51,756 nucleotides of DNA, from the NCBI GenBank assembly GCA_017465845.1, contig JAFTVH010000156.1, positions 1 to 51,756 of the forward strand, written 5' to 3'. The translations under genes and the position numbers were made by a program. Of the stretch, positions 1 through 51,756 are shown in pieces; the stretch's first letter is position 1; each line of letters starts with the position of its first letter. The notes below the pieces were generated by a model, which did no database searches, was not told the origin of the DNA, and saw only the letters and a list, made by a program, of their open reading frames with translations. The stretch comes from Lachnospiraceae bacterium (GTDB taxonomy: Bacteria; Bacillota; Clostridia; Lachnospirales; Lachnospiraceae).

Positions 1-19
1 GGGCTGTAAAGGAGTAATC

Positions 20-1819
20 ATGAAATTTTTACTATGTGCAGTGAATGCAAAATATATTCATTCTAATCCGGCGGTTTACAGCCTGAGGGCTTATGCCGGG
101 GAGGAGTATCAATCTTATGTGGAGATTGCGGAATACACGATCAATCAGCCGAAAGGTGAGATCCTGGCAGATATCTACCGCCGTGAGCCCGATGCGATCG
201 GTTTTTCCTGCTATATCTGGAATTGGTCCATGATACAGGAACTCCTGGTGGAGGTCAGGAAAGTACTTCCGGGTACCGATATCTGGCTTGGCGGACCGGA
301 AGTAAGTTATGATGCAGACTGTATTTTGAAAAAGTATCCGTTTCTTGAAGGAATTATGGTGGGAGAAGGCGAGGCAACTTTTCGGGAGCTTTTGAGGTAT
401 TATGCGGGAAAAGAAGTGCACGATTTACATCAGATATCCGGCTTGTGCCTGCCCGATGGATTTACGGCTGTCCGTCCGCTGACGGATATGGATTCCCTGA
501 CCTTTCTTTATAATAATCTGGATGCTTTTGAAAACAGAATCATTTATTATGAATCCAGCAGAGGCTGCCCCTATCGCTGCAGCTATTGTCTGTCCTCTAT
601 CGACAAGAAAGTAAGACTACGTGACATAAGTGTCGTAAAACAGGAACTGCAGTTTTTCCTGGACCGGAAGGTACCGCAGGTCAAATTTGTGGACAGGACG
701 TTCAATTGCAATCACGACCACGCAATGGGAATTTGGAATTATATTTTAGAACATGACAATGGTGTCACCAACTTTCATTTTGAAGTTTCCGCGGATATTT
801 TACGGGAAGATGAGATTGCACTGCTTAACAAGATGCGTCCGGGACTGGTGCAGCTGGAAATCGGAGTGCAGTCCACCAATTCTGCTACGATTAAAGCAAT
901 CAATCGAGTGATGAATGTGGAAAAACTGGAGCAGATCGTGGCATCTGTCAGGGCGGGACATAACATTCACCAGCATCTGGACCTGATTGCAGGACTTCCA
1001 TACGAAGATTTTGAAAGCTTCGGCAAATCTTTTGACAGAGTTTATAAGATGAAACCCCAGCAGCTGCAGCTTGGCTTCCTGAAAGTGCTGAAGGGTTCAG
1101 AGATGTGTGAGCGGGCTGAAGAATTCGGCATTTGTTATCAGAGCTGCCCGCCTTATGAGGTATTATATACCAGGTGGCTTCCCTACAAAGATGTGTTACA
1201 ATTAAAGCGGATAGAGGAAATGGTGGAGCTGTATTACAACAGTAACCAATATACTCATACGCTGCCTTTTCTGGAAAAAGCATTTCAGTCTCCTTTTGAA
1301 ATGTTCAAAGCACTGGCAGATTATTATGAGGAAAAGGGCTACGTGACCAATTCGCCGGCCAGATCCCACCGCTATCAGGTACTGCTTTCGTTTGCAGAGG
1401 AAAAGGACCCGGTATACCGGGAAGTGTATCGGGAGCTTTTAACTTTTGATCTGTATCTTCGCGAAAATGCCAAGAGCAGGCCGGAGTTTGCCGCGGATTT
1501 GACAGCCCATAAAGAGACGATGCGGGATTTTTACAAGAAGGAAGAGGAAGAGAGGCATTATCTGCCGGATTATACAGCGTATGATTCCAGGCAGTTGGCG
1601 AAGATGACACATTTGGAACCGTTTTCTTATCCGGTGTGGGATGTGGAACAGATGGACGAGCTGCGGGCAGCCGGAAATGCCTGCGCCGGGCAGCACAAAT
1701 GCGTTGATGCCGGGAAAATGGGAGAAACAAAATTTGCATTGTTCGATTATCGCAGGAGAGACCCGCTGACCTATGAGGCAGACGTACAGATTGTGAACCG
1801 CAACGGGGCAGATAGATAA
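20..1819 (+). CDS. B12-binding-domain radical SAM protein (DUF4080 type)
   Basis: This 599-residue protein has an N-terminal cobalamin-binding Rossmann-like half (about residues 1-140; GGPEVSYDAD and GEGE motifs) followed by a radical SAM core. The [4Fe-4S]-binding CxxxCxxC motif is seen as C183-PYR-C187-SY-C190, preceded by YESSRGC. Later blocks such as LEIGVQS and LIAGLPYED are typical SAM-barrel strands. The C-terminal third resembles DUF4080. A good AAAGGAG site lies just before the ATG. Members of this family use SAM and often B12 for methyl transfer or radical rearrangement, but the substrate here is unknown. The end lies 24 bp before endonuclease III, so the two are probably co-transcribed. 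The family call is confident; the function is not. Confidence 0.88.
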   Translation: MKFLLCAVNAKYIHSNPAVYSLRAYAGEEYQSYVEIAEYTINQPKGEILADIYRREPDAIGFSCYIWNWSMIQELLVEVRKVLPGTDIWLGGPEVSYDADCILKKYPFLEGIMVGEGEATFRELLRYYAGKEVHDLHQISGLCLPDGFTAVRPLTDMDSLTFLYNNLDAFENRIIYYESSRGCPYRCSYCLSSIDKKVRLRDISVVKQELQFFLDRKVPQVKFVDRTFNCNHDHAMGIWNYILEHDNGVTNFHFEVSADILREDEIALLNKMRPGLVQLEIGVQSTNSATIKAINRVMNVEKLEQIVASVRAGHNIHQHLDLIAGLPYEDFESFGKSFDRVYKMKPQQLQLGFLKVLKGSEMCERAEEFGICYQSCPPYEVLYTRWLPYKDVLQLKRIEEMVELYYNSNQYTHTLPFLEKAFQSPFEMFKALADYYEEKGYVTNSPARSHRYQVLLSFAEEKDPVYREVYRELLTFDLYLRENAKSRPEFAADLTAHKETMRDFYKKEEEERHYLPDYTAYDSRQLAKMTHLEPFSYPVWDVEQMDELRAAGNACAGQHKCVDAGKMGETKFALFDYRRRDPLTYEADVQIVNRNGADR

Positions 1820-1843
1820 TAGAAGAACAGAAGGATGGAAGCA

Positions 1844-2503
1844 ATGAAGAAGAATACAGCCAGAATATTAGAGGCCTTGGACAATTATTACGGAACGGAC
1901 CACCGCTGTTCTCTGGACCATGAGAATGCCTGGCAGCTTTTGATCGCCACCATGCTCAGCGCCCAGTGTACCGATGCCAGAGTGAATATGGTAACGCCCG
2001 GATTATTTGCCAAATATCCCGGTGTAGAAGCCTTTGCCAGCGCAGAGCTGAAGGAGCTGGAGCAGGATATCCACTCCACAGGATTTTATCATAATAAGGC
2101 CAAGAACATTATCGCATGCTGCCGGACTTTGGTAGAAAAATATAACGGAGAAGTGCCAAGTTCCCTGGAAGATCTGACTTCCCTGGCCGGTGTGGGCCGT
2201 AAGACCGCCAATGTAATCAGGGGAAATATCTTTCACGAGCCCAGTATCGTAGTGGATACCCATGTAAAGAGAATTTCAAAGAAGCTGGGACTGACAAAGG
2301 AAGATGACCCCGTGAAGGTGGAGTTTGATCTGATGAAAGAGGTGCCGAAGGACCACTGGATCCTGATCAATATGCATCTGATTGCTTTTGGCAGGGAGAT
2401 CTGTAAGGCACCTACACCCAGGTGCGAGGAATGTTTTCTTCAGGGATTGTGCCCGGATTTGAAGAGCAGACAGAAATCGGCGAGTAAACGCACGAAAAAA
2501 TAA
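1844..2503 (+). CDS. nth: Endonuclease III (DNA glycosylase/AP lyase)
   Basis: Base-excision repair enzyme that removes oxidised pyrimidines and cuts at the abasic site. The helix-hairpin-helix block LAGVGRKTANVI carries the catalytic lysine and VVDTHVKR the catalytic aspartate. A C-x6-C-x2-C-x5-C cluster motif closes the protein. With the start at 1844 these residues fall at K120, D138, C187, C194, C197 and C203, the same numbers as in the E. coli enzyme. The AAGGA at 1831-1835 is 8 bases before this ATG, whereas the in-frame ATG at 1835 would overlap it. That settles the start and gives 219 residues. All catalytic and cluster residues are present. Confidence 0.96.
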   Translation: MKKNTARILEALDNYYGTDHRCSLDHENAWQLLIATMLSAQCTDARVNMVTPGLFAKYPGVEAFASAELKELEQDIHSTGFYHNKAKNIIACCRTLVEKYNGEVPSSLEDLTSLAGVGRKTANVIRGNIFHEPSIVVDTHVKRISKKLGLTKEDDPVKVEFDLMKEVPKDHWILINMHLIAFGREICKAPTPRCEECFLQGLCPDLKSRQKSASKRTKK

Positions 2504-2527
2504 AGAAATCTGAAAGAGAGAAGTAAC

Positions 2528-3232
2528 ATGACCAACTCATATGTGAGTATCGACTTGGAAACTACGGGCCTGAATCCGAAGACAGATAAAATTATAGAAA
2601 TCGGTGCCGTGAAAGTGAAAGACGGTTTAATGCAGGAGACCTTTTCTACGTTGATTCATCCCGGCAGAAAGCTGGAGGAACGGGTGACAGAACTGACAGG
2701 TATTGATGATACGATGCTGGTGGATGCTCCGGAACTGTCGGAGGTTCTTCCGGGATTGTTTGAGTTCCTGGAGGATTTGCCGCTTTTGGGACATCGGGTT
2801 CTATTTGATTTTTCCTTTCTGAAAAAAGCGGCTGTGAATCAGAAACTTTCATTTGACAAAGAGGGTATTGACACGCTGAGAATTGCCAGACGACACTTAA
2901 CCGGGCTGGAGCATAAGACACTGGAGAGCCTGTGCGCACATTATCAGATTCCTCACAATGCTCACAGGGCTATGGGTGATGCACTCGCCACCCATCAGCT
3001 TTATCAGATTCTTGCACGGGATTATTATAACGAAGAAGGATTGTTCCGTCCTGTAAAGCTTGTTTATCAGGTAAAAAGAGATACACCGATTACGAAGGCG
3101 CAGAAAGAGCGGTTGTATCGTCTGCTGGAACAGCATGGCATGCAGTTGGATGTTGATGTGGACAGCCTGAGCCGCAGTGAAGCCGATAGGACCATCGACC
3201 GGATTCGCAGCCAAACTATTATAAGAAAGTAA
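2528..3232 (+). CDS. DnaQ-like 3'-5' exonuclease (DEDDh)
   Basis: A 234-residue exonuclease of the DnaQ/PolC-epsilon superfamily. The three Exo motifs are visible: D9 and E11 in SIDLETTGL, D94 in VLFDFSFL, and H146/D151 in HRAMGD, which makes it a DEDDh enzyme using two metal ions. It ends with an extra segment of about 60 residues (KAQKERLYRLLEQHGM and on), a tail often seen in stand-alone clostridial exonucleases. It is likely a repair or proofreading nuclease acting in the cytoplasm. It lies 24 bp after nth and is probably in the same transcript. No terminator is obvious downstream. Confidence 0.9.
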   Translation: MTNSYVSIDLETTGLNPKTDKIIEIGAVKVKDGLMQETFSTLIHPGRKLEERVTELTGIDDTMLVDAPELSEVLPGLFEFLEDLPLLGHRVLFDFSFLKKAAVNQKLSFDKEGIDTLRIARRHLTGLEHKTLESLCAHYQIPHNAHRAMGDALATHQLYQILARDYYNEEGLFRPVKLVYQVKRDTPITKAQKERLYRLLEQHGMQLDVDVDSLSRSEADRTIDRIRSQTIIRK

Positions 3233-3257
3233 TTTGGTAGAAAAATGCTGGAAAGTA

Positions 3258-3266
3258 TGCTATGAT
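3258..3266 (+). promoter_or_regulatory. Extended -10 promoter candidate for the SecB-like cassette
   Basis: TGCTATGAT is an extended -10 (TGn plus TATGAT) about 55 bases before the first ORF of the cassette. The best upstream -35 match, TTGGTA at 3234, is too far away (21 bases), so this would have to work as an extended -10 promoter. Confidence 0.4.
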
Positions 3267-3320
3267 TAGTATGCGGGTAAGTGAAAGTAGAGGTATGGAC
3301 TTTTAGAAAAAGGAGAACCG

Positions 3321-3452
3321 ATGAGGCAAGAGGCACAGATTACTAAGAAATTTCCTTTGTATTTTGAAAATTTTGAAATGCCGGAATGGGCTAGGGAACA
3401 AGAACTAGAGGTATATCGGGCATGTGTATTGATTTTTTTAAGAATATTGTGA
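3321..3452 (+). CDS. 43-residue ORF, probably a truncated gene remnant
   Basis: This ORF has a clean AAAGGAG site 7 bases before its ATG. It encodes a 43-residue acidic/aromatic peptide containing FPLYFENFEMPEW and ELEVYRAC. Its last codons are hydrophobic (LIFLRIL), and its stop codon overlaps the next start as TGATG, so translation of the next gene should be coupled to it. The reading frame ends abruptly after VYRAC, which reads like the front of a longer protein. It may therefore be the N-terminal remnant of a gene shortened by deletion, or a genuine leader peptide. I do not recognise a family. Confidence 0.5.
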   Translation: MRQEAQITKKFPLYFENFEMPEWAREQELEVYRACVLIFLRIL

Positions 3453-3982
3453 TGGATAAAGTACTATTTGAAAGTAAATATCCGATATTGTTTACTTGCA
3501 AAAACGAGGGCAGTGTTTATATGTTCATATGTTGTTTGGTCAATTCCACAAGTGCTAAGTGGATTGCGACAAAAACAAATTATAAAACATTAATTGACCT
3601 TTTAGAGGATAGAATAACCATTAGGGAAGCTTTTTTAAATGGATGTGCAGAAAAATTTATTATTGAATATAAGGGGTTAGAAAAAAATATTATCTGTAAT
3701 ATGGTTCATACAAATGATGTACCGGAAGTTCTACTTCCTACCAAGGGAGAATATATGGAAGCGGAGGATGGTGAATTCGCAGAAGAAATTCAGCTTTTCA
3801 AGTCGAGAGTAATGAATGTGGAGGTCAATATAAAACCGCAAAGAAATAGAGTGTTGCCTGTGAATGCTTTTAAGAAGACTTACAATCTTTCTGAGGAATT
3901 TTTTGAGGATGAAGTAAAATCTTCGAGAGGCATTTTGATGGGGGGTATTCCTAATTATCAAATAAATATTGTATATGCTTAG
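3452..3982 (+). CDS. DUF6575-like hypothetical protein
   Basis: A 176-residue soluble protein, with the start placed at the ATG of the TGATG overlap with the upstream ORF. The longer in-frame start at 3422 has no ribosome binding site. The opening YPILFTCKNEG, a Trp-containing strand (KWIATKT) and DRITIREAFL resemble proteins annotated as DUF6575; this is from memory and tentative. No signal peptide, membrane segment or catalytic motif is visible. The SecB-like gene follows after 15 bases, so the two are almost certainly one operon. The function is unknown; a possible client of the SecB-like partner is inference only. Confidence 0.6.
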   Translation: MDKVLFESKYPILFTCKNEGSVYMFICCLVNSTSAKWIATKTNYKTLIDLLEDRITIREAFLNGCAEKFIIEYKGLEKNIICNMVHTNDVPEVLLPTKGEYMEAEDGEFAEEIQLFKSRVMNVEVNIKPQRNRVLPVNAFKKTYNLSEEFFEDEVKSSRGILMGGIPNYQINIVYA

Positions 3983-3997
3983 TAGAGAGGTGAGAAT

Positions 3998-4381
3998 ATG
4001 GTTGGCTTTAGCCTGAAAAAACATAATGTTGTGAAAGCTTCTTTTGCTGAAAATGCGGAGGTGGAAAAGAGGAGTTTAGAACTGGGTATTGATGGTAATA
4101 TTTTGGTTCCGAAAAATCTGGGTGAGACAAATCAGGTTATGGTTAAATTGCGGTTGCATTTAGGAAAAGATGACGAAAGACTGGTATTGGCATTAGAAAC
4201 AGTTTCTACCTTTGAAATTGTAGATTGGGTGGAAGGTGAGTTGACAGAAGAAATTGTGCAGCAAAGGTGTCTTCCCCTTGCATTGGCAAAATTGCGAAAT
4301 ACAGTAAAAATGGTTTCGGAGGCTTATGGATTACCATCCATAGATTTGCCACCATTTGATGGAGAAAATACTGAGGAATAA
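3998..4381 (+). CDS. SecB-like chaperone-fold protein
   Basis: A 127-residue protein whose layout suggests the SecB fold: an N-terminal beta region with alternating strands (KLRLHLG, LVLALETVSTFEI), then a helix holding CLPLALAKLRNTVKMVSEAYG, then the proline-rich end LPSIDLPPFDG. SecB proteins end in a similar helix followed by a LPPxxF-type segment. Monoderm clostridia normally lack the Sec-export SecB. Stand-alone SecB-like proteins in such genomes are known mainly as chaperones of toxin-antitoxin-chaperone modules or as solitary cassettes. GAGAGGTGAG lies just before the ATG, and a terminator follows. The assignment rests on pattern and needs a profile search. Confidence 0.5.
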   Translation: MVGFSLKKHNVVKASFAENAEVEKRSLELGIDGNILVPKNLGETNQVMVKLRLHLGKDDERLVLALETVSTFEIVDWVEGELTEEIVQQRCLPLALAKLRNTVKMVSEAYGLPSIDLPPFDGENTEE

Positions 4382-4412
4382 ATTGATAAATCAGATAAAT
4401 CCATGCGAAAAG

Positions 4413-4447
4413 GTACAGGAGCATATGTGCGCTCTTGTGCTTTTTTT
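4413..4447 (+). terminator. Rho-independent terminator
   Basis: GTACAGGAGC (4413-4422) pairs with GCTCTTGTGC (4431-4440) across an 8-base loop, with two G-U pairs, and is followed by seven T. It ends the SecB-like cassette. Confidence 0.8.
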
Positions 4448-4533
4448 GCTATCAAAGGAAGAAGGTTGATAGGCTTTTTCGACTGCGTTGAACGATTTTT
4501 ACATAATAGCCCCGTTTTTGAACCTTTTGTAAA

Positions 4534-4562
4534 TTGACATAAAATGGCACATGAGTTAAACT
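4534..4562 (+). promoter_or_regulatory. Sigma-A promoter
   Basis: TTGACA (4534-4539) and TAAACT (4557-4562) are separated by exactly 17 bases. It would drive the lipoprotein remnant at 4611. Confidence 0.6.
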
Positions 4563-4610
4563 ACAATACGTCAGAAGTACTGAAAACTTTATGTATTGGG
4601 AGGACTTCTC

Positions 4611-4907
4611 ATGATTACTATGTTAGCATTTAGCTCATGTTCAGGTGACAGTGCGACTGTGCCGGATGCGGCAGAAACGAGTGAAGCAACGGACAAGAAT
4701 GAAGCAACAGAAGCAACAGGTACTGAGGTCGTGACGGCTGCCACAGAGCTTTCGGAACCCACGGCAAACAAGCATCCTGAGGTTGGCACATATGTGTTGA
4801 TCACTCCGGAAACGATGAGCGGATATGAAACGGAAACTGCAGACGATGTTTACACTTACATCAAAAGAAATGACTCCCACTGCTTACAGAAAAAAACACA
4901 AGATTGA
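4611..4907 (+). pseudogene. Lipoprotein remnant
   Basis: The frame reads LLMITMLAFSSCSGDSATVPDA, then a Thr/Glu/Ala-rich linker and GTYVLITPETMSGYE. The FSSC segment followed by a polar linker looks like a lipoprotein cleavage site. However, the frame opens after a stop at 4581-4583, with no basic N-terminus and only a short hydrophobic stretch. GGGAGGA at 4598-4604 points to the ATG at 4611, inside what should be the signal peptide. The protein also stops after about 98 residues with no recognised domain. I therefore read it as a decayed or truncated lipoprotein gene, although a good promoter upstream could still express it. It is convergent with the AraC gene. Confidence 0.45.
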
Positions 4908-4918
4908 ATGATCTCAGA

Positions 4919-5710
4919 TCACTCCAGCTTTCTCCGGTAATTCCTCCGATACTGCCCCGGCGTCATCCCGATCTGCTTGGAAAACGCATAGTTCAGATAA
5001 TTAGTATTAGAAAAACCGCAGTTCAAAGATATTTCTGCTACGCTGTCAGAGGTGTAGATCAACTGTTCACAGGCATAGTGAATCCGCGCATTCGTCAGAA
5101 AATCATGAGGTGTCATGCCTGTCACCTTCTTAAAGATCACATAGGTAAAGCTGGGACTCAACATGGCAGCCTTGGCAATTTCATCTATTCCGATTGATTC
5201 CTTAAAATGATCATTGATATATTGGCAGGCCACGGCAATATTGGTGGCATACTTACTGCTTTCGCCTGAAGAAATTTGCGTTCTGGAAGCATCATACAAT
5301 TCCAGGAGCAATGTGGTCAGCTTCGCGTCCCGCAGCAGCTTGGTTTCTTCCGAAGGCTCATTTAACTGCCTGTGATGAATGAAAACGAACTCCTTCAAGC
5401 ATTGTGTATACTTATAAGTGTCGATATTAAAGATCTGTGTAGGCAGCTGATCAAGATACTTTCGGCAAAAATCTTCATCATGACACTGAAAGTGCAGGCA
5501 GTAGCATTCGAATTCCCCGATGGTCTGACGCTTTGCCCCCGGCTTGGTAAAAAAGATATTCCCTACAGCACGGTTATAAAGCTCACCATCTACCACACTC
5601 TGAAAATTGGGCGTAGTACACAGTTCAATCTCGTAATTATGCGATGTACGTTGGGGAATCTTTTCCCTATGGCGGGACAGGTAGTATCCCGAAAAAGTAA
5701 TAAAAAACAT
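4919..5710 (-). CDS. AraC-family transcriptional regulator
   Basis: A 263-residue regulator. The N-terminal half (about 1-140) is a cupin-like sensor with H23 and the PGAKRQTIGEFECYCLHF strand pair. The C-terminal half (about 160-260) holds two helix-turn-helix units, the second ending in the AraC signature GFSNTNYLNYAFSKQIGMTPGQYRR. Its ATG has AGAGAGG just upstream on the minus strand. It is divergent from the sugar-binding lipoprotein at 6117 across 406 bp, the usual layout for a local activator of an importer. It most likely binds a sugar and activates locus 1. The shared block at 5813-5835 is a candidate operator (inference). Confidence 0.9.
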   Translation of the reverse strand: MFFITFSGYYLSRHREKIPQRTSHNYEIELCTTPNFQSVVDGELYNRAVGNIFFTKPGAKRQTIGEFECYCLHFQCHDEDFCRKYLDQLPTQIFNIDTYKYTQCLKEFVFIHHRQLNEPSEETKLLRDAKLTTLLLELYDASRTQISSGESSKYATNIAVACQYINDHFKESIGIDEIAKAAMLSPSFTYVIFKKVTGMTPHDFLTNARIHYACEQLIYTSDSVAEISLNCGFSNTNYLNYAFSKQIGMTPGQYRRNYRRKLE

Positions 5711-6116
5711 AGTTACCTCTCTTTAAATCGGGGATTACAGTTCAGTCCCCACATTTGCAGGGTGAGCTGTAACAGCTTTTTTCCAGAATCTTACATTCAA
5801 AATCGGTTTAAATAGAAAATCATAATTTATACATAGGATTTAGTGTTTATAAAAAATTAAAAGATTATATAATTATTATAAAGCAAAAAAATATCACTGA
5901 CAAGAAAATGTTGCACAATTAATTTTGAAAAGATTAAAGATATTTGACATAAGTGTTATGGAGAATGAAAAGCGGTCAAAAATATTCGGCAGTATTCTGA
6001 TATTTGCTTCGGCCGGGCGAAAAAGAATATTGCACTTTGCTTGGCACTTTTCGGAAAACAACACTTGTGTTAAAATATATAAATTGATTGAAATACATAG
6101 ATCAAGGAGGTATTTT
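5711..6116. other. Divergent control region between AraC gene and importer
   Basis: About 400 bp with no gene. It holds a degenerate copy of the GTAACAGTTCA-type inverted repeat (TTACAGTTCA 5735-5744, TGAGCTGTAA 5763-5772), the 23-base block shared with 21199-21221, a TATAAT at 5868-5873, and an extended -10 (TGTTAAAAT, 6068-6076) close to the lipoprotein gene. AAGGAGG at 6104-6110 sets the ATG at 6117. If transcription starts near 5880 the leader would be about 237 bases long. Confidence 0.55.
5813..5873 (+). promoter_or_regulatory. Shared 23-base operator candidate plus TATAAT
   Basis: Positions 5813-5835 (starting TAGAAAATCATAATTTATAC) are identical to 21199-21221. TATAAT lies at 5868-5873, 32 bases beyond the block; at the second site the gap is 33. 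The block would be centred near -56, a usual place for an AraC-type activator site. No good -35 is present, which fits an activated promoter. Confidence 0.55.
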
Positions 6117-7949
6117 ATGAAAAACAAAATCTTAAAAAAGCTGTTGTCTACTGCTTTGGTTGCTGCTATGACAGTGTCCATGCTTACCGCCTGCGGAAAC
6201 AGTAACGGAGAATCAAAAGAATCTCAGTCAACTGCATCACAGACCAGCGAAGCTCAGGGAACCCAAGCTCAGAGTTCTGAAGCACAAGGAACCGAAGCGG
6301 CTGCAGATGATGGATTTAAACATGATCCCAACTTAAATGAGCTGGGAGCAGACAAGATCTGTAAAGAACCGGTAACCATTACCATCGGTATCAGACAGCA
6401 TGCCCGTGTTGAAGATTATGAGACCAACCACTATACTAAGCTGTTAGAAGAAACAGGTAATGTAAATATTGATTTTGTAATCTTCCCGTCCGGTGATGAA
6501 GGACAGCAGAAGCTGCAGATGATGATTGCTGCCGGAGAGAAGCTGCCTGATATCATTATGTGGACACAGAGTGATGCCACCGCTATGACATGGGGAGAAG
6601 AAGGATATATCATTCCTCTGGAAGATTACTTTGAACATTCCTCTTATTATGCAGCACAAGGATATGCAAAATTAAAAGAGGATATTGGCCTGGATGTGGT
6701 ACAGTACGTAACTTCCAGTGACGGACATTGTTGGACATTCCCTGCTTATCAGGATACTCTGAGTAATCCTCCTTATGCGAGAATGTGGGTATATCAGCCC
6801 TGGTTGGATGCTTTGAATCTGGAAGTTCCTACCACAACAGAAGAGCTTTATAACGTTCTGTATGCTTTCAAGACACAGGATCCTAACGGCAACGGACTTC
6901 AGGATGAACTTCCGATCATGCAGTGTAAGAGCGGTCAGGGTGCTTTTGCTTTTGAAGCTCTTATGAATTCCTTTACACATACCACAAGAAGCAATTCTTA
7001 TCTTTGCTCTGAAGATGGACAGCTGTACTTTGCCTTCACTACAGATGGTTGGAAAGAGGGCGTTAAGTACGTAGCAAAACTGGTAAAAGACGGTCTGTTC
7101 GATCCTATCTCCTTTACACAGGATACGGCAGCATTCCAGTCCATAGCTAATGGTGATACACCGATGGTAGGTATGTTTGCAAACTATGATCCGGGTGCTA
7201 TCATTCTGGATGAAAACGAAGCAAAACAGTGGAGACTGCTGGAGCCCATCGAAGGACCGGACGGATTTACATCTGTAGCTTATAAGCCGGATGTTCCTAC
7301 TCCTAAGGCATATATCACATCTGATTGTGAGAATCCTGAAGTAGCATTCCGTATTATCGACCTGATGTGTCGTGAAGACATTACAATTACTTCCCGTTGG
7401 GGCGAGCAGGGCGTACATTGGGATTATGTCGCAGATTTAAAGGAAGAAGATATGGAAGCCTTGGCTTCAGCTAATAAGGGTGAAACCGTTGAGTACGATT
7501 GGGAAAACTGCACTTATGCAGGTTATGAGCCATATTTTTATGAATATAAGAGTGTATGGGCTGAACTGCAGAATGCACATTGGGTAAATGCCGGAGTAGT
7601 ATTCAGAGCAGGTAATATCACAGGTGGTTACAATGCAGCATTACAGCGTTTTGATGAAGCATCACTGTCCACGCCGAAATCTATTTATACACAGGCACAG
7701 TATCTTGAAGATATCAAGGCAATCCTTCCGGATGAAATCGTTTCAAATATCAACTTCGAAAGCTTAGAGGACTCTGTTGAAGCAGCAGAGATCAAAGCGG
7801 AACTGAAATCATATGCAGAGGAACAGTACTTTGCATGGATTACCGGTAACGGTGATGTAGAAGCAGATTGGGATGCTTATCTGAAACAGCTTGAGCAGAT
7901 TGGTCTGTCAAGATACCTTGAACTTGCTCAGAAGGGATGGAACCCGTAA
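6117..7949 (+). CDS. Extracellular sugar-binding lipoprotein (LplA-like)
   Basis: A 610-residue binding protein of the large Lpl-type family. It has a signal peptide with two basic residue clusters and the lipobox LTAC, then a Ser/Gln/Ala-rich linker. The type-1 solute-binding fold follows, with blocks such as KLPDIIMW, DPNGNGLQDE and ARMWVYQPWLDALNLEVP. DPNGNGLQDE resembles the calcium-binding loop seen in alginate-type binding proteins. The ATG at 6117 follows AAGGAGG. Two matching permeases lie downstream but no ATPase, so the importer probably borrows a shared MsmK-like ATPase encoded elsewhere. The ligand is likely an oligosaccharide; its identity is unknown. Confidence 0.92.
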   Translation: MKNKILKKLLSTALVAAMTVSMLTACGNSNGESKESQSTASQTSEAQGTQAQSSEAQGTEAAADDGFKHDPNLNELGADKICKEPVTITIGIRQHARVEDYETNHYTKLLEETGNVNIDFVIFPSGDEGQQKLQMMIAAGEKLPDIIMWTQSDATAMTWGEEGYIIPLEDYFEHSSYYAAQGYAKLKEDIGLDVVQYVTSSDGHCWTFPAYQDTLSNPPYARMWVYQPWLDALNLEVPTTTEELYNVLYAFKTQDPNGNGLQDELPIMQCKSGQGAFAFEALMNSFTHTTRSNSYLCSEDGQLYFAFTTDGWKEGVKYVAKLVKDGLFDPISFTQDTAAFQSIANGDTPMVGMFANYDPGAIILDENEAKQWRLLEPIEGPDGFTSVAYKPDVPTPKAYITSDCENPEVAFRIIDLMCREDITITSRWGEQGVHWDYVADLKEEDMEALASANKGETVEYDWENCTYAGYEPYFYEYKSVWAELQNAHWVNAGVVFRAGNITGGYNAALQRFDEASLSTPKSIYTQAQYLEDIKAILPDEIVSNINFESLEDSVEAAEIKAELKSYAEEQYFAWITGNGDVEADWDAYLKQLEQIGLSRYLELAQKGWNP

Positions 7950-7980
7950 GAATGCTGTAAAAAGTATTATTGAGTGAAAA

Positions 7981-8015
7981 GGAATGCTCCCTTATCGTCT
8001 GGGGGCATTCCTTTC
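7981..8015 (+). terminator. Intercistronic hairpin (partial terminator)
   Basis: GGAATGCTCCC (7981-7991) pairs over 11 bp with GGGGGCATTCC (8001-8011), with one G-U pair, followed by TTTC. It sits between the binding protein and its permeases, so it probably lowers read-through or protects the upstream message, giving more binding protein than permease. Confidence 0.65.
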
Positions 8016-8078
8016 TTAGAAGATTCGATAAAGCATTTACAGATATAGATGTAGCGCATAAAAAAGGAGATAATTCTT

Positions 8079-9008
8079 ATGCACAAAATGTCAAAAAAGA
8101 AATTATGGAAGAAAATTGCACAATCCTGGCAACTTTATTTGCTACTGCTGGTGCCTATAGTATGGCTTGTTACTTTTGAATATGTGCCTATGGCCGGTCT
8201 GCAGATTGCTTTTAAAGACTTCTCAAACAAAGGGGGAATCTGGGGAAGCCCATGGGTAGGACTTGAAAAGTTTAAGAAATTCTTTTCAGACCGTCAGTTC
8301 AGCAGATTGATGATCAATACACTGCGTATCAGCATTTATTCAATGGCTGTTGGCTTCATTGTTCCTATTATCATGGCGTTGTCACTGAATATCCTAAAGG
8401 ATGGTGTCTTCAAAAAGACTGTGCAGACCCTGACCTATATACCCCACTTTTTATCTGTTGTAGTACTGGTAGGTATGGTTATGCAGCTCTTTAATCCTGT
8501 GGCAGGTCTCTACGGAACCATCTATCAGCTGATTACGGGAACAAGACCTTCAGATATTATGGGTATTCCGGAGGCTTTCCCACATCTGTATGTATGGTCA
8601 GGTATCTGGCAGAATGCAGGATGGGGCTCTATTATTTACGTTGCTGCCCTTGCCAACAGTGATCAGCAGCTCCACGAAGCAGCACAGATCGATGGTGCAA
8701 CCAGACTGCAGCGCGTGTGGCATATTGATATCCCGACCATTCTTCCTACTGCTGTTATCATGCTTATCATGGATGCAGGAAAGGTCATGAGTGTTGGTTT
8801 TGAGAAGGTATTTTTGTTCCAGAATGACCTTAACATCAGCTACAGTGAAGTGCTTTCTACATATGTGTATAAAAAATCCTTTGCTGCGACCATTCCGGAC
8901 TTCTCGTTTTCGACTGCAGCGGGAATGTTTAACTCAGTCATTAACCTGATACTGATTACAATTGTAAATCAGATTTCCAGAAAAGTCAGTGAGACCAGTC
9001 TGTGGTAA
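8079..9008 (+). CDS. Sugar ABC transporter permease (LplB-like)
   Basis: A 309-residue inner-membrane permease with six predicted helices. The YEYVPMAGLQIAFKDF-type opening (here FEYVPMAGLQIAF) and the EAA loop HEAAQIDGATRLQRVWHIDIP, which contacts the ATPase, are characteristic of the LplB family. AAGGAG lies ahead of the ATG. It forms a heterodimer with the next gene's product and takes substrate from the lipoprotein encoded upstream. Its paralogue at 25069 has the same architecture. Confidence 0.93.
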   Translation: MHKMSKKKLWKKIAQSWQLYLLLLVPIVWLVTFEYVPMAGLQIAFKDFSNKGGIWGSPWVGLEKFKKFFSDRQFSRLMINTLRISIYSMAVGFIVPIIMALSLNILKDGVFKKTVQTLTYIPHFLSVVVLVGMVMQLFNPVAGLYGTIYQLITGTRPSDIMGIPEAFPHLYVWSGIWQNAGWGSIIYVAALANSDQQLHEAAQIDGATRLQRVWHIDIPTILPTAVIMLIMDAGKVMSVGFEKVFLFQNDLNISYSEVLSTYVYKKSFAATIPDFSFSTAAGMFNSVINLILITIVNQISRKVSETSLW

Positions 9009-9021
9009 GGAGGGTAAGAAG

Positions 9022-9918
9022 ATGCAAAAATCAAAAAAAGTAAGGAGTTCATCCTCCGATAGAGTATTTTATGGAATTATTGTTGTATTTCTAACGCTCG
9101 TATCACTGTGCGTGCTGTATCCGATTATTTATGTAGTATCCTGCTCCTTCTCCACACCAAGGTCTGTTCTGTCCGGTGATGTGATCCTTTTCCCGACAGA
9201 GTTTTCGCTGGCAGGCTATCAGGGCGTATTCAAGTACAAGAATGTGTGGATAGGTTTCCGTAATTCCATTTTTTACACTGTTGTGGGAACCGTACTCAAT
9301 GTAATTGCGACTATTATGACAGCATATCCTCTTTCCAGAGGAGATCTGCCGGGCCGCTCAGTTATCACCAAGATATTCAGCTTTACCATGATCTTCGGCG
9401 GTGGTATGATTCCGGGATATCTGCTGCTCAAGAACCTGCATATGCTGAATACTGTATGGTCACAGTTTATACCCGGATTGATCGTAGTATATCACGTTAT
9501 TATTATGAGAACTTTCTTCCAAAGCTCCATTCCGGGTGAATTGTTGGAAGCGTCCAAGATTGATGGCTGCAGTGATATCAATTATCTGACCAAGGTTGTA
9601 TTGCCGCTGTCTAAATCCATTATAGCTGTAATCACATTATACCGTATCGTTGGTCACTGGAATGCATATTTTAATGCATTTATGTACCTCTCCAACCGGG
9701 ATCTGTATCCCTTACAGGTATTCCTGCGTGAAATTCTGATTGCAAGTCAGGTTGATGCTGATTTGCTTACAACCGGTGAAAATGCACCGCCGATTGGCCT
9801 TGAGCATGTAGTAAAGTACTCCCTGATCGTGGTGGCAACGGTACCTATGTTGGTCATCTATCCTTTTGTACAAAAGCACTTTGTAAAAGGAGTTATGGTC
9901 GGTGCGATTAAAGGTTAG
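9022..9918 (+). CDS. Carbohydrate ABC transporter permease (LplC/YtcP-like)
   Basis: A 298-residue second permease, with the start fixed by AAGGAGGG at 9007-9014, 7 bases before the ATG. The EAA loop reads LLEASKIDGCSDINYLTKVVLPLSK. The C-terminus FVQKHFVKGVMVGAIKG is the family signature. It starts 13 bp after the first permease and is clearly in the same operon. The glycosidase gene follows within 30 bp, linking import to intracellular hydrolysis. Confidence 0.93.
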   Translation: MQKSKKVRSSSSDRVFYGIIVVFLTLVSLCVLYPIIYVVSCSFSTPRSVLSGDVILFPTEFSLAGYQGVFKYKNVWIGFRNSIFYTVVGTVLNVIATIMTAYPLSRGDLPGRSVITKIFSFTMIFGGGMIPGYLLLKNLHMLNTVWSQFIPGLIVVYHVIIMRTFFQSSIPGELLEASKIDGCSDINYLTKVVLPLSKSIIAVITLYRIVGHWNAYFNAFMYLSNRDLYPLQVFLREILIASQVDADLLTTGENAPPIGLEHVVKYSLIVVATVPMLVIYPFVQKHFVKGVMVGAIKG

Positions 9919-9947
9919 GGGAGAATAAGAAAGGTGAGATAGTAGAG

Positions 9948-11354
9948 ATGGAACGTTTAATAAAAGTGGGTAAAATTATCCCCAAACATTCAACTGAAGT
10001 CAAACAATCGAGAATCGGTATCGGCTTTGAAAAGCTGGACAGAGATGTATTCGATCCCAATAAGGCTTATGACAAGGTTGGAGAATTGGGAGTGAAGTGG
10101 GTTCGCATCCAGTCCGGATGGGAACGTACGGAAAAAGTAAAAGGTCAGTTTGACTTTACATGGCTGGATGACATTGTAGATAATCTGATCAGCAGGGGAC
10201 TGAAGCCTTGGATGTGTGTGTGCTACGGTCACGGTCTGTACGATGAGAGAGCAGCCAAGGTATTCGGATCAGTGGGATGTCCTCCTATCCACACACAGGA
10301 GCAGAAGGATGCATGGATCCGTTATGTGAAGGAGCTTACAGCTCACTATCAGGGCAGAATCAACTATTACGAAGTCTGGAATGAGCCGGATGGATTGCAT
10401 TGTTGGAAACATGGCGTATCCGCAGAAGAATACGGAGAATTTGTTGCAGAGACAGCAAAGGCTATCAAAGAGATTGATAAAGATGCTAAGGTAGTAGGCG
10501 GAGCTTATGCCAGATTAAATGTACATTACGTTGACACTTCCTTAAGCAAGATGGCAAAATATATTGATGCTGTCAGCTTCCATGAGTATACTGCAGACGA
10601 GCAGAAGGTATTCGGTAAAGTCAACGCTATCAGGGCATTATGTAACATCTATAATCCTGATTTGAAGATCATTCAGGGTGAATCCGGTTCCCAGTCCAGA
10701 AGTGGCGGCGCCGGAGCACTGAAAGCCGGAGCATGGACTCCCCGCAAGCAGGCAAAACAGCTGCTGCGTCATTCTTTAGTGGATCTGATGTCAGAAGTAG
10801 AGTTCATGTCCTATTTTTCCTGTATGGATATGATCGAGGCATTAAGAGGTGACAGAGCAGTCAAGAGCACTTACCTGGATTATGGCTATTTTGGCGTCCT
10901 GGGTGCAGAGTTTGATGAGAATGGTTTCTCCATTGGTGAATATGCACCGAAGCCTTCCTACTATGCGCTTCAGAATCTCGCTTCCATATTTGCAGAAGAA
11001 GTAGAAAGAGTAGAACTGCCCGTATTATTCAAGAAAGAGGAATCCCAGAGAGTATTCGGCAGCGATGTAGGAGAAAACGACATTACCTTTGGAGGATTCA
11101 GAAAGCCGAATGGCTCTACCGCCATGTTCTTCTGGACTCCTACAGACTTGATGACCACAGAATTTGAGTCTACGTTTACTTTGCAGGTTGCAGGCTTAGG
11201 AAAAGATGTGAAACTCGTGGATCTGATGGACGGCAACGTATATGAATTGCCCGAGAGTATGGTTGAGACCAGCGAGGAAGGCCATCTGCTTCTTAAGAAT
11301 GTCCCAATCAAAGATTATCCCATGGCCCTGATCTTCGGGGAATACCTGGTATAG
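9948..11354 (+). CDS. Clan GH-A glycoside hydrolase (GH39-like)
   Basis: A 468-residue (beta/alpha)8 glycosidase without a signal peptide, so cytoplasmic. The acid/base is E146 in YYEVWNEPDG, and the likely nucleophile is E245 in IIQGESGSQS, the arrangement expected of retaining GH-A enzymes. The barrel start VKWVRIQSGWERTE and the FHEYT strand are similar to GH39-like proteins. A C-terminal beta-domain (about 370-468) follows. It probably cleaves the disaccharide or oligosaccharide imported by the preceding permeases. The exact GH family and sugar cannot be decided without a profile search. Confidence 0.8.
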   Translation: MERLIKVGKIIPKHSTEVKQSRIGIGFEKLDRDVFDPNKAYDKVGELGVKWVRIQSGWERTEKVKGQFDFTWLDDIVDNLISRGLKPWMCVCYGHGLYDERAAKVFGSVGCPPIHTQEQKDAWIRYVKELTAHYQGRINYYEVWNEPDGLHCWKHGVSAEEYGEFVAETAKAIKEIDKDAKVVGGAYARLNVHYVDTSLSKMAKYIDAVSFHEYTADEQKVFGKVNAIRALCNIYNPDLKIIQGESGSQSRSGGAGALKAGAWTPRKQAKQLLRHSLVDLMSEVEFMSYFSCMDMIEALRGDRAVKSTYLDYGYFGVLGAEFDENGFSIGEYAPKPSYYALQNLASIFAEEVERVELPVLFKKEESQRVFGSDVGENDITFGGFRKPNGSTAMFFWTPTDLMTTEFESTFTLQVAGLGKDVKLVDLMDGNVYELPESMVETSEEGHLLLKNVPIKDYPMALIFGEYLV

Positions 11355-11398
11355 TGAGCCTAGCGGCGGTCCCCGCTTGCGCGGAACCGACATAATGG

Positions 11399-11436
11399 AA
11401 CGCCTCCATTGAGACAACAGTCGAGATGGAGGCGTT
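11399..11436 (+). terminator. Intercistronic hairpin
   Basis: AACGCCTCCAT (11399-11409) is perfectly complementary over 11 bp to ATGGAGGCGTT (11426-11436), with a 16-base loop. No T-run follows, so it is more likely an mRNA-processing or stability hairpin, or a weak terminator, than a strong stop. It lies just ahead of the ribosome binding site of the next gene. Confidence 0.5.
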
Positions 11437-11458
11437 TGAGATAAGGAAGGAGTATGTT

Positions 11459-12307
11459 ATGGAAAAGCTGATTCAATACTGCACCAAGGCGTCCCACTAC
11501 GATGGCCCGTTTGGGAAGGAGGTAGGCTGGACTCCCGCAGGAATGGGCTACATAATCAGAACAGACAACAATCACCTGGTAGTTGTCGATGGTGGTTTCG
11601 AAGAAGATGCAGAAGATTTTATTGCGCTTCTGGAAGCCAATTCAGCCACTCAGATTCCCGAAGTTGATCTGTGGATCATTACCCATCCTCATGACGATCA
11701 TTTTACTATATTGTTAGAAATCTGTCGCAGGCCGGAATTGCTAAGCCGCCTGCACATCAAAAAGTTTGTTTATCACTTCCCGGCTGATTTTAAAGACTAT
11801 AAAGGTGACGGCATCGTTGATGTGTTTCCTCTTATGGAGGAAATTCTGGCTGCCACCGGCGCACAGTACCACCTGCCCAAGGTAGATGAGACACTGGAAG
11901 TAGACGGAATGCGTTTTCACTTTCTCTACACGCCCACGGATTGCTCTATCTTAAACAACCTCAATCAGCTGTCTCTGATTTTTACAGTACAGGGAAAGGG
12001 CAAGAGGATCATGTTTACAGGTGATGCTTATTATCGCACTGTGCAGATCGTGCTCTGGCGCTATCCCGGTCAGCTGGCTTGTGATATTCTGCAGCTGCCG
12101 CACCATGGACTTTGTGATACAGGTAATCTGCTGGAATTTTATAAGCAGGTGAATGCAAACACAGTGCTGATTCCCATCTCTGTTGCCGGCGACCGGACTA
12201 TGAGGTCTGATATGTATGGCGATAAGCCGGCGGTGAACCGGTTTGCTGAGGAGATTGCGGAGATGGTGTATAAAGCATTTGAGGGGACTGTGGAGATTGA
12301 TCTGTAA
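11459..12307 (+). CDS. Metallo-beta-lactamase-fold hydrolase
   Basis: A 282-residue MBL-fold enzyme. The metal-binding motif HPHDDH lies in WIITHPHDDHF. Further ligands are likely the aspartate of MFTGDAYYR and the histidines of LPHHG, a ComEC-like arrangement. AAGGAG at 11447-11452, 6 bases before the ATG at 11459, fixes the start. No signal peptide is present. It is the last gene of locus 1, before a clear terminator, so it may process a modified sugar, for instance a lactone or a phosphate or sulfate ester. That is inference; the motif itself is certain. Confidence 0.82.
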   Translation: MEKLIQYCTKASHYDGPFGKEVGWTPAGMGYIIRTDNNHLVVVDGGFEEDAEDFIALLEANSATQIPEVDLWIITHPHDDHFTILLEICRRPELLSRLHIKKFVYHFPADFKDYKGDGIVDVFPLMEEILAATGAQYHLPKVDETLEVDGMRFHFLYTPTDCSILNNLNQLSLIFTVQGKGKRIMFTGDAYYRTVQIVLWRYPGQLACDILQLPHHGLCDTGNLLEFYKQVNANTVLIPISVAGDRTMRSDMYGDKPAVNRFAEEIAEMVYKAFEGTVEIDL

Positions 12308-12347
12308 CGATTTGGTATCGGTCGGAAATGAATATGGTTTTATGGGG

Positions 12348-12386
12348 GATGGCATCTGCTTTTAGGAGGGGATGCCATCTTATTTT
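12348..12386 (+). terminator. Rho-independent terminator of locus 1
   Basis: GATGGCATC (12348-12356) pairs with GATGCCATC (12371-12379), followed by TTATTTT. Confidence 0.75.
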
Positions 12387-12476
12387 GCACAAGTTGTGTT
12401 AGCTGAGCATTGGAGTGGACACCAAATCACATTAACGAATAGTAACTCGGGAACTTTAATTCGCTGTAGGAAAGCC

Positions 12477-12505
12477 TTGCAAATTACCAAAAATTCAGCT
12501 ATAAT
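12477..12505 (+). promoter_or_regulatory. Sigma-A promoter
   Basis: TTGCAA (12477-12482), 17-base spacer, TATAAT (12500-12505). It drives the small membrane peptide and probably the VanW gene. The 90 bases before it (12387-12476) show nothing recognisable. Confidence 0.7.
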
Positions 12506-12578
12506 AACCTATCGGGTTTTGTAGCAGTAAATTGTTTCTTTTGTATGCCTGTGATATCAGGACAGATTGGAGACGGAT

Positions 12579-12683
12579 ATGTTTAACTTTAACAATAAGA
12601 AGAATAAAAAAGTAGTTTCCGGAGTAATTATAGGAATAGTGATTCTGGCCATGGTGCTTCCTATGCTTTCATATATGTTTTAA
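12579..12683 (+). CDS. 34-residue single-pass membrane peptide
   Basis: A short ORF with a GGAGAC site ahead of its ATG and a strong promoter 70 bases upstream. It encodes a basic N-terminus (NNKKNKK) and one hydrophobic helix of about 20 residues (VVSGVIIGIVILAMVLPML). Size and topology are like the stressosome-linked peptide Prli42 and related small Bacillota membrane peptides, but similarity this short proves little. It is followed after 97 bases by the VanW gene. Confidence 0.6.
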   Translation: MFNFNNKKNKKVVSGVIIGIVILAMVLPMLSYMF

Positions 12684-12780
12684 AAGGGTGAGCAGCGTAG
12701 GCCGACACTGAGATGGCGGTACATGTTTTTTACATAAGAGCATTGTACCATGAGGAGTTAGAATTGAGGAGCAGTATGTT

Positions 12781-14286
12781 ATGAAGAAATGGAACATGGC
12801 AGCTGTCCTGTTCAGCATCGTATTGTTTGCGGCAGGATGGGGCAGGAGCGGTCTGGAAGCCCGGGCCGCTTCTGAGGATACCATAAAGACGGGCATCTTC
12901 GCAGACAACGTAGAATTGTCCGGAATGACAAAAGAAGAAGCCACGCAGGCTGTCAATGATTATGTAGAAAGCTTAAAAGGCGTGGAAATCACACTTTTGG
13001 CAGCAGATGGCAAAGAGGTAGTGACTACCGCCGGTGCACTGGGGATTACCTGGGAGAACCGGGAACTGGTAACCGAGGCATTGGAAATCGGTACCCATGG
13101 CAATATCATTGAAAGATATAAGGTGATGAAAGACCTGGAACATGAGAATCTGACATATGATGTAAAGCTTGGATTTGATGTTTCTGCTATCAATGATATT
13201 TTGGTAAATCAATGCGCTAAGTATAATCGTGATGCAGTGAACGTATCACTGAAGCGGGAAAACGGTACTTTTCAGGTGGTGCAGGGTCAGACAGGCTACA
13301 AGCTGGATGTTGAGACTTCCATCGATCTGGTGTATGATTATCTTACCTCCGAGTGGACAGGGGAAGCAGCGGATATCCAGCTCAATGTTGCAGTGGAGGA
13401 ACCTAAGGGCAGTGCGGAAGAACTGGCGCAGGTGAAGGACATTCTTGGCAGCTTTACCACCTCCTTCTCCACATCCGGTACTTCCAGAACAGCCAATGTG
13501 ACCAATGGCTGTAAGCTGGTCAATGGGACGACATTGTATCCCGGCGAAGAATTTTCGACTTACCGGACCGTAGCGCCTTTTTCCCAGGCTAACGGTTATT
13601 ATATGGCAGGCTCCTATGTCAATGGTAAAGTAGTAGACAGTATCGGCGGCGGTATCTGTCAGGTATCTACCACACTGTATAATGCGGCACTGCTTGCGGA
13701 ACTGGAGATTACGGAGCGCCACAATCATTCCATGACGGTAAGTTATGTAGATTTGTCTGCTGATGCAGCTATTGCAGAGAGCGCCGGGAAAGATTTTAGA
13801 TTTGTCAATAATACGGATTCTCCTATTTATATAGAGGGAATTATCAAAAATAAACAGATTACTTTTAATATTTACGGTAAAGAGACCAGAAGCTCGAGCC
13901 GTAAGGTGACTTATGTCAGCGAGGTTCTTGACACCATCAATCCTCCGGCAGACCAGATCTATCAGGATGCATCTCAGCCGATAGGCTATTTCCTGAAAGG
14001 AGACAGCGCCCACATCGGTTATAAGGCAAAACTATGGAAAGTAGTTACGGAGAACGGTGTGGAGGTCAGCAGAGAACAGGTAAACAGCAGTTCTTATAAA
14101 ATGACTCCAAGAAGTGCAACAGTAGGCGTGGCTACTTCTGACCCCAATGCTTATAATGAAATTCAGGCAGCAATCGGAACCGGCAGCATCGACCACGTGA
14201 AGAATGTAATTGCGCTTTTGACCGCGCAGCCTGCTTCTTCGGATAATGGCGGAGAGGTCATTGAAAACGAGGCTCCGGCCGAGTAA
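12781..14286 (+). CDS. VanW-family cell-wall protein
   Basis: A 501-residue secreted or membrane-anchored protein. An N-terminal signal segment (residues 5-31) ends near ARAAS. A peptidoglycan-binding-like (PG_binding_4) region covers about 45-200, and the VanW domain about 235-370, with the conserved NGTTLYPGEEFS, DSIGGGICQVSTTLYNAAL and RHNHSMTVSYV blocks. A beta-rich tail with an acidic C-terminus follows. VanW domains occur in vancomycin clusters but are widespread in clostridia with no resistance role; wall binding is the likely function. No vanHAX genes are nearby, so no resistance is implied. Confidence 0.88.
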   Translation: MKKWNMAAVLFSIVLFAAGWGRSGLEARAASEDTIKTGIFADNVELSGMTKEEATQAVNDYVESLKGVEITLLAADGKEVVTTAGALGITWENRELVTEALEIGTHGNIIERYKVMKDLEHENLTYDVKLGFDVSAINDILVNQCAKYNRDAVNVSLKRENGTFQVVQGQTGYKLDVETSIDLVYDYLTSEWTGEAADIQLNVAVEEPKGSAEELAQVKDILGSFTTSFSTSGTSRTANVTNGCKLVNGTTLYPGEEFSTYRTVAPFSQANGYYMAGSYVNGKVVDSIGGGICQVSTTLYNAALLAELEITERHNHSMTVSYVDLSADAAIAESAGKDFRFVNNTDSPIYIEGIIKNKQITFNIYGKETRSSSRKVTYVSEVLDTINPPADQIYQDASQPIGYFLKGDSAHIGYKAKLWKVVTENGVEVSREQVNSSSYKMTPRSATVGVATSDPNAYNEIQAAIGTGSIDHVKNVIALLTAQPASSDNGGEVIENEAPAE

Positions 14287-14301
14287 AATATGGAAGTAAT
14301 A

Positions 14302-14378
14302 GTAACAGTTCAGGCGTGCCATTCGCCAAGAACCTCCGGTTCTTTGTGCACTTACACACGGGTTGTCTGAACTGTTAC
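14302..14378. repeat. Interspersed palindromic element (GTAACAGTTCAG type)
   Basis: GTAACAGTTCAG (14302-14313) and its exact reverse complement CTGAACTGTTAC (14367-14378) bound a 77-bp element with internal hairpins (GGCG/CGCC and AAGAACC/GGTTCTT). Similar ends occur at 51617-51756, in variant form at 31173-31356, and weakly at 5735-5772. Confidence 0.7.
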
Positions 14379-14407
14379 GAATAAAATAAAACGGACAGGA
14401 ATCGGAT

Positions 14408-15442
14408 ATGAAAGTTGGCAAAATAACAGGGAATGCTTTGAAGCGTTCTGTTTTAAAACCAATTACATACAGAAGAGAAGAAATCTTAAATGGCGCAGGT
14501 GTAGGGACAGACTGCGCCATTTTTGCGGTTCCGGAGGGCTTTAAACAGGCCGCCAATGTACAGGAGGCTGCAGTCGCGGGGAAGGCGGATATGGAGCTTT
14601 TGATTGGCAGATGTGTCAACAGTCTGGCAGTGGCCGGAGCGCAGCCCATAGCCGCCATGATAGGATTGCTTTTACCGGAAACGATGGAAGAACCTCAGCT
14701 GAAAGCGCTGATGAGCGAGGCACACAGAGTCTGTGCAGATTATCAGATGCAGATAGCGGGCGGACATACTACCGTAAGCAGTGCGGTGAATTGTCCTTTT
14801 GCTACGGTGACGGCGCTTGGGCTGGTACCCGAGGAACCGGCAGAGTCAGCAGACAAAGTCGGCGCCGCTCAAAAAGGCGCAGATCAGAAATACTCAGCTC
14901 AGAAAGGGCCCATACCCGGTCAGGACATTGTTTTAAGCAAGTGGATCGGTCTGGAAGGTACAGCCCTTCTCGCATCGAAATATACCGACAGCTTACTGAC
15001 ACGTTATCCGGCATATCTGGTAGAGGAAGCAGCCTCTTTTACAAAATACATATCCATCCGGCCGGAAGCAGCAATTGCCTTAAAAGCAGGAGTCCGCTCC
15101 ATGCATGATGCCTCCGAGGGCGGTATTCTGGCGGCTCTTTGGGAAATGGCAGAGCGTGCAGGAGTAGGCTTGAGCATTGACTTAAAGAAGCTTCCCATCC
15201 GCCAGGAAACAGTGGAAGTATGCGAGCATGTAGGGGCTAATCCTTACGAGCTTCGAAGCAGTGGATGTCTGATCATGACTACCGAGGACGGTCAGGGCTT
15301 GGTACGTGAGTTGGAAGCAGCTCATATTCCTGCCGGAATCGTTGGCAAGATTACGGACGGAAATGAACGCCTGATTCTGAATGAAGATGAGGTGCGCTAC
15401 ATGGACAGACCGCAGGTAGATGAGGTACACAGATTACTATAG
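14408..15442 (+). CDS. AIR synthase-related protein (HypE/PurM fold)
   Basis: A 344-residue protein of the PurM/HypE/SelD/ThiL superfamily. The N-terminal ATP-binding half has GVGTDCAIF and CVNSLAVAGAQPIAAMIG and the GGHTTVS strand. The C-terminal half has MHDASEGGILAALWEMA. A charged low-complexity linker (about residues 140-162, KVGAAQKGADQK) sits between the halves. No hydrogenase genes are near, and the HypE C-terminal cysteine motif is absent, so hydrogenase maturation is unlikely. It precedes an Lrp regulator and an aminotransferase, suggesting a role in amino-acid or cofactor metabolism (inference). Confidence 0.78.
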   Translation: MKVGKITGNALKRSVLKPITYRREEILNGAGVGTDCAIFAVPEGFKQAANVQEAAVAGKADMELLIGRCVNSLAVAGAQPIAAMIGLLLPETMEEPQLKALMSEAHRVCADYQMQIAGGHTTVSSAVNCPFATVTALGLVPEEPAESADKVGAAQKGADQKYSAQKGPIPGQDIVLSKWIGLEGTALLASKYTDSLLTRYPAYLVEEAASFTKYISIRPEAAIALKAGVRSMHDASEGGILAALWEMAERAGVGLSIDLKKLPIRQETVEVCEHVGANPYELRSSGCLIMTTEDGQGLVRELEAAHIPAGIVGKITDGNERLILNEDEVRYMDRPQVDEVHRLL

Positions 15443-15490
15443 GGTATTATCATAAATTGAGAGATTATCATAAATATGGAGGAAATGACA

Positions 15491-15973
15491 ATGAGAGAAG
15501 AATTACTGGCGATTATTGAAAAGAACAGCCGCATCGAGTTAAAGGAATTGGCGGTAATCCTTGGAGTAGAAGAAATAGACGTAGTGAACGAACTGGCAGC
15601 AATGGAAGCAGACGGAACCATCTGCGGTTATCACACCCTGATCAACTGGGAGAATACTTCCATTGACAAAGTAACTGCTCTGATCGAGGTACGTGTTACC
15701 CCTCAGAGAGGACAGGGATTTGACAATATTGCTGAGCGCATCTACAAATATCCCGAAGTGCGCAGCGTATACCTGATTTCCGGCGGTTATGACCTTCTTG
15801 TAACCTTGGAGGGCAAGAGCCTGAAAGAAGTATCCAACTTTGTATCCGATAAGCTGTCCACACTGGATACCGTGCTGAGTACCGCTACTCATTTTATCCT
15901 GAAAAAATACAAGGACCACGGTACCGTTCTTGCTAAAAAACCTGTTGATGAAAGAGAGATGATAACCCCATGA
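15491..15973 (+). CDS. Lrp/AsnC-family transcriptional regulator
   Basis: A 160-residue regulator. It has an N-terminal winged helix-turn-helix (ELLAIIEKNSRIELKELAVILG) and a C-terminal RAM ligand-binding domain (VTALIEVRVTPQRGQGFD, VYLISGGYDLLVTLEGKS). GGAGGAA at 15478-15484 is 6 bases before the ATG at 15491; the ATG at 15476 overlaps that site and lacks its own. Its stop overlaps the next start (ATGA), so it is translated together with the aminotransferase and probably senses an amino acid handled by it. Confidence 0.9.
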   Translation: MREELLAIIEKNSRIELKELAVILGVEEIDVVNELAAMEADGTICGYHTLINWENTSIDKVTALIEVRVTPQRGQGFDNIAERIYKYPEVRSVYLISGGYDLLVTLEGKSLKEVSNFVSDKLSTLDTVLSTATHFILKKYKDHGTVLAKKPVDEREMITP

Positions 15974-17145
15974 GAAATCCAATCGCTGATAAATGTGCAG
16001 AAATCAAACCCTCCGGTATCCGCAAATTCTTTGACATCGTAAGCGAGATGAAGGATGCCATTTCACTGGGTGTTGGTGAACCTGATTTTGATACCCCCTG
16101 GCATATCAGAGACGAGGGTATCTATTCCCTGGAAAAAGGACGTACCTTCTACACCTCCAATGCAGGTCTGAAGGATCTGAAGATTGAAATCTGTAATTAC
16201 CTGAAGAGAAAACAGGGCATTACTTATGATTATAACAATGAAGTGCTTGTTACCGTAGGCGGTTCCGAGGCCATTGACATTGCCATGCGTGCCATGATCA
16301 ATCCCGGTGAGGAAGTGCTGATACCTCAGCCCAGCTATGTTTCCTACGAGCCCTGCGCTATTCTGGCAGATGCTAAGCCGGTCATCATCAACTTAAAGGC
16401 TGAAAACGAATTCCGCCTGACCGCCCGGGAACTGAGAGATACTATTACCGATAAGACCAAGCTGCTTGTGCTTCCTTTCCCCAATAACCCTACCGGTGCT
16501 ATCATGGAGAGAAAGGATCTGGAGGAAATTGCAGAGGTCATCATTGAAAAAGATATTTACGTACTTTCCGATGAAATCTATTCCGAGCTGACCTACAAGG
16601 GCGAGCATGTGTCCATTGCAAGCCTGCCCGGTATGCAGGAGAGAACCATCTTAATCAACGGTTTCTCCAAAGCCTATGCAATGACCGGTTGGCGTCTTGG
16701 TTATGCCTGCGGTCCAAGTGAGATCATTAAACAGATGACCAAGATTCACCAGTTCGCCATCATGTGCGCTCCCACCACCAGCCAGTATGCTGCGGTAGAA
16801 GCCCTGAAGAACGGTGATGAGGACGTCAAGGAAATGCGTACTGCATACAACCAGAGAAGACGCTTCCTGATGAATGCTTTTAAGGAGATGGGGCTGGAGT
16901 GCTTCGAGCCTTACGGCGCTTTCTACGTGTTCCCCTGCATCAAGGAATTCGGCATGACAAGTGATGAATTCGCTACCCGGTTCCTGGAAGAGGAAAAGGT
17001 GGCCGTTGTTCCCGGGACTGCTTTCGGTGACAGCGGTGAAGGATTCCTGCGAATCTCCTACGCATATTCACTGGAGAATCTGAAGGTGGCTATCGGACGT
17101 CTGGAGCGGTTTGTAAATAAACTGCGTGCTGAGCAGAAGAAATAA
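15970..17145 (+). CDS. Class I/II pyridoxal-phosphate aminotransferase
   Basis: A 391-residue fold-type I aminotransferase. The Schiff-base lysine is K234 in NGFSKAYAMTGWRLGY. The cofactor-phosphate and substrate motifs PNNPTGA and SDEIYSEL and the C-terminal FLRISYA arginine are present. It resembles the PatA/AspC-like subgroup that uses aromatic or branched amino acids. ATGA overlap with the Lrp gene shows tight coupling, and the pair is most likely one amino-acid catabolic or salvage unit. Substrate specificity cannot be read from sequence alone. Confidence 0.92.
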   Translation: MRNPIADKCAEIKPSGIRKFFDIVSEMKDAISLGVGEPDFDTPWHIRDEGIYSLEKGRTFYTSNAGLKDLKIEICNYLKRKQGITYDYNNEVLVTVGGSEAIDIAMRAMINPGEEVLIPQPSYVSYEPCAILADAKPVIINLKAENEFRLTARELRDTITDKTKLLVLPFPNNPTGAIMERKDLEEIAEVIIEKDIYVLSDEIYSELTYKGEHVSIASLPGMQERTILINGFSKAYAMTGWRLGYACGPSEIIKQMTKIHQFAIMCAPTTSQYAAVEALKNGDEDVKEMRTAYNQRRRFLMNAFKEMGLECFEPYGAFYVFPCIKEFGMTSDEFATRFLEEEKVAVVPGTAFGDSGEGFLRISYAYSLENLKVAIGRLERFVNKLRAEQKK

Positions 17146-17155
17146 ATGAAAAAGG

Positions 17156-17194
17156 CAGCCTGTGTTTTGACGTTTTGCATCAATACGCAGGCTG
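17156..17194 (+). terminator. Weak hairpin after aminotransferase gene
   Basis: CAGCCTGTG (17156-17164) pairs with CGCAGGCTG (17186-17194), 9 bp with one G-U pair and a 21-base loop. No T-run follows, so termination is doubtful. Confidence 0.4.
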
Positions 17195-17221
17195 TCAGCT
17201 AGTTTGAGAAGGAAGATTATT

Positions 17222-17716
17222 ATGCACATTATTTTACACCAGCCGGAAATTCCGGCAAATACAGGCAACATCGGACGGACTTGCGTGGCTACAGGAACCT
17301 CTTTGCATCTGATCGAGCCGCTGGGCTTTCGCCTGAATGAAAAAGAAATCAAGCGTGCGGGCATGGATTACTGGCAGCATCTTGACGTGAACAGATATGT
17401 CAATTTCGATGAATTTAAGGAAAAGCATCCCGGTGCCAAAATCTGGATGGCTACCACAAAAGCAAAGCACGTGTACACAGATGTCAGCTTTGGTCCCGAT
17501 GACTATATCATGTTTGGAAAAGAAAGTGCCGGGATTCTGGAGGAGATTCTGGTGGATTACGAAGAAACATGCATCAGGATTCCCATGCTTCCGACTATCC
17601 GCTCTCTGAATCTGTCCAATTCTGTGGCTATTGTCTTATATGAAGCGTTAAGGCAGAATGGTTTTCATGATATGCAGCTGGAAGGAGAACTTCACAGACT
17701 GCACTGGAAAGAATAA
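17222..17716 (+). CDS. trmL: tRNA (cytidine(34)-2'-O)-methyltransferase TrmL
   Basis: A 164-residue SPOUT (trefoil-knot) methyltransferase. The N-terminus IILHQPEIPANTGNIGRTC, the FGKESAGI loop and the IRSLNLSNSVAIVLYEALRQ knot motif are diagnostic of TrmL/YibK. It uses SAM to 2'-O-methylate the wobble nucleotide of tRNA-Leu isoacceptors. The ATG at 17222 follows AGAAGGAAG. Length is normal for the family (about 155-165 residues). The carbonic anhydrase gene begins 14 bp downstream. Confidence 0.94.
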   Translation: MHIILHQPEIPANTGNIGRTCVATGTSLHLIEPLGFRLNEKEIKRAGMDYWQHLDVNRYVNFDEFKEKHPGAKIWMATTKAKHVYTDVSFGPDDYIMFGKESAGILEEILVDYEETCIRIPMLPTIRSLNLSNSVAIVLYEALRQNGFHDMQLEGELHRLHWKE

Positions 17717-17730
17717 GCAGGAGAAAATTT

Positions 17731-18228
17731 ATGAATATTCACGAAACGACATTTATCGCCCCCGGTGCTGTCGTTCTGGGAGATGTGACGGCAGCCGAAG
17801 ACTGCGGCATCTGGTACAATGCCACAGTGCGCGGTGACAGAACCTACATCCGCATCGGAAAGGGCAGCAATATTCAGGATAATTGTGTGGTGCATGGTGA
17901 TATAGGCTATCCGGTGATCATCGGTGAAAATGTAACCATAGGTCATGGCGCAATCATCCACGGCTGTTCCATAGAAGACAACACCTTGATCGGTATGGGA
18001 GCGATCCTCCTAAATGGCTGCCATATCGGCAAAAACTGCATCGTTGGTGCAGGTGCGCTGGTGACTCAGAATACGGTCATTCCGGATAACAGCCTTGTGC
18101 TGGGCAGTCCCGGGAAAGTGAAACGGGAAGTGACGGACGAGGAGATCGCTTCTAATCTGGAGAATGCCAGGGTGTATGTGGAGGAAGCAGAGCACGAAAG
18201 AATGCTTTACAAAAAACAAAAGTCATGA
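17731..18228 (+). CDS. Gamma-class carbonic anhydrase-like hexapeptide protein
   Basis: A 165-residue left-handed beta-helix protein built of hexapeptide repeats (IRIGKGSNIQDNCVV and following coils). The zinc-binding histidines are H55, H72 and H77, in VVHGD and GHGAIIHGC; the five-residue spacing of the last two is that of Cam-type enzymes. A C-terminal helix (about 150-165) packs the trimer. Members of the YrdA/PaaY branch do not all have carbonic anhydrase activity. It shares a transcript with trmL and ends at a large hairpin. Confidence 0.88.
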   Translation: MNIHETTFIAPGAVVLGDVTAAEDCGIWYNATVRGDRTYIRIGKGSNIQDNCVVHGDIGYPVIIGENVTIGHGAIIHGCSIEDNTLIGMGAILLNGCHIGKNCIVGAGALVTQNTVIPDNSLVLGSPGKVKREVTDEEIASNLENARVYVEEAEHERMLYKKQKS

Positions 18229-18229
18229 T

Positions 18230-18283
18230 AATATAAACTCACAAGTTATTAACTCGTAAGATAATAACTTGTGAGTTTATATT
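18230..18283. terminator. Long perfect AT-rich palindrome (22-bp arms)
   Basis: The arm 18230-18251 (starting AATATAAACTCACAAGTTAT) is the exact reverse complement of 18262-18283, with a 10-base loop. Imperfect pairing extends into TCAT/ATGA outside. The 3' arm ends TTTATATT, so it can terminate transcription. It is much longer than the other terminators in this window and could be a palindromic insertion or a regulator site. Confidence 0.65.
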
Positions 18284-18313
18284 GTGATGACTTAATTGTT
18301 TGAGGTGCCGGAT

Positions 18314-19702
18314 ATGTTTGTTGGAAGAAAAAAGGAAATGTCTAAGCTGACCGAGGCTTATAACAACAATAAGTTTGAAATGGCTGTTATTTACGGCAGA
18401 AGGCGTGTGGGGAAGACGAAGCTTATAACGGAGTTTATCAAGGATAAGGAAGCAATCTATTTTTCTGCACTGGAAGTGAGTGATAAGATCAATCTGGCTA
18501 ATTTAAGCCGCAGTATTATGTCGTATGAAACAGGAAGGAATGTAGGTACTTTTTCTTATGGCAGCTATGCGGATTGTTTCGATGCACTATATGAGATTGC
18601 AAAGACCAAAAGGCTGATATTTGTAATAGATGAATACCCCTATCTGGCTGCTTCTTTCAGAGGGATATCTTCTCTTCTTCAGCAATATATCGATTTGAAA
18701 TGGAAGGAGACCAACATGCTGGTAATCCTCTGTGGATCCTCTATGTCCTTTATGGAGAATCAGGTACTTGGCTATCAGAGTCCGCTGTATGGCAGAAGGA
18801 CTATGCAATTTAAGATAGAACCGTTGGATTTCTGGGAAAGCAGGCAGTTTCACGAGAATTTTACAGATGAGGAAAAAGCGGTCATTTATGGGATGACAGG
18901 AGGAATACCTCAATATTTGGAGCTCATTGATGATAACAAAAGTTTGAAAGAGAATATCATAAAGAATTTTTTTGATAATTCTTCGTATTTATATGACGAG
19001 CCAACCAATTTGCTCAAACAAGAATTGCGGGAACCGGCATTGTATAATTCCATCATGACTGCCATCGCTGACGGTGCATCCAGGATTAATGAAATTGCTA
19101 ATAAGACAGGACTTGATAATCCTGTTTGCAGTAAATATCTGAAATCATTAATGGATTTAGGTATTATAAAAAGAGAAAAACCGGCAATGGAAAAAGATGC
19201 CAAGAGAAGCATATATCGATTGGCTGACGGAATGTTTCGCTTCTGGTTTCGTTTTGTTGCACCTAATGTGGATAGGATTAATAAGGATCAGGGAGAGATT
19301 GTATACAGAAATATTGAGGCACAGATATCCGATTTTATGGGACAGGTTTTTGAAGAAATCAGTAAGCAATATCTATGGAAACTGAATCTTGCGGGGAATG
19401 TTGATTTTGCGACGGCTGAACGATGGTGGGGAACCAATCCTCATTATAAGCGTCAGGAAGAGATTGATATTATTGCCTATGATGATGGAAAAATGATTTT
19501 TTGCGAGTGCAAGTGGCGTAATGAGAAGGTAGGTAAAAGCATTCTTGATAATCTGATAGAAAAAGCAGAGATGTTCTATGGAAAGGGAAAGAGTTATATG
19601 GTATTTTCCAAGAGTGGGTTCACGGATGAGTGTTTGAAACGACAGGATGAGGATGGGATAAGTTTGATTTCTTTGAATGATATGCTTGGGGTAGTTTCCT
19701 GA
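18314..19702 (+). CDS. Archaeal-type ATPase with DUF234 domain
   Basis: A 462-residue protein. The N-terminus is a STAND/AAA-like ATPase: FVGRKKEM box, Walker A YGRRRVGKT with K34, Walker B LIFVIDEYPYL, and the sensor CGSSMSFM. A winged helix (about 245-290) follows. The C-terminal DUF234 region has EIDIIAYDDGKMIFCECKW, a strand pattern like a PD-(D/E)xK nuclease core. GAGGTG at 18302-18307 is 6 bases before the ATG at 18314, which I chose over a TTG at 18296. Such proteins are common, often patchily inherited and linked with mobile or defence functions, but their role is unproven. Confidence 0.85.
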   Translation: MFVGRKKEMSKLTEAYNNNKFEMAVIYGRRRVGKTKLITEFIKDKEAIYFSALEVSDKINLANLSRSIMSYETGRNVGTFSYGSYADCFDALYEIAKTKRLIFVIDEYPYLAASFRGISSLLQQYIDLKWKETNMLVILCGSSMSFMENQVLGYQSPLYGRRTMQFKIEPLDFWESRQFHENFTDEEKAVIYGMTGGIPQYLELIDDNKSLKENIIKNFFDNSSYLYDEPTNLLKQELREPALYNSIMTAIADGASRINEIANKTGLDNPVCSKYLKSLMDLGIIKREKPAMEKDAKRSIYRLADGMFRFWFRFVAPNVDRINKDQGEIVYRNIEAQISDFMGQVFEEISKQYLWKLNLAGNVDFATAERWWGTNPHYKRQEEIDIIAYDDGKMIFCECKWRNEKVGKSILDNLIEKAEMFYGKGKSYMVFSKSGFTDECLKRQDEDGISLISLNDMLGVVS

Positions 19703-19753
19703 TGTGCGGAATCTTATTGGTTTGTAAAAAATAAGGAGCAGTGAGGTACATAT

Positions 19754-21103
19754 ATGAAAAAGAGCAGCAGTGATCTGACAACGGGCAGCGTGGCCAAACA
19801 GCTTTTGATGTTTGCGCTGCCCATTCTTCTGGGACAGATTTTCCAGAATCTCTATAACAGTGTAGATGCTATCGTAGTGGGCAGAAGTGTGGGTAAGACG
19901 GCACTTGCCGCCGTTTCCGCCAGCACGGATATCACCCATCTGATTGTGGGATTTTTTACGGGGCTTTCCACCGGCGCGGGAATTCTGTTTGCTCGGGCTT
20001 TCGGCGGAAAAGATTATGAGAAGCTCCACAATGCAATTCACACCTCTGTTACTTTTTCAGTGATACTTGGATTTATTATGGCGGCAATGGGAGTATTGAT
20101 CACACCGCTTCTCTTAAAAATCGTGGCGTGCCCTGATGATGTATTGCAGGAAGCCAATGCGTATCTGCGGATTTATTTTGTCGGCATCCTGTTTACGGCT
20201 ATCTATAATATCGGAGCAGGGGTACTACGCTCTGTGGGTGATTCCGGAAATCCGTTTCTCTATCTGGTCATCGCCAGTGTCGTGAACATTGTAATGGATA
20301 TATTGTTGGTAGTGGTTTTACCATTTGGTGTGCAGGGCGCTGCCATGGCGACGATTATTTCACAGCTTTTGTCTGTTGTTTTGGTGTTCCGGCGGCTCAT
20401 GAAGACGGATGACGTCTATCGCCTTTACTTAAAGGATCTTAGCATCGACCGCAAACTCCTGCTGGAGATACTGGATTTAGGCATCCCCGCAGCGATTCAG
20501 GCCAGCTTGATTTCCATCTCCAATATGTTTGTCTCACGCTATATCAACAGCTTTGGATCGGATGCTATGGCAGGCATCGGCGCAGCGAAAAAAATTGACA
20601 AATTTGTGGGAATGGTGGCTCAGTCCGTGGGTCAGGCCATTGCCACTTTTATTGGTCAGAACTTTGGGGCAAAGCGTCTGGACCGTGCGTTCAAGAGCAT
20701 CCGTGTGGCAATCATTTTTAACTTTGGTTATATTCTGGTGATTGGTTCCGTTATAATCTTTAATGCAGAGACCTTTGTGCGTATCTTTACCACGGATGAA
20801 AGCGCTATCATTTTCGGCGTCGATATGATACATACCATGATGCCTCTTTACTTTATGCAGTCTCTCAATCAGATTTTTGCCAATACCGTCCGAGGCTTTG
20901 GAAAATCCAGGGTAGTCATGCTCTGTTCCATCTTCGGCATGATTGTGTGCCGCCAGATTTTTCTTGCCATTTCCATGCACATAGACTGGAATGTGCGGAA
21001 TATTTATTACGGATATCCTGTTGGCTGGACATGCGCAGCACTTTTTGTGTTCCTGTATTACTTCTTTACGATTCACCGCAAATACAGGAAGCAGGCGAAG
21101 TAA
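19754..21103 (+). CDS. MATE-family multidrug/cation efflux transporter
   Basis: A 449-residue integral membrane protein with about 12 helices in two homologous halves. MFALPILLGQIFQNLYNSVDAIVVGR opens the first half and LDLGIPAAIQASLISISNMFVSRYIN the second, both MatE signatures. It uses a Na+ or H+ gradient to expel organic cations or metabolites. The ATG follows GTGAGG. It stands alone between the ATPase gene and the control region of locus 2. The substrate is unknown. It is only distantly similar to the second MATE gene at 49206. Confidence 0.93.
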   Translation: MKKSSSDLTTGSVAKQLLMFALPILLGQIFQNLYNSVDAIVVGRSVGKTALAAVSASTDITHLIVGFFTGLSTGAGILFARAFGGKDYEKLHNAIHTSVTFSVILGFIMAAMGVLITPLLLKIVACPDDVLQEANAYLRIYFVGILFTAIYNIGAGVLRSVGDSGNPFLYLVIASVVNIVMDILLVVVLPFGVQGAAMATIISQLLSVVLVFRRLMKTDDVYRLYLKDLSIDRKLLLEILDLGIPAAIQASLISISNMFVSRYINSFGSDAMAGIGAAKKIDKFVGMVAQSVGQAIATFIGQNFGAKRLDRAFKSIRVAIIFNFGYILVIGSVIIFNAETFVRIFTTDESAIIFGVDMIHTMMPLYFMQSLNQIFANTVRGFGKSRVVMLCSIFGMIVCRQIFLAISMHIDWNVRNIYYGYPVGWTCAALFVFLYYFFTIHRKYRKQAK

Positions 21104-21198
21104 AAGACCGGATTTCGATGTTCCTGATTTTCTTTTTGGCAGTTATGCGATATAAAAATTGCGGCAAACGGCATGATGACAGTATCTCCTTCCTAAAG

Positions 21199-21260
21199 TA
21201 GAAAATCATAATTTATACATATGTTTTTATATTTCTTGTAAGCTGAAAAATAATTATAAT
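21199..21260 (+). promoter_or_regulatory. Second copy of the 23-base operator candidate plus TATAAT
   Basis: Positions 21199-21221 are identical to 5813-5835. TATAAT follows at 21255-21260 after 33 bases, almost the same gap as at the first copy. The lipoprotein start at 21308 lies about 40 bases beyond the expected transcription start. Confidence 0.55.
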
Positions 21261-21307
21261 ATTTCTATAAAAAGTCGCTTTAAGAAAGAGAAGGGAAGGT
21301 AATCATA

Positions 21308-22399
21308 ATGAAACGGTTATGTAAAATGGGACAGTTTGGTGTGAAAAAATATTTCTTTTTATTGTGTATATTTATTTTATGCTTAAGTTTCTGCGGATGC
21401 GGCAATAATAGAAATTCGGAAACAAACAATACGGAAGAAATGCAAAGCAGTGAGGATACTGCCAAAGAATCAAATCTGTGTATAGTAACCTGCGCAAATG
21501 AAAAAACAGCTATTTTGTATGATCTGGCTACATATGACGGTGAGAATCTGGATAACAGCGAGGTCTGGAGATTCACCGCCGATGCACCGGAGCTTACCGG
21601 TAAAAGCGAGGAAATGTCAAGCGCAAAGTATCGTGAAGGCACCGTCTTCGGAGATGTTGTGATCGTTTCCTGCGGAAACGGTTATGCGGCTATCGTGTCC
21701 TATCCTGAGAAAGAGATCCTGTGGCAGGTCTTTAATGCCGGTAAGAATGCGCACTCTATCGAGATCCTTCCCAGCGGTAATATCGTAGTTGTATCGTCAA
21801 CGGGAGGTACGATCAGACTGTTTGCAGCTTCAGCTATATTGCAGAATGATACAGAAACGGCATCTACTTACAAAGAATATCCCATCAAAGAGGGGCATGG
21901 TGTATTGTGGGATCCTGAATATGATGTGCTCTGGACTTTAGGATGGAACGATCTGAAAGCATATTCTGTTGTCGGAGAGGGCATTGATGAAGAACTGCAG
22001 CTTCGTGAGGATATGGGTGCTGCAAAATATGGCTTAGAGGGACATGATCTGACTGCCGATTTCCAGGATTCTAAATATCTGTGGGTGTCAGGGATGAAAC
22101 ACATGTACCACGTGAATAAGGAAACAGGAGAAATGTCAACAGATTTCGAACACTCCGATCAGTTGGAGTGGCCGACTATAAGGGGATTCGGCAACGATCC
22201 TTATGGAAACTATTACGTTACCATGCCCAGCCACGGAGTAGGAACTTCATGGGAGAATGCAAGCTATGCCAGCTGGAGCACCGACAAGATAAATTTCTAT
22301 TACCCAAGCGAGGACGGTACTACGCTTGAAAATATAAAATGTAAATCGCAGACCAAGGTATTCTATAAAGTTTTCAGCTTTTATGGAAAATACCAGTAA
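21308..22399 (+). CDS. DUF6528-like beta-propeller lipoprotein
   Basis: A 363-residue lipoprotein. The basic start, a hydrophobic segment and the FCGC lipobox are followed by a polar linker. The body is made of repeated strands with aromatic turns (ILYDLATYDG, VVIVSCGNGYAAIVSYPEKEILWQV, NIVVVSSTGGTIRLF, DVLWTLGWNDLKAYSV), the pattern of a beta-propeller. It resembles proteins annotated DUF6528 (memory-based). It is probably anchored on the outer face of the membrane and binds or senses a glycan. It opens locus 2 under the shared 23-base control block. Confidence 0.75.
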   Translation: MKRLCKMGQFGVKKYFFLLCIFILCLSFCGCGNNRNSETNNTEEMQSSEDTAKESNLCIVTCANEKTAILYDLATYDGENLDNSEVWRFTADAPELTGKSEEMSSAKYREGTVFGDVVIVSCGNGYAAIVSYPEKEILWQVFNAGKNAHSIEILPSGNIVVVSSTGGTIRLFAASAILQNDTETASTYKEYPIKEGHGVLWDPEYDVLWTLGWNDLKAYSVVGEGIDEELQLREDMGAAKYGLEGHDLTADFQDSKYLWVSGMKHMYHVNKETGEMSTDFEHSDQLEWPTIRGFGNDPYGNYYVTMPSHGVGTSWENASYASWSTDKINFYYPSEDGTTLENIKCKSQTKVFYKVFSFYGKYQ

Positions 22400-22417
22400 A
22401 AAAAGGAGGACACAGTT

Positions 22418-23260
22418 ATGTATGGTACAAAACTTTGTTTAGCTACAAGCGCTCAGTTTGGAATTTCCGTTGAAGAACAAATATCACTTTTTAAAAAAGT
22501 GGGATTTGACGGATTCTTTGTTTACTGGGCAAAAGGAGTGGATATTGCGGCATTTAAGAAAATTGCTGACGAGGAGAATATGATTTTCCAGTCCATACAT
22601 GCCCCTTTCAGGAAAATGGACCAGATGTGGGAAATGCAAGATGCCGAGGAAGCTGTGGAGGAATTGATTCAATGTCTGCATGACTGTTATGATAATGATA
22701 TTCCTGTCATGGTCGTGCATGCTTATATTGGTTTTACCAAGCACGAGCCTACACCTTTTGGCCTCAAGAATTTTGAAAAGGTCGTAAAAGAGGCCGAGAA
22801 ACTTAAAAAAGTAAAAATAGCTTTTGAAAATACGGAAGGGGAAGAATATCTGGCTGCCTTGATGGAGCATTTTGGGTCCAGCGAGCAGGTTGGATTCTGC
22901 TGGGATACCGGTCACGAAATGTGCTATAACCATGGAAAAGACATGCTTGCCCTCTATGGTGATAAGCTGATAGCGACTCACCTGAATGATAATCTCGGAA
23001 TCCGTGATTATGACGGAAAGATTACATATATTGACGACTTACATATGCTGCCTTTTGATGGAATCGCAGATTGGGATGATATTGTCAGAAGACTGAATCA
23101 ATATGGTTTCAATGATATTCTGACGTTTGAACTGAACACGAAGAGCAAACCGGGAAGACACGAGAATGATGCTTACGACCGGATGGATATTGAGCTATAT
23201 GTAACAGAGGTATTCAAACGTGCCTGTCGGGTGGCTGCTATGAAGCAGAGAGCATTGTAA
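22418..23260 (+). CDS. Sugar phosphate isomerase/epimerase-like TIM barrel
   Basis: A 280-residue cytoplasmic TIM-barrel of the xylose isomerase-like/AP endonuclease 2 superfamily. Candidate metal ligands lie in VVHAYIG, AFENTEG (Glu), FCWDTGHE (Asp, His) and TFELNTKS (Glu), the usual four-strand metal site. AAGGAGG lies ahead of the ATG. Relatives include inosose dehydratases/isomerases (IolE, IolI) and 3-keto-sugar epimerases. It sits between two lipoprotein genes of an uptake locus, so it probably handles the internalised sugar or polyol; the specific reaction is unknown. Confidence 0.85.
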   Translation: MYGTKLCLATSAQFGISVEEQISLFKKVGFDGFFVYWAKGVDIAAFKKIADEENMIFQSIHAPFRKMDQMWEMQDAEEAVEELIQCLHDCYDNDIPVMVVHAYIGFTKHEPTPFGLKNFEKVVKEAEKLKKVKIAFENTEGEEYLAALMEHFGSSEQVGFCWDTGHEMCYNHGKDMLALYGDKLIATHLNDNLGIRDYDGKITYIDDLHMLPFDGIADWDDIVRRLNQYGFNDILTFELNTKSKPGRHENDAYDRMDIELYVTEVFKRACRVAAMKQRAL

Positions 23261-23312
23261 GCCGGGGACAGCCGATTTGGAAGGTAAAAAAGTATAATCG
23301 GGAGGGAAATTT

Positions 23313-24812
23313 ATGTTTAAATCAGAAATTCTTGTATTATCAGCAGCGTTGCTTATGAGCATGGCTCTGACAGCTTGTGGATCAAAATCTGAATTCCATG
23401 ATACCATTGTTGGTGCAGACGACGCCGGTTCCACAACCGAAACGACTGCTGCTGTCCGGGATGATACTGCTGAGGATACCAAACTTCACCTGGTTAACGG
23501 AGAACATACTTACACCATCATCTATGATAAAGATATGAGTAAAAATGCTGTCTCTGCCTGCAAGGAACTGAATGAGCATCTTGGCGGAAATCTTACAGTA
23601 GCCAACGATGAGAAAGAGGCAAGCTTTGGTGAATACGAAATCTTGCTGGGCGCGACCAACCGCCCGGAGTCGACTGAACAGGCGGAAGCTCTTGGGATGT
23701 TTGATTACAGTATCACCATTCAGGATGAAAAGCTGGTTGTAGTCGGCGGCAGTGAGGATGCGCTCATCAATGCCATTGCGTGTCTGGTGCGCGGCGATGA
23801 TCTCGGAGCAGATGGCAGTATTGCCCGGAATTATAGTGCTTATTTTGACGGAGCAGACAACCGTGACGAATATATCGCCAACCCTGATTTATTCCTCTGC
23901 AAATGGGCACTCAAATTTGATGTACCGCAGTGGATGAACGATTTTGAGGAGAAGATTGCGGCCTTCGCTGATACGGATGGGCGAATGATGTCTTGCAGTC
24001 ATCGCGGTGATTCTGTATACTATCCCGAAAATTCAATTGAAGGCATCATCAGCGCTATGAAAATGGGTATCGACATTATTGAAATAGATGTGCATCTTAC
24101 CAGTGACGGCGTAGCTGTGCTGATGCATGATGCGACCCTCACCGACACCACGGACTGGAAAGAGAAAGCAGGACAGAACGGTCTTCCTACTTCAGATAAA
24201 ATCTGCGATTGGACCTTCGAACAGATCAGGCAGCTCCGCCTGGTTACAAAATCCGGAGCGCAGAGCGACTATGTGATTCCTACCCTGAAAGAAGCTCTGC
24301 AAGTCTGCAACGAGCGCACTACGCTCAGACTCGATAAAGCTGATGAGTGGGACTGGGATACCGATGTTTATCCGCTGGTCAAAGAAACCGGTGCGTGGCG
24401 CACCTGTATCGTCAACGAATACGTGAGCCTTGAGAAGCAGAAGGAGATCATGGATACCATCAAGGCTGACAGCGGTAAGGATGCACTGATGTTTTATCGC
24501 TATCCCGATTTTAAAAGTGAGACATGGGTATCACTTACGGAATCTTTGCTGGGACAGGGATACCAGCCCATAGGACAGTGGGTAGGCTTTGACAACAGCG
24601 GAGAGTGGTATCTGCGGGAATATGAATCGCTGTTAAGCCCGATCAAAGATGATATCCGCATGCTTGCTTTTTCCCATGCTCTGGACGGCGGTAAAGAGGA
24701 TAGTAAGACATGGGATTATCTTTATGGATATGGCGTGGATATTGTAGTAGCAGATGATGCTTTGAATCTCCAACAGTACATCGCTGAAAATTATGAGGCA
24801 ACTGAATATTAG
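23313..24812 (+). CDS. Glycerophosphodiester phosphodiesterase lipoprotein
   Basis: A 499-residue lipoprotein (lipobox LTAC). An N-terminal domain (about 45-190) of strand-helix type resembles modules often fused to secreted glycan enzymes. The GDPD TIM barrel follows from about residue 225: CSHRGDSVYYPENSIEG, IDIIEIDVHLTSDGVAVLMHD and an RLDKADEW strand, with the catalytic histidines and metal-binding E and D present. It would cleave glycerophosphodiesters to sn-glycerol-3-phosphate and an alcohol on the cell surface. Together with an importer downstream it suggests scavenging of phospholipid or teichoic-acid fragments. A good terminator follows. Confidence 0.88.
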   Translation: MFKSEILVLSAALLMSMALTACGSKSEFHDTIVGADDAGSTTETTAAVRDDTAEDTKLHLVNGEHTYTIIYDKDMSKNAVSACKELNEHLGGNLTVANDEKEASFGEYEILLGATNRPESTEQAEALGMFDYSITIQDEKLVVVGGSEDALINAIACLVRGDDLGADGSIARNYSAYFDGADNRDEYIANPDLFLCKWALKFDVPQWMNDFEEKIAAFADTDGRMMSCSHRGDSVYYPENSIEGIISAMKMGIDIIEIDVHLTSDGVAVLMHDATLTDTTDWKEKAGQNGLPTSDKICDWTFEQIRQLRLVTKSGAQSDYVIPTLKEALQVCNERTTLRLDKADEWDWDTDVYPLVKETGAWRTCIVNEYVSLEKQKEIMDTIKADSGKDALMFYRYPDFKSETWVSLTESLLGQGYQPIGQWVGFDNSGEWYLREYESLLSPIKDDIRMLAFSHALDGGKEDSKTWDYLYGYGVDIVVADDALNLQQYIAENYEATEY

Positions 24813-24842
24813 AGGCAACAGAATTTAGTTGTAAAAGAAATA

Positions 24843-24878
24843 GTCCTTGCTGACAAAAGTGTTAGCAAGGGCTTTTTT
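24843..24878 (+). terminator. Rho-independent terminator
   Basis: GTCCTTGCTGACA (24843-24855) pairs over 13 bp with TGTTAGCAAGGGC (24860-24872), with two G-U pairs and an AAAG loop, followed by six T. Confidence 0.88.
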
Positions 24879-24968
24879 GGTGGAAAGACAGAAACGTGGA
24901 ACACCTGTAAATACGCCATTTTTTGCCCCTTTGTCTAATTTTTGAATGTGCACATCAAGAATTGTATC

Positions 24969-24998
24969 TTGTAATTGTAAGCCTGCTGAAACTATAAT
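24969..24998 (+). promoter_or_regulatory. Promoter of the second importer
   Basis: TTGTAA (24969-24974), 18-base spacer, TATAAT (24993-24998), about 70 bases before the permease start. The shared 23-base block is absent here, so this promoter probably answers to the membrane AraC sensor encoded at the end of the operon. Confidence 0.55.
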
Positions 24999-25068
24999 TT
25001 GGGCAAGACAGAAACCGTAAGATACATAGAAAATTCTGTAAAAGTCTGTGATAGAAAGGAAGATAAAT

Positions 25069-26010
25069 ATGAGTCAGACAAGGGCATTAAAAACAAATCA
25101 TTGTAAGAAAGGATATATCCTCAAACGTCTGAAGGAAAGCTGGCAGTGGTATATATTGCTGCTTCCCGGACTGATCTATCTGCTTATCTTTGATTATGGT
25201 CCTATGTATGGACTGCAAATTGCATTTAAGAATTACCGTGCGTCAAGAGGCATCTGGGGAAGTGAGTGGGTAGGGCTCAAGTATTTCCTGCGTTTTTTTA
25301 ATTATCCTGATTTTTGGAAAATGATCCGCAATACCTTGTCAATCACCTTGTTATCTTTGGCAACGTTCCCTTGTCCCATTATTTTTGCACTGTTTTTAAA
25401 TGAAATTAAATATGCTAAGTTTAAAAAGACAGTACAGATGATCACTTACATGCCCCACTTTTTGTCAGAGGTTGTTGTATGTTCCCTGGTGATTCTGTTT
25501 CTGGACAGAACTACCGGCCCGATTAATAATCTGATTGCATTTTTGGGTGGGGAAAGAGTAGGATTTATGGGAATTGCAGAGGCTTTTCCTGCGATTTACG
25601 TATTATCGGGATTGTGGCAGGGTATAGGCTGGAGTTCTATTCTTTACATATCGGCGCTATCTTCTATCTCCATGGAAGAGGTGGAAGCGGCAAGAATTGA
25701 CGGAGCCAGCAGACTGCAGGTAATGTGGTATGTCAATATTCCCAGCATTATGCCTACTATCGCAATCACCCTGATCATGAAGATGGGTAATCTGATGAGT
25801 GTAGGCTATACCAAGATTTTACTGCTCCAGAATGACTTGAATCTTGACACATCCAGTGTCATATCTACATATACCTATGAAATCGGTCTGATCGGAGGAC
25901 AGTACAGCTACTCGTCGGCAATCGGATTGTTCAATAATATCATCAATATTCTCGTATTGCTGATTGCAAATACAGTAACCAAGAAGCTGACAGATACCAG
26001 CCTCTTCTAA
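25069..26010 (+). CDS. Sugar ABC transporter permease (LplB-like)
   Basis: A 313-residue permease with six predicted helices. FDYGPMYGLQIAFKNYR at the start and the EAA loop VEAARIDGASRLQVMWYVNIP are family signatures. AAAGGAAG before the ATG at 25069 fixes the start. It is a paralogue of the permease at 8079. It is first in its operon, ahead of the partner permease and binding protein, the reverse of the gene order in locus 1. Confidence 0.93.
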   Translation: MSQTRALKTNHCKKGYILKRLKESWQWYILLLPGLIYLLIFDYGPMYGLQIAFKNYRASRGIWGSEWVGLKYFLRFFNYPDFWKMIRNTLSITLLSLATFPCPIIFALFLNEIKYAKFKKTVQMITYMPHFLSEVVVCSLVILFLDRTTGPINNLIAFLGGERVGFMGIAEAFPAIYVLSGLWQGIGWSSILYISALSSISMEEVEAARIDGASRLQVMWYVNIPSIMPTIAITLIMKMGNLMSVGYTKILLLQNDLNLDTSSVISTYTYEIGLIGGQYSYSSAIGLFNNIINILVLLIANTVTKKLTDTSLF

Positions 26011-26040
26011 AAAAATAAGTGGATTAAAGGAGTTATAATT

Positions 26041-26970
26041 ATGCAAACAACAAAAAGAAAAGCAAAATGGCTCAATTATTCCTGGAGCGATAAATTATTT
26101 TTGATTGTGGTTTATACTGTAATTATTTTGATTACTCTGGTATGTCTCTATCCTTTGTATTATACAGTGATTGCCTCTGTATCGGATGCCGGGGATGTAT
26201 ATACAGGAAAAGTAAATTTCCTGCCCAGTCAGTTTACGGTGGAAGCATATACACTGGTATTCCAGAACAAATCCATATGGAGAGGATATGCCAATACCAT
26301 ATTTTATACGGTTGTGGGAACATGCTTTAATCTGTTTCTGACCATTCCCACTGCTTATGCATTGAGCAAAAAGCGTATGTTGGGAAGAAATTTCCTGATG
26401 ACAATGTTCCTCATTACCATGTATTTCGGCGGAGGAATGATTCCTACGTATATTTTGTTTAAAAATCTGCATCTGGTCAATACGCCGTGGATCATGATCA
26501 TTAGCGGAGGACTGAGCGTATACAATGTAATTGTGACCAGAACTTATTTCCAGAATAATATACCTGAGACATTATTTGAAGCAGCCAGAATTGACGGAGC
26601 AAGTGAGTTCCGTATTTTCTTCCAGCTGGTACTTCCGCTCAGTGCTCCGATTCTTGCAGTAATTACGCTTTATTATGCCGTAGGCCATTGGAGCAGCTAT
26701 TTTACAGCAATGATTTATATTACCAAATCGGAGCTGCATCCCTTACAGATGGTACTGAGACGTATTTTGATTTTGAATGAAACAGCATATCAGGATGCTA
26801 TGCAATCAGGAAATGCAGAGATGATTGAAGATGCATTGAGACGGTCACAAATGGCAGTTACGATGAAATACGCACTTGTATTTATTGCCAGCTTCCCGAT
26901 GCTGGTACTCTATCCTTTCATACAGAAGTATTTTGTGAAGGGAATTATGGTAGGTTCTTTGAAGGGATAG
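26041..26970 (+). CDS. Carbohydrate ABC transporter permease (LplC/YtcP-like)
   Basis: A 309-residue second permease with the EAA loop LFEAARIDGASEFRIFFQLVLP and the C-terminal signature FIQKYFVKGIMVGSLKG. AAGGAG lies ahead of the ATG, and the gene begins 30 bp after its partner. It pairs with the protein at 25069 to form the membrane channel. No ATPase gene is present in the cluster, so a shared MsmK/UgpC-like ATPase is expected elsewhere in the genome. Confidence 0.93.
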   Translation: MQTTKRKAKWLNYSWSDKLFLIVVYTVIILITLVCLYPLYYTVIASVSDAGDVYTGKVNFLPSQFTVEAYTLVFQNKSIWRGYANTIFYTVVGTCFNLFLTIPTAYALSKKRMLGRNFLMTMFLITMYFGGGMIPTYILFKNLHLVNTPWIMIISGGLSVYNVIVTRTYFQNNIPETLFEAARIDGASEFRIFFQLVLPLSAPILAVITLYYAVGHWSSYFTAMIYITKSELHPLQMVLRRILILNETAYQDAMQSGNAEMIEDALRRSQMAVTMKYALVFIASFPMLVLYPFIQKYFVKGIMVGSLKG

Positions 26971-27008
26971 CTGAAAGGTTGTCGAGTGAACTTTATGTTG
27001 TATTTTCT

Positions 27009-27035
27009 GTCTGCCGTGGCGCGCGAATGGCAGAC
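27009..27035 (+). terminator. Intercistronic hairpin between permease and binding protein
   Basis: GTCTGCC (27009-27015) pairs with GGCAGAC (27029-27035) across a 13-base GC-rich loop, with no T-run. It is comparable in position to the hairpin at 7981 of locus 1 and may stabilise the binding-protein message that follows. Confidence 0.45.
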
Positions 27036-27085
27036 TTGAAAATATAGAAAATTAAGCTTATTATAAGATAAGACAGGAGGAAAAA

Positions 27086-28888
27086 ATGAAGAAAAATGTA
27101 AAACACTTTTTGGCTGTTCTGCTTGCCGGAACTATGGTAGCAGGTTGTCTGGCCGGTTGTGGAAACAGTGAGCCAAAGACTGAATCAAGCAAAGAAGGTA
27201 CTCCGGAAGCATCAGGAAGCTCCGCTCAGGCTGAGGGCACTGTGGATTCCTCTTCGAAAGAAGAACAGAAGGCTCCTATTACAACCGATCCTATTACGAT
27301 TTCTATCTTAACCACACGTCATGGCAATGCGACCAATGAAGCAAATGATGTATGGATTTTCCGGTATCTGGAATATTGGCTGAATCAGCAGGGGTATAAT
27401 GTAACAATTGATGTACAGCAGTCAATGGAAGCAGGTGACCAGCTTGCAATCATGCTTGGTACAGACTCTCTTCCGGACTTGATCTGGGGACCTTCACTGA
27501 GCACATCAAATGCAGTAATTTACGGTGCTGAAGAAGGCATGCTTTTGGACTGGACTCCTTATCTGAATGAGGAAACCATGCCCAATCTGATGGCTTTATT
27601 TGAGGAAGAGCCTGACGCATTGGCTGCAAGTACCTGTATCGATGGTGCAGTTTATTCACTTCCTTACATGGGTGAAAGAACCTATGGTGAAACAAAGCTC
27701 TGCTTCTCTATGAATTACCGTGTATATATCGATTCCACATGGATGGAAGAATGTAATGTAGACATGCCTGCTACAATGGACGAGTTCCTGGATATGCTTC
27801 GTGCATTCAAGAACAAGAAGTTAGAAGGCGGCGAAGAAGTGATTCCTCTGGTAAGCGTTTCAAACTTCTTAGAGAAGATGATCTGGATTCAGCTTGGTCA
27901 TTACGGTAATGAAGGTTCTGCTTACGGTACAACCTTTACCATTAAAGACGGTGAAGTTGTATACCCTGCATTTACCGAAGATTATCGTACCTTTATTGAA
28001 ATCATGAATACCTGTTATACAGAAGGTCTGATTTCCCAGGATTTCTTCACCATGGATTCCACTACCGCACGTGGTCTTATGACTTCAGGTGTGTGTGGTG
28101 TTGCATGTGACTGGACACTTAATAATGTTAAAGATTTTCAGAACTATGTAGCACTGGAGCCGTTCGCTATCGGCGATAACGAAGTAGTGATGTCCCTTGA
28201 CAGTCTATATAGAACGGGTGCTCTTTGGGCAAACGCAGATACAGAGTATCCCGAAGTTCTGGCATTAATGCTGGATTATTTATATAGTCCTGAAGGTTCC
28301 ATGTACCATTGGTATGGTCCTATGGAGGGACAGGATCCTTTGGGAATGTTAGATGGCTGGTTCCTTGATGAAGAAGGCAATATAACCACTAAGCTGGTGG
28401 AAGACGGTACTTACGAAAGCATGGGTCTGTATGCTAAGCAGTATGTATATCCTTACATGTATGTAGGAAATACCAAGGGTGCCGGTCCGTTGGCAAGAGC
28501 GCTTGCAGGCGCAGAGCAAAATGCGACTGAGTATACCGTTACGGACGTTGTTACAGGCAAGACCTTAACAGGAGAAAAGAGAAGAGATTATTCTCATGAC
28601 ACTGCTGACGAGCATTGGCGTTTGATCTCCATGGCGACGCAGGAAGACCATATGACAGCGATCAGACTGCCTGGTGTATACATGACTGAGGAGGATTCTA
28701 CACGTGCTGCAGAATTAAGCAAGGTAATCAGTGACTATGTAAAAGCTGAATCCGCTAAATTCATCACCGGTACAAGACCTATCAGCGAAATCGATGCTTT
28801 CTGGGAAGAACTGAAAAAGCTGGATATTGAGGAATATATTGCACTTTATAAGGAAGCATACAGCTCTTATATGGAACAGAAATTTTAA
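27086..28888 (+). CDS. Extracellular sugar-binding lipoprotein
   Basis: A 600-residue Lpl-type binding protein with a signal peptide, lipobox LAGC and a Ser/Glu-rich linker. Then comes the two-lobed binding fold, with LGTDSLPDLIWGPS, GAVYSLPYMGERT and DSTWMEECNVDMPATMDEF. AGGAGG lies before the ATG. It feeds the two preceding permeases. It differs clearly from the binding protein at 6117, so the two importers probably take different ligands. The following gene is a membrane AraC sensor, typical of such operons. Confidence 0.92.
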   Translation: MKKNVKHFLAVLLAGTMVAGCLAGCGNSEPKTESSKEGTPEASGSSAQAEGTVDSSSKEEQKAPITTDPITISILTTRHGNATNEANDVWIFRYLEYWLNQQGYNVTIDVQQSMEAGDQLAIMLGTDSLPDLIWGPSLSTSNAVIYGAEEGMLLDWTPYLNEETMPNLMALFEEEPDALAASTCIDGAVYSLPYMGERTYGETKLCFSMNYRVYIDSTWMEECNVDMPATMDEFLDMLRAFKNKKLEGGEEVIPLVSVSNFLEKMIWIQLGHYGNEGSAYGTTFTIKDGEVVYPAFTEDYRTFIEIMNTCYTEGLISQDFFTMDSTTARGLMTSGVCGVACDWTLNNVKDFQNYVALEPFAIGDNEVVMSLDSLYRTGALWANADTEYPEVLALMLDYLYSPEGSMYHWYGPMEGQDPLGMLDGWFLDEEGNITTKLVEDGTYESMGLYAKQYVYPYMYVGNTKGAGPLARALAGAEQNATEYTVTDVVTGKTLTGEKRRDYSHDTADEHWRLISMATQEDHMTAIRLPGVYMTEEDSTRAAELSKVISDYVKAESAKFITGTRPISEIDAFWEELKKLDIEEYIALYKEAYSSYMEQKF

Positions 28889-28918
28889 TCAGTAATAATA
28901 TGATCGGCGGGAGGATAT

Positions 28919-31171
28919 ATGGAGAGAAGATTGAAATCTATATTGGTATTGGCATTACCATATGCTCTGACAGTGCTTCTGCCGATCATATCTGTTTTGT
29001 GTCTTGGCAGTATGGTAATGACCAGTTATCATGAAAAAATTATAACAGATAAGCAGAAAAGTATAGAATTTGCATTTGACAGATTTTTACAGAGAATAGA
29101 TAATATACAGACTTTGTCATCAATGATCGCGCAAAATGACATAGTGATAGAATATGCTTATGCAAGCTTGCGAAGCTCAAATCATTCATTACAGAAAAAT
29201 ATGGAGATGCGAGATCTGTTAAGCGGATTTCTCATTAACAATGATGTGACTGCCATGTATTTATATGATCCTAGCAACGATAGAATAATAACGACGGATG
29301 CTGTATTAAGCAATGCTGCAGATTATTTTAAATATAGGTATTGCAAAGAGGGATATACGGCCCAGGAATGTGTAGAACAGTTGAAAGCCAAGTCGTGGGG
29401 CTGTGAATTTAGTTCAAGCATCAATGCAAAGATAGATGATAAATTCATGGAAGTAATTGAGTATAGGATATCGGTGCCTCTTAACCGTATCAACAGGAAC
29501 CAGCCCCATTTAACACTGGTAATGAAAGCAGAAGATATCTTTGGAGATTTTTATGAGATATTGGATGAGGGCGGTGAATTTTACATATATGATAATAAGG
29601 ACAGGTTGATTCTGGGTAATGGCAGTCGATATGGCGATGTTACATCTTCTTCGAAGGATTCTGAGTTAAAGCCAATCTATGCAGACGGCGAGAAAATATA
29701 TCAGATGACATGCTATTCCGATAACAAGCTCTGGAAGGTGCATATCTATATGCCTGACTTGATGAAAAGCGGGAATACAGAGACGATATCACCTTCTGTG
29801 TGGCTGTTGATGGCCGTACCTGTTATCGTCAGTCTGGCTTTCTGTATGTATTTTACTTTCAGAAATCACCGGGAGATTCAGGAAGTGCTGCAGTTATTCC
29901 GGGGACGGCCCAAGGAAAAGGGTGAGCCGGAAGAGGAAGCAGTCGGCTATAAAGCTATCAGAGAGTATGCGAATCAAATCATTCGGGATAATGATAGGTT
30001 CAAGGAACGCATTATAAACTATGAGTCTATACATAAGTATGAGGTACTTGACAGAGTGCTTCGAAACACCTATGAAAACAGAGAAGAAATGGAGCATGCG
30101 TTAGAAGGTACCGATTTATGCATTCGCGATGATCAATGTGTAGTTTTATGTATTCGCTATGAAGATAACGGTTACAGAACCTTTGTTACGGAGAACCTTT
30201 CTATAAAAGATCTGGTAAAAGAACTGCTTGCGGAGTCTACAGAAAGAAAGTATGAAATATTTGACACTTCGGCAAGAGAGACTATTTGTGTACTGGCAAT
30301 TGGTGATGATGAGAGTATGGAACTTATCATACGGGATATGATTTCCGGTCTGAATGTTGAGATTGCATATAACTATGGAATCAAAATGAAGATCGGCGTA
30401 GGCAATGTGGTGGAGTCCATATACCATATTCATGATTCGTATGCAAAAGCCAAGGAGGTAATCAGATATAGCGAAACCTCTGGAAATAAAGTGCTTTTTT
30501 ATTTGGAACTGGCACAGTCGGAGGATGTCTATTACTATCCGAGAGAATTTGATGATAAAATCTACAATTATGCTATTGCCGGACGAGCGGAGGAAGCCAA
30601 AGCGATTATTCAAAGCTTATATAAAGAAAATTTTGAACAGAGATCCAGAATGCTGTCTGTCAGAGCCATTGAGATATTGAAAAACAGACTCAGGGATTCT
30701 CTGATATCTATCTCTGGGAAGTATGATGTCTGCATAGATGATGCAGTAGTACAGCTTGACCGGGAGCAGAATGTAAAAAACTACTTTGATTTTGTATATG
30801 ATTCCATAGATTTGATCACTGAAGAGATTAAAGATAAGAAGAAATCCCTGCAGAATCATACTGTGGTGAAGATGATGGATTATATTCAGGAGAATTACAG
30901 CGATAATGCATTGTCTTTGAAACAAATATCGCTGAAGTTCGGGTTCCATGAAACCTATATCTCGAGGTTGTTCAAAGCGGAGTATGGTGAAAATCTATCC
31001 GGTATTATTGAAAAACTGCGAATAGAGAAAGCATGTGAGTTAATTAAGAATACCGACATCAAAATCGGAGATATTGCAGAGAAGGTGGGTTATACTTCTG
31101 ATTTGAGTTTCCGCAGAGCTTTTAAAAAGGTGACGGGGATGAATCCGGGGGAATATAGGGAGAATTCGTAA
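28919..31171 (+). CDS. Membrane-anchored AraC-family sensor-regulator
   Basis: A 750-residue one-component regulator. Two transmembrane helices (about 8-33 and 292-314) flank an extracellular sensor domain of dCache-like size. A cytoplasmic linker of about 330 residues follows. The C-terminus (about 650-748) has two helix-turn-helix units ending with GYTSDLSFRRAFKKVTGMNPGEYRE. This YesN-like layout reads an external ligand, perhaps presented by the binding lipoprotein, and controls the adjacent importer operon. GGGAGG lies ahead of the ATG. The start of the structured repeat at 31173 immediately follows the stop codon. Confidence 0.92.
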   Translation: MERRLKSILVLALPYALTVLLPIISVLCLGSMVMTSYHEKIITDKQKSIEFAFDRFLQRIDNIQTLSSMIAQNDIVIEYAYASLRSSNHSLQKNMEMRDLLSGFLINNDVTAMYLYDPSNDRIITTDAVLSNAADYFKYRYCKEGYTAQECVEQLKAKSWGCEFSSSINAKIDDKFMEVIEYRISVPLNRINRNQPHLTLVMKAEDIFGDFYEILDEGGEFYIYDNKDRLILGNGSRYGDVTSSSKDSELKPIYADGEKIYQMTCYSDNKLWKVHIYMPDLMKSGNTETISPSVWLLMAVPVIVSLAFCMYFTFRNHREIQEVLQLFRGRPKEKGEPEEEAVGYKAIREYANQIIRDNDRFKERIINYESIHKYEVLDRVLRNTYENREEMEHALEGTDLCIRDDQCVVLCIRYEDNGYRTFVTENLSIKDLVKELLAESTERKYEIFDTSARETICVLAIGDDESMELIIRDMISGLNVEIAYNYGIKMKIGVGNVVESIYHIHDSYAKAKEVIRYSETSGNKVLFYLELAQSEDVYYYPREFDDKIYNYAIAGRAEEAKAIIQSLYKENFEQRSRMLSVRAIEILKNRLRDSLISISGKYDVCIDDAVVQLDREQNVKNYFDFVYDSIDLITEEIKDKKKSLQNHTVVKMMDYIQENYSDNALSLKQISLKFGFHETYISRLFKAEYGENLSGIIEKLRIEKACELIKNTDIKIGDIAEKVGYTSDLSFRRAFKKVTGMNPGEYRENS

Positions 31172-31172
31172 G

Positions 31173-31356
31173 GTTACTGTTCACTCCGCGCCATTTGCAA
31201 AGCATCGAAGATGCTTTTGGCTGCAGCCTACGGCGCTTTCCGTCGCTTCGCGACTACCTTTGCTCATAAAATGGCGCTCCCTCCGTCAGCCCAGGCAGGC
31301 AAAGCCGCATGCAAGCATGCGCTTTACCTGCCCTGAACTGACGTGTGAACTGTAAC
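31173..31356. repeat. Structured palindromic element (about 184 bp)
   Basis: The ends GTTACTGTTCAC (31173-31184) and GTGAACTGTAAC (31345-31356) are inverted with one mismatch. Inside are several stems: GCGCCATTT with AAATGGCGC, AGCATC/GATGCT, GTCGC/GCGAC, and a long hairpin from GGCAGGCAAAGC (31294) to GCTTTACCTGCC (ending 31332). It is a variant of the ends at 14302 and 51617 and may also terminate the AraC transcript. Confidence 0.65.
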
Positions 31357-31447
31357 TTCGTAAGCTAAATTTTACGACCGGAAATCAAGCGGATATTCGC
31401 AATTCGCTTCGCTACTTGCTCATAACCTCATAACCGCTTCGCGGTTT

Positions 31448-31536
31448 GTCAGGTGGAGTTTGTACTCCACCTGACACAAGTAAGTCCCCTACCCACCGCT
31501 TAGCGCTCCACGTGCTTGAAGCGGGGGACTTACTTG
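31448..31536. repeat. Tandem hairpins, possible IS200/IS605-type end remnant
   Basis: GTCAGGTGGAGT (31448-31459) and ACTCCACCTGAC (31464-31475) form a perfect 12-bp stem with a 4-base loop. Directly after it, CAAGTAAGTCCCC (31477-31489) pairs with GGGGACTTACTTG (31524-31536) around an inner CGCTT/AAGCG stem. Such subterminal palindromes resemble the ends of IS200/IS605 or their miniature derivatives, but no transposase or TnpB gene is present. The stretch 31357-31447 between repeats holds nothing coding. Confidence 0.5.
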
Positions 31537-31554
31537 ATTCGGTTAAATTATATA

Positions 31555-31583
31555 TTTACAGCTCCTCTCAATTATGGGATAAT
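31555..31583 (+). promoter_or_regulatory. Sigma-A promoter candidate
   Basis: TTTACA (31555-31560), 17-base spacer, GATAAT (31578-31583), ahead of the AAA-CYTH gene. Confidence 0.5.
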
Positions 31584-31669
31584 TTATGTAGAAAAACACG
31601 TTGCCTAATTCGGTGTTTTTCAAACTTTCTGTTAAACAGCTATTTCATAAACGAGATGAGGAAAAGAAA

Positions 31670-32761
31670 ATGGAGATTTCAAAAATTGTTATTACCGGAG
31701 GACCTTGTGCCGGCAAATCAACAGCAATGAGCTGGGTACAGAATGCTTTTACACAACTGGGATATACAGTGCTCTTTGTTCCGGAAACAGCTACTGAATT
31801 GATTGGCGGAGGTGTTACTCCCTGGACTTGCGGAACTAACATCGATTATCAAAAATGCCAAATGAAGCTTCAGGTTCAGAAAGAAGAGATTTTCGAGCAG
31901 GCAGCTCGTACAATGAACGGTGCGAAAATCTTAATTGTATGTGATAGAGGCGCTCTTGATAATAAGGCTTATATGGATGCGGCAGAATTTGATTCTGTTT
32001 TAGATTCCATCGGGTCAAATGAGGTGGAACTTAGGGATAGTTATGATGCGGTATTTCATCTTGTGACAGCTGCGAAAGGTGCTGAGGCATTCTACACAAC
32101 GGCTAATAATACCGCAAGAACCGAAACAGTAGAGGAGGCAGCGGCATTAGATGATAAGCTCATCGCTGCATGGACGGGACATCCACATTTTAGAGTCATA
32201 GACAATACCTCTGATTTTGAAGACAAGATGAAGCGTCTGATAGCTGAAATTTCTTCATTTCTGGGCGAACCGGAACCTTTTGAAATTGAGCGTAAATTCC
32301 TCATAGAATATCCTGATATTGATTGGTTGGAAAAGATGCCTAACTGTCAGAGAATTGAAATTATTCAGACATACCTGAAATCTCAGGATGACGATGAGAT
32401 TCGCGTTCGCCAGCGCGGTATGGATGGTCACTATATTTATTTCCAGACAATCAAGCGTAAGGTCAGCGATATAAAGAGAGTGGAAATTGAACGCAGATTA
32501 TCCAAGGATGACTACCTCAGACTTCTGATGGATGCGGATACCACTAGGCGACAGATTCGTAAGACTCGCTATTGCCTTACATACGTGAATCAATATTTTG
32601 AAATTGATGTATATCCTTTCTGGAATGATAAAGCAATTGCAGAGATAGAGCTAAGCGATGAAAAAGCAGAAATTATATTTCCGGAACAGATTAAGGTGAT
32701 TAAGGAAGTGACGGATGATGAGCAGTATAAAAATGCTTCTTTAGCGCAAATAAAGGAGTAG
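31670..32761 (+). CDS. AAA ATPase/kinase-like domain fused to a CYTH domain
   Basis: A 363-residue fusion. The N-terminal half is a P-loop NadR-like ATPase or kinase (Walker A GGPCAGKST, K16; ILIVCDRG as Walker B; an SGTD-like lid is not evident). From about residue 203 a CYTH triphosphate-tunnel domain begins with the signature E205-I-E207-R-K209 in FEIERKFLIEY and continues with EIRVRQRG, a KVSDIKRVEIERRLS strand and AIAEIELS. CYTH enzymes hydrolyse inorganic tripolyphosphate or bind organic triphosphates. The ATG at 31670 follows GAGGAAAAG. AAA-CYTH fusions are known in Bacillota but their function is not settled. Confidence 0.88.
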   Translation: MEISKIVITGGPCAGKSTAMSWVQNAFTQLGYTVLFVPETATELIGGGVTPWTCGTNIDYQKCQMKLQVQKEEIFEQAARTMNGAKILIVCDRGALDNKAYMDAAEFDSVLDSIGSNEVELRDSYDAVFHLVTAAKGAEAFYTTANNTARTETVEEAAALDDKLIAAWTGHPHFRVIDNTSDFEDKMKRLIAEISSFLGEPEPFEIERKFLIEYPDIDWLEKMPNCQRIEIIQTYLKSQDDDEIRVRQRGMDGHYIYFQTIKRKVSDIKRVEIERRLSKDDYLRLLMDADTTRRQIRKTRYCLTYVNQYFEIDVYPFWNDKAIAEIELSDEKAEIIFPEQIKVIKEVTDDEQYKNASLAQIKE

Positions 32762-32782
32762 TAAGCTGATGAAAAGGGGAAG

Positions 32783-33424
32783 ATGCTTATGAAGAAACGT
32801 CGTTATATTTGCATTGCAATCATTATTCTGGCAGCTGCGTGCATTCTGGTGCCGACAGGTATCAGTGTCTATCAGAAAACATTACTGAGAAAGAACTTTG
32901 CAGACAACCAAAGGAGAGAGCCATACGCTTTGAACGTGCCTCTGAAAGAAATGGATTTCAATGTTTATGAAAAATATTTTACTACAATAAGCACATTGCT
33001 TCTTCACAATTATAACAGGAAAATAGCCCTGCCCTGTGACGTGGATTATTATATTTCCAAGGAGGATTCTAAACCGGTTCTGACGCTGAAGAAAGGGACG
33101 GCAGTCTATGTTCTCAATACGGATGAAGAGAATCCTGTCGGATATGGCGTGCAGTGCTGGCCTGATTATGAGAAGGAATGGAGATATGGTTATCAGTTTT
33201 TGACAGCAGATTTTACATCCATAGATGGGGAATATCTTTCGATGTATTATGTGAAATCGTCGCAGCTTGAAAAGGTTGCGAAGGCTTTTTACAAGGCAAA
33301 CACCAAACAATTGCGTAATGATTACCGTTTTTCGACTTCTTACTATGCGGAGAGGGCTACGCAGTATATCGACAGAATATTGTATGATGCCGGTGTGTTT
33401 TGCTCTAAACAGCTGGAGGAATAA
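32783..33424 (+). CDS. Membrane-anchored hypothetical protein
   Basis: A 213-residue protein with a basic start and one N-terminal transmembrane helix (about 8-28). The rest is extracytoplasmic: PLKEMDFNVYEKYF, a beta-strand region with aromatic residues (YGVQCWPDYEKEWRYGYQFL) and helical segments near the C-terminus. AAGGGGA precedes the ATG, with a second in-frame ATG two codons later. No known domain is recognised. It follows the AAA-CYTH gene after 21 bp and ends at a strong hairpin, so it is probably co-transcribed with it. Confidence 0.75.
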   Translation: MLMKKRRYICIAIIILAAACILVPTGISVYQKTLLRKNFADNQRREPYALNVPLKEMDFNVYEKYFTTISTLLLHNYNRKIALPCDVDYYISKEDSKPVLTLKKGTAVYVLNTDEENPVGYGVQCWPDYEKEWRYGYQFLTADFTSIDGEYLSMYYVKSSQLEKVAKAFYKANTKQLRNDYRFSTSYYAERATQYIDRILYDAGVFCSKQLEE

Positions 33425-33429
33425 AAAGC

Positions 33430-33475
33430 GCTGCAGGTATCAGGAGATGATATCTGCAGCTTTAAATTTTTCTTT
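33430..33475. terminator. Bidirectional terminator
   Basis: GCTGCAGGTATCA (33430-33442) pairs over 13 bp with TGATATCTGCAGC (33448-33460), with one G-U pair and a GGAGA loop, then TTTAAATTTTTC. It lies between convergent genes and can serve both. Confidence 0.82.
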
Positions 33476-33476
33476 A

Positions 33477-33842
33477 TTATTTCTTTGCAGGTACGATCTC
33501 CAGCCAATATCCGTCCGGATCTGTAATAAAGTAAATTCCCATTGCCGGATTTTCAAAGCAGATGCATCCCATCTCCTCATGCAGCTTGTGTGCAGCTTCA
33601 TAATCATCTGTCCGGAAAGCCAGATGGAACTCACACTCGCCCAGGTCATAAGCCTGCGGATGATCTTCCAGCCAGGTCAGCTCCAACTCAAAAGTACTTT
33701 CTTCATTTCCCATATAAACAATAATGAAGCCTTTTCCGTTAATGCGGCGTGTTTCGTGAAGTCCCAGAGCTTTTTCATAAAAAGCAATGGATTTGTTCAG
33801 GTCTGATACATTATAATTCTCGTGATACATTTCAAATTTCAT
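33477..33842 (-). CDS. VOC-family protein (lactoylglutathione lyase-like)
   Basis: A 121-residue single vicinal-oxygen-chelate enzyme. Likely metal ligands follow the glyoxalase I pattern: H7 in MYHENY, the glutamate of FELELTW, the histidine of CEFHLAF and the glutamate of YWLEIVP. Possible roles are methylglyoxal detoxification or another VOC reaction; the sequence fits GloA best. Its start overlaps the end of the UlaG-like gene by 11 bp, so the pair is translationally coupled. Confidence 0.88.
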   Translation of the reverse strand: MKFEMYHENYNVSDLNKSIAFYEKALGLHETRRINGKGFIIVYMGNEESTFELELTWLEDHPQAYDLGECEFHLAFRTDDYEAAHKLHEEMGCICFENPAMGIYFITDPDGYWLEIVPAKK

Positions 33843-34500
33843 AAATTACCTCCTTGTATTGCGGATGTTCCTGCAAAAACTGTGTAATGATTTGCGGCTT
33901 TTCCCAATAATGCATGGGATATACCTTATCTGCTTTCACCTGATTCAGGAAATAAAGCATTCCCCGATCATAGTCCTTTTCCTGTCTGGGATCCAATACT
34001 ACAAATGCACAGTCTAATTTTCGCCCATTCAGTTTCCTGCTCAGTGCGTCAATCTGCCTGCGATAATCACGGGTCATCTGCTCATTGTAAGAAGGCTCCT
34101 CGCCTTCCCATACCCAGTCATTCAGATCACCGGCATGATAAATCAGTCCTTCATCTTCCTCAATAAGAAATGCAACACCCTGGTCGGTGGAACGATAGGT
34201 TGTCAGCTTCTGGCCAAGGCAAAGAGTGTATTCTTTACAGGGTTCTGTACGTAAAGGTGAGGTGCCCTGGGGTGGCGTAATGTCGTCTGACAAAATTGCC
34301 TGAATCTTTTCCATCCCCATTTCTTTCAGTATGGAGAAGACAGCGGGATTATAATGGTCATGGTGGTTGTGACTGGTAAGCACAAAAATCGGCTTGGCAA
34401 CATCCAGCCTGGGCAGAGTCCCCTTTTCATAATCAAATAAATAATAGCACTGCCCGGTTTCTACCAGAAAACTACTGTGATAAATATAGGTTACTTCCAT
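33832..34500 (-). CDS. UlaG-like metallo-beta-lactamase-fold hydrolase
   Basis: A 222-residue MBL-fold protein with the metal motif SHNHHDHYNP and later HAGDLNDW and FVVLDPRQ strands. AAAGGGGA on the minus strand precedes the ATG at 34500, which I chose over an upstream in-frame start at 34542 lacking a ribosome binding site. UlaG-type proteins act as lactonases or phosphodiesterases; the substrate here is unknown. It is expressed from the promoter at 34549-34577 together with the VOC gene. Confidence 0.85.
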   Translation of the reverse strand: MEVTYIYHSSFLVETGQCYYLFDYEKGTLPRLDVAKPIFVLTSHNHHDHYNPAVFSILKEMGMEKIQAILSDDITPPQGTSPLRTEPCKEYTLCLGQKLTTYRSTDQGVAFLIEEDEGLIYHAGDLNDWVWEGEEPSYNEQMTRDYRRQIDALSRKLNGRKLDCAFVVLDPRQEKDYDRGMLYFLNQVKADKVYPMHYWEKPQIITQFLQEHPQYKEVIYEI

Positions 34501-34548
34501 ATGTTCCCCTTTGCTTTTGCTATTTGTGCAAGTGTTCCACATAGGGAT

Positions 34549-34577
34549 ATTATAGCATTGTATCTATTTTGAGGCAA
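34549..34577 (-). promoter_or_regulatory. Sigma-A promoter for the UlaG-like/VOC pair
   Basis: On the minus strand, TTGCCT (34577-34572), 17-base spacer and TATAAT (34554-34549), with TGC before the -10. It overlaps the 3' end of the broken AraC gene. Confidence 0.65.
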
Positions 34578-34911
34578 TTCTTTTTGAACGGATAAAATAA
34601 GACGGCGGCACACCAAAATGAGCTTTGAAACACCTCGTAAAATAATTTGCATCAGGGAAACCGCATAAGGCTGCTATATTGCCTATGTCGCGTTTCCCTT
34701 CTTTTATTAATTTGTAAGCCTCCTCCACCCGGTATATCTTTAAATAATTCATGGGAGTCAGTCCTGTAGTTTCCTTAAACTTGTATTGACACTTGCGCGT
34801 ACAGGAACGCATAGCGACCTTTTTGGAAAATAGAACAATAAATGTCAAGCCCGCCCCCTCAAGCGCTGATATCGTTGAAGGGTGGGCTAAGGTTTGTGTC
34901 AGCAAAATCAC
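34564..34911 (-). pseudogene. Truncated AraC-family regulator
   Basis: Only about the last 80 residues are AraC-like: CQYKFKETTGLTPMNYLKIYR, then the second helix-turn-helix IGNIAALCGFPDANYFTRCFKAHFGVPPSYF. The sensor domain and most of the first helix-turn-helix are missing. The preceding frame (MILLTQTLAHPSTIS and on) has no resemblance to the family. The break lies near a GC-rich imperfect inverted repeat (about 34847-34893: AGCCCGCCC against GGGTGGGCT), which may mark an insertion or deletion. It is therefore a remnant of a regulator that probably once controlled the neighbouring genes. Confidence 0.7.
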
Positions 34912-34995
34912 AGAATTTTCACATTTTAAACAATATTTGAAAACATTTTCCCAGTATTATGAAATCATACAATAGACTTTGGCGGAGGTTTCGCA

Positions 34996-36591
34996 GTGAA
35001 AATACGGGAAATGTTTAAAAAACATAAGAAAAAAGTAATTATCCTGACAGCGGCGGCTCTGATTCTGGTAATAGGAGTGGGCGCTTTTGTCGTTTTCCGG
35101 GTAATGAAAAGTGCCAAAGGAGATGGTTCCTTTAGCATGGGCAGTTTCTGGAACTCAAACGGTATGTCAGGCATGATGAATACCGAAGGCGTAGTGAGCG
35201 CTTCCGGTGTGACCAGTGTGGGCATGAACCAGGAGACATTTGAGGTTGAGAATCTGTCGGAAGGGCTTCTGATTGAAGAAGTCTATGTCTCTTCCGGAGA
35301 AGAAGTGGCTGAAGGAGATGTGGTGCTCAAGCTATCAGAGGATACGGTAGCGCTGGCCAGAGAAGAACTGGAGGCTGTCTTGAAAGAGGCAGAGCTTGCT
35401 TATCGTACCGGTGCAATCGAGTATCAGCAGAATCTGATTACCATCCAATATGACAGAGACCTGGCAGTGTTGGGCGGCGAGCAGGCACAGGAAATCTACA
35501 ATGAGACGATAGCCTCTTTAAAGGATCAGGTGGACAGCGCCCAGGAAGCTCTTGACGAGACGAAGGAGCAGATTGCAGAATACCAGGCCCTGGTGGAAGG
35601 CGACGATTATTACAATACATATAAAGTAGGAGAGTACAAAGCCCTGTATGATGAAAATCTGGAACTGTTACAGAACAAGATGGAGGAATGGGGCATTTCC
35701 TGGTCGCAGGTGATCAGCGGCGGAGGCGGCCAGAGCTCTTTTGGCGGAATGTCAAGTGCAGCAGGAAGCAGAAGCGTGGTATCCGGCGGCGAAAATGTGT
35801 CCGGCGGTGATGCCATGGGCGGCGCAGATTACGGCCAAGGTGCAGACTCCGGCCAGACTACAGACCCAGGCTATACTAAGGTGCTTACAGCCCTTTACAG
35901 TGTTCTGGAACAGAACCTCAAAGATTACGAACAGGCTCAGGCAGATTATGAAGAGGCCTGCTCAGATGCCAGACTGACACTGCAGACCTTGGAACTGGGA
36001 TTAAGCTCCAAGGAAGAGGCGCTGGCACAGGCAAAAGAACAGTACGAGACACAGATTCTTGAAGCAAAGCTGACGCTGGAGACTTCTCTTGCCGATGCCG
36101 AGCGTGCACAAAGCGATTATGAAACTGCTCTTGAAAAAGCAGAATCGGATTTTGAATCTCTGACAGATACTTGGGAAGATGCCAAAGAAAATCTGGAATT
36201 GTTTGAAAGCAGTGTAGGAGACGGCTATTACCGTGCTACTGTCAGTGGTACGATCATGAGCGTGATGACAAGAGCGGGGCAGTATCTGACATCCGAGGGT
36301 ATGATCTTCATGTGCCGCAATACTGAGGAATTGACCGTAACGGTATCGGTGGATCAGGAAGATATTGCCAAGATTGAAGTGGGTGGAACGGCCTATGTAC
36401 AGTCTTCCGATTATGGCAGCTTTAACGGTACGGTAAGCAGTATCAATCCGGTATCTACTTCCGAAAGCAGAGCCAATGTAACTTATCAGGTAACTGTTTC
36501 ACTGAGTGGAGACACAGAGACGCTTCCTGCAAACGAAACAGTCACTGTACTCTTTGGACTGGGAGGAAATACCGATGAAAAAGAAAACTAA
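34996..36591 (+). CDS. HlyD/MacA-type membrane-fusion adaptor 1
   Basis: A 531-residue adaptor starting at GTG 34996, with GGAGG 7 bases before. It has a transmembrane anchor (about 14-35) and a lipoyl half-motif (LLIEEVYVSSGEEVAEGDVVLKL). Two coiled-coil helices (about 120-225 and 298-405) follow, then the second lipoyl half (GTIMSVMTRAGQYLTSEGM) and a beta-barrel. At the tip of the helical hairpin is a Gly/Ser-rich loop of about 50 residues (about 240-293). In MacA that tip meets the outer-membrane channel, which a monoderm lacks. First gene of a six-gene MacAB-like operon. Confidence 0.9.
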   Translation: MKIREMFKKHKKKVIILTAAALILVIGVGAFVVFRVMKSAKGDGSFSMGSFWNSNGMSGMMNTEGVVSASGVTSVGMNQETFEVENLSEGLLIEEVYVSSGEEVAEGDVVLKLSEDTVALAREELEAVLKEAELAYRTGAIEYQQNLITIQYDRDLAVLGGEQAQEIYNETIASLKDQVDSAQEALDETKEQIAEYQALVEGDDYYNTYKVGEYKALYDENLELLQNKMEEWGISWSQVISGGGGQSSFGGMSSAAGSRSVVSGGENVSGGDAMGGADYGQGADSGQTTDPGYTKVLTALYSVLEQNLKDYEQAQADYEEACSDARLTLQTLELGLSSKEEALAQAKEQYETQILEAKLTLETSLADAERAQSDYETALEKAESDFESLTDTWEDAKENLELFESSVGDGYYRATVSGTIMSVMTRAGQYLTSEGMIFMCRNTEELTVTVSVDQEDIAKIEVGGTAYVQSSDYGSFNGTVSSINPVSTSESRANVTYQVTVSLSGDTETLPANETVTVLFGLGGNTDEKEN

Positions 36592-38401
36592 GCGAATCAT
36601 CATCATAGCCGCAGCAGCGTGCCTGCTGGTATTTGCGGCATGTTATACGGTTTTTATCGCTCCTCTTCTGGAAAAAGAGAAGTGGGTCTATAAGGAAGCT
36701 ACGGTAGAAAGAGGTACCCTGACAGTAGGTGTTACAGAAAGCGGCTCCCTGGAATATGGGCTCACCTCAGTGCTTTATGATCTGGATCTGTCTGTAGTAG
36801 TCAGCGATGACGATGAAGATGACGAAGATGATGAAGATGACGAGGAGACCGTTCAGAAATATCTGAAAGTAGAAGAAGTGTATGCAGTGGCAGGCCAGCG
36901 GATTCAGGCAGGAGATGCGCTGCTTAAGTTTACCGAGGACAGTGTTACCGATGTGCGAAAGCTCCTTAACAGTGCCTTGATCGATGCCAAATCAGACTAT
37001 AACGAAGCCAAGGCAGAGTATGATCTGGCTGCTTTGGAGGCCAAGACGGATTATGAGACTTTGAAAATAGGTGAAAAATATGCTTCCGATACGTATCAGG
37101 CGGCAAACAGCGCGCTTGCAGATGAAATCAGTGCCATGGAAATCCAGTTGACACTGTATAACAATCAGGTGGCTGATTTGGAAGAAGCAGTGGCAGAAGC
37201 TGAGGAAGATTATGCGGAGGCACTGGAGACGTATGAGGTCGCCAAAGAGACTATGAGCATTACGGGAACAGACAATGCCGATAATTTCCTGACTATCCAG
37301 TCCGGATATCTCAGCGCACAGACTCAGTACCAGAATGCGGAGAATGCTCTTTCTCAGGCAAAACAGAAGCTGGAGCAAAATGCAGAACAGATTGCCTCTC
37401 TGACAGAGCAAATTGCTTTATCCAGAGCAAGATACCGGATCGACAGGATGGATGTGCTGGAAACATATCAGGAGAGTGTCCTGGATGGAAAAAATGCGGA
37501 GATTACTTATAATGCCCAGCTGGAAAGTCTGGAAGAGGATCTGGCGGAGGCTGAGGAGGACAGACAGAAGCTGGAAGAACAGGTGGAAGCTTTTGAAGCC
37601 TTTGTGGGAGAGGACGGCATCCTTTACGCTGACGGCGAGGGAATCGTGACCCAGGTGCAATATGAGGCCGGAGATACTTTACGACAGAACGGTACGGTTT
37701 TATCGTATGCGCCGCCAACCGACATGACAATATCTGTAGATATGACCCAGGAAGATGTCGTGGCGCTGCAGGTTGGAGATACGGTTGAAATCGCATTTAC
37801 TGCGTATGAAGATACCGTTTATGAAGGAACGATTCTTTCCATCGATACCACAGCAACCTCAAGAAACAGTGCTACCATCAGTTATGAGGTAATCATCGGT
37901 GTAGAAGGAGATACGACAGCGCTTTACGGCGGTATGACTGCTGATATTACTTTTGTAACGGAAGAAAAAGAGGATGTACTGTATGTTTCCAGAAAAGCAA
38001 TCGTGGAACAGGATGGCAAGACTTACGTTTATGTAAAGAGCGGTCTGAACGGAAAAGAACTGAGGCAGGTGACAACAGGCATCAGTAACGGTATTTCCAT
38101 AGAAATCGTGGATGGTCTGGAAGAAGGAGATACGATTTACATTGCAAGTAAGGTGAGCAGCGAGGAAGAGATCGAGGCTCAGGAAGAAAGTGAAGAAGGC
38201 AGTGATGACGGTGAGAACGTAGATATGGAGCAGATGTTTGAAAACTTCACGCCCGGCGGCAATGGGCAGTCCGGGAGCTTTATACCGGGAGGTGCGGGCC
38301 AGTCCGGTGGCTCTACTCCCGGAGGTAATGGTCAGCCCGGCGGTTTTAACCCGGGACAGATGCCGGGAAATGATTCCACAGGAAGGGGGGCAAGACCTTG
38401 A
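36575..38401 (+). CDS. HlyD/MacA-type membrane-fusion adaptor 2
   Basis: A 608-residue adaptor overlapping adaptor 1 by 17 bp. GGGAGGA precedes the ATG at 36575. It has a transmembrane segment (about 7-29) and the conserved VGVTESGSLEYG. An acidic tract (about residues 78-91, SDDDEDDEDDEDDEE) splits the first lipoyl half and is encoded by near-repeats of GATGAAGATGAC. Long coiled coils, a second lipoyl half (GEGIVTQVQYEAGDTL) and a barrel follow. The tail (about 558-602) carries imperfect 11-residue PGGNGQSGGF-type repeats. Paralogue of adaptors 1 and 3. Confidence 0.9.
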   Translation: MKKKTKRIIIIAAAACLLVFAACYTVFIAPLLEKEKWVYKEATVERGTLTVGVTESGSLEYGLTSVLYDLDLSVVVSDDDEDDEDDEDDEETVQKYLKVEEVYAVAGQRIQAGDALLKFTEDSVTDVRKLLNSALIDAKSDYNEAKAEYDLAALEAKTDYETLKIGEKYASDTYQAANSALADEISAMEIQLTLYNNQVADLEEAVAEAEEDYAEALETYEVAKETMSITGTDNADNFLTIQSGYLSAQTQYQNAENALSQAKQKLEQNAEQIASLTEQIALSRARYRIDRMDVLETYQESVLDGKNAEITYNAQLESLEEDLAEAEEDRQKLEEQVEAFEAFVGEDGILYADGEGIVTQVQYEAGDTLRQNGTVLSYAPPTDMTISVDMTQEDVVALQVGDTVEIAFTAYEDTVYEGTILSIDTTATSRNSATISYEVIIGVEGDTTALYGGMTADITFVTEEKEDVLYVSRKAIVEQDGKTYVYVKSGLNGKELRQVTTGISNGISIEIVDGLEEGDTIYIASKVSSEEEIEAQEESEEGSDDGENVDMEQMFENFTPGGNGQSGSFIPGGAGQSGGSTPGGNGQPGGFNPGQMPGNDSTGRGARP

Positions 38402-40203
38402 GAAAAGTAATGGAAAAGAAAAGTGCTAAAATCATAATCGCTCTTGTGTGTATCCTTGTCCTGGTGGTAGTGGCTGTGGCACTGGCCGGGAACGATGCTT
38501 CAGAAGAGGTTACGTATAGAGAGACTGCAGTAGAATATGGAGAACTGGTAGTAGGTGTCACCGAAAGCGGTTCCGTGGATATCGGTACAGTGGACCAGGT
38601 GTTTGAACTGGATATGAGCGCTCTGCAGAGAGCAGAGACTACGGGCAGTTCGGGCAGCAGAACCACAGGAGGTAGCGGCGGTACGGCAGTCAGTGCAGCA
38701 GGCAGCACAGTGGACAACAGTGGCTTTGGCGTGGGTATGTCGGGCGGTATGTCAGGTACCATGTCAGGTGGCATGATCGGTTCCGGCATTACCGGCAGTA
38801 CAGGCAGTAGCACAGGTTCGTCCGGCGGCATAGATATGTTCAGTCAGATCTTCAATATGGCAGGAGGCGGCAGCAGCGCTTCTACCGATACCATCGGTAA
38901 TCTGACGGTATCAGAGGTATGTGTTTCCGTAGGACAGCAGGTGCAGGAAGGTGATGTTTTGTTCCTGCTTAACGAGGAAACAGTAACCGAACTGAAAGAG
39001 GAACTGGAATCCAATGTAGACAAAGCCAAGGCAGATCTGGAGGCAGTATATGCAGACCAGGAAATGTCCAAATTGACGGCGCAGTACACCTATGACAGCA
39101 GCGTGGCTTACGGTGAGTATGCCGATACAGAATACAATAACACAATTAAAAGCCTGCAGGATGCAGTGACCGAAAAAGAGGAAGCTTTAGCAGAGGCAAA
39201 AGAACTCCTTGCCGGCTATCAGGCTCAGCTGACCCAGGCACAGGCTGATTATGCGGCAGCAGCGCAGGTGCTTAAAAACTGTACCTGGAGTGTGGATAAC
39301 ACAGACAAATGGGACGACACCTGGGGATATGTATCCGGCTATCAGCTGATGATATCTGCCCGGAACAGCGTAGACACGCTGGAACAGAAGGTAGAGCAGC
39401 TGGAGCGGAATGTGGAGCAGGCGCAGCAGAATGTGGATACCTGTACCACTTCCTTAAGCCAGGCAAAACGCTCTTTAGAGTCCGGTAAGCTTAATGCGCA
39501 GCAGACTTTGGAACTGAGACAGCTGGCATACGATACCGCACAGGAGACTTACGATATTGCCCAGGCATACTTGGAGGATACTGCAGCATCTCAGGAAGAG
39601 GTTTATGCTGAGGCTCAGGAAAAATGGGACGAATTCAGTTCCCACATCGATGGAAATGCAGTGCGTGCCAAATATAACGGTGTCATCACCAGTGTCAATC
39701 TGGAGGTCGGCGATAGTATCGGTACTAACGATACCCTTGTAACCCTCTATGATACGGACAGTGTGGAGATGACCATCACTGTGGACGAAGACGATATGAC
39801 AGATGTTGCAGTCGGAACAGAAGCCAAGATTTCTCTCACTGCTTATCCTGATACTATTTTCCGGGCCAGTGTCAGTGAAATATCCGATGCTTCCACCGAT
39901 TCCGGCGGAAACGTGACTTATGAAGTAACGGTAATCCTTTCAGGCGATGTGTCCGGTCTGTTCCAGGGTATGACAGGAGATGTGACTCTGATTACCCGCC
40001 GGACAGAAGATGTACTTTACGTATCTAATCGTGCGATTATCAGGGAAGGGACTGATTCTTACGTAAAGATTAAGGATGCCTCCGGTAACATCGTAAAACA
40101 GAAGGTGACCACAGGATTCTCCGATGGTGAAAATGCAGAAATTATAGAAGGGCTTTCAGAAGGTGACGTAGTGCTGATTGAAAGTAAGGTGAACAAATCA
40201 TGA
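38398..40203 (+). CDS. HlyD/MacA-type membrane-fusion adaptor 3
   Basis: A 601-residue adaptor. The likely start is TTG 38398, whose TTGA overlaps the previous stop, with GGAAGGGGGG 7 bases upstream. The next ATG (38410) is too far from that site. It has a transmembrane anchor, VGVTESGSVDIG, and a Gly/Ser/Met-rich insert of about 80 residues (about 81-160; MSGGMSGTMSGGM) at the same place as the acidic tract of adaptor 2. Coiled coils, lipoyl half (YNGVITSVNLEVGDSI) and barrel complete it. Three paralogous adaptors in one operon suggest a hetero-oligomeric extracytoplasmic assembly (inference). Confidence 0.9.
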   Translation: MRKVMEKKSAKIIIALVCILVLVVVAVALAGNDASEEVTYRETAVEYGELVVGVTESGSVDIGTVDQVFELDMSALQRAETTGSSGSRTTGGSGGTAVSAAGSTVDNSGFGVGMSGGMSGTMSGGMIGSGITGSTGSSTGSSGGIDMFSQIFNMAGGGSSASTDTIGNLTVSEVCVSVGQQVQEGDVLFLLNEETVTELKEELESNVDKAKADLEAVYADQEMSKLTAQYTYDSSVAYGEYADTEYNNTIKSLQDAVTEKEEALAEAKELLAGYQAQLTQAQADYAAAAQVLKNCTWSVDNTDKWDDTWGYVSGYQLMISARNSVDTLEQKVEQLERNVEQAQQNVDTCTTSLSQAKRSLESGKLNAQQTLELRQLAYDTAQETYDIAQAYLEDTAASQEEVYAEAQEKWDEFSSHIDGNAVRAKYNGVITSVNLEVGDSIGTNDTLVTLYDTDSVEMTITVDEDDMTDVAVGTEAKISLTAYPDTIFRASVSEISDASTDSGGNVTYEVTVILSGDVSGLFQGMTGDVTLITRRTEDVLYVSNRAIIREGTDSYVKIKDASGNIVKQKVTTGFSDGENAEIIEGLSEGDVVLIESKVNKS

Positions 40204-41651
40204 GACTATCGGAAATCTTTAGACTGGTATACCTGAATCTGATACAAAATAAATTTAAAGTAATTTTAACTTCCATCGGTATTGTTGTGGGTTCTGCCAC
40301 CATCATGCTGGTTATCGCCATCGGTACCGGCGGTCGTGAGGAGGTTGCGGAACAATTCAAGAACCTGAATGCGGGAGCCATTGATATTTCCTATGAGGGC
40401 GGATCCGCCTTTGGTGGAATATCTATAGGCGGTATGTCCGGCGGTTCTAACGGAGGCAGCTCTTCCGGTGGCTCTACAGGGCGCAGCCAGGGCGGCAGCA
40501 GAGGCGGAAGTTCTTCAGGCTTTTCCATGCCGGATATTGCACAGGCATCAGGCGGCTTTAGCGGAGGTGGCATGAGCGGCGGCTTCGGTGGAGGCGGTTT
40601 CGGCGGCGGTATGGGCGGCTTTAATATCGGCAACTTGTTCGATATGTTTGGCGGCGCAGATGATCGAATCAATCAGGAAGCCGTTACACTCACCACTGAT
40701 GATATGGAAGATCTGGAGGTATTCGTACCCGGCATTTTAGATGCTACCATATCCTATTCCACAAGTGCTTCTGTAGAAGGAGGTGAACTGGATTCCGCGT
40801 CTTATTATACGGTTGCAGGCGTCATGGACAATTACGCCGAGCTCAGCAACCTGGAGATGTCTATCGGAGATTTCCTGACAGAGGAAGAAAACGAAAACAA
40901 AGAAAAAGTCTGCGTGCTGGGTATCACCGCCGCCAAGGAAATCTTCGGAAGCGCATACGATGCATACGACCAGGTGGTTTATATTGATGACAGACCTTAT
41001 CTGGTAACAGGTGTGCTGTCCGAGATGGGAACCGTAGCATCCGGCATCAGCCCTGATACTGCGATCTTCATTCCTTACGAAACCGGTATCAAATACATTA
41101 CCGGTACCTCCGTCAGCCCTACGATTACCGTCATCGCTGAAGATGTGAATCAGGTAGACCGGATCAGCAGTAACGTGGAAACTGTACTGGCTGACAGCTA
41201 TCCCAACACAGAGTTCACCATTTCCGATGCCGGAAGCAAGATGGATGCAGCATCTGCTTCCAATGACACCCTGACATTGCTTTTGATTTCCATGTCAGTC
41301 ATTGTCTTTATCGTAGGCGGTATCGGCATTATGAACGTTCTGTTCGTATCCGTAAAAGAGCGTACCAATGAAATCGGTATCCTGAAAGCATTGGGCTGTT
41401 CCAGACGTGATATTTTGCTTGAGTTTTTGCTGGAGGCCAGCTGCATCAGCCTTATCGGTGCAGTCATCGGAGTCCTGTTGGCACTGGGCATCACACCTAT
41501 CGTAGAGCTCTTCTCCATCAGAGTGGAGCTGTCAGCCAGCGGTGCGGTACTGTCCCTGCTGTTCGGCGTAGTGACCGGCAGCCTGTTCGGATTCTACCCG
41601 GCATACAAGGCGTCCCGACTGATTCCGGTAGTGGCGCTGAATCAGGAATAA
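40200..41651 (+). CDS. MacB/FtsX-type ABC transporter permease
   Basis: A 483-residue permease overlapping adaptor 3 by ATGA, with AAGGTGA before the start. Its topology is one N-terminal helix (about 18-42), a large MacB-like extracytoplasmic domain, and three C-terminal helices. The conserved GGIGIMNVLFVSVKERTNEIGILKALGCSRRDIL loop couples to the ATPase. A Gly-rich insert (about 65-147, rich in GGSSSGG and GGGFGGG) interrupts the outer domain. Such permeases transmit mechanical force to move peptides or lipids rather than import solutes. Works with the ATPase at 42546. Confidence 0.93.
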   Translation: MRLSEIFRLVYLNLIQNKFKVILTSIGIVVGSATIMLVIAIGTGGREEVAEQFKNLNAGAIDISYEGGSAFGGISIGGMSGGSNGGSSSGGSTGRSQGGSRGGSSSGFSMPDIAQASGGFSGGGMSGGFGGGGFGGGMGGFNIGNLFDMFGGADDRINQEAVTLTTDDMEDLEVFVPGILDATISYSTSASVEGGELDSASYYTVAGVMDNYAELSNLEMSIGDFLTEEENENKEKVCVLGITAAKEIFGSAYDAYDQVVYIDDRPYLVTGVLSEMGTVASGISPDTAIFIPYETGIKYITGTSVSPTITVIAEDVNQVDRISSNVETVLADSYPNTEFTISDAGSKMDAASASNDTLTLLLISMSVIVFIVGGIGIMNVLFVSVKERTNEIGILKALGCSRRDILLEFLLEASCISLIGAVIGVLLALGITPIVELFSIRVELSASGAVLSLLFGVVTGSLFGFYPAYKASRLIPVVALNQE

Positions 41652-41670
41652 TATTTTGAGGAAGATGGAT

Positions 41671-42534
41671 ATGAAGAAGAAAACGAAAATGCAGACTGAA
41701 AATAAAGCAGAGGCTTCCAATACAAAAGCGGTCTGGGATGCCGCCGACGAAAACTCTATGATTATAGAGCAGGAGCGGCAGGCCAGGGCAAGAAAGAAAA
41801 AGAAGCACCGCGTAAAGAAACGGGTGGCTTTGTGCCTGGTAGTGGTACTGATCGTGGGCGGTATCTGGTATGCGGGCTGGGGCAGGAATCTGCTTGATAC
41901 GCAGGAAGAAAACACCGTGACCATCCAAGTGGGTGCAGGACAGACGGTGATTTATGCATCATTGGATGCTGTGAGAGGGAATGAGATTACTTATGCGGTT
42001 GCACGGGAAATGAGCAGCGGGCAGGAGAATGCCGCAAATGAGGGAACTGCCGGAAATCGAGGAGCCGCGGATGGGCAGGAACGCACCGGAATGCAGGGAA
42101 CGGCCGGAACCCAGGGAGCTTCAGGAACCCAGGGAGCCGATGATGCTCAGGGAACACAAGGTCAGAATGGCTTCAAGGGCAGAGGTGAATCAGGAGAAGG
42201 ATTTGGCCGGCGTGGCGCTGGCGGAGAAATGCCAGATGGTATGAGTTTACTGAACGGCATGAGCTTGCCAGATGGAATGTCTTTGCCGGACGGTATGACG
42301 ATGCCAGGTACTACCACAGCAGGATCAAGTTCCACTACTTTTACTTATAATGATGTAACTTATCAACTGACGGAAGAAAGCGTCACCACACAAATACCCG
42401 TAGGCACAGATGTAACGACCAGGCTGGGAACCGTAACGACATTTTCCCGCCTTGCAGCAGGTGACCTGGTAGCGCTGGTGGTACAGGAAGTAGACGGGCA
42501 GCAGGTCATCATGTCCGTATATATCATAGGATAG
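41671..42534 (+). CDS. Membrane-anchored collagen-like accessory protein
   Basis: A 287-residue protein with a charged cytoplasmic N-terminus and one helix (about 54-72, ALCLVVVLIVGGIWYAGWG). The outer part has a nearly continuous Gly-X-Y stretch (about 130-170: GMQGTAGTQGASGTQGAD and on), then repeats of the PDGMSL type (about 188-212) and a small beta domain. GAGGA at 41658-41662 supports the ATG at 41671. No known family is recognised beyond the repeats. It lies inside the exporter operon between permease and ATPase and is probably a structural partner of it. Confidence 0.75.
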   Translation: MKKKTKMQTENKAEASNTKAVWDAADENSMIIEQERQARARKKKKHRVKKRVALCLVVVLIVGGIWYAGWGRNLLDTQEENTVTIQVGAGQTVIYASLDAVRGNEITYAVAREMSSGQENAANEGTAGNRGAADGQERTGMQGTAGTQGASGTQGADDAQGTQGQNGFKGRGESGEGFGRRGAGGEMPDGMSLLNGMSLPDGMSLPDGMTMPGTTTAGSSSTTFTYNDVTYQLTEESVTTQIPVGTDVTTRLGTVTTFSRLAAGDLVALVVQEVDGQQVIMSVYIIG

Positions 42535-42545
42535 GAGGTGCCGCA

Positions 42546-43208
42546 ATGATTACCATGAAAAATATCAACAAAGGATATATGTTGGGTGAAGAAAAGCTTC
42601 CCATATTGAAGGATATAAACTTCCATGTAGATAAAGGAGAATTTGTGGCAATCCTGGGGCCTTCCGGTTCCGGTAAGACTACGCTGATGAACATCATCGG
42701 CTGTATGGACGTAATGGACAGCGGTGAGTATTACCTGGACCAGATGGCAATCCATGAGACAGACGAAGAAGATCTGACGGAGGTACGCAACAGTAAGATC
42801 GGGTTTATTTTCCAGAACTATCAGCTGATTTCCACTTACAACGTCATGCAGAATATCGTGATGCCTCTGCTGATGCGAGGAATGAACTACAAAGAGGCAC
42901 AGGAGCAGTGCATGGAAACGATTCGCCTCCTGGGGCTTGACCATCGTATCGGACACCGTCCCAGCGAGCTTTCCGGCGGACAGAAGCAGCGTGTATCCAT
43001 TGCACGTGCCTTGGTAGGAAAACCTGCCATTCTGCTGGCCGATGAGCCCACCGGTGCACTTGACCAGAACAGCGGTAAGGACGTGCTGAAGCTGTTCGGG
43101 GAATTGAATGAGATGGGCAATACGATTGTTATGATTACACACGATCTGAATGTGGCGAAATGCGCTAAGAGAATTGTGCGGATCGTGGATGGACAGTTGT
43201 ATGAGTAA
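42546..43208 (+). CDS. ABC transporter ATP-binding protein (MacB/LolD type)
   Basis: A 220-residue ATPase with Walker A GPSGSGKTT, Q-loop FQNYQLIS, signature LSGGQKQR, Walker B ILLADEPTG and the H-loop MITHD. The order and spacing are those of the LolD/MacB branch, in which the ATPase is separate from the FtsX-type permease. AGGAGG lies before the ATG. It is the last gene of the operon; a hairpin stop follows about 90 bases downstream. It energises the assembly made by the permease and the three adaptors. Confidence 0.95.
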   Translation: MITMKNINKGYMLGEEKLPILKDINFHVDKGEFVAILGPSGSGKTTLMNIIGCMDVMDSGEYYLDQMAIHETDEEDLTEVRNSKIGFIFQNYQLISTYNVMQNIVMPLLMRGMNYKEAQEQCMETIRLLGLDHRIGHRPSELSGGQKQRVSIARALVGKPAILLADEPTGALDQNSGKDVLKLFGELNEMGNTIVMITHDLNVAKCAKRIVRIVDGQLYE

Positions 43209-43283
43209 ATTTGTCGGAAGGTAAACTTAATAATGACTTATGGATATTTCTATAAGGAACATTTCATTGGCAGCAGTATGCTG

Positions 43284-43341
43284 TAGCATCATGATGCTAA
43301 AGGCGGTAACACCAATCTAAAGAGGTGCTTGCCGCTTTTAT
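43284..43341 (+). terminator. Palindrome and terminator after the exporter operon
   Basis: TAGCATCATGATGCTA (43284-43299) is a perfect 16-base palindrome. It runs into a second, imperfect stem (AAGGCGGTAACACC against GGTGCTTGCCGCTT) followed by TTATTAT. It probably stops the exporter transcript. Confidence 0.6.
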
Positions 43342-43410
43342 TATGGGCTTTAGCCTGCCCGGCATGATTTTTGCGGGTTCTTTCTGAACTTTGGGAGTAC
43401 ATGAAGATAA

Positions 43411-43790
43411 ATTACATTTTAAAGCGATGCCAGCGGATAAAAACTCTACTTTCTCCAGTTTTATCCGTCGAAAACGCCCTCTTTAGAACGATGCCAACGG
43501 ATAAAAACTCTGCTTTCTCCAGTTTTATCCGTCGAAAACGCCCTCTTTAGAACGATGCCAACGGATAAAAACGCTATTCTTCCCAGTTTCATCCGACGAA
43601 AAACGCCATTTTAAAGCAACACTAACGGATAAAAACTCTATTTTTCTCAGTTTCATCCGACGAAAATCACCATTTTGCAACGATGTCAACGGATAAAAAC
43701 TTCTTTTTTTCTAGTTTTATCCGCTGAAAATGCCCAAATTATAGCGAGGTCATCGGATAAAAATATCATTTTTCCAGTTTCTGTCTGCTT
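43411..43790. repeat. Six-copy tandem hairpin array, 64-bp period
   Basis: The arm CGGATAAAA starts at 43434, 43498, 43562, 43626, 43690 and 43754, exactly 64 bases apart each time. Each unit has that arm, a 16-base pyrimidine-rich loop, the inverse arm TTTTATCCG (TTTCATCCG in copies 3 and 4) and a 30-base linker such as TCGAAAACGCCCTCTTTAGA. Copy 6 has lost its second arm. There are no variable spacers, so it is not CRISPR. No gene lies within the array or between 43342 and 43994. Confidence 0.92.
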
Positions 43791-43994
43791 CAAGACTTTA
43801 TTCAACTCACAAATCGATGTCCCGTATATACCCATAGTCAAGAAAGAACCCAAAAAGCATGTATATGTCCCAAAGGTATGTCTCCAAGTGTATTGAAATG
43901 TTCTGCAGCATCTCTTTAAGTAGCTTAACCGATTGACATTACGTGCGAACTGCAATAAGCAATAGATAATTGCGCAAATGTAAAGTACTGTAAC

Positions 43995-44023
43995 TTGCTC
44001 AAGCCCGGCATAAACAGTATAAT
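43995..44023 (+). promoter_or_regulatory. Sigma-A promoter for the XRE regulator
   Basis: TTGCTC (43995-44000), 17-base spacer, TATAAT (44018-44023), 25 bases before the ATG at 44048. Confidence 0.7.
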
Positions 44024-44047
44024 AAGTATAAAAAAGAGGGTGTGATG

Positions 44048-44557
44048 ATGAACAAAGCAAAGGATAATAACCGCAACATTGTAAATGCCGTTCTTAGAGT
44101 AAGACAGGATAATAATCTTTCACAGGAAGAATTTGCTGAAAAAGTTGGAGTTACAAGGCAGGCTGTATCAAGGTGGGAGATGGGCATTTCGGTGCCAAGT
44201 ATAAACACACTTATTTTGATCAGTGAGATCTTTAATGTTTCTATTGATGCAATGGTGAAAAGCAAGGGAAATATTGACGAAAAAATTTCATTGGATTCTC
44301 AAAGAGAAAGGTCAAAATTTAATAAGGGGATTGCACTTATTGTTGCTGGTTTCTTAGGAATGATATGCTTGCCTTTTCTTGCAGAATGGGAGCAGGCTAA
44401 AAATATGGAAATTTTCAAAACCGCCTATGAGCATTCATACAATTATATTTTAGAATATCCACTATACATTATATTAGTGTCGGCTTTAGCTCTTATTGGC
44501 TTGGGAGTATATTTCACCCATGCATCTGAGGACAGATTTGATAATGCGGAAGGCTAA
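44048..44557 (+). CDS. XRE-family regulator with membrane-spanning C-terminus
   Basis: A 169-residue protein. Its Cro/CI-type helix-turn-helix (about 8-62: LRVRQDNNLSQEEFAEKVGVTRQAVSRWEMGISVPSI) is followed by a linker and two hydrophobic helices (about 97-117 and 137-157). This HTH-plus-two-helix layout is common in Lachnospiraceae and suggests a membrane-tethered regulator. Of the ATGs clustered at 44045-44050, the one at 44048 has the best spacing (7) to AGAGGG. Its targets are unknown; it is convergent with the DUF3990 pair. Confidence 0.85.
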   Translation: MNKAKDNNRNIVNAVLRVRQDNNLSQEEFAEKVGVTRQAVSRWEMGISVPSINTLILISEIFNVSIDAMVKSKGNIDEKISLDSQRERSKFNKGIALIVAGFLGMICLPFLAEWEQAKNMEIFKTAYEHSYNYILEYPLYIILVSALALIGLGVYFTHASEDRFDNAEG

Positions 44558-44624
44558 TGCTGAAAGCCTGATGGCGCGCTTTATGGGAGCGAAAATAAAA
44601 TAGTGGTGCTATGCTCTGCAAAAT

Positions 44625-44658
44625 AGAAGGAGCTTTACCTCAGTGTGAAGCTCCTTCT
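44625..44658 (-). terminator. Terminator of the DUF3990 operon
   Basis: AGAAGGAGCTT (44625-44635) and AAGCTCCTTCT (44648-44658) form an 11-bp perfect stem, followed on the minus strand by ATTTTG. The right arm and part of the loop lie in the last codons of the minus-strand gene. Confidence 0.65.
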
Positions 44659-45104
44659 GTCTGAGTATAATGGTCGGACAGCATATCGTCCAATGCATCA
44701 ACAAACTTTGAGATATCTGCTTCATGCAGTGTGTCATACATGCCCAACATAGTTTCCGCAGAAACAGCCTGCAAGATGTATTGAAAGCGGCAATTTTTTA
44801 ACCAGGAATAATATGCAAGTGACCAGCCCAGCCAGTATTCTGGGGATTTGTCCAGATACATTGCATCGGGCTCTTCGATATCAGTTCCTGTAATTTCCCA
44901 AATGACTTCTCTTACCAGCTCACAGCCTGTTTTACCTGCAATATAGGAGGGATTACCTGTCTCAAACTGGGTACATACGTCGGAGGCAAGAAACATTTGA
45001 AAATAAGCATCAATATCGAATTCACAGGTGTTGACTGCGAAATCTACCATATGTCCCAGGTTTTTCTGGGCGTGATATAAATAAGATTCATCGTAAGCGT
45101 GCAT
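44640..45104 (-). CDS. Conserved partner of DUF3990 (antitoxin candidate)
   Basis: A 154-residue acidic soluble protein beginning MHAYDESYLYHAQKNLGHMVDFAVN and containing the SYIAGKTGCELVREVI block. Proteins of this type (Tyr/Asp-rich start, a helix ending in YIAGxxGxELxREV) commonly sit next to DUF3990 genes; this rests on recollection. It overlaps the DUF3990 gene by 17 bp, downstream in the same operon. I infer a partner or antitoxin role; no enzyme motif is seen. Confidence 0.6.
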   Translation of the reverse strand: MHAYDESYLYHAQKNLGHMVDFAVNTCEFDIDAYFQMFLASDVCTQFETGNPSYIAGKTGCELVREVIWEITGTDIEEPDAMYLDKSPEYWLGWSLAYYSWLKNCRFQYILQAVSAETMLGMYDTLHEADISKFVDALDDMLSDHYTQTEGASH

Positions 45105-45759
45105 CGTCCTGTTTCATCTCCTCTCGAATAATATCAATTATGAATAACTCGTCGGCAGAAAGAGTGGAGCGTTTTGTCATACGGTATTCTCTTCTGGCGG
45201 CAACATCCCTTTCTTTTTTCTTTACATAATAAACAGAGGCACCGGCAGTGGAATAAGAGACAAATTTTATGTTTTCAAATGCTTTTTCAGAAACCAGAAC
45301 AATCTGTTCTCCTAATTTGCCTAACCGCATTGCTTCTGCTAATTGTTTGTAAGAAATGGTACCGGATACAAAATCCTGGGCGAAAGAAAAGTAGGAATCA
45401 TCTGCCCGGTATCCGACAATCACATCATACGGAGAAGTGTCAATCAAAAAGTTTTCGGCAAGATATCTCTTGGCAAGTTCGGAGATTGTACTGTTTTCCC
45501 AATAGGTTCTGTTCTTTGCTAAGATGGCGAGCCAATTTAGGATATTGTATTGGCTGGAATTAAGATACAAAATATTCAGTCCTTCCAAATCAAACACATA
45601 TTTATTGGCAAAACCGTCTTTATTATGGGAGCATGCCCATTCTTTCGCGAGTTCTTCATTTTCCGTACAATAAAAGCCCCGCCCATAATCGTTATTTTTC
45701 TTCCCTAAACCGTAGGTCGGGTGCTCGATGATATTTTCACTGCCATGATATAGTATCAT
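45088..45759 (-). CDS. DUF3990 protein, ADP-ribosyltransferase-like
   Basis: A 223-residue protein starting at the ATG 45759, which follows AGAGGTAAG on the minus strand. It begins MILYHGSENII and has DYGRGFYCTEN (Y25-C31). The H5/Y30 pair and the later GTISYKQL region resemble the H-Y-E layout of the ADP-ribosyltransferase fold assigned to DUF3990. Such proteins are thought to act as toxins or protein modifiers, usually beside the small partner found here. The precise catalytic glutamate is not certain from reading alone. The ART fold is established for the family only in part. Confidence 0.72.
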   Translation of the reverse strand: MILYHGSENIIEHPTYGLGKKNNDYGRGFYCTENEELAKEWACSHNKDGFANKYVFDLEGLNILYLNSSQYNILNWLAILAKNRTYWENSTISELAKRYLAENFLIDTSPYDVIVGYRADDSYFSFAQDFVSGTISYKQLAEAMRLGKLGEQIVLVSEKAFENIKFVSYSTAGASVYYVKKKERDVAARREYRMTKRSTLSADELFIIDIIREEMKQDDARLR

Positions 45760-45801
45760 AATCTTACCTCTTAGGTTGATATGTTTGAAGGTTGTAAATA
45801 T

Positions 45802-45830
45802 ATTATACACATATGAGCGTAGATTGCCAA
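45802..45830 (-). promoter_or_regulatory. Strong promoter of the DUF3990 operon
   Basis: On the minus strand: TTGGCA (45830-45825), 17-base spacer, TATAAT (45807-45802) with TGTG just before it. The leader to the ATG at 45759 is about 35 bases. Confidence 0.75.
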
Positions 45831-45927
45831 CGAATATTTTATATATCGGCTTTTAGCAAGTGAATCAGCCGTGTGTAATACAGTTATTTTTCGTAAAAAA
45901 TCCCTACAGGAAAGTAAAAATCCCCCA

Positions 45928-45956
45928 TTTAACGTAAAGCAGAATATTTTTATAAT
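45928..45956 (+). promoter_or_regulatory. Weak promoter candidate for GH127
   Basis: TTTAAC (45928-45933), 17-base spacer, TATAAT (45951-45956), about 50 bases before the GH127 start at 46006. The -35 is poor, so an activator may be needed. Confidence 0.4.
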
Positions 45957-46005
45957 ATTTGCAAAAGACAAATCAGGGCGGAGTCAGCCCCAAAAGGAGG
46001 ACTAT

Positions 46006-47967
46006 ATGGGAGATTTATACAGCAAGAACACAGCAAACTATCCAAGACTATTCACAGATAAATTTTTTGTAGACTACAAGAACACTGCTGCCTACAACGG
46101 CTTTATCGACACAGCCATCCGCTACATTGAAGATTTCCAGCTTCTGAGAACCGATTTATGGGCGCGTTTCGTGCAGCAGTTCAAACAGGAGGACGCCGAC
46201 TATGAGGGCGGCTGGCGCGGCGAATACTGGGGCAAAATGATGCGCGGAGCATGCTTCACTTATTCTTACACCCAAAATCCCCGGCTTTATAAGGTACTGA
46301 CCGATACGGTACTGGATATGATGGAAGCTCAGGAAGAGAACGGAAGAATCAGCAGCTATGGCGCGTATCATGAGTTCTGGGCATGGGATATCTGGGCCAG
46401 AAAGTATGTGCTCCTCGGAATGCAGTATTTTCTGGAAATCTGTACCGATGAAGAACTGACTAAGAAAATCATTAAGAGCATGTGCGGTCAGGTGGACTAC
46501 ATCATGACCAAAATCGGAGACCCCCAGGAGGGCAAGAAGCTGATCACCACGGCGACCTGCAACTGGAGAGGCCTGAATTCATCTTCTCTGCTGGAACCCA
46601 TGGTAAGACTGTATTCTCTCACCAAAGAGCAGAAATACCTTGATTTTGCTACATATATTGTAAACTGCGGCGGTACAGAAGTTATCAACATCTTTGATCT
46701 GGCATACGAGGACAAATTTTATCCATATCAGTATCCTATCACCAAAGCATACGAGATGATGTCCTGCTTTGAAGGACTTCTGGAATATTACAGAGTCACG
46801 GGAATCGAGAAGCACAAAGTGAGCGTCATCAATTTTGCCAATAAGATATTGGAAAGTGACTTTACAATTATCGGAAGCTGCGGATGTACCCACGAGCTGT
46901 TCGACCATTCCACAGTAAGACAGGCCAATACCACAAATGGCGCGATTGCCCAGGAGACATGTGTAACAGTTACCTTGATGAAGTTCTTCTACCAGCTGAC
47001 TCTTTTAACCGGTGATGTGAGATATTCAGATGCTTTTGAAACATCCCTGTATAACGCGTTTTTAGGTGCTGTCAATACAGATAAAGTAATCGAACCCACC
47101 ATCAAACAGAATCATCCTGACTGGAGTATCGAGCCCCTGCCCTTTGACAGCTACAGCCCACTGACAGCCGGAACAAGAGGAAACGGTATCGGTGGCTTAA
47201 AGCTGATGTCCGACAATCATTATTATGGCTGCTGTGCCTGCATCGGCGCAGCCGGAACCGGTTTGATTTCCAAGATGGCACTGCTGACTTCGGGGAAAGG
47301 CTTTGTCATGAACCTGTTTATCGATGGCAGTATGAAAACCACAACGCAAAGCGGCAGCGAAGTCACATTCCATACTCACACGGGTTATCCTGTAGACGGT
47401 AATGTTAAAATTACAGTAGAACTTCAAAAAAAGGAACGCTTTGAACTGCTGATCAGAAACCCTCAGTGGAGCAAGAACACCAAGCTGTTTATTAATGGCG
47501 TGGAACAAAAAGTTGAGAGCGGTTATCTGGCTGTGGACAGAGAGTGGTCAGATGGGGATGTTATTGAACTGGAGCTTGATATGAGGACACAGGCAATCTA
47601 TCCTATTCCATATGGTCATGAAATCATCATGAATAAAGTAGTATGGAAGATTAATTACATGGTGCCTACCTATGATGAAGAGGACCCTATTGCCAAGAAC
47701 CACATTGCTTTGCGGAGAGGCCCTGTGATTCTGGCTCAGGAAAACAGGCTTGGTTACAGTGTAGATGATCCTGTTAAAGTGCTTGTCGATGAGGATGGTT
47801 ATGTGGATGTGACCATGCCGGAGAAAGAGATTGCGCCTTATGAACATATTCTGGAGGTGGAAGTACCTCTTGCAGATGGCCGTAAAATGCATGTAACAGA
47901 CTATGCATCTGCAGGAAAGCTTTGGACGGAGGAGAGTAAGATGGCGGCCTGGATGCTGACGGAATAA
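46006..47967 (+). CDS. GH127-family (DUF1680) beta-L-arabinofuranosidase-like enzyme
   Basis: A 653-residue cytoplasmic enzyme with no signal peptide. The (alpha/alpha)6 barrel carries the GH127 metal and catalytic residues: E317 and C319 in AQETCVTV, and C409-C410 in HYYGCCACIGAAG, with C409 the expected nucleophile (HypBA1 uses C417 with E338, C340 and C418). C-terminal beta-domains follow (about 450-653). AAAAGGAGG at 45992 onwards sets the ATG at 46006; upstream in-frame codons lack a site. It removes beta-L-arabinofuranose from plant glycans or hydroxyproline oligosaccharides. It stands alone with its own terminator. Confidence 0.88.
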   Translation: MGDLYSKNTANYPRLFTDKFFVDYKNTAAYNGFIDTAIRYIEDFQLLRTDLWARFVQQFKQEDADYEGGWRGEYWGKMMRGACFTYSYTQNPRLYKVLTDTVLDMMEAQEENGRISSYGAYHEFWAWDIWARKYVLLGMQYFLEICTDEELTKKIIKSMCGQVDYIMTKIGDPQEGKKLITTATCNWRGLNSSSLLEPMVRLYSLTKEQKYLDFATYIVNCGGTEVINIFDLAYEDKFYPYQYPITKAYEMMSCFEGLLEYYRVTGIEKHKVSVINFANKILESDFTIIGSCGCTHELFDHSTVRQANTTNGAIAQETCVTVTLMKFFYQLTLLTGDVRYSDAFETSLYNAFLGAVNTDKVIEPTIKQNHPDWSIEPLPFDSYSPLTAGTRGNGIGGLKLMSDNHYYGCCACIGAAGTGLISKMALLTSGKGFVMNLFIDGSMKTTTQSGSEVTFHTHTGYPVDGNVKITVELQKKERFELLIRNPQWSKNTKLFINGVEQKVESGYLAVDREWSDGDVIELELDMRTQAIYPIPYGHEIIMNKVVWKINYMVPTYDEEDPIAKNHIALRRGPVILAQENRLGYSVDDPVKVLVDEDGYVDVTMPEKEIAPYEHILEVEVPLADGRKMHVTDYASAGKLWTEESKMAAWMLTE

Positions 47968-47977
47968 ATGTATGTAA

Positions 47978-48014
47978 GGGCTGGGAGCCGATGCATGGTT
48001 TCCGGCCCCTTTTT
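47978..48014 (+). terminator. Rho-independent terminator
   Basis: GGGCTGGGAGCC (47978-47989) pairs over 12 bp with GGTTTCCGGCCC (47997-48008), with three G-U pairs, then five T after one C. Confidence 0.8.
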
Positions 48015-48065
48015 CAGTCCGTAGCTGATGTGGCAACTGGATTGACAAATTTTTTAAAAAAGTAC

Positions 48066-48094
48066 TTGCATTTTTTAATAACCTGTTATATAAT
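48066..48094 (+). promoter_or_regulatory. tRNA promoter
   Basis: TTGCAT (48066-48071), 17-base spacer, TATAAT (48089-48094), 31 bases before the first tRNA. A TTGACA at 48042 is too far from this -10 but could mark a second start. Confidence 0.75.
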
Positions 48095-48125
48095 AGTCCT
48101 TGCGTTGTGAGAGATACAACATTAT

Positions 48126-48198
48126 GCGCCTCTAGCTCAGTTGGTAGAGCACCTGACTCTTAATCAGGGTGTCCAGGGTTCGAGCCCCTGGAGGCGCA
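48126..48198 (+). tRNA. tRNA-Lys (anticodon CTT), copy 1
   Basis: A 73-base cloverleaf. The acceptor is GCGCCTC/GAGGCGC with discriminator A. The D-arm is GCTC/GAGC, the anticodon stem CCTGA/TCAGG holds loop CTCTTAA (anticodon CTT), and the T-arm is CAGGG/CCCTG with loop TTCGAGC. The CCA is not encoded. It is identical to copy 2. Confidence 0.96.
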
Positions 48199-48248
48199 TG
48201 CAAGTTCCTGGGATTGCTGATTGAGCGGTTTTGGGACTTACAATATAA

Positions 48249-48321
48249 GCGCCTCTAGCTCAGTTGGTAGAGCACCTGACTCTTAATCAGGGTGTCCAGG
48301 GTTCGAGCCCCTGGAGGCGCA
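48249..48321 (+). tRNA. tRNA-Lys (anticodon CTT), copy 2
   Basis: Same 73-base sequence and fold as copy 1, with no encoded CCA. The 50-base spacer shares fragments (GGATT, AGCGG, TTTTGGG) with the sequence after copy 2, so the whole unit appears tandemly duplicated. Confidence 0.96.
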
Positions 48322-48324
48322 TCG

Positions 48325-48369
48325 AAGTCTCAGGATTCGCCGAAAGAGCGGGTTTTGGGGCTTTTTTTT
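48325..48369 (+). terminator. tRNA operon terminator
   Basis: AAGTCTCAGGATTCGC (48325-48340) pairs over 16 bp with GCGGGTTTTGGGGCTT (48348-48363), six of the pairs being G-U, and a T-run ends at 48369. Confidence 0.8.
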
Positions 48370-48403
48370 GACGCTGGAAATGGTAATGATTTGGGAGGCA
48401 AGT

Positions 48404-49177
48404 ATGATTTTTGATACACATGCACATTATGATGACGAAGCATTTGACGAAGATAGAGAACAGCTGTTGGCGAGTCTGAAAGAGCAGGGAATCGGCCGGG
48501 TGGTTAATATCGGGTCCAGCATGAAGGCTTGTGCCGGAACCATAGAGCTGATGGACAGATATCCTTTTGTTTATGGTGCGTTGGGGGTTCATCCCAGCGA
48601 CTCGGGTGAGTTGACGGAAAGTGACCTGGAGTGGCTGAAGGTACAGTGTGCCCACCCAAAGTGTCTTGCAGTGGGAGAAATTGGCCTGGATTATTACTGG
48701 GAAGAGCCGGAACATGAGATTCAGCAGAAGTGGTTTCACAGGCAGCTGCAGATTGCCAGAGAGGTGAAGCTTCCTGTGGTCATCCATTCCCGAGAGGCAG
48801 CTAAAGATACCATTGATATCATGAAAGAAGAAAGAGCAGAAGAAATCGGCGGTGTGATACACTGTTATTCTTATTCGAAAGAAACTGCTAAAATATTTCT
48901 GGATATGGGCTTTTATATTGGCGTTGGCGGAGTCCTTACGTTTAAGAACGGCAGGAGACTGAAAGAGACAGTAGAGTATGTTCCGATGGACAGGATCGTG
49001 TTAGAGACAGACAGCCCTTATCTGGCACCGGTGCCTTTTCGCGGAAAACGCAACAGTTCCCTGAATCTGCCTTATGTGGTACAGGAACTGGCGCAAATTA
49101 AGGGCCTGGATGTGCAGGAAGTAGAGCGGATTACCTGGGAGAATGCCTGCAGACTTTATCGGATGCAGGAGAGATAG
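48404..49177 (+). CDS. TatD-family metal-dependent hydrolase
   Basis: A 257-residue TIM-barrel metallo-hydrolase. The N-terminal FDTHAHYDDEAFD motif carries the first histidines. GEIGLDYYW (glutamate) and PVVIHSREA (histidine), the YSYSKETAK region and LETDSPYLAPVPFRGKRN (aspartate) complete the site. TatD-type proteins show DNase or deoxynuclease activity and take part in DNA degradation or repair. The ATG at 48404 follows GGGAGGCA; the longer in-frame start at 48368 has no site. Length is typical (250-265 residues). Confidence 0.94.
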   Translation: MIFDTHAHYDDEAFDEDREQLLASLKEQGIGRVVNIGSSMKACAGTIELMDRYPFVYGALGVHPSDSGELTESDLEWLKVQCAHPKCLAVGEIGLDYYWEEPEHEIQQKWFHRQLQIAREVKLPVVIHSREAAKDTIDIMKEERAEEIGGVIHCYSYSKETAKIFLDMGFYIGVGGVLTFKNGRRLKETVEYVPMDRIVLETDSPYLAPVPFRGKRNSSLNLPYVVQELAQIKGLDVQEVERITWENACRLYRMQER

Positions 49178-49205
49178 ACGGATTTGATTAGTAGGAGATG
49201 AAAAG

Positions 49206-50534
49206 ATGCTGTTTTCCAATAAAGACCTTCGCAAATTGATTATACCGCTGGTTTTAGAGCAGACTTTGGCTATAACAGTGGGAATGGCTGATACCATGAT
49301 GATTTCGTCTGTAGGCGAAGCAGCAGTGTCCGGCGTGTCTTTGGTGGATATGCTCAATAACCTGATTATCAGCGTACTGGCAGCGCTGGCTACCGGCGGT
49401 GCCGTAGTGACATCCCAGTATATCGGGGCAGGGAAGAAAGAAGAAGCCTGCAGATCCGCAAGACAGTTGATTTATACGGCAGGGCTGATTACCATAGGTA
49501 TTTCTTTGCTGGTCATTCTGGCGAATCGTCCGATTTTAAAATTGTTTTTCGGGAAAATTGAAGCGGATGTAATGCAAAATGCAGTGATTTATCTGGTCAT
49601 ATCGGCATTTTCCTTTCCTTTTCTGGCGGTGTATAATTCCTGCGCGGCACTTTTCAGGTCTATGGGTAATTCTCAGATTACATTGAAAGTGTCGGTCCTG
49701 ATGAATATCATTAATATTGCCGGGAATGCCGTCTGCATTTTCGGTCTGCATATGGGTGTGGCCGGTGTGGCGATTCCCTCTCTGGTATCCAGGGCAGTTG
49801 CCGGAATCATCCTGTATTTTCTTTTGAAAAATCCAAATAATATGATTCATCTGGTAAAGGAACGTTTTCATTTTGAGCCGCAGATCGTTAAGAGGATATT
49901 GTATATCGGCATTCCCAGCGGCATTGAAAACGGAATCTTTCAGCTGGGCCGCGTGCTGGTAGTGAGCATCATTGCCGGTTTTGGCACGGTGCAGATAGCC
50001 GCAAACGGTGTGGCTAACAGTCTGGACAGCATGGGCTGTATCGTGGGACAGGCAATCAGTCTTGCCATGATTACGGTGGTGGGACGTTGTGTCGGAGCGG
50101 GTGACGCCGGACAGGTCAGGTATTATACGAAAAAGCTCCTTGCCATTGCGTATCTGAGTACGGCTGTTGTCAATAGTATTATTCTGTTGTCGCTGCGTGG
50201 AATTCTATCTCTGTACGGACTGGGGCAGGAGGCTACGGAGCTTTCTTACATTCTGGTTATGATTCATAATGGCATGGCTATTTTCCTGTGGCCGGCATCT
50301 TTTGTGCTGCCTAACATGCTGCGGGCTTGTAACGATGTGAAGTTTACGATGATAATCGCGATTTTTTCCATGTTTACGTTCCGTATCGGATTCAGCTATC
50401 TTTTTGGTGTTCAGATGGATATGGGGGCTATCGGTGTATGGATTGCTATGGTGTTGGACTGGATCTTCAGAGTGTGCTGCTTTGTGGGAAGATATGCTAA
50501 GGGCGGCTGGAAGAGACAGACGGGGCTGGCATAG
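49206..50534 (+). CDS. MATE-family efflux transporter
   Basis: A 442-residue integral membrane protein with two homologous halves of six helices. It opens with LIIPLVLEQTLAITVGMADTMMISSVGE and has the second-half repeat ILYIGIPSGIENGIFQLGRVLVVSIIAGFG. A conserved aspartate sits in the first helix (GMADT). GAGATGAAAAG lies before the ATG, 28 bp after the TatD gene. The substrate is unknown. It belongs to a different MATE branch from the gene at 19754. Confidence 0.92.
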   Translation: MLFSNKDLRKLIIPLVLEQTLAITVGMADTMMISSVGEAAVSGVSLVDMLNNLIISVLAALATGGAVVTSQYIGAGKKEEACRSARQLIYTAGLITIGISLLVILANRPILKLFFGKIEADVMQNAVIYLVISAFSFPFLAVYNSCAALFRSMGNSQITLKVSVLMNIINIAGNAVCIFGLHMGVAGVAIPSLVSRAVAGIILYFLLKNPNNMIHLVKERFHFEPQIVKRILYIGIPSGIENGIFQLGRVLVVSIIAGFGTVQIAANGVANSLDSMGCIVGQAISLAMITVVGRCVGAGDAGQVRYYTKKLLAIAYLSTAVVNSIILLSLRGILSLYGLGQEATELSYILVMIHNGMAIFLWPASFVLPNMLRACNDVKFTMIIAIFSMFTFRIGFSYLFGVQMDMGAIGVWIAMVLDWIFRVCCFVGRYAKGGWKRQTGLA

Positions 50535-50679
50535 GGGCTGGTACAGAGACAGGTATAAAAATAAAGAATTTTTTGACAAAATAATATAGGTGCTTTTGGA
50601 AATACTGTATCGTGAGATGGCAAAAACAAGATATCTGTTTATTGAAAAAATCATGACAGTATAACGGAGGCATGGTCTT

Positions 50680-51639
50680 ATGATTTGGAAAAAAATATTT
50701 GCAGCTACGGCAGCAGGAGCACTGTTGTTTTCCTTAGCCGGGTTCGCATGGGATTGGCAGGCGGACCTGGAGGCTGTTCAAGGTACAGCAGGGAAAACAA
50801 GTACACAAAATAAGTCGCAATTAAGTACCGCGCAGAACAAGGTGGAAGAGGCGATGGATAAGCTTGCCCGGGCTGAGAGTGCGCATTCTGTGCTGACGAT
50901 GGATATGGAAGTGGAGGCTTTTAGGCTGAAGCTTAATGCCAATGCAGTCATGGATATGGTGTCGTTTCAATCACCTGTTAAGGTTCGGTCCGATGTCAGT
51001 CTGGATTTGGGAATTTTGGGGGATACACAATTGGAGTTCTATGCAACACGGCAGGGGAATGGGTATCAATTGTATATAAAAAATGAAGATGGATGGAAGC
51101 AACAGGAAGCAGCAGCCTCAGAGATTTATAAATATAATGGACAACAGATGATGCAGACATTTCTGGAGCAGATAGATGATATTCAGGAGGTAGGAACGGA
51201 AACACTTGATTCCGGAACTGCTTACAAATATACGGGTGTCATCCATAGTGATGGACTACAGGCTATTCTGCTGGATACCGGAAGTCTGGAAGTGGTTGCC
51301 GAGTTGTTTCAAAACAGTATGTTAAAGTCTTTCGGTTCGCTTCTGGAACAGGAGGATAAAATCAGTGCCCTTATGAAGAAAGCCGAAGATATGGAAGTCG
51401 TGATATGGATTGACGCAAGAACCGGTTATCCGGTGAAAGGAACCATGGACATTACAGAAATGCTAAGTGACGGATATAAGCAGCTTTATCAAACGGTTGT
51501 GGGCGGCAAGAGTAAAAGCAAGGGCATCTTGTCTCAGATAAAGATTGAGAAGACTGAAATTGTGATTGAGTGCGGGGAGTTTAATTGTGCGGAGGAGATT
51601 GTGATACCGAAGGCGGGTAACAGTTCAGACGGGGTCTGA
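50680..51639 (+). CDS. DUF6612-like secreted protein
   Basis: A 319-residue protein with an N-terminal signal peptide (about 1-24, no lipobox). The rest is helical and then strand-rich in a LolA-like pattern (FYATRQGNGYQLYIKNEDGW, GTAYKYTGVI, VIWIDARTGYPVKGTMDI). It resembles DUF6612 (memory-based). GGAGG before the ATG at 50680 fixes the start. Its last nine residues (AGNSSDGV and stop) are encoded inside the palindromic element at 51617, which has therefore replaced or extended the natural C-terminus. The 145 bp before it (50535-50679) show only a TTGACA at 50573. Confidence 0.75.
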   Translation: MIWKKIFAATAAGALLFSLAGFAWDWQADLEAVQGTAGKTSTQNKSQLSTAQNKVEEAMDKLARAESAHSVLTMDMEVEAFRLKLNANAVMDMVSFQSPVKVRSDVSLDLGILGDTQLEFYATRQGNGYQLYIKNEDGWKQQEAAASEIYKYNGQQMMQTFLEQIDDIQEVGTETLDSGTAYKYTGVIHSDGLQAILLDTGSLEVVAELFQNSMLKSFGSLLEQEDKISALMKKAEDMEVVIWIDARTGYPVKGTMDITEMLSDGYKQLYQTVVGGKSKSKGILSQIKIEKTEIVIECGEFNCAEEIVIPKAGNSSDGV

Positions 51640-51756
51640 ACTGTTACGTAGATGCACACAAAATGCGCTAAAAGCGCATTTTGGCGCACGCAAGTCTTGC
51701 AAAATCGCACTGAAGTGCGATTTTGACTGCGCGGTGCCGGCTGTCTGAACTGTTAC
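51617..51756. repeat. Palindromic element (GTAACAGTTCAGAC ends), cut by window end
   Basis: GTAACAGTTCAGAC (51617-51630) pairs perfectly with GTCTGAACTGTTAC (51634-51647) across GGG. A third end, GTCTGAACTGTTAC, closes the window (51743-51756). Between them are stems AAAATGCGCT/AGCGCATTTT and CAAAATCGCACT/AGTGCGATTTTG. It is related to 14302-14378. Confidence 0.75.

Follow-up and report, generated by a model that had tools for sequence, protein, structure and literature searches.

Dispersed arrays of palindromic units with helically phased A/T tracts in a Lachnospiraceae genome

The window analyzed here, by which we mean the whole stretch of 51,756 nucleotides (positions 1 to 51,756, forward strand, of contig JAFTVH010000156.1 from a Lachnospiraceae bacterium, assembly GCA_017465845.1), carries an array of six 64-bp units, delimited by repeat and pattern analysis at positions 43411 to 43794. 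Upstream lies a gene for an ABC transporter ATPase (42546 to 43208, plus strand), preceded on the same strand by HlyD-type and MacB-type genes, and downstream a gene for an HTH_3 (XRE-type) protein (44042 to 44557, plus strand), so that the array stands between an exporter operon and an XRE gene, as an earlier reading made from the sequence alone had described. In the region 34996 to 40203, ahead of the genes for the MacB-type permease and the ABC ATPase, three successive large ORFs (531, 631 and 601 aa) resemble membrane fusion proteins; the third, the sole one of the three checked, is HlyD by Pfam. Elsewhere in the window, Tandem Repeats Finder identified a 123-bp tandem duplication (48126 to 48363) containing a tRNA-like sequence.

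The left arm of the unit, CGGATAAAA, occurs six times, starting at 43434, 43498, 43562, 43626, 43690 and 43754, that is, in five steps of 64 bp each, and Tandem Repeats Finder returned one array at 43418 to 43780 with a period of 64, 5.7 copies and a score of 356. Palindromes 1, 2 and 5 (43434 to 43467, 43498 to 43531 and 43690 to 43723) read CGGATAAAA-N16-TTTTATCCG, and in palindromes 3 and 4 (43562 to 43595 and 43626 to 43659) the right arm is TTTCATCCG; both this variant arm and the exact 64-bp steps agree with the sequence-only reading. In units 1 to 5 the loop measures 16 nt and the linker from arm to arm 30 nt. The sixth palindrome (43754 to 43787) has a degenerate right half (TTTCTGTCTG), so the array consists of five full palindromes and an eroded last one, comparable to the eroded last units at three other loci (unit 6 of L002, unit 7 of L003 and unit 7 of L006). 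A larger repeat, about 43370 to 43880, encloses the array. Its left end (GGTTCTTTCTGAACTTTGGG..., 43370 to 43410, plus strand) and its right end (CACAAATC..GTCAAGAAAGAACC..TGTATATGTCCCAAA, 43795 to 43873, plus strand) each contain one half of an inverted pair that frames the array (43370 to 43395 and 43831 to 43856, 26 nt, 81% complementary).

Searched at the DNA level with this element, the window's genome (hereafter G000; 4.19 Mb in 201 contigs) yielded 15 matches at E<=1.2e-11, corresponding to 13 places including that of the window once two neighbouring pairs had been merged. The copies are 72 to 85% identical across the matching pieces and contain from 1 to about 8 units each; one is interrupted by a contig end. 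The right end (CACAAATCAATGTCC, with at most 3 mismatches) was found at nine of the 13 places and the left end at seven, two of these being weak matches. Two different conserved end modules thus surround a variable number of tandem middle modules, which is the layout of BOX elements, and the spread of the copies is BOX/MITE-like. When MITE-type terminal repeats were looked for, TTGGACATAT-type tips were present on some copies only, beside the imperfect inverted pair of the window copy.

By DNA similarity the element had no match at E<=0.001 in 40 other genomes, 24 of them of the same genus. The exact palindrome pattern was present in 3 of 138 genomes of the genus, with 22 sites in G000 and one in each of the two others. 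The copies are thus old in the lineage of G000 and were not found in the relatives searched.

Within G000 the register of the units is held while their bases drift, as had been proposed from the window alone. Among 55 left-arm spacings, 47 are 64 bp, six are 63, one is 61 and one is 44, and the 47 units of 64 bp differ pairwise at a mean of 14.8 of the 64 positions. The loop is 16 nt long in 61 of 71 units, 15 in nine and 13 in one. The information per position, calculated over 61 units, amounts to 1.89 and 1.63 bits in the arms, 1.23 in the loop and 1.29 and 0.90 in the linkers; three T residues at the loop centre are nearly invariant. These results support a constrained register of the G000 array units.

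We scanned 84,980 species genomes with a pattern in which the arms and the loop length were fixed. Six loci were recovered, five of which, in four genomes, lie within short palindrome arrays, while the sixth, in Ferruginibacter, is a single site. The array hosts are rumen or gut Clostridiales, Saccharofermentans and one Fibrobacter draft; the four array genomes carry 19, 14, 2 and 6 exact copies, and a reversed control pattern gave none. Samples of the phylum and of two families, all including the seed genomes, were scanned as well. Of 398 genomes in the phylum sample, two had the pattern, G000 and one other at a single site, and the reversed control hit five genomes once each. In the Fibrobacter family the pattern occurred in 2 of 111 genomes, at 21 and 2 sites, and the control in none; in the Saccharofermentans family it occurred in 8 of 115, at 1 to 24 sites per genome, and the control in 2 of 115. 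Because the reversed control hit 5/398 and 2/115 genomes, the lone matches in genomes G207, G454 and G472 are close to chance level. The loops of the units in the comparison genomes measure 15 to 17 nt, although 10 to 22 were permitted. Since arms and loop were preset in the first scan, the query itself partly selects for the CGGATAAAA that G000 shares with the other genomes, and the palindromes of G000 and of the comparison genomes may reflect either shared ancestry or convergence. One array is found at the same place in three genomes, so arrays can pass vertically. The Fibrobacter draft (L152:902-1000) also carries the palindromes TACGGTCTATA/TTTAGACCGTA and TTACGGTCTAA/TTTGACCGTAA at a distance of 63 bp, which repeat the design with a different arm word.

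A viral origin was considered and rejected: the stricter pattern had no locus in viral contigs. A looser pattern matched six viral contigs (L127 to L132), each with a single CGGATAAAA-N14-18-TTTTATCCG palindrome and no second one in the surrounding DNA available.

In the comparison genomes the distances between units fit whole helical turns. In G437 to G440, 65 centre-to-centre spacings fall at 62.5-64, 73-74.5, 84-85, 94-95, 104.5, 126-127, 156.5, 166.5 and 179 bp, and a scan of periods from 6 to 16 bp peaked at 10.45-10.5 bp (R 0.957), with a poorer value at 11.0 bp (0.711). The 19 distinct spacing values alone gave R 0.916 at 10.5, the Fibrobacter spacings alone peaked at 10.4, and 95 spacings from more loci, some from doubtful palindromes, gave R 0.943 at 10.5. 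At L183:8405-8695 the spacings of 52, 74, 74 and 51 bp (148 being read by eye as two steps of 74) correspond to five and seven turns. A period of 10.5 bp matches the helical repeat of B-form DNA, and single-stranded RNA offers no evident reason for it.

The A/T tracts follow the same helix. Tracts of at least 4 bp were best fitted by a period of 10.35-10.70 bp (scan 8-14 bp; R 0.56-0.90) in all of 34 arrays, which were hand-picked, 11 coming from G000 and some of the others being orthologues, and in each array the phasing at 10.5 bp was reached by a fraction of at most 0.010 of 300 dinucleotide shuffles. All 34 chosen arrays therefore hold such tracts at the helical repeat over at least 100 bp, and phased A-tracts are the classical cause of intrinsic curvature, as described in the available text of PMC3940949 and PMC3431218. 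Within the window, among 857 stretches of 360 bp, the eight highest phasing scores (14.9 to 7.6) all touch the array, the best elsewhere being 6.3; in eight of eight other loci, again hand-picked, the best-phased stretch touches the array. About two helical turns separate the AAAA end of one arm from the TTTT end of the other, which would explain the fixed loop length.

Because the arm tracts are phased by the motif itself, loops and linkers were scored apart. For the loops R was 0.81 in G000 (at 10.62 bp, a period chosen after the result of the tract scan was known), 0.72 in Clostridiales and 0.60 in Fibrobacter (both at 10.5 bp), and for the linkers, at the same periods, 0.81, 0.59 and 0.67. 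In the flanks up to 160 bp outside the arrays, R was 0.18 (p 0.01) in G000, 0.08 (p 0.18) in Clostridiales and 0.28 (p 6e-8) in Fibrobacter, all Rayleigh values given here assuming independent tracts, which tandem copies are not. The cleanest set is formed by the 74-bp linkers, yet L185 contains duplicates and L137 and L142 are orthologues: the 69 tracts in 34 such linkers keep step with the dyads (R 0.79), and the linkers themselves are unrelated, with a mean best-strand identity of 40% (28 linkers). Fibrobacter linker tracts are likewise phased with the dyads (R 0.61, n=75). In the 63-bp linkers alone the phasing was not significant (R 0.28, n=23).

In the comparison genomes, units differ in the central part of their arms, and the two arms of a unit change together, giving GACGGAT-, GACGGGT-, GACGTACT-, GACCTAC- and TACCGAC-AAAA. 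Between aligned homologous arrays, single units have exchanged GACGTACTAAA/TTTAGTACGTC for TACGGATAAAA-type arms, with loop and linker alike. Shuffle tests on 93 units of G437 to G440, many of them related, gave p<=0.001 at arm positions -1, 3 and 4. At places predicted from the spacing alone, 9 to 11 of 11 arm pairs were found at six of six, against 0 of 450 controls, some of these units having been seen before; three of the six predicted midpoints reached nine pairs with fewer registers, and all six with more registers and a matching control. The five units at L183 use three arm words (GGAT, CTAC, CGAC), and four of them are perfectly self-complementary over 11 bp. No paired arm change was found among 69 units of G000. 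Symmetric repair of quasi-palindromes can keep arms paired, and the paired changes speak for this, for a cruciform or hairpin stage, or for a symmetric dimer.

The 20 annotated flanking proteins are unrelated and mostly housekeeping, two being without a Pfam match, and ten encoded next to other copies represent a mix of unrelated families (AraC, ClpB-like, M3 peptidase, SpoVAD, NeuB, MatE and others). Gene orientation was taken, with ORFs called by length only and all genomes pooled, around 37 arrays that include nine of the 13 G000 places; four lie at contig edges, one overlaps an ORF, and the remaining 32 comprise 8 convergent, 18 tandem and 6 divergent pairs, which is near chance, so that promoters are not the common target. 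A common neighbour encoding a partner was also rejected: the 30 largest groups of neighbour proteins, compared all against all, are common families where annotated (ABC ATPase, AraC, AzlC, cyclophilin, hydrolase) or come from orthologous loci. One neighbour family without a Pfam match adjoins arrays of G437 and also of G438. Two proteins related to each other, 267 and 275 aa long and encoded at L134:7685-8488 and L151:5741-6568 beside Clostridiales and Fibrobacter arrays, likewise lack a Pfam match.

We lean towards the view that the array is an interspersed extragenic element of the BOX/BIME kind, phased and probably curved, that acts as double-stranded DNA for a bending or wrapping protein. 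This reading builds on the observed arrays, their dispersal in G000, the fixed unit length, the whole-turn spacing in the comparison genomes and the helical phasing of the A/T tracts. Each unit is a palindrome of about 34-38 bp, with AAAA and TTTT about two turns apart and an A/T tract often at its centre; the units repeat at whole helical turns, and the tracts between them hold the same phase. By the established behaviour of phased A-tracts, such an array would be intrinsically curved. On weaker grounds, and by analogy, a bending or wrapping protein might lie along one continuous face, either an HU-like protein or DNA gyrase as at E. coli BIME-2, and the intergenic region might thereby hold the apex of a DNA loop, or act as a supercoiling sink, between transcription units. 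Of the three guesses offered by the sequence-only reading, an RNA decoy, a protein-binding array and a source of structural RNA, the second comes nearest to this, and its idea of a minus-strand RNA did not hold.

Several observations count against a curved DNA element bound by a protein. Curvature needs no paired arm changes such as those in the other genomes, whereas a hairpin would explain them. The phasing in the 63-bp linkers was not significant, and the Fibrobacter and G000 flanks are themselves weakly phased. In a second palindrome family of G000, two of the three spacings at one locus (L201) are not whole turns.

A selfish, non-autonomous mobile element of the MITE/BOX type without a role for the host, whose palindromes and constant length would serve its own transposition and whose helical period would arise as a by-product, would account for dispersed copies with common ends and an inverted end pair, and for the patchy occurrence (by DNA similarity in 1 of 41 genomes; by exact pattern in 3/138, 2/111 and 8/115, seeds included). 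Its by-product period sits poorly with the 74-bp arrays of the Saccharofermentans family, the linkers of which are unrelated yet phased, and the array that occupies one place in three genomes also argues against it. We regard this explanation as rather unlikely.

The arrays could instead be tandem hairpins of a structured RNA serving as a decoy, an mRNA stabiliser or a processing site, which we consider improbable. Folding of both strands, a check that the sequence-only reading had called for, favoured the minus strand (z -5.2 against shuffles; plus strand z -1.3), but better folding of the minus strand alone is no proof of a transcript. The covariation among the G437 to G440 units, the pairwise exchange of whole arm words between homologous units and the arm pairs at all six predicted places also fit an RNA stem, and are explicable too by the symmetric repair mentioned above. 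In G000 the picture is different: the hint of a minus-strand transcript, drawn from a G-U pair in the window copies, is rejected by balanced counts of G-U-type arm mismatches (36 on the minus and 31 on the plus strand, 71 units), no compensatory pairing between the arms was found in 69 units, and pairing is not preserved on one transcript strand. Neither does single-stranded RNA give a reason for spacing by whole turns of 10.5 bp. A search of Rfam with positions 41000 to 46000 had no match at E<=1, and promoter-like (3; shuffles 3.4) and terminator-like matches (1; shuffles 0.9) occur at the level of shuffles.

It is very doubtful that the units are REP elements spread by a RAYT-type tyrosine (Y1) transposase. 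They are REP-sized, extragenic and clustered, Y1 transposase genes are present, one each, in G000 (L196, G000:C112:16469-16837) and G438 (L195, G438:C151:168-524), and GTAG or its complement stands beside the stem in 28 of 138 units outside G000. Described REPs, according to the portion of PMC3733652 available, carry an unpaired GTAG or CGTC end tag, have mostly short loops, of 2-20 bp (GTAG families, hence reaching the length of ours) or 4-5 bp (CGTC families), and mostly form head-to-head dimers. The GTAG tag is found in none of 69 G000 units, and CGTC in the other genomes lies mostly within the paired arm, as GACG...CGTC. RAYT mobilisation was rejected on the transposase: a Y1 transposase (PF01797) was not found in five of the seven array-bearing genomes, drafts that may be incomplete, and no CGGATAAAA palindrome lies in the 2.0, 3.4 and 5.0 kb around the two Y1 genes (L195, L196, L211).

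An operator array for a transcription factor such as the neighbouring XRE protein, the partner proposed by the sequence-only reading, is highly unlikely and was dismissed on gene context: in-phase palindromic sites on one DNA face would suit cooperative binding and an HTH_3 gene does lie downstream of the window array, but the copies adjoin genes of unrelated protein families, 8 of the 32 classified arrays sit between convergent genes, and in other genomes the central arm bases differ between units of one array.

Returning to a protein-bound DNA element, we found no description of such arrays among open-access papers, among the matches listed, and known systems resemble them in part. BOX elements of S. 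pneumoniae (boxA-boxBn-boxC) have conserved ends around variable tandem middle modules and are dispersed, as the available part of PMC3049150 describes; the element in G000 shares this layout, with its conserved ends and its variable run of middle modules in dispersed copies. It differs in that each middle module is a 64-bp unit in which A/T tracts are phased, and in that a similar palindrome occurs elsewhere without these ends. Like REP/BIME sequences, the arrays are small extragenic palindromes in clusters; unlike them, they have loops of 15-17 bp, an absent or rare tag and whole-turn spacing. In composition they are therefore BOX-like and in location and palindromes REP/BIME-like, and neither the REP end tag nor a Y1 transposase regularly accompanies them. 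The 74-bp arrays resemble CRISPR in being palindromic repeats with unrelated spacers of similar length. They differ from it in that the interior of the repeat diverges, loops included, where CRISPR has near-identical full repeats together with cas genes; the arrays are many and short (2-8 units), linkers are related in the 63/64-bp arrays, and no cas family occurs among the 20 annotated flanking proteins. The available text of a MITE review (PMC10969869) and of a paper on a REP survey tool (PMC12306157) held nothing decisive for the arrays.

For the protein, gyrase is by analogy the best model. In E. coli its 130-bp motif has flanks with a 10.75-bp periodicity, phased sequences are bound better, and some BIME-2 palindromes are cleaved in vivo, according to the part of PMC6379681 that is available. 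The period in G000, 10.55-10.70 bp, is closer to this figure than the 10.5 bp of the others, too small a difference to build on. A-tract clusters, that is, helix-phased A/T tracts linked to curvature and nucleoid packing (PMC3940949, available in part), have been put at loop apexes in a model of E. coli (PMC4761138, likewise). The tracts of our arrays are helix-phased in the same way; whereas A-tract clusters, as far as the available text of these sources goes, are apparently statistical and genome-wide, the phasing here is built from repeated palindromic modules over up to about 500 bp.

It is an open question how bacteria hold loops and supercoils at defined positions, and work on A-tract phasing has so far treated it mostly as a statistical feature of whole genomes. 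Modular arrays in which whole-turn spacing persists and the rest drifts offer a direct handle, as the addition of 5 bp to each linker should abolish function and that of 10 or 11 bp should not, and they offer a sequence test of the preference of gyrase or an HU-like protein in Clostridia and Fibrobacter. It is conceivable, though we hold it only tentatively, that the arrays represent an undescribed and widespread class of DNA architecture, in which modules at 5-10 turns, with phase kept through unrelated linkers and with paired arm words, form a nucleosome-like wrap or loop for a dedicated protein. Because the arm words vary (GGAT, GGGT, GTACT, CTAC, CGAC), searches with fixed arms could have missed many members.

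The second palindrome family of G000, about 38 bp in length, has the form TTTGGACATA-N20-TATGTCCAAA, with paired changes GGACAT/ATGTCC and GGGCAT/ATGCCC, and was found at L198 to L208 on contigs C193, C8, C34, C83, C53, C157, C36, C10, C60, C200 and C165. Its members stand in short groups, such as that at L201:563-826 with spacings, by eye, of about 92, 52 and 81 bp. The best tract period is 10.1-10.35 bp in six of eight copies and otherwise in two of eight. Half-copies resembling this family make up the tips of some of the array elements.
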